Below, piece after piece: positions 1 through 13,307 of a stretch of 13,307 nt of DNA. The position numbers and the translations under genes were made by a program. This stretch comes from an uncultured Polymorphobacter sp. (lineage in GTDB: Bacteria > Pseudomonadota > Alphaproteobacteria > Sphingomonadales > Sphingomonadaceae), in the NCBI GenBank assembly GCA_937871645.1, contig CALMPZ010000244.1:1-13307 (forward strand), in the 5' to 3' direction. Below the pieces are notes generated by a model. That model saw only the letters and a list, made by a program, of their open reading frames with translations. It ran no database searches and was not told where the DNA came from. The first letter of the stretch is position 1. Each line of letters starts with the position of its first letter.

Positions 1-248
1 TAGTGCACCGCCGCCCCCTTGTGCGGGCAGTGCGTGACATGGTCGGTCGGCGCGCAAAGGTCGAAATCGACATCGGCGCGCGGGATATAGACGACCGGTG
101 GCGCATCGCCTTCGACCAGCACCAGCGAGCGGATGCTTTCGGCGATGACATGCCCAGCGAAGCTGACGCGGACATAGTTGGGATTGGGCGTGATGGTGAT
201 GGTCACAAAGTCGACTCGCGGGTTGCGGCGGGACAGGCTGGCGCGCAT
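1..248 (-). CDS. DUF427 domain protein (5' end only)
   Basis: Reading the minus strand from an ATG at 248 gives an open frame of 82 codons that runs off the left edge without a stop. The peptide shows the DUF427 pattern: a beta-rich start with [14 protein letters not shown], then [17 protein letters not shown], then the conserved T-H-C-P-H-K-G-A-A box close to the edge. DUF427 is a small fold of about 90-130 residues found in many bacteria, with no settled biochemical role. The gene diverges from msrB with 81 bases between the two starts. No strong Shine-Dalgarno precedes the ATG, so the exact start is less certain than the family. The C-terminal part lies outside the window. Confidence 0.8.
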
Positions 249-329
249 GATAGCGAAGCCGCAAAACTGCGCAGCAAGATATTTCGCGTGCGGTGTAACC
301 TCACCGCCCGCCCGACCGAAAGACCCGTC

Positions 330-740
330 ATGAGCGAAACATTCCCGATCCAGAAAACCGATGCCGAGTGGCGCGCGCTGCTCGATCCCGACCAGTACGC
401 CGTGCTGCGCGGCCACGGCACCGAACGCCCCGGCACCTGCGCGCTCAACTATGAAAAGCGCAACGGCAGCTATGCCTGCGCCGGCTGCGGCAACGCGCTG
501 TTCGCCACCGCGACCAAGTTCGAAAGCGGCACCGGCTGGCCCAGTTTCGGCGCGCCGATCGCCGGCTCGGTCGGGCTGACCGTCGACCGCTCGCATGGCA
601 TGGTCCGCACCGAAGTGCATTGCAGCCAGTGCGGTGGCCACCTCGGCCACGTCTTCCCCGACGGCCCGCCGCCGACGGGCGAGCGCTACTGCATGAACGG
701 GGTGGCGATGAGGTTCATGCCGCAGGGCGGCGAGAACTAA
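330..740 (+). CDS. msrB: Peptide-methionine (R)-S-oxide reductase MsrB
   Basis: This encodes 136 residues, a full-length single-domain MsrB that reduces methionine-R-sulfoxide in oxidised proteins. Seen directly: structural zinc pairs C50/C53 (YACAGC) and C98/C101 (CSQC), the signature GTGWPSF at 67-73, [16 protein letters not shown], and the catalytic cysteine C121 in GERYCMN followed by MRF. There is no signal peptide, so it is probably cytosolic. The position that carries the resolving cysteine in the classical CGWPSF form is T68 here. C37 (RPGTCALN) is the only cysteine left over and might serve as an alternative resolving residue (inference). The frame is open far upstream, but that stretch is antisense to the DUF427 gene. 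ATG 330, with GAAAG a few bases upstream, gives the normal family N-terminus. Confidence 0.95.
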
Positions 741-773
741 GGGCAAATTTGCCAACGGCGAATTTGCCCTTAG
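737..773 (+). terminator. Strong hairpin overlapping the msrB stop codon
   Basis: A 37-base inverted repeat: arm 737-753 (CTAAGGGCAAATTTGCC), loop AAC, arm 757-773 (GGCGAATTTGCCCTTAG), fully paired apart from one possible G-U. The msrB stop codon TAA lies inside the 5' arm. No clear T-run follows, so this may be a processing or mRNA-stability hairpin rather than a classical intrinsic terminator. A second small hairpin, GGGCGA-gac-TCGCCC at 773-787, shares its first G and would compete with the end of the large stem. Confidence 0.6.
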
Positions 774-836
774 GGCGAGACTCGCCCCAGGCCGGCCGGC
801 GGGGCAGCGGCCATCACGCCGCTGAACCCGTCCGAC

Positions 837-855
837 GCGCGGGCTTTGCCCGCGC
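837..855 (+). terminator. GC-rich hairpin between msrB and the DUF4153 gene
   Basis: Perfect 8-bp arms GCGCGGGC (837-844) and GCCCGCGC (848-855) around a TTT loop, followed by CACTTGCTTACTTTTGTC. It lies between the ends of two convergent genes, msrB (+) and the DUF4153 gene (-), so a termination role on the plus strand is plausible. The following T-richness is broken rather than a clean U-tract. Confidence 0.4.
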
Positions 856-911
856 CACTTGCTTACTTTTGTCGCCGCTCTAGTTTTGTGGCTGTCACGG
901 AGAGCGAGGGC

Positions 912-2633
912 CTATTCGAACGGATAGCCCACAGCCTCGCCACCGATAAACACTTGCCGCCGCTCCACTGTGCGGATTTCGAGTTGGCGCGCGGTAAATG
1001 CCGCAACAAGACGCGCTTCGTTCGCCTTGCGTTCGGACTCGGTGATTGGCTCTGCTGGCTTGGTGTAAGACCATCCATCCTTGCCAACATAATAAGTGAC
1101 CACAAAAATCTCGCCCACGCCCCCTGTTCGGCCCACAAGTGTCGCACTGGCTTCGTCCGGCTCGACGTAGAGCAGGCAACGCACCGTTTTCGTGCAATTG
1201 ACGTTCCATGAGAGGTCGCTCCTCAATACCTTCGGCAGGGCCGCAGTTTTGGGCAGAATGATCAACCGCTCTTCGATACCGACCGCGACGCTTCGATTGG
1301 CCGGCAAACCGCGCATCCTGTAACGGTCTTGCTCCTTCATCGCCACTGCTGCCGCCGCACGGATTTCGGGCGTCTTGCCTTCGGTCACCAGCCGCTTCAC
1401 CGCCGCTTCACCCGATGCGCCAAAATCGAAGCGCAGCGCCGACCAGTCGAACTTGTCCGCCGGCGTGCGGCCGCTCGCCAGCCGCGCCAGCTGGTCGCGC
1501 GTAGATATCGCGCCGAAATTGATCAGTGGCGTCGACAGCAACAGCGCCACCCCGCACAGCGCCACCGCCAGCCGCAGATTGGCGATCCGCACCCGCACCG
1601 GCCAGCCACCGCGCGCGCGCAGCAGCGCCAGCAGATAGGCCAGCCCGTAGGCCTTAGCGAAGCCGATGAACACCAGCGCCCACAGCCGGTCGGGCGTCAG
1701 GCCGTACTGGTTGATGCGCAGGCCTGTCGACACCGCGGCAATCGCCGCCAGCGGCAGCATCGCCAGCGCCAACACCGCCGCCGCCCAGCGCAACAGCGCC
1801 AGCCGCGACACCTCCTCGGGCCGGTCGCCGATGACGGCGTTGATCAGCAACAGCGCGCCGATGATGCAGCTGAGCAAAATCGGCGTCGTCGATTTGGTCG
1901 CCTGCCACAACGGCGCCAGCCCGGTAAACGGCAGCGCCAGCAGGAACAGCAGCAGCCCCGCCGCCAGCACCGGCGCCAGCACCGACAGGATCGTCATCAC
2001 CACGCGCTGCAACGTGCTCAGCACCGCCGAGCGGTCGCGCAACAGCCCGACCGCACCGCCGAACGCACCGCCGACCAGCACCGCGCCGAACTGGTCGTTG
2101 CGCAGCAGCTTTTCGAGCGCATCGATGCCGATCAGGTTGAACAGCGCCGACAGCAGGAACATCAGCAGCCAGACGATAAGCACAAACAGCAGCGCCGCCA
2201 GAAACAGCAGCACATTGGTCCAGGCGTGGTCGTGGACGGCGGGATAGGCCAGCGCGAACCGTGGCGCGCCCGGCGCGCGCGCATCGCGCCACGCCTGGAA
2301 CAGCGGCGCGGCAATCGCCACCGTCAGCGCCGCGCACACCAGCCGCCAGTTATCGGGGTAGCCCCAGCCGCCGTTCCAATAGACCACCGCCGCGATGACG
2401 GTGCCGGCGGCAGCGGCGAAGCCCAGGCTCCAGTGCAGCCGCGTGCGCTCGACGACAAAGCCAAAGGCAACCCCGCCGACCGCGAGCAAAGTCGCCAGCG
2501 CCAGATGAGCATTGCCGGTCGGCGGCCCGCCCGGCGCAACCGCGACAAGCTGCTGCACCGCCAGCGCGACAGCCGCCCCCACCACCGCGAGCAGCAGCGA
2601 CCGTAGCGGCCATGCGTCAGACGTGTCGGGCAT
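912..2633 (-). CDS. DUF4153-like multi-pass membrane protein
   Basis: This encodes 573 residues. From about residue 10 to 370 there are roughly ten hydrophobic segments separated by short loops, for example LLLAVVGAAVALAV near 13-26, LLFLAALLFVLIVWLLMFLL near 142-161 and LAVALCGVALLLSTPL near 355-370. A soluble C-terminal domain of about 200 residues follows. The layout and motifs such as DALEKLLRND and LTPDRLWAL fit the DUF4153 family of inner-membrane proteins, which has no established biochemical role. ATG 2633 was chosen because GGAG stands 8 bases upstream. ATG 2654 in the same frame lacks a Shine-Dalgarno. The frame stays open to 2954, but that extension reads through an inverted-repeat element and is unlikely to be translated. 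No promoter was identified with confidence. Confidence 0.75.
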   Translation of the reverse strand: MPDTSDAWPLRSLLLAVVGAAVALAVQQLVAVAPGGPPTGNAHLALATLLAVGGVAFGFVVERTRLHWSLGFAAAAGTVIAAVVYWNGGWGYPDNWRLVCAALTVAIAAPLFQAWRDARAPGAPRFALAYPAVHDHAWTNVLLFLAALLFVLIVWLLMFLLSALFNLIGIDALEKLLRNDQFGAVLVGGAFGGAVGLLRDRSAVLSTLQRVVMTILSVLAPVLAAGLLLFLLALPFTGLAPLWQATKSTTPILLSCIIGALLLINAVIGDRPEEVSRLALLRWAAAVLALAMLPLAAIAAVSTGLRINQYGLTPDRLWALVFIGFAKAYGLAYLLALLRARGGWPVRVRIANLRLAVALCGVALLLSTPLINFGAISTRDQLARLASGRTPADKFDWSALRFDFGASGEAAVKRLVTEGKTPEIRAAAAVAMKEQDRYRMRGLPANRSVAVGIEERLIILPKTAALPKVLRSDLSWNVNCTKTVRCLLYVEPDEASATLVGRTGGVGEIFVVTYYVGKDGWSYTKPAEPITESERKANEARLVAAFTARQLEIRTVERRQVFIGGEAVGYPFE

Positions 2634-2641
2634 TTTGGTGG

Positions 2642-2645
2642 CTCC
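2642..2645 (-). promoter_or_regulatory. Shine-Dalgarno that fixes the DUF4153 start
   Basis: GGAG on the minus strand, 8 bases before ATG 2633. It lies inside the short in-frame extension that begins at ATG 2654, so it supports 2633 over the upstream candidates. Confidence 0.5.
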
Positions 2646-2739
2646 ATCTGTCATGGCTGCATCATGTCGCAGGCGCGACGGTTGCACCAGACCTGGTCTC
2701 GGGTGAACACGGCATGCCCCGCGCAGCTGCACCTCCTGT

Positions 2740-2933
2740 AACCCCTCCCTTTCAAGGGAGGGGCGACTCGGGCGCTTGCCCGAGCGGGGGTGGGTGCTTC
2801 CGACGGTGCGCCAAAGTGCTGCCGCCGCCGTGCCTGCTGCCACTGCCGCAGTCAGCCAAGGCCGCCGTGTATGTCGAAGCACCCACCCCCGCTCGCGTGC
2901 CGCGAGTCGCCCCTCCCTTGAAAGGGAGGGGTT
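2740..2933. repeat. Inverted-repeat (MITE/REP-pair-like) element
   Basis: Two near-identical arms face each other: 2740-2800 and 2876-2933. The first 31 bases of each arm are identical and include the palindrome CCCCTCCCTT-TC-AAGGGAGGGG. The last 19 bases, GAGCGGGGGTGGGTGCTTC, are identical too. The only difference is in a small hairpin between these blocks: CTCGGGC-gctt-GCCCGAG in the left arm and CTCGCG-gca-CGCGAG in the right. Pairing is kept although the sequence changed. The 75-base centre encodes nothing recognisable. The element lies upstream of the DUF4153 gene and downstream of the amidohydrolase gene. From experience such CCCCTCCCTTTCAAGGGAGGGG elements are scattered through sphingomonad and related genomes, but I cannot test copy number here. 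It could also act as a bidirectional terminator. Confidence 0.75.
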
Positions 2934-2937
2934 GAAC

Positions 2938-2966
2938 TTGACAATTTGAACCATTTGGGTTATATC
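2938..2966 (+). promoter_or_regulatory. Promoter-like sequence facing right out of the repeat element
   Basis: A perfect -35 box TTGACA (2938-2943), a 17-base spacer and TATATC (2961-2966, four of six matches to TATAAT). It points rightward into 2970-3250, where there is no plus-strand gene, and then antisense into the end of the amidohydrolase gene. Confidence 0.35.
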
Positions 2967-3250
2967 AACATCGCCTCGCGAGTGCTTGGCTTCGCTGGTG
3001 AATTTGCTCTTTGAAAGGCCTGGAATCCGCGCAAATTTGCCGCGAAAATAGCGCTACACCCGTAAAGACTGACCAGATTGGGCGCACCGGAAACGCGATT
3101 TAAGCACTTTGAATCAATGAGTTGCGATACAACTCAAACAAAGGCGGCTGTACGGGTTTTTACCGATTTGCGGGCAAAACAGACCACAAACGCACAAATT
3201 CTGTACGATTTTGTCAAAACCAGCGTGATTTGCGGCAACCCGGCGCGGCT
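2967..3250. other. AT-richer non-coding tract
   Basis: This stretch is visibly richer in A and T than its surroundings and contains no convincing gene on either strand. The open frames crossing it lack family features and run antisense to the amidohydrolase. It holds a 19-base palindrome at 3118-3136 and otherwise nothing I can name. It is the 3' flank of the TelA operon and might include its terminator or a small RNA; neither is shown by sequence alone. Confidence 0.4.
3118..3136. repeat. 19-bp palindrome TGAGTTG-N5-CAACTCA
   Basis: Perfect 7-base arms (3118-3124 and 3130-3136) around CGATA. It could be a dyad binding site for a dimeric regulator or a weak hairpin. No T-run follows on either strand, so an intrinsic terminator is less likely. 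Confidence 0.4.
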
Positions 3251-4918
3251 TTAGTGGCGGTAAAACACCGGCTTGCCCGCCAGCCAGGTTTCCTCGACCA
3301 GCGTGCCGCGAATCGCTGCCGGCGGGCCGGTGAAGATGTCGCGGTCGATGATGATGAAATCGGCCCATTTGCCCGGCGTCAGCGTGCCGGCGAAATTGTC
3401 CTCGAAATTGGCATAGGCGGCCCCCGTGGTGAACGCCGCAAACGCCTGCTCGATGGTCATCTTCTCGGTGGGGATCCAGCCGCCCGGCGGTGCATTGTCG
3501 GCGTCCTGTCGGGTCACCGCAGCATGCAACCCGTAGAACGGGTTGGGCGATTCGACCGGGAAGTCCGAGCCGCCGGCATAGCGCGCGCCCGACTTGAGCA
3601 ACGTCGCCCAGGCATAGGCGCCCTTGAGCCGTTCGGCGCCAATGCGCGCCTCGGCCATGTTCATGTCCGATGTCGCGTGCGTCGGCTGCATGCTGGCGAT
3701 GACATTCAGCGACGCGAAGCGCGACAGGTCGGGCAGCGCCACCACCTGCGCATGTTCGATGCGCGGCCGCAGCGCGACGCGCTGTGCCGGCGTCAGTCGC
3801 GCGAAACTATCGAGCACCTGCGCGTTGGCGGCATCACCGATGGCGTGGACATTGGGCTGGAAGCCGCGCGCCGCCGCACTGGCGACCTGCGCGTCCATCT
3901 CGCCCTGCGTGCTGAACAGCAGCCCCTTGTTGCCCGACGCGTCGCTGTAGGGCGCGAGCAATGCCGCGCCGCGCGACCCGAGCGCACCGTCGCCGTAGAG
4001 CTTGACCGACATCAGCGCCAGCCGGTCGGTGCCTGCCCATTTGATCGGGCCGTTCGGTGCGATCTTGGCCAGCGCGTCCATACCACCCGCCATCGCATAG
4101 ATACGTGCGGTCAGCTTGCCGTCACGGTCGAACGCCTGCAGCCGCGCGAAGTCGTCCGCCGACACGCCGGCATCGCCGACGCCGGTCAGCCCGACCGAGG
4201 CCATGATGAATAGCGCCTTCGCCAGCGCGGCATTGTCTTCGGCAGGTGTCGCCGGCGGAATGACTGCAGCAACGAGGTCGATGGCGCCATCGACAAGCAC
4301 GCCGGTCGGGTTGCCTGCGGCGTCGCGTTCGATGCGACCACCGGCGGGATCAGCGGTCTTGGCGGTGATGCCCGCCGCCGCCAGCGCCTTCGAATTGAGC
4401 CAGATCGCATGGCCGTCGATACGGCGCAGCGCCACCGGCCGGTCGGCCACGACGCTGTCGAGTTCGGCAGCGGTCGGGAAACGCCCGAGCTTCCAGATTT
4501 CCTGGTTCCAGCCGCCGCCCTGCAGCCACGCGCGCTGCGGGTTGGCCGTCGCATAGGCCTTGAGCGCCGCCTGCGCCGCCGCCAGCGTCGGTGTCGCCGT
4601 CAGGTCAAGCGCCAGCGCCTGCGCGCCAAGATTTTCGACATGGCCATGCGCATCGATCAGCCCCGGCAATAATGTGCGGGTATGTACATCGATGCGCTTG
4701 TCGCCGGCCCCCAGCGGCGGCAACGGCGCGCCCTTGGGCAGCGTCGCGCTGACCCGTCCGGCATCGTCGATCAACAGGGTCGCAAAGCGTTGTAGCTTGC
4801 CCGCCGCGTCGAGCGTGTAGCCGTTGGCGTTGGTGATCTGCGTCGCGGCATTTGCGGTACCGGCAAGCAGGACAGCGGACGACGCAAGCGCCAAAACAAT
4901 CCAACGCGAAGCGTTCAC
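3251..4918 (-). CDS. Exported YtcJ-type amidohydrolase (amidohydrolase family 3)
   Basis: This encodes 555 residues with an N-terminal Sec signal: basic start, hydrophobic core WIVLALASSAVLLAG, probable cleavage after ANA at about residue 24. It is therefore likely periplasmic. Metal-site motifs appear in family order: DAHGH (89-93), KLYGDGALGSRG (306-316), HAIGD (358-362), RIEHAQ (386-391) and GSDFPVESPNP (450-460), with a composite-sheet C-terminus ending ADFIIIDRDIF. The family hydrolyses amide or other C-N bonds with a metal; the substrate cannot be predicted. The start codon is GTG at 4918, overlapping the stop codon of the upstream gene as GTGA, with GAGG 7 bases upstream. It is therefore probably translationally coupled as the last gene of the TelA operon. 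That partnership is unusual. Confidence 0.92.
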   Translation of the reverse strand: MNASRWIVLALASSAVLLAGTANAATQITNANGYTLDAAGKLQRFATLLIDDAGRVSATLPKGAPLPPLGAGDKRIDVHTRTLLPGLIDAHGHVENLGAQALALDLTATPTLAAAQAALKAYATANPQRAWLQGGGWNQEIWKLGRFPTAAELDSVVADRPVALRRIDGHAIWLNSKALAAAGITAKTADPAGGRIERDAAGNPTGVLVDGAIDLVAAVIPPATPAEDNAALAKALFIMASVGLTGVGDAGVSADDFARLQAFDRDGKLTARIYAMAGGMDALAKIAPNGPIKWAGTDRLALMSVKLYGDGALGSRGAALLAPYSDASGNKGLLFSTQGEMDAQVASAAARGFQPNVHAIGDAANAQVLDSFARLTPAQRVALRPRIEHAQVVALPDLSRFASLNVIASMQPTHATSDMNMAEARIGAERLKGAYAWATLLKSGARYAGGSDFPVESPNPFYGLHAAVTRQDADNAPPGGWIPTEKMTIEQAFAAFTTGAAYANFEDNFAGTLTPGKWADFIIIDRDIFTGPPAAIRGTLVEETWLAGKPVFYRH

Positions 4919-5646
4919 TTGATTTCCTCGTTGCCATACCGGGATTCGAGGAAGCGGCCCTGGATCAGGAACGCGTTTCGGTCGCCTTCAGCGAGCTGCT
5001 CGGAGACGCGCGCCAGCTCGCTGTCGACCACGGTCAGTCCGTCGATCAGCCGTTTTTCGATATTGCTACCATCCGGTGCGTCCACCTTGCGCTGCGCGAC
5101 CGGCACCTTGGTATAGCGGTCGACGAGTTCGGGCAGGTGCTGCCCGAGCAGGCGGTTCAAATCCGCCGCGACCGGATCATTCGCCGGCAGTGCCGCCAGC
5201 TGCGGTTCGAGCACCGCGAGTCGCGCTGAAATCGAATCGATCTGCGGCGCTGCAAGTGCCGGCAGCGCACGGCGGCGGCGGTCGAGCCAGGCGTCGGTCA
5301 TCGCCGGCAACTTGGCCGGTGCGCTGCGCACGATGGTTGTCGCATCGGGGGCCGGCGGGCGCGGATAGATGCCGAGCAGCACCAGCGTGACGATTGTCGC
5401 CATGATGATGGTCATCAGCATCGATGTGCCGATACCGCCGGCAACCAGTCCCCAGCCGATGCTGCCGACGATCACCACAGCAACCAGCATCAGCATCCGC
5501 GTAAGCTTCGACGCCATGTCGCGGATGGCGCGCTGGCGACGGCGCGATGCGGCCTGCACCTGCGCGGCACGCGACACCGGGCCGACCGGCAATGCCCGGC
5601 GCCGCGCGTCCTGACGGCGCGCTTCTTCGGTCGCGTCGAATGCCAT
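4915..5646 (-). CDS. Two-TM protein, probable XpaC-like partner of TelA
   Basis: This encodes 243 residues. An arginine-rich cytoplasmic N-terminus (about 1-48) is followed by two hydrophobic segments (about 51-70 and 74-95) and a helical C-terminal domain ending in conserved-looking blocks: HLPELVDRYTKV, NIEKRLIDGLTVVDSEL and FLIQGRFLESRYG. This layout (two TM helices, then a helical tail rich in L-P-x-L and leading to an E-L-x-x-L-type end) resembles the XpaC family, which stands next to TelA/YaaN genes in Bacillus and elsewhere. The match is from pattern and context, so moderate. ATG 5646 follows the telA stop after one base. The frame is open further upstream to 5718, but that would overlap telA. 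The 3' end overlaps the amidohydrolase start by four bases. Function unknown; a membrane role with TelA is inferred. Confidence 0.65.
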   Translation of the reverse strand: MAFDATEEARRQDARRRALPVGPVSRAAQVQAASRRRQRAIRDMASKLTRMLMLVAVVIVGSIGWGLVAGGIGTSMLMTIIMATIVTLVLLGIYPRPPAPDATTIVRSAPAKLPAMTDAWLDRRRRALPALAAPQIDSISARLAVLEPQLAALPANDPVAADLNRLLGQHLPELVDRYTKVPVAQRKVDAPDGSNIEKRLIDGLTVVDSELARVSEQLAEGDRNAFLIQGRFLESRYGNEEIK

Positions 5647-5647
5647 C

Positions 5648-6862
5648 TTAGCCGGCAAGCGCGGTGAACGGCGATGCCGACGCCGGCAGCGCCTTGGCGT
5701 TCGCCGCGCCTTCGGCACGCGCGATATAGCCGCGGCTCTTTTCGACTTCGGTCGACAGCGTGCCGATGGTGGTCTTCATCGAATCGAGCGCCTTCAGCTT
5801 GAACGTGTCGATGGCGTCCATCGTGTCATAGACGTTCTGGAACGCGCGCTGCAGCGTCTCGACCGGGATGGTCGACGAGGCGGCGGCTTCGTGGATCTTG
5901 CCGGTCTGCGTCTTGAGCAGGTCGCCGGTCGAATCGATCATGCCGGCGGTGGTCTTGTTGAGTGCGCCGATCTGTTCGAGCACGAGGCGCTGGTTGGTCA
6001 GCGCCTGCGCGACGGTCACCGCGGTACGCAGCGCCGATACCGTGGTCGTCGAGGCACGGTCGACGCCCTTGACCAGCTCGACATTGTTCTTCTTGACGAG
6101 GTCGAGCGCCAGATAGCCCTGCACGCTGACCGCCATCTGCGTCAGCAGGTCGGTGGTGCGCTGGCGCACGTAGAATAGCGCGCTTTCGCGGATCGCCTTG
6201 GCCTTTGCCGGTTCATTGTACTCAAGCTCGTCAGCCTTGGCTTCGAGCGCGGTGTCGAGCGTCTTCGAGATGTGGATCATCTGCTCGAGCTTGCCCATCG
6301 TTGCCCACAGGTTGGCGCGTTCCTGGTCGATCGCGGCATTGTCGTGGAGCAGCTCGTCCTTGCCCGACGCCAGCCGCGTCAGGATCGTCGAAATGTGGCT
6401 TTGCGCCGATTTGTAGCCGTCGAAATACTGGCGGATCTTATTGCCGCGCGGGATGATGCCGAACAGCTTTTTCGGCTGGAACATGTCCTGGCGCTTGCCG
6501 GGGTCGAGGTCCTCGATGGTGCGGCGCAGTTCGGTCAGGTTGGCGCCGATGCCGGTGTCCGAATCGATGGCGCGCACCGGCCGGTCGAGGAAGCGGTTGC
6601 TGTGGCCCGAGGCTTCCTTGATCTCGGCGGCACCGAGGTTGGTCAGCCGGTCGACTTCGGCGCCGAATTCGGGCGAGTTGGCGTCCTTCGACACCAAAGT
6701 CTCGACATAGGCCGCGACATTGGCGTCGAGCTTGCTCGTCTGTTCGGGCTTCAACGGCACCAGCCCGGCGGCCTTGCCGGGCGCGACCACCGCGACAGGC
6801 GTCGGCGGCGTCAGCACGATGGTGGGCTCGGCGGTCGCGGTAACAGTCGGATCACTGGCCAT
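5648..6862 (-). CDS. telA: TelA-family toxic anion resistance protein
   Basis: This encodes 404 residues, close to the usual family length. After a proline/valine-rich, probably disordered N-terminus (about 1-40), the rest is almost entirely helical with coiled-coil character. It includes the family signature around 259-282 (NNVELVKGVDRASTTTVSAL) and the earlier FQPKKLFGIIPRGNKIRQYF block (128-147). Members (TelA/KlaA/YaaN) were first linked to tellurite resistance and more widely to envelope stress; the mechanism is not established. No signal peptide or TM segment is seen, so it is cytosolic. ATG 6862 has AAGGAG 10 bases upstream; the frame is open to 6913, but that would add an unsupported tail. 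It heads the operon with the XpaC-like gene one base downstream. Confidence 0.92.
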   Translation of the reverse strand: MASDPTVTATAEPTIVLTPPTPVAVVAPGKAAGLVPLKPEQTSKLDANVAAYVETLVSKDANSPEFGAEVDRLTNLGAAEIKEASGHSNRFLDRPVRAIDSDTGIGANLTELRRTIEDLDPGKRQDMFQPKKLFGIIPRGNKIRQYFDGYKSAQSHISTILTRLASGKDELLHDNAAIDQERANLWATMGKLEQMIHISKTLDTALEAKADELEYNEPAKAKAIRESALFYVRQRTTDLLTQMAVSVQGYLALDLVKKNNVELVKGVDRASTTTVSALRTAVTVAQALTNQRLVLEQIGALNKTTAGMIDSTGDLLKTQTGKIHEAAASSTIPVETLQRAFQNVYDTMDAIDTFKLKALDSMKTTIGTLSTEVEKSRGYIARAEGAANAKALPASASPFTALAG

Positions 6863-6939
6863 TTGGGGCAAACTCCTTGGGGCAATGGCGCACACTAGCA
6901 AATGGGCCAGCATGAAGCGAGGCCATCTGTGTTGTAGCT

Positions 6940-6967
6940 ATCATACACTTAGGATGCCGGCACGCAA
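6940..6967 (-). promoter_or_regulatory. Candidate promoter of the TelA operon
   Basis: On the minus strand, TTGCGT (6967-6962) and TATGAT (6945-6940) are 16 bases apart and sit about 80 bases before the telA start. The -10 box matches TATAAT at five of six positions; the -35 box is weaker. No other good promoter was seen between the tetR stop and telA. Confidence 0.35.
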
Positions 6968-7006
6968 GTTCAAGCGCGGCGCGCGCGCATGCCACCGCCC
7001 TGTTGC

Positions 7007-7588
7007 TCAGGCGAGCAGCCGCGCCACTGTCACGTCGACGACGCGCCGGGCGGCATCGGACGACAACCCCTGCGTATGGCGCAGCCGGTTCCAGCCTTCG
7101 AAGCTCAGGACCATGTCGAGCGCTTCGATGCGGTCGGCGTCAACGGCGTCTGCGGGCACCACATACTGCAGCCGCATGCGCAGGAAGCGGTCGAGCTTTT
7201 CGATATCGGCCTGCAGTGCCGGCGACCGCAGCCGGTAGCCATCGGCGGCACGGCGATACGGCGCAATGCTTTCGAACACCGCAAAGCGCCGGTCGATCAT
7301 TTCCACGAGCTTGCCGCGCCAGTCGGTACTGGTGAACGGCTGCTTGGCTGCAGCCAAGAATTCGCTTTCGAGCCGCAGCGACATTTCGCGGTACAGGCTC
7401 TCCATGTCGTTGAAATGCCGGAACACGCTGCGAATGCCGACTTTGGCGGTCGCGGCGACTTCCTCGGCATTGGGTGTGGTCTTGCCGGCCAGCACCAGTT
7501 CGAGCAGCGCATCGACGATCCGCGCGCGGCTGCGTTCGGAGCGACGGTGACGACCGTCTAGCGTTTCGGATTTAAGCACTTCAGACAT
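7007..7588 (-). CDS. TetR/AcrR-family transcriptional regulator
   Basis: This encodes 193 residues, normal for TetR regulators. The N-terminal DNA-binding domain spans about residues 15-65. The helix-turn-helix reads TTPNAEEVAATAKVGIRSVF with the typical F-R-H-F-N-D-M-E-S-L-Y end (about 37-67), where most members have Y-x-H-F-x-x-K-x-x-L. The C-terminal ligand domain is variable and gives no hint of the effector. ATG 7588 has AAGGA 6 bases upstream. It lies 66 bases downstream of the sulfatase gene on the same strand and may be co-transcribed with it. If so, the DUF4345-sulfatase-tetR unit would be autoregulated through the palindrome at 9781-9801 (inference). It could alternatively regulate the TelA operon, which starts 144 bases further on. 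Confidence 0.93.
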   Translation of the reverse strand: MSEVLKSETLDGRHRRSERSRARIVDALLELVLAGKTTPNAEEVAATAKVGIRSVFRHFNDMESLYREMSLRLESEFLAAAKQPFTSTDWRGKLVEMIDRRFAVFESIAPYRRAADGYRLRSPALQADIEKLDRFLRMRLQYVVPADAVDADRIEALDMVLSFEGWNRLRHTQGLSSDAARRVVDVTVARLLA

Positions 7589-7654
7589 GACACATCCTTG
7601 ACTGGGCGCGCCGCCTACCCTGTCGTCAGCGCTGCGTCTACACCGCAGTATGCC

Positions 7655-9325
7655 CTAGTTCGACCAGTAGATGAAATCCTCGTTCGGCTTGGCCGGGAAA
7701 GATAACGGTCGGTCGACAGGGATCGCGCTCTGCGTCAGGCTCGGCCACATCGGCGCACGTTGCTGGGCGTCCTGCGCACGCTGCAGCGCGTTGAGTTCGG
7801 CGACCTTGGCGGGGTTGCTCGCGGCCAGGTTGACGCGCTCGGTCGGATCGACCGCGAGGTTGAACAGGAAGTCGCGGCGCGGCAGGTCGAGATGCTGGAG
7901 CTTCCAGCCGCCCGACTGGACGACGCGGTAGTCGCCCGAGCGCCAGAACAGCGCCTTGTGCGGCTCGCCGCGCGCCTTGCCCTGCGCCCAGGGCAGCAAG
8001 TCGACGCCGTCGATCGGCCGGTCGGCGGGCAGCGCGGCACCCGCGGCGGCGGCCGCCGTGCTGAACAGGTCGAACGTCGATACCGGCGCCGGCGAGGTCG
8101 AGCCTGCAGCAATCTGCGCCGGCCAGCGGATGGCAAATGGCACGCGGATGCCGCCTTCGAAGAAGGTGATTTTCCAGCCGCGATACGGCGCGTTGATGTC
8201 GGGCAGACCGATATAGTGCGGGCCGCCGTTGTCGCTGGTGAACACCACCATCGTGTTGTTGTCGAGGCCTTGGCGCTTGAGCTCGGCCATGACGCGCCCG
8301 ATGCCGCGGTCGAGCGCCACCATCATCGCGGCATAGACGCGCAGGCGATGGCCCTCGGGCGTGCTGTCGTCGATCATGGTCAACGCGTCATAGTCGGACT
8401 TCTTCGCCTGCAGAGGCGTGTGCGGCGCATTATAGGCCAGATACATGAAGAAGGGCCGGTTGCGGTTGGCCTTGATGGCATCGACCGCCTGTGTGGACAG
8501 ATAGTCGGTCATGTACTCGTTCGGCGCGAAGCGCTTGCCGCCGTTGTACTGCACGCTGAATGGCAAATTGGCCCACAGGAACTTGTCGATCGGGTCGAAG
8601 TCCTGCTTGGCGTTGACGACGTTCGGGTCATCCTTGGGCAGGAACATCTGCCCGCCGATGATGAAGCCCAGTGACTCGTCGAAGCCCTGTTCCTCGGGCC
8701 GCATGCCCTTGCCGCCGCCGAGGTGCCATTTGCCGAGGTGGACGGTGTGATAGTCGCGGGACTTGAGCAGTTCGGCGATGGTGATTTCGGATGCCGGGAC
8801 GCCCTGGTCGTCCTGCGGCGGCTGCCTGTCGACATTTTCTTCGTGGAAGATCGTCGGGTGGCCCATGTCGTTGGGGAACTTCGAAATGTAGCGCGCCATC
8901 GGCGTGCCGGTCGACGTGAACTCGAAGCCGAAGCGCGTCGGGTAGCGGCCGGTCATCAGCGCGGCGCGTGTCGGTGAGCACGTCGCATTGCCGGCATAGC
9001 CGTTGGTGAACTGCACGCCCTGGCGCAGCAGCGCATCGATGTTGGGGGTCGGCACCGCACCGTTGGCCAGCCCGCCGCCGTTGACCGTGATGTCGTTGAA
9101 GCCGAGGTCATCGGCGAGGATGTAGATGATGTTCGGCGCCCGCGCGTCGGGTGCTGCCGTCGCGGTCGCCGGGCCCTGCTGCCAGGGCACCGGATGGTTG
9201 GGTTCAACGTGCGGCGCGAGCAAGCCCGGCAGGTGCAGGAACAAATAGTCGCGCGCCAGATAGGCGGCACCGCCGACCACGACGAGACCGACTGCTGTCG
9301 TCGCCAGCAGCTTCTTGAGCTTCAT
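7655..9325 (-). CDS. Exported formylglycine-type sulfatase (arylsulfatase family)
   Basis: This encodes 556 residues with an N-terminal hydrophobic segment (MKLKKLLATTAVGLVVVGG) acting as signal or membrane anchor, so it is expected in the periplasm. Class I sulfatase motifs are all present: metal-binding D72/D73 in ILADDLGFND, the C-x-P-x-R maturation site CSPTR at 116-120 (C116 becomes formylglycine) followed by AALMTGRYPTRFGFE, HLGKWHLG (K199, H201), APHTP (H302), TSDNGG (D365, N366) and WKITFFEGG with K385. It cleaves sulfate esters using calcium; the substrate is unknown. Maturation needs a formylglycine-generating enzyme, which is not in this window. ATG 9325 was chosen for AAAGGG about 7 bases upstream; a TTG at 9349 is an in-frame alternative. 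It lies 49 bases after the DUF4345 gene. Confidence 0.95.
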   Translation of the reverse strand: MKLKKLLATTAVGLVVVGGAAYLARDYLFLHLPGLLAPHVEPNHPVPWQQGPATATAAPDARAPNIIYILADDLGFNDITVNGGGLANGAVPTPNIDALLRQGVQFTNGYAGNATCSPTRAALMTGRYPTRFGFEFTSTGTPMARYISKFPNDMGHPTIFHEENVDRQPPQDDQGVPASEITIAELLKSRDYHTVHLGKWHLGGGKGMRPEEQGFDESLGFIIGGQMFLPKDDPNVVNAKQDFDPIDKFLWANLPFSVQYNGGKRFAPNEYMTDYLSTQAVDAIKANRNRPFFMYLAYNAPHTPLQAKKSDYDALTMIDDSTPEGHRLRVYAAMMVALDRGIGRVMAELKRQGLDNNTMVVFTSDNGGPHYIGLPDINAPYRGWKITFFEGGIRVPFAIRWPAQIAAGSTSPAPVSTFDLFSTAAAAAGAALPADRPIDGVDLLPWAQGKARGEPHKALFWRSGDYRVVQSGGWKLQHLDLPRRDFLFNLAVDPTERVNLAASNPAKVAELNALQRAQDAQQRAPMWPSLTQSAIPVDRPLSFPAKPNEDFIYWSN

Positions 9326-9374
9326 GATGCGCCCTTTCGTTCGGGACAAATTGTCGCGGCGTGCCGCGTGTCGA

Positions 9375-9752
9375 TCAACGCGCCGGCAGCGTCCGGAAAC
9401 CGGTGACGACGATGAGCATCATGACAATTTCGGCAACGATCGGCTCGACCGAGCCGGGGACGACGCCGTCAACCATGAAGCTGACGAGGCGGCCGAGAAT
9501 CGCGCACGCCAGCAGCACAATCGGCACCAGCAGCGGCCAGCGCACCGACTTCCACGCCGCAAACAGCGCAAACAGCGCGCCGCTGACGAAAAAGCCGAAC
9601 ATGTCGGCGCGCAGCGTGGCGTGGCCGAGCAGGGACAAGGGCGCCAGTGCGAAGTTCGCGGCTGCCTCGACCGGGCGCAACAGGAACAGCGTCCCGACGA
9701 AAAGCATGAACAGTGCCTGGGCGGCAATTGCCAGCCGGATGAAAATTTGCAT
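9375..9752 (-). CDS. Small four-helix membrane protein, DUF4345-like
   Basis: This encodes 125 residues with about four hydrophobic segments: LAIAAQALFMLFVGTLFLL at the start, MFGFFVSGALFALFAAW, WPLLVPIVLLACAILGRL and a last one IVAEIVMMLIVV. The order of features fits the DUF4345 family: a first helix ending in L-x-P, an R-x-D/G between helices, A-I-L-G-R-L then a D-G turn, and a glutamate in the last helix. No biochemical role is established. ATG 9752 is preferred over the longer frame to 9866, because GGAG stands 11 bases upstream and the extra residues would run into the divergent promoter region. It is the first gene of the minus-strand unit leading into the sulfatase. A membrane role alongside the sulfatase is inferred only from position. 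Confidence 0.75.
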   Translation of the reverse strand: MQIFIRLAIAAQALFMLFVGTLFLLRPVEAAANFALAPLSLLGHATLRADMFGFFVSGALFALFAAWKSVRWPLLVPIVLLACAILGRLVSFMVDGVVPGSVEPIVAEIVMMLIVVTGFRTLPAR

Positions 9753-9780
9753 AAGTCGCTTCGCTCCCCGATTTTGTGGT

Positions 9781-9801
9781 AATGACATTACATGTGTCGT
9801 T
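9781..9801. promoter_or_regulatory. Candidate operator (imperfect 21-bp palindrome)
   Basis: Half-sites AATGACA (9781-9787) and TGTCGTT (9795-9801) mirror each other with one mismatch around a 7-base centre. Size and spacing suit a TetR-type dimer. It lies between the divergent DUF4345 and SCP2 genes and covers the -10 region of the minus-strand promoter-like sequence, as expected for a repressor site. Confidence 0.5.
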
Positions 9802-9812
9802 AGATTTGACAA
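9785..9812 (-). promoter_or_regulatory. Candidate promoter of the DUF4345-sulfatase unit
   Basis: On the minus strand, TTGTCA (9812-9807, five of six matches) is followed after 16 bases by TAATGT (9790-9785), about 33 bases before the DUF4345 start at 9752. It overlaps the palindrome at 9781-9801. Confidence 0.4.
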
Positions 9813-9834
9813 GTGGGCATTCACACGGCAAATG
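9806..9834 (+). promoter_or_regulatory. Weak candidate promoter of the SCP2 unit
   Basis: A perfect TTGACA (9806-9811) lies about 78 bases before the SCP2 start. The hexamer expected near 9829 is a poor -10 match, so only the -35 box is convincing. It shares bases with the -35 box of the opposite-strand promoter, so the two directions would compete. Confidence 0.25.
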
Positions 9835-9888
9835 GGGGCCAACGACGCGGCAATGGTGTCGCGCAATCAACCTAGGGAAAGGATTACC

Positions 9889-10191
9889 ATGACGCTCGAC
9901 GAAATCACCAAGGGCATGTCCGAACGCGTTGCTGCCAAGGGCGGCATCAAGGGCAAGGTCGTCAAGTTCAACTTCGGCGATGACGGCTGCGTCCGCATCG
10001 ACGCCAAGGCCGATCCCGCCGTTGTCGACAACGCCAACTCGGACGCCGATTGCACCGTCAAGATCTCGAAGTCGGACTTCATCGACATGTCGACGGGCAA
10101 GCTTGACAGCATGAGCGCATTCATGACCGGCAAGCTCAAGATCGAAGGCGACATGGGCATCGCCATGCAGCTCGGCACGATCCTGAGCTGA
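9889..10191 (+). CDS. Single-domain SCP2 sterol/lipid-carrier protein
   Basis: This encodes 100 residues and consists of one SCP2 domain. The core reads VVKFNFGDDGCVRIDAKADP, then DADCTVKISKSDFIDMSTGKLD with the typical end FMTGKLKIEGDMGIAMQLG, which is the best-conserved part of the family. SCP2 domains bind hydrophobic ligands such as sterols or fatty acyl groups in a central cavity. No signal peptide is present, so it is cytosolic. ATG 9889 has AAAGGA 6 bases upstream. It is the first gene of a plus-strand set with gaps of 26 and 6 bases to the next two genes, and diverges from the DUF4345-sulfatase unit. An SCP2-like domain also forms the C-terminal part of SdsA-type alkylsulfatases, which makes its place beside sulfatase-type hydrolases notable. 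Confidence 0.93.
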   Translation: MTLDEITKGMSERVAAKGGIKGKVVKFNFGDDGCVRIDAKADPAVVDNANSDADCTVKISKSDFIDMSTGKLDSMSAFMTGKLKIEGDMGIAMQLGTILS

Positions 10192-10217
10192 ACCTGCCAA
10201 AACCACGGAGTACACCC

Positions 10218-10499
10218 ATGTTTTGCAAGATCGTCGTGACCGGCATCCTCGCTGCTGCCGCAATTTCGGTTCCGGCTCTCGCCGATGCCAAGTCGGCAGC
10301 CACCTGCGCTTCCGGCCTCAACAAGGACGCGCAGCTTATCTACAATGCGATGGCGCCGAAGGTCACGCCAACCACCGATCTGCAGGACGAGGTCAAGTCG
10401 ACCACGGTCGGGCTGGTCATGGGCGGCCAGATCGACCGTGCCAACGCCAAGCCGGCAGCGCAAGCTGCTGGCCAGTGCCTCGCCCAGCTGAAGGGCTAA
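10218..10499 (+). CDS. Small exported protein with two cysteines, unknown function
   Basis: This encodes 93 residues. A clear Sec signal peptide covers about 1-24 (IVVTGILAAAAISVPALADA, cleavage after ALA or ADA). The mature part is about 70 residues and has two cysteines, C30 near its start and C87 near its end, well placed for one disulfide in the periplasm. The sequence between them looks helical (DAQLIYNAMAPKV, DLQDEVKSTTVGLVMGG). I do not recognise a family. ATG 10218 has GGAG about 8 bases upstream. The gene lies 26 bases after the SCP2 gene and 6 bases before the MBL-fold gene, so it is almost certainly co-transcribed with both. A role as an accessory or binding protein for the exported hydrolase is possible but is inference only. 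Confidence 0.8.
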   Translation: MFCKIVVTGILAAAAISVPALADAKSAATCASGLNKDAQLIYNAMAPKVTPTTDLQDEVKSTTVGLVMGGQIDRANAKPAAQAAGQCLAQLKG

Positions 10500-10505
10500 A
10501 GTCCC

Positions 10506-11594
10506 ATGCGCACCGTCACCAAGGTCATCGCCTCAGTTGCGGCGCTGGCCATGGTGGCGGGCGCAGTCGGCTACAGCCAGCGCGGCGCCATCGCGCAGCG
10601 CATGTTCGTGCGCGGCGTCACTGCCGCCATGGCGACCGACCCGATCAAGCAACTCCCCGACGGGCTACACGTCATCCTGTGCGGTGCGGGTTCGCCGCTG
10701 CCTGACCCCAAGCGCGCCGGGCCGTGCGTTGCGGTGGTTGCCGGCCAGCGGCTGTTCGTCGTCGATGTCGGTGACGGCGCCGTCCGCAAGCTGGGCCAGA
10801 TGGGCATCAACGCCAGCCGCGCCGAAGCGGTGCTGCTGACGCATTTCCATTCGGATCATATCGACGGACTTGGCGGCTTCATGCTCCAGCATTGGGGCGG
10901 CGGCGCGTCGAAGGCCCCGCTGCCGGTGCACGGCCCGCAAGGTGTCGAACAAGTCGTCGCCGGTTTCAACGCCGCCTATGTGCTCGATAGCGGCTACCGC
11001 ATCGCGCACCACGGCCCCGGCGTCATGCCGCCGTCGGGCATCGGCGGCGTCGCGCTGCCGTTCCAGATTGCCCAGGGCGGGCCTTCGGCGGTGCTCATCG
11101 ACACCCCCGACCTCAAGGTCACGGCGTTCCCGGTCAACCATGCGCCGGTCGAGCCCGCTGTCGGCTACAAGTTCACCTACAAGGGCCGTACCGTCGTCAT
11201 CAGCGGCGATACCGCGCCGTCAAAGCGTGTCGAGGCGGAGGCCAAGGGCGCCGATTTGCTGGTCCACGAAGCGCTGTCGCCAGAACTCGTCAGGATTCAG
11301 GAAACCGCCGCGCTCAAGGCCGGCCGCAACAACCTTGCGCATGTTTTTGCCGACATTCCGGACTACCACACCACGCCCACCGGTGCGGCGGTCATCGCGC
11401 AGGCCGCCGGCGTCAAGATGCTGCTGCTCGATCACATCGTGCCGGGGCTGCCGTTCAAGGCACTCGAAATCCCGTTCGTCGGCGATGCGCGCAGCAAGTT
11501 CTCGGGGCCGCTGCAGGTCGGCCATGACGGCGACCGCGTCAGCCTGCCGGCGAACAGCGACAAGATCGAAACCGGCAGCGCGCTGCGCTTCTAG
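10506..11594 (+). CDS. Exported metallo-beta-lactamase-fold hydrolase (AtsA/tRNase Z-like)
   Basis: This encodes 362 residues. The N-terminus VIASVAALAMVAGAVGY is a signal peptide or anchor, pointing to an envelope location and away from true tRNase Z. The hydrolase domain starts with HVILCGAGSPLPDPKRAGPC and carries the two-metal ligands: HFHSDH (113-118), H212 in NHAPVEP, D235 in ISGDTAPS, H254 in LLVHEAL and a late H310 in LLLDHIVP; YHTTPTGAA (287-295) is also typical of this subgroup. Relatives include the AtsA-type arylsulfatase of Pseudoalteromonas and other exported MBL hydrolases, so activity on a sulfate ester, phosphodiester or lactone is possible. ATG 10506 follows the previous stop after 6 bases; its Shine-Dalgarno is weak, suggesting coupled translation. 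Confidence 0.92.
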   Translation: MRTVTKVIASVAALAMVAGAVGYSQRGAIAQRMFVRGVTAAMATDPIKQLPDGLHVILCGAGSPLPDPKRAGPCVAVVAGQRLFVVDVGDGAVRKLGQMGINASRAEAVLLTHFHSDHIDGLGGFMLQHWGGGASKAPLPVHGPQGVEQVVAGFNAAYVLDSGYRIAHHGPGVMPPSGIGGVALPFQIAQGGPSAVLIDTPDLKVTAFPVNHAPVEPAVGYKFTYKGRTVVISGDTAPSKRVEAEAKGADLLVHEALSPELVRIQETAALKAGRNNLAHVFADIPDYHTTPTGAAVIAQAAGVKMLLLDHIVPGLPFKALEIPFVGDARSKFSGPLQVGHDGDRVSLPANSDKIETGSALRF

Positions 11595-11623
11595 CCCGGC
11601 TGCGCGCGCCTTTGCGGTGGTCG

Positions 11624-11677
11624 CGAAGTTTACAATCTGTACGAAGATTCGACATTTCACGAAGTTTACAGTCCGGG
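11624..11677. repeat. 18-base tandem triplication
   Basis: Three consecutive 18-base units each begin with CGAAG, at 11624, 11642 and 11660. Units 1 and 3 share CGAAGTTTACA; unit 2 (CGAAGATTCGACATTTCA) has drifted. On the opposite strand this reads as GAYTGTAAACTTCGYGA twice with a degenerate copy between. It lies just after the MBL-fold gene and is non-coding. Confidence 0.6.
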
Positions 11678-11689
11678 CGCAAAGCGGCG

Positions 11690-11860
11690 CCGGCGGGCAG
11701 GTGTGACGGCCTGCCGCGATGATGCAATTGACGCTTCAATGAACAGCGTCGGTAATAACCTATTTGGCATTTTTTGTCAAACTGCGCCATAGTCATTCCC
11801 GCGCAGGCGGGAATGACCCGCTCGCAACAAATGGGTGCAGGCGTCACGCCTGCCCGCCGG
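11690..11860. repeat. 171-bp MITE-like element with inverted ends
   Basis: The first 12 bases CCGGCGGGCAGG (11690-11701) are the exact reverse complement of the last 12 (11849-11860). The match continues inward to about 24 bases with one substitution and one indel. Inside lie the palindrome at 11792-11817 and a smaller hairpin GACGCT/AGCGTC (11730-11750). There is no transposase and no obvious target-site duplication. It fills most of the gap between two convergent genes and may also serve as terminator for both. Confidence 0.5.
11792..11817. repeat. Palindrome GTCATTCCCGC-gcag-GCGGGAATGAC
   Basis: Perfect 11-base arms with a 4-base loop. The GTCATTCCCGC...GCGGGAATGAC form is a well-known type of dispersed intergenic repeat in proteobacteria. 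A second hairpin follows, GCAGGCG-tca-CGCCTGC at 11837-11853. Together they form a likely bidirectional transcription stop between the convergent MBL-fold and isomerase genes. Confidence 0.65.
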
Positions 11861-11865
11861 AGGCT

Positions 11866-12519
11866 CTACCCCCGCTTCTGCATGCCCTTGAGCTTCAACC
11901 GCCACTCAAGCTGGTCATACCGGTCCTGACCAAAGAACGGCTCGCCGTCGACCGCCATCATCGGCACGCCGTAGTGACCGGCCTCGCGCTGCGCCGCCTG
12001 ACTGGCGTCGATGATGGCGTCGAGGCGTTCGGCGTCGCGGGCGGCAATGACATCCATCGCGGCAAGGTCGAGCCCGGCGCGCGCGGCGGCGTTGGCCAGA
12101 TGGTCGCCCTCGTGCCAGCCGATGGTGTTGCCGTCCCAGATGAGCTGGCTGACCGCGTCGAGGAATGCGAGGCCCCGGCCCATTTCGGTTGCCACCTGGC
12201 CCAACCGCGTCAGCCGGTGGATATAGGGTTGCTCCTTGGGATAGGTGCGCGTCGCAAAGTCCATCACCACCGGATCAGGGCGCGGCCAGTGAAACGGCAG
12301 CCCGAGGAACGCTGCGGTGCGGTAGGTATCCTTGGCGAGATAGGTGAACCACAGCGGGTCGGAATTGGCGAAGAATTCGGGCTGGCGCACCGCGATCGGA
12401 TAGACGACGCGGACGTTGCATTTGACGTCATAGTCGCGCTCCATCGCCACTAGCCGGCTGGTGACCAGGTACGAATACGGCGAACGGAACGACCAGAACA
12501 GGTCATATTCCAAGGTCAT
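11866..12519 (-). CDS. DsbA-family isomerase (2-hydroxychromene-2-carboxylate isomerase / kappa-GST type)
   Basis: This encodes 217 residues with the thioredoxin-like fold of the HCCA isomerase/kappa-GST family. The N-terminal strand-turn reads YDLFWSFRSPYSYL, with S13-P-Y-S in place of the C-x-x-C of DsbA; S13 is the expected glutathione-activating serine. The helical insert runs from about 45 to 175. The cis-proline motif GVPMMAVDGEPFFGQDR at 184-200 closes the fold. Members use glutathione to isomerise aromatic ring-cleavage intermediates or act as glutathione transferases; the substrate here is unknown. ATG 12519 overlaps the upstream stop as ATGA and has GGGGGGA about 7 bases upstream, which beats an in-frame GTG at 12534. 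It is co-transcribed with the GST-like gene upstream. Confidence 0.88.
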   Translation of the reverse strand: MTLEYDLFWSFRSPYSYLVTSRLVAMERDYDVKCNVRVVYPIAVRQPEFFANSDPLWFTYLAKDTYRTAAFLGLPFHWPRPDPVVMDFATRTYPKEQPYIHRLTRLGQVATEMGRGLAFLDAVSQLIWDGNTIGWHEGDHLANAAARAGLDLAAMDVIAARDAERLDAIIDASQAAQREAGHYGVPMMAVDGEPFFGQDRYDQLEWRLKLKGMQKRG

Positions 12520-13307
12520 TGCGTGTCCCCCCACACTTCAAGATTATTGTCGCGTTCGACGCGACGCGCCGGCCGACAGGCGAGCAGCGGCGTCAGGCTG
12601 GTGCGCGCGAACAGCGCATCGAGCCGCGCGCGGGAATCGGCATCGAGCGCATCGGCGGCGTCGAGAATGCGCTGCAGCAGGTAAAGCCGGTACGGAAACA
12701 CCCCGACAGTGAGCCGCTGGCCGCGCCAGTCGAAGCTGGTTTCGCCCATGACGCGGACGTTGGGTTTGACCGTCGCCAGCGCGCCGGTCGTCACCGGATT
12801 GGCAGCGAGCCAGTCGTTGGCGAACGCCGTCATCGCGACGATTTCGGGCAGATAATCCTCGGCAACATAGGCCAGCAAAATTGCGAAGCTTTCGGGGATG
12901 CTGTCATCGGCGAACAGCGCCTCGCTGAAATCGCCATATTCGCCGGCGTCATGGTCGGGGGCATTCATGCGCTCGGTCCAGCGCCAGACGCGCCATGCCT
13001 TGGCCTTCATCAACGCTGCCGGATGCAGGTCGCGACCGAGATGCGCGTAGAGCGCGGCGATCAAGCCATAGTCGCCGATCGTCGGGCGGCCGCCGAGCAG
13101 GTACGGGCTGTGCGCCAGATGCGCATCGAAACGCGCGAGGAAATCGAGGTAGCTGGCTTCGATGGCCGGGGCGGAGTCGGGGGTGACGCCGAATATCTGC
13201 GCGGCGCGGCGCATGCGCTTTGATGACAGCGCAATCTGTTCGGCTTGCTCCTCGGCGCTGGCGAGCGGCAGCAGCGAGCCGGCGAAGTCGCGCGCGCGGA
13301 AGGCCTC
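12516..13307 (-). CDS. Glutathione S-transferase-like protein (N-terminus outside window)
   Basis: The frame is open to the right edge, giving 263 residues without the start. ATG 13214 is internal: the codons before it (GSLLPLASAEEQAEQIALSS) continue the same protein. The visible part begins near the junction after a missing thioredoxin-like domain and contains the all-helical GST C-terminal domain, with the clear motif SPYLLGGRPTIGDYGLIAALYAHLGRD. About 170 more residues follow, longer than a standard GST. They include AILLAYVAEDYLPEIVAM, and the end includes FDWRGQRLTVGVFPYRLYLLQRIL. This extended layout is seen in a group of GST-like proteins of proteobacteria with no defined substrate. 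The stop overlaps the next gene's start (ATGA), so both are probably made together and act in a glutathione-dependent pathway (inference). Confidence 0.85.
   Translation of the reverse strand, partial: EAFRARDFAGSLLPLASAEEQAEQIALSSKRMRRAAQIFGVTPDSAPAIEASYLDFLARFDAHLAHSPYLLGGRPTIGDYGLIAALYAHLGRDLHPAALMKAKAWRVWRWTERMNAPDHDAGEYGDFSEALFADDSIPESFAILLAYVAEDYLPEIVAMTAFANDWLAANPVTTGALATVKPNVRVMGETSFDWRGQRLTVGVFPYRLYLLQRILDAADALDADSRARLDALFARTSLTPLLACRPARRVERDNNLEVWGDTQ

Follow-up and report, generated by a model that had tools for sequence, protein, structure and literature searches.

The six divergently arranged genes that we analysed in a Polymorphobacter-type genome probably represent a fragment of a TetR-controlled, dispersed catabolic regulon for an amphiphilic, also halogenated organosulfate, a reading to which we assign a probability of roughly 0.6. 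Members of this gene set co-occur across alphaproteobacterial genomes and share a common operator, one copy of which lies between the two arms of the locus.

Gene content of the window

The window, meaning the whole stretch of DNA analysed, is a complete contig of 13,307 nt (Table 1). An earlier note on this DNA had described six genes in two back-to-back units; all six ORFs are open on the strands described (7007..11594), and a Pfam scan placed Sulfatase, SCP2 and Lactamase_B_2 above cut-off and DUF4345 and TetR_N slightly below, confirming this layout. Gene order is identical in two other genomes of the genus (L031 and L060). Among clustered loci, the small exported protein was found in this genus only, in a family of three loci (window, L031 and L060). 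Regarding gene starts, an alternative TTG start for SulfA at 9349 is less likely than that at 9325, and a longer ORF for DUF4345 (to 9866) would cover the intergenic region. Genes of the relatives were called with a custom codon-score caller.

A DsbA-like protein, presumably of the kappa-GST type, and a glutathione S-transferase (GST) are probably part of the same gene set. In P. arshaanensis (L031), the DsbA-like/GST operon begins at an operator (L031:16548), and the GST is present there at its full length of 384 aa (L031:11836-12990).

Table 1 Features of the window, in order of position.
Feature	Position	Strand	Evidence
TetR-family regulator	7007-7588	-	TetR_N 20 bits, below cut-off 24
SulfA, class I (formylglycine) sulfatase with N-terminal hydrophobic segment	7655-9325	-	PF00884 183 bits, cut-off 25
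Formylglycine motif CSPTRAALMTG, SulfA residues 116-126	8948-8980	-	position counted from the start at 9325
DUF4345 small membrane protein, first gene of minus-strand operon	9375-9752	-	PF14248 23.6 bits, cut-off 26.5
Operator, inverted repeat TAATGACA-N7-TGTCGTTA between the two arms, 23 bp	9780-9802	.	29.6 bits, PWM trained without this genus
Stand-alone SCP2 lipid carrier	9889-10191	+	PF02036 72 bits
Small exported protein	10218-10499	+	no Pfam match
MBL-fold hydrolase (MBL), predicted membrane-anchored, AtsA / PNGM-1 / RNase Z clan	10506-11594	+	Lactamase_B_2 58 bits, above cut-off
DsbA-like protein, last gene of GST operon	11866-12519	-	PF01323 61.5 bits
Glutathione S-transferase, 5' end lost at contig end	12516-13307	-	GST_C_2 27.6 bits

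A common operator and co-occurring genes

The inverted repeat between the arms had been overlooked in the earlier note. With the same spacing, it recurs across ten or more families, where it precedes sulfatase, MBL, haloalkane dehalogenase (HLD), GST, SCP2, DUF4345 and DUF1330 genes. We scanned the loci with a matrix trained on 20 sites that the window-derived pattern had located, leaving this genus out. Because these training sites come from the same loci, the resulting counts are partly in-sample: 121 sites reached at least 13 bits, where five column-permuted matrices gave 2 to 13, and a site lay within 200 bases upstream of 44 of 110 MBL, 25 of 48 HLD, 28 of 85 sulfatase, 14 of 17 DUF4345 and 8 of 9 SCP2 genes, as compared to 21 of 1650 other genes, while it stood directly upstream of 0 of 37 formylglycine-generating enzyme and 3 of 31 DUF1330 genes. 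An out-of-sample, motif-first search of genomes of the same kind revealed 13 further sites outside the earlier stretches, of which 12 lead to genes of the set, six of them via family f190. This family was previously known from only one operator-led locus.

The window's own genome contains 11 matches to the pattern, the top five scoring 38.0 to 20.9 bits and the next 13.4. All top five lead to set members: both window operons; SulfB, a second, PAS-like sulfatase, together with a gene resembling dehalogenases; a genuine haloalkane dehalogenase; and genes of the DUF1330 and DUF2855 families. The site is not universal, as no operator leads an operon in 8 of 24 SulfA-centred stretches, including f49 genomes with all three genes (the 24 stretches cover 24 of the 26 SulfA places outside the window, two in G234 being left out), and the strict site is absent in 17 of 26 genomes with MBL or SulfA. 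Counts for label f7, which covered both a membrane protein of about 140 aa and an SDR family, were excluded.

A palindromic site lies in the promoters of the regulator and of its predicted targets, as in TetR inverted-repeat operators. The window TetR is the third gene of an operator-led operon, and an operator stands directly before 8 of 55 members of its family. The putative TetR protein is the likely repressor of the regulon, and would bind the operator between the arms.

Presence across 385 alphaproteobacterial genomes was scored at E limits of 1e-60 (MBL, SulfA, SulfB) and 1e-40 (HLD). Few candidates were scored per genome (at most 5, 3, 2 and 5 across the presence searches), so all counts are lower bounds: MBL was present in at least 32 genomes, window-type SulfA in at least 24 and both in at least 22, where 2.0 were expected, whilst HLDs were present in at least 53 and accompanied SulfA in at least 21 (expected 3.3). 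MBL is likewise present in each of the 14 families that contain SulfA, and the link between sulfatase and MBL protein is a real one. SulfA was not found in 10 of the 32 class genomes with MBL, numbers subject to the same lower bounds, and MBL occurred without any PF00884 match in three relatives (G004, G016 and G024).

It is scarcely credible, and already largely refuted, that no shared pathway exists and that sulfatase-rich, catabolically versatile genomes merely contain all these genes. SulfB, encoded on another contig of the same genome, does accompany MBL in 18 of 36 SulfB genomes at E 1e-60 and HLD in 22 of 36, as mere richness would have it. At E 1e-100, however, MBL accompanies SulfB in 7 of 21, and in SulfA-less genomes in only 2 of 16, versus 22 of 24 for SulfA; nor does genome richness explain a common operator. 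At that limit the co-occurrence of SulfB with MBL (7 of 21) and with HLD (10 of 21) is above expectation, which counts against the regulon reading. The earlier suggestion that sulfatase, MBL, SCP2 and TetR serve one pathway gains support from the cross-family co-occurrence of sulfatase and MBL, together with the common operator.

Within 10.5 kb of MBL, in the best 80 of 493 loci, which are phylogenetically non-independent, we found the window TetR subfamily in 45, a dehalogenase-type hydrolase in 40, a sulfatase in 38, GST in 30, DUF1330 in 28, formylglycine-generating enzyme in 23, DUF4345 in 15 and SCP2 in 8. The "hydrophobic sulfate ester" of the earlier note gains partial support: six Sphingomonadaceae MAGs from a different lineage carry SCP2 alongside TetR, MBL and sulfatase, but only 8 of the 80 loci have it, and among the loci SCP2 is confined to this genus and one Sphingomonadaceae lineage. 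Joint conservation of the two arms, offered in that note as a check, holds in part. Outside the genus they are mostly rearranged or apart: of 16 relatives, all of the same family or order, 3 have a sulfatase no more than about 10 kb from MBL, whilst the MBL loci of the other 13 have none that close; parts of the set nevertheless stand under the same operator in many genomes.

The same breadth bears on whether this could be a detoxification regulon, removing surfactant sulfates and man-made haloalkanes, which we regard as improbable. Gene lists of that sort typically include GSTs, dehalogenases and sulfatases, and a plasmid module for SDS is reported (PMC3346939, PMC10779009). SulfA and MBL, however, occur jointly in 14 families, including in 1.7-Mb genomes (G115, G344), and a search of 72,556 plasmids returned no MBL match at E 1e-40 and only 7 SulfA records, all below 38% identity, leading us to reject a plasmid origin. 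An old, wide and chromosomal gene set suggests a natural substrate.

Enzymes of the set and their possible substrates

On sequence grounds, SulfA is a member of the class I (FGly) sulfatases (PF00884, SulfAtlas S1). It contains the modification motif C-x-[PA]-x-R-x4-TG, present in 48 of 55 SulfA-type locus sequences, and a formylglycine-generating enzyme is encoded in the same genome (PF03781, G000:C67:2849-3751, 272 bits). Its nearest solved structures are carrageenan S1 sulfatases (290 bits), and it resembles the class I carrageenan sulfatases (S1_19 and relatives) in domain and formylglycine motif. These matches would fit the use of algal sulfated polysaccharides, with SulfA as a carrageenan-type sulfatase, yet we consider this highly improbable: unlike those enzymes, SulfA carries a putative anchor at its N-terminus, its gene context is of the lipid rather than the polysaccharide type, and the Pfam-scanned family representatives include zero glycoside hydrolases but instead dehalogenase, GST, SCP2, P450 and enoyl-CoA hydratase.

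SdsA1-type alkylsulfatases (SulfAtlas S3) combine an MBL, a dimerisation and an SCP2-like domain in a single polypeptide, and the earlier note had drawn an analogy with them. An MBL enzyme does occur here with an SCP2-like domain, but the two are separate ORFs rather than one chain. A domain scan of the MBL protein found no alkylsulfatase, dimerisation or SCP2-like domain, and SCP2 itself matches Alkyl_sulf_C below threshold (21.2 bits, cut-off 27), its nearest solved chain being a nonspecific lipid-transfer protein (53 bits). SdsA-type chains were absent among the 50 MBL matches listed, which excludes nothing. We dropped the analogy because the MBL protein lies closer to AtsA, PNGM-1 and RNase Z: its nearest solved relatives are an AtsA-type arylsulfatase (SulfAtlas S4, 8gyg) and PNGM-1, with RNase Z close behind. 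The protein, whose family is frequently auto-annotated "ribonuclease Z", has an HxHxDH motif in which H113, H115, D117 and H118 are invariant across 50 aligned sequences. Its identity to 8gyg, the AtsA relative of Pseudoalteromonas atlantica, is 29.7% over 283 residues, where the SulfAtlas S4 inclusion rule, as given in an excerpt of PMC5066984, is at least 30% to AtsA.

Haloalkane dehalogenases and GSTs of the same regulon had been overlooked previously, and their inclusion changes the likely substrate class. The dehalogenase behind site C70:3395 of the own genome passes NCBIfam NF002043 with 450 bits (cut-off 265), whilst the C635 dehalogenase-like gene beside SulfB scores 230 bits, below that cut-off, and retains the D-W and G-H motifs. 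The cut-off was also exceeded by 7 of 10 locus dehalogenases scanned, by L054, by L209 (directly behind a motif-first site) and by L208 (on a motif-first contig). Throughout the family, the nucleophile Asp and the following Trp are invariant (48 of 48 members), and L054 matches the solved haloalkane dehalogenase 5esr, which we take to be DccA of Caulobacter crescentus, with 490 bits; catalytic residues are shared between 5esr and the locus dehalogenases.

These assignments weigh on the reading of the earlier note, which we find rather unlikely, that the pathway serves a steroid, sterol or other non-halogenated lipid sulfate, or a terpenoid or alkyl sulfate, with MBL as an esterase or lactonase and the dehalogenase-type hydrolases as epoxide or ester hydrolases. 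Consistent with it are the SCP2 gene in the operon, the P450, TauD-type dioxygenase, PF03060 oxidoreductase and enoyl-CoA hydratase of operator-led operons, and a solved steryl sulfatase related to SulfA, though at 162 bits and behind the carrageenan sulfatases. Most of the linked hydrolases scanned, however, are haloalkane dehalogenases above the NF002043 cut-off with conserved HLD-I residues, and no steroid-degradation genes were recognised among the family representatives scanned. The TauD-type protein, found in few operons, matches phenoxypropionate (263 bits) and taurine dioxygenases (223 bits) better than AtsK (160 bits); an AtsK-like alkylsulfate dioxygenase was thus rejected, and we do not claim the protein as an alkylsulfatase.

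A proposed pathway and its significance

We propose that a TetR-family repressor would control the dispersed regulon through the operator of the window and further copies of it in the same genome. SulfA, SulfB and the MBL hydrolase, exported and anchored in the membrane, would act in the periplasm to cleave ester groups off an amphiphilic organosulfate, and the product would then enter the cell, perhaps passed on by SCP2. There, haloalkane dehalogenases, glutathione transferases, an FMN oxidoreductase (PF03060) and enoyl-CoA hydratase may remove halogens and degrade the carbon chain. Gene content, co-occurrence and the common operator are observed; from them we infer the binding of this TetR to the operator, the compartments, the order of the steps and a substrate carrying both sulfate and halogen.

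Chlorosulfolipids, chlorinated alkyl (di)sulfates that occur in chrysophytes and other algae, are one tentative candidate. A widespread bacterial pathway for them is conceivable, if on the unlikely side; it would match two sulfates with two types of sulfatase, remove halogens both hydrolytically and by way of glutathione, and degrade the chain. Titles and abstract openings of the open-licence literature on chlorosulfolipids contained nothing on bacterial breakdown; those on haloalkane dehalogenases, including a search for gene clusters with sulfatases, contained no link to sulfatases or to such a regulon. No open-licence literature was found combining sulfatase with SCP2, steroid or Sphingomonas.

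Haloalkane dehalogenases are much-used enzymes. The biological function of many characterised ones is nevertheless called unknown in an excerpt of PMC3938430, and an excerpt of PMC6299022 suggests a role with natural halogenated compounds. By grouping them with sulfatases, GSTs and a lipid carrier, the conserved operator makes a natural substrate class directly and cheaply testable. The regulon also provides a first functional setting for the MBL family named "ribonuclease Z" and for the DUF1330, DUF2855 and DUF4345 subfamilies. Were the substrate a chlorosulfolipid, a sink would be named for algal organochlorines, and DccA and other subfamily-I haloalkane dehalogenases would acquire a natural role.

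The divergent locus and its neighbourhoods

The earlier note described six genes in two back-to-back arms; all six are real, and the locus extends beyond what was described, to an operator-linked set elsewhere in the genome. The window spans the entire contig C244 (13307 bases) of G000, a draft genome of Polymorphobacter type whose closest named relative is P. arshaanensis (MBL identity 95%). The window sulfatase (SulfA) carries the formylglycine motif, G000 encodes a formylglycine-generating enzyme (FGE), and the MBL-fold hydrolase (MBL) is membrane-anchored and falls below every RNase Z cut-off. Public records often automatically name members of this MBL family ribonuclease Z.

In P. arshaanensis the gene order is TetR, SulfA, DUF4345 / SCP2, small protein, MBL, followed by DsbA-like, GST, enoyl-CoA hydratase, GST, PF03060 oxidoreductase and f15 (a 211-aa membrane protein), and then by a second, PAS-like sulfatase (SulfB) and a dehalogenase-like gene. 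As contig C635 of the fragmented G000 genome holds SulfB with its dehalogenase-like partner, along with f15 and the PF03060 gene, this comparison indicates that the window terminates inside a larger cluster. No regulon link was seen for the three genes at window 3251-6913, and the first ORF, presumably a methionine sulfoxide reductase-like protein, has a listed start (3 or 39) that is probably too far upstream. A second TetR gene of similar look by eye lies near the DUF1330 operon of P. arshaanensis (L175:7759-8349); the regulators may be paralogous or share out sites between them.

The genome collection yielded 493 confirmed MBL loci, of which the 80 best were analysed. Profile searches within ~10.5 kb of MBL in these found a same-subfamily TetR in 45, an alpha/beta hydrolase in 40, a sulfatase in 38, GST in 30, DUF1330 in 28, FGE in 23, DUF4345 in 15 and SCP2 in 8; separate clustering of these 80 placed SulfA in 29, SulfB in 21 and both in 12. 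Joint conservation of the two arms holds in part: order is kept in P. arshaanensis, but close arrangement is variable, since a sulfatase lies within ~10 kb of MBL in 3 of 16 same-family or same-order genomes outside the genus (G021, G087, G094). Three others of these 16 (G004, G016, G024) lack PF00884 matches genome-wide, so some MBL relatives must function without sulfatases.

Features of the window, operator sites and operator-linked genes
Feature	Location	Score (bits)	Context
First ORF	window 39-740
Amidohydrolase (PF07969), ORF taken to be XpaC-like, TelA	window 3251-6913		adjoin TetR gene; retained in loci L031 and L060
TetR	window 7007-7588 (-)
SulfA	window 7655-9325 (-)
DUF4345	window 9375-9752 (-)		start 9752
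Operator	window (C244) 9780-9802	29.6	TAATGACATTACATGTGTCGTTA; inverted repeat between DUF4345 and SCP2 starts
SCP2	window 9889-10191 (+)		start 9889
MBL	window 10506-11594 (+)
Site	C635	38.0	between SulfB-dehalogenase and f15-oxidoreductase
Site	C417	30.6	precedes DUF1330 and small membrane protein
Site	C70	24.5	directly upstream of bona fide dehalogenase
Site	C563	20.9	101 bases before DUF2855-family gene (L177:1405-2472)
New sites, dehalogenase-GST	G188
New sites, SulfB	G218, G321
New sites, DUF1330 and f15	G323
New sites, f15	G188, G196
New sites, f190 (six)	G106, G218, G220, G240, G321, G323
f190, exported, 210-233 aa, motif GDGS	L201:4129-4764, L200:4065-4766, L206:3357-4001, L209:6364-6996		repeatedly behind operator

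A conserved operator

The operator has 8-base arms, matching at 7/8 positions, and a 7-base spacer; 28 bases separate it from the start of DUF4345, and 87 from that of SCP2. Searching 2.37 Mb of loci with this repeat (at most 3 mismatches) returned 77 sites, whereas a single Markov control gave 5. Training a matrix on 20 sites, with the window's genus left out, raised the yield to 121 sites of at least 13 bits versus 8, 5, 6, 2 and 13 for five column-permuted matrices. Against a background of 21/1650 other genes, a site lay within 200 bases upstream of MBL (44/110), dehalogenase (25/48), sulfatase (28/85), DUF4345 (14/17), SCP2 (8/9), GST (10/49), f15 (7/15), DUF1330 (3/31) and TetR (8/55), and of 0/37 FGE genes. 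Whole site-led operons, scored twice if they had two sites, contain sulfatase 52 times, MBL 52, TetR 41, GST 32, dehalogenase 31, DUF1330 24, FGE 19 and DUF2855 (f16) 12. Of 24 SulfA-centred stretches outside the window (23 genomes), 16 have an operon-leading site and 8 have none; the 16 represent nine families (f11, f17, f25, f98, f123, f128, f130, f153, f174), and adding that of the window makes ten. In two genomes of one genus (L136:15148-16404, L138:4289-5527), a cytochrome P450 diverges from a two-domain DsbA-like gene, with an operator site between them.

Within G000 the pattern matched 11 times and a control pattern 7 times. Families behind all five top-scoring sites are found elsewhere clustered with MBL or SulfA; the remaining matches scored 13.4, 9.0 and, for four, below 0 bits. 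The C563 gene shares 31 to 46% identity over most of its length with DUF2855 members elsewhere, some of them operator-led.

We also searched 279 genomes for a strict motif irrespective of gene content, obtaining 32 sites in 20 genomes, versus 3 genomes for the reversed pattern. Ten of the 20, carrying 22 sites, hold MBL, SulfA or dehalogenase, as do all seven genomes with at least two sites; the other ten have a single site each, with no called gene behind it in seven and unrelated genes in three. The motif was present in 9/26 genomes with MBL or SulfA (absent in 17) and in 11/253 with neither, one of which (G196) has a dehalogenase. Thirteen of the 22 sites fell outside every previously fetched stretch, and 12 of these lead to set members, the sole exception being G323:C309. 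This count includes f190, previously seen at two loci and operator-led in one; without it 7/13 sites lead to members, or 9/13 with the TauD type, which lies across from f190 twice (a DsbA-like gene once). Two f190 members scanned gave no significant Pfam match, and the family's recurrence behind the operator suggests that it is a regulon member.

Dehalogenases and co-occurrence

By sequence, the recurrent alpha/beta hydrolase of MBL loci is a subfamily-I haloalkane dehalogenase (HLD). The L054 hydrolase scored 490 bits against structure 5esr, which we take to be DccA of C. crescentus, and NCBIfam NF002043 was passed by L054, 7/10 further locus members, the G000 C70 gene, L209 and L208. Three divergent members (L031, L037:7118, L147) and the G000 gene adjoining SulfB fall below its cut-off. 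Across 48 family members, with residue roles assumed from the DhlA literature, the nucleophile Asp and next Trp are invariant, and the catalytic His (47/48), catalytic acid (47/48) and second Trp (43/48) are largely kept.

Using MBL, SulfA, SulfB (P. arshaanensis) and HLD (L054) as queries in the same 385 alphaproteobacterial genomes, we found MBL in 32 and SulfA in 24, with both in 22 versus 2.0 expected; the SulfA genomes form 14 families, and MBL occurs in 14/14. HLD occurs in 53, with SulfA in 21 (expected 3.3) and MBL in 23 (expected 4.4). SulfB served as control: at E 1e-100 MBL is encoded by 7 of its 21 genomes (expected 1.75) and HLD by 10 (expected 2.9), and the 16 without SulfA include 2 with MBL and 5 with HLD; at E 1e-60, MBL and SulfA each occur in 18/36. 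Comparison of these control counts with those of SulfA shows that the signal is partly due to genomes rich in sulfatases, with MBL linked most strongly to the SulfA subfamily.

A candidate substrate class

An effector would free TetR; the exported sulfatases and MBL would then work in the periplasm, and SCP2, dehalogenases, GSTs and beta-oxidation-type enzymes inside the cell. A lipid substrate whose chain bears both sulfate and halogen would explain the whole gene list, and chlorosulfolipids are one candidate class that would fit. In passages of PMC13413282, these are said to have been originally reported from the freshwater chrysophyte Ochromonas danica, to bear up to two sulfates in some cases, and to have meanwhile been detected in coastal sea water. 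Lake names (ErkenSummer, LakeFargette) appear in the record titles of a few of the 80 MBL loci. Our literature search found no description of these enzyme kinds in such combination. Taken together, known enzyme kinds are combined under one conserved operator, an arrangement open to clear experimental test.
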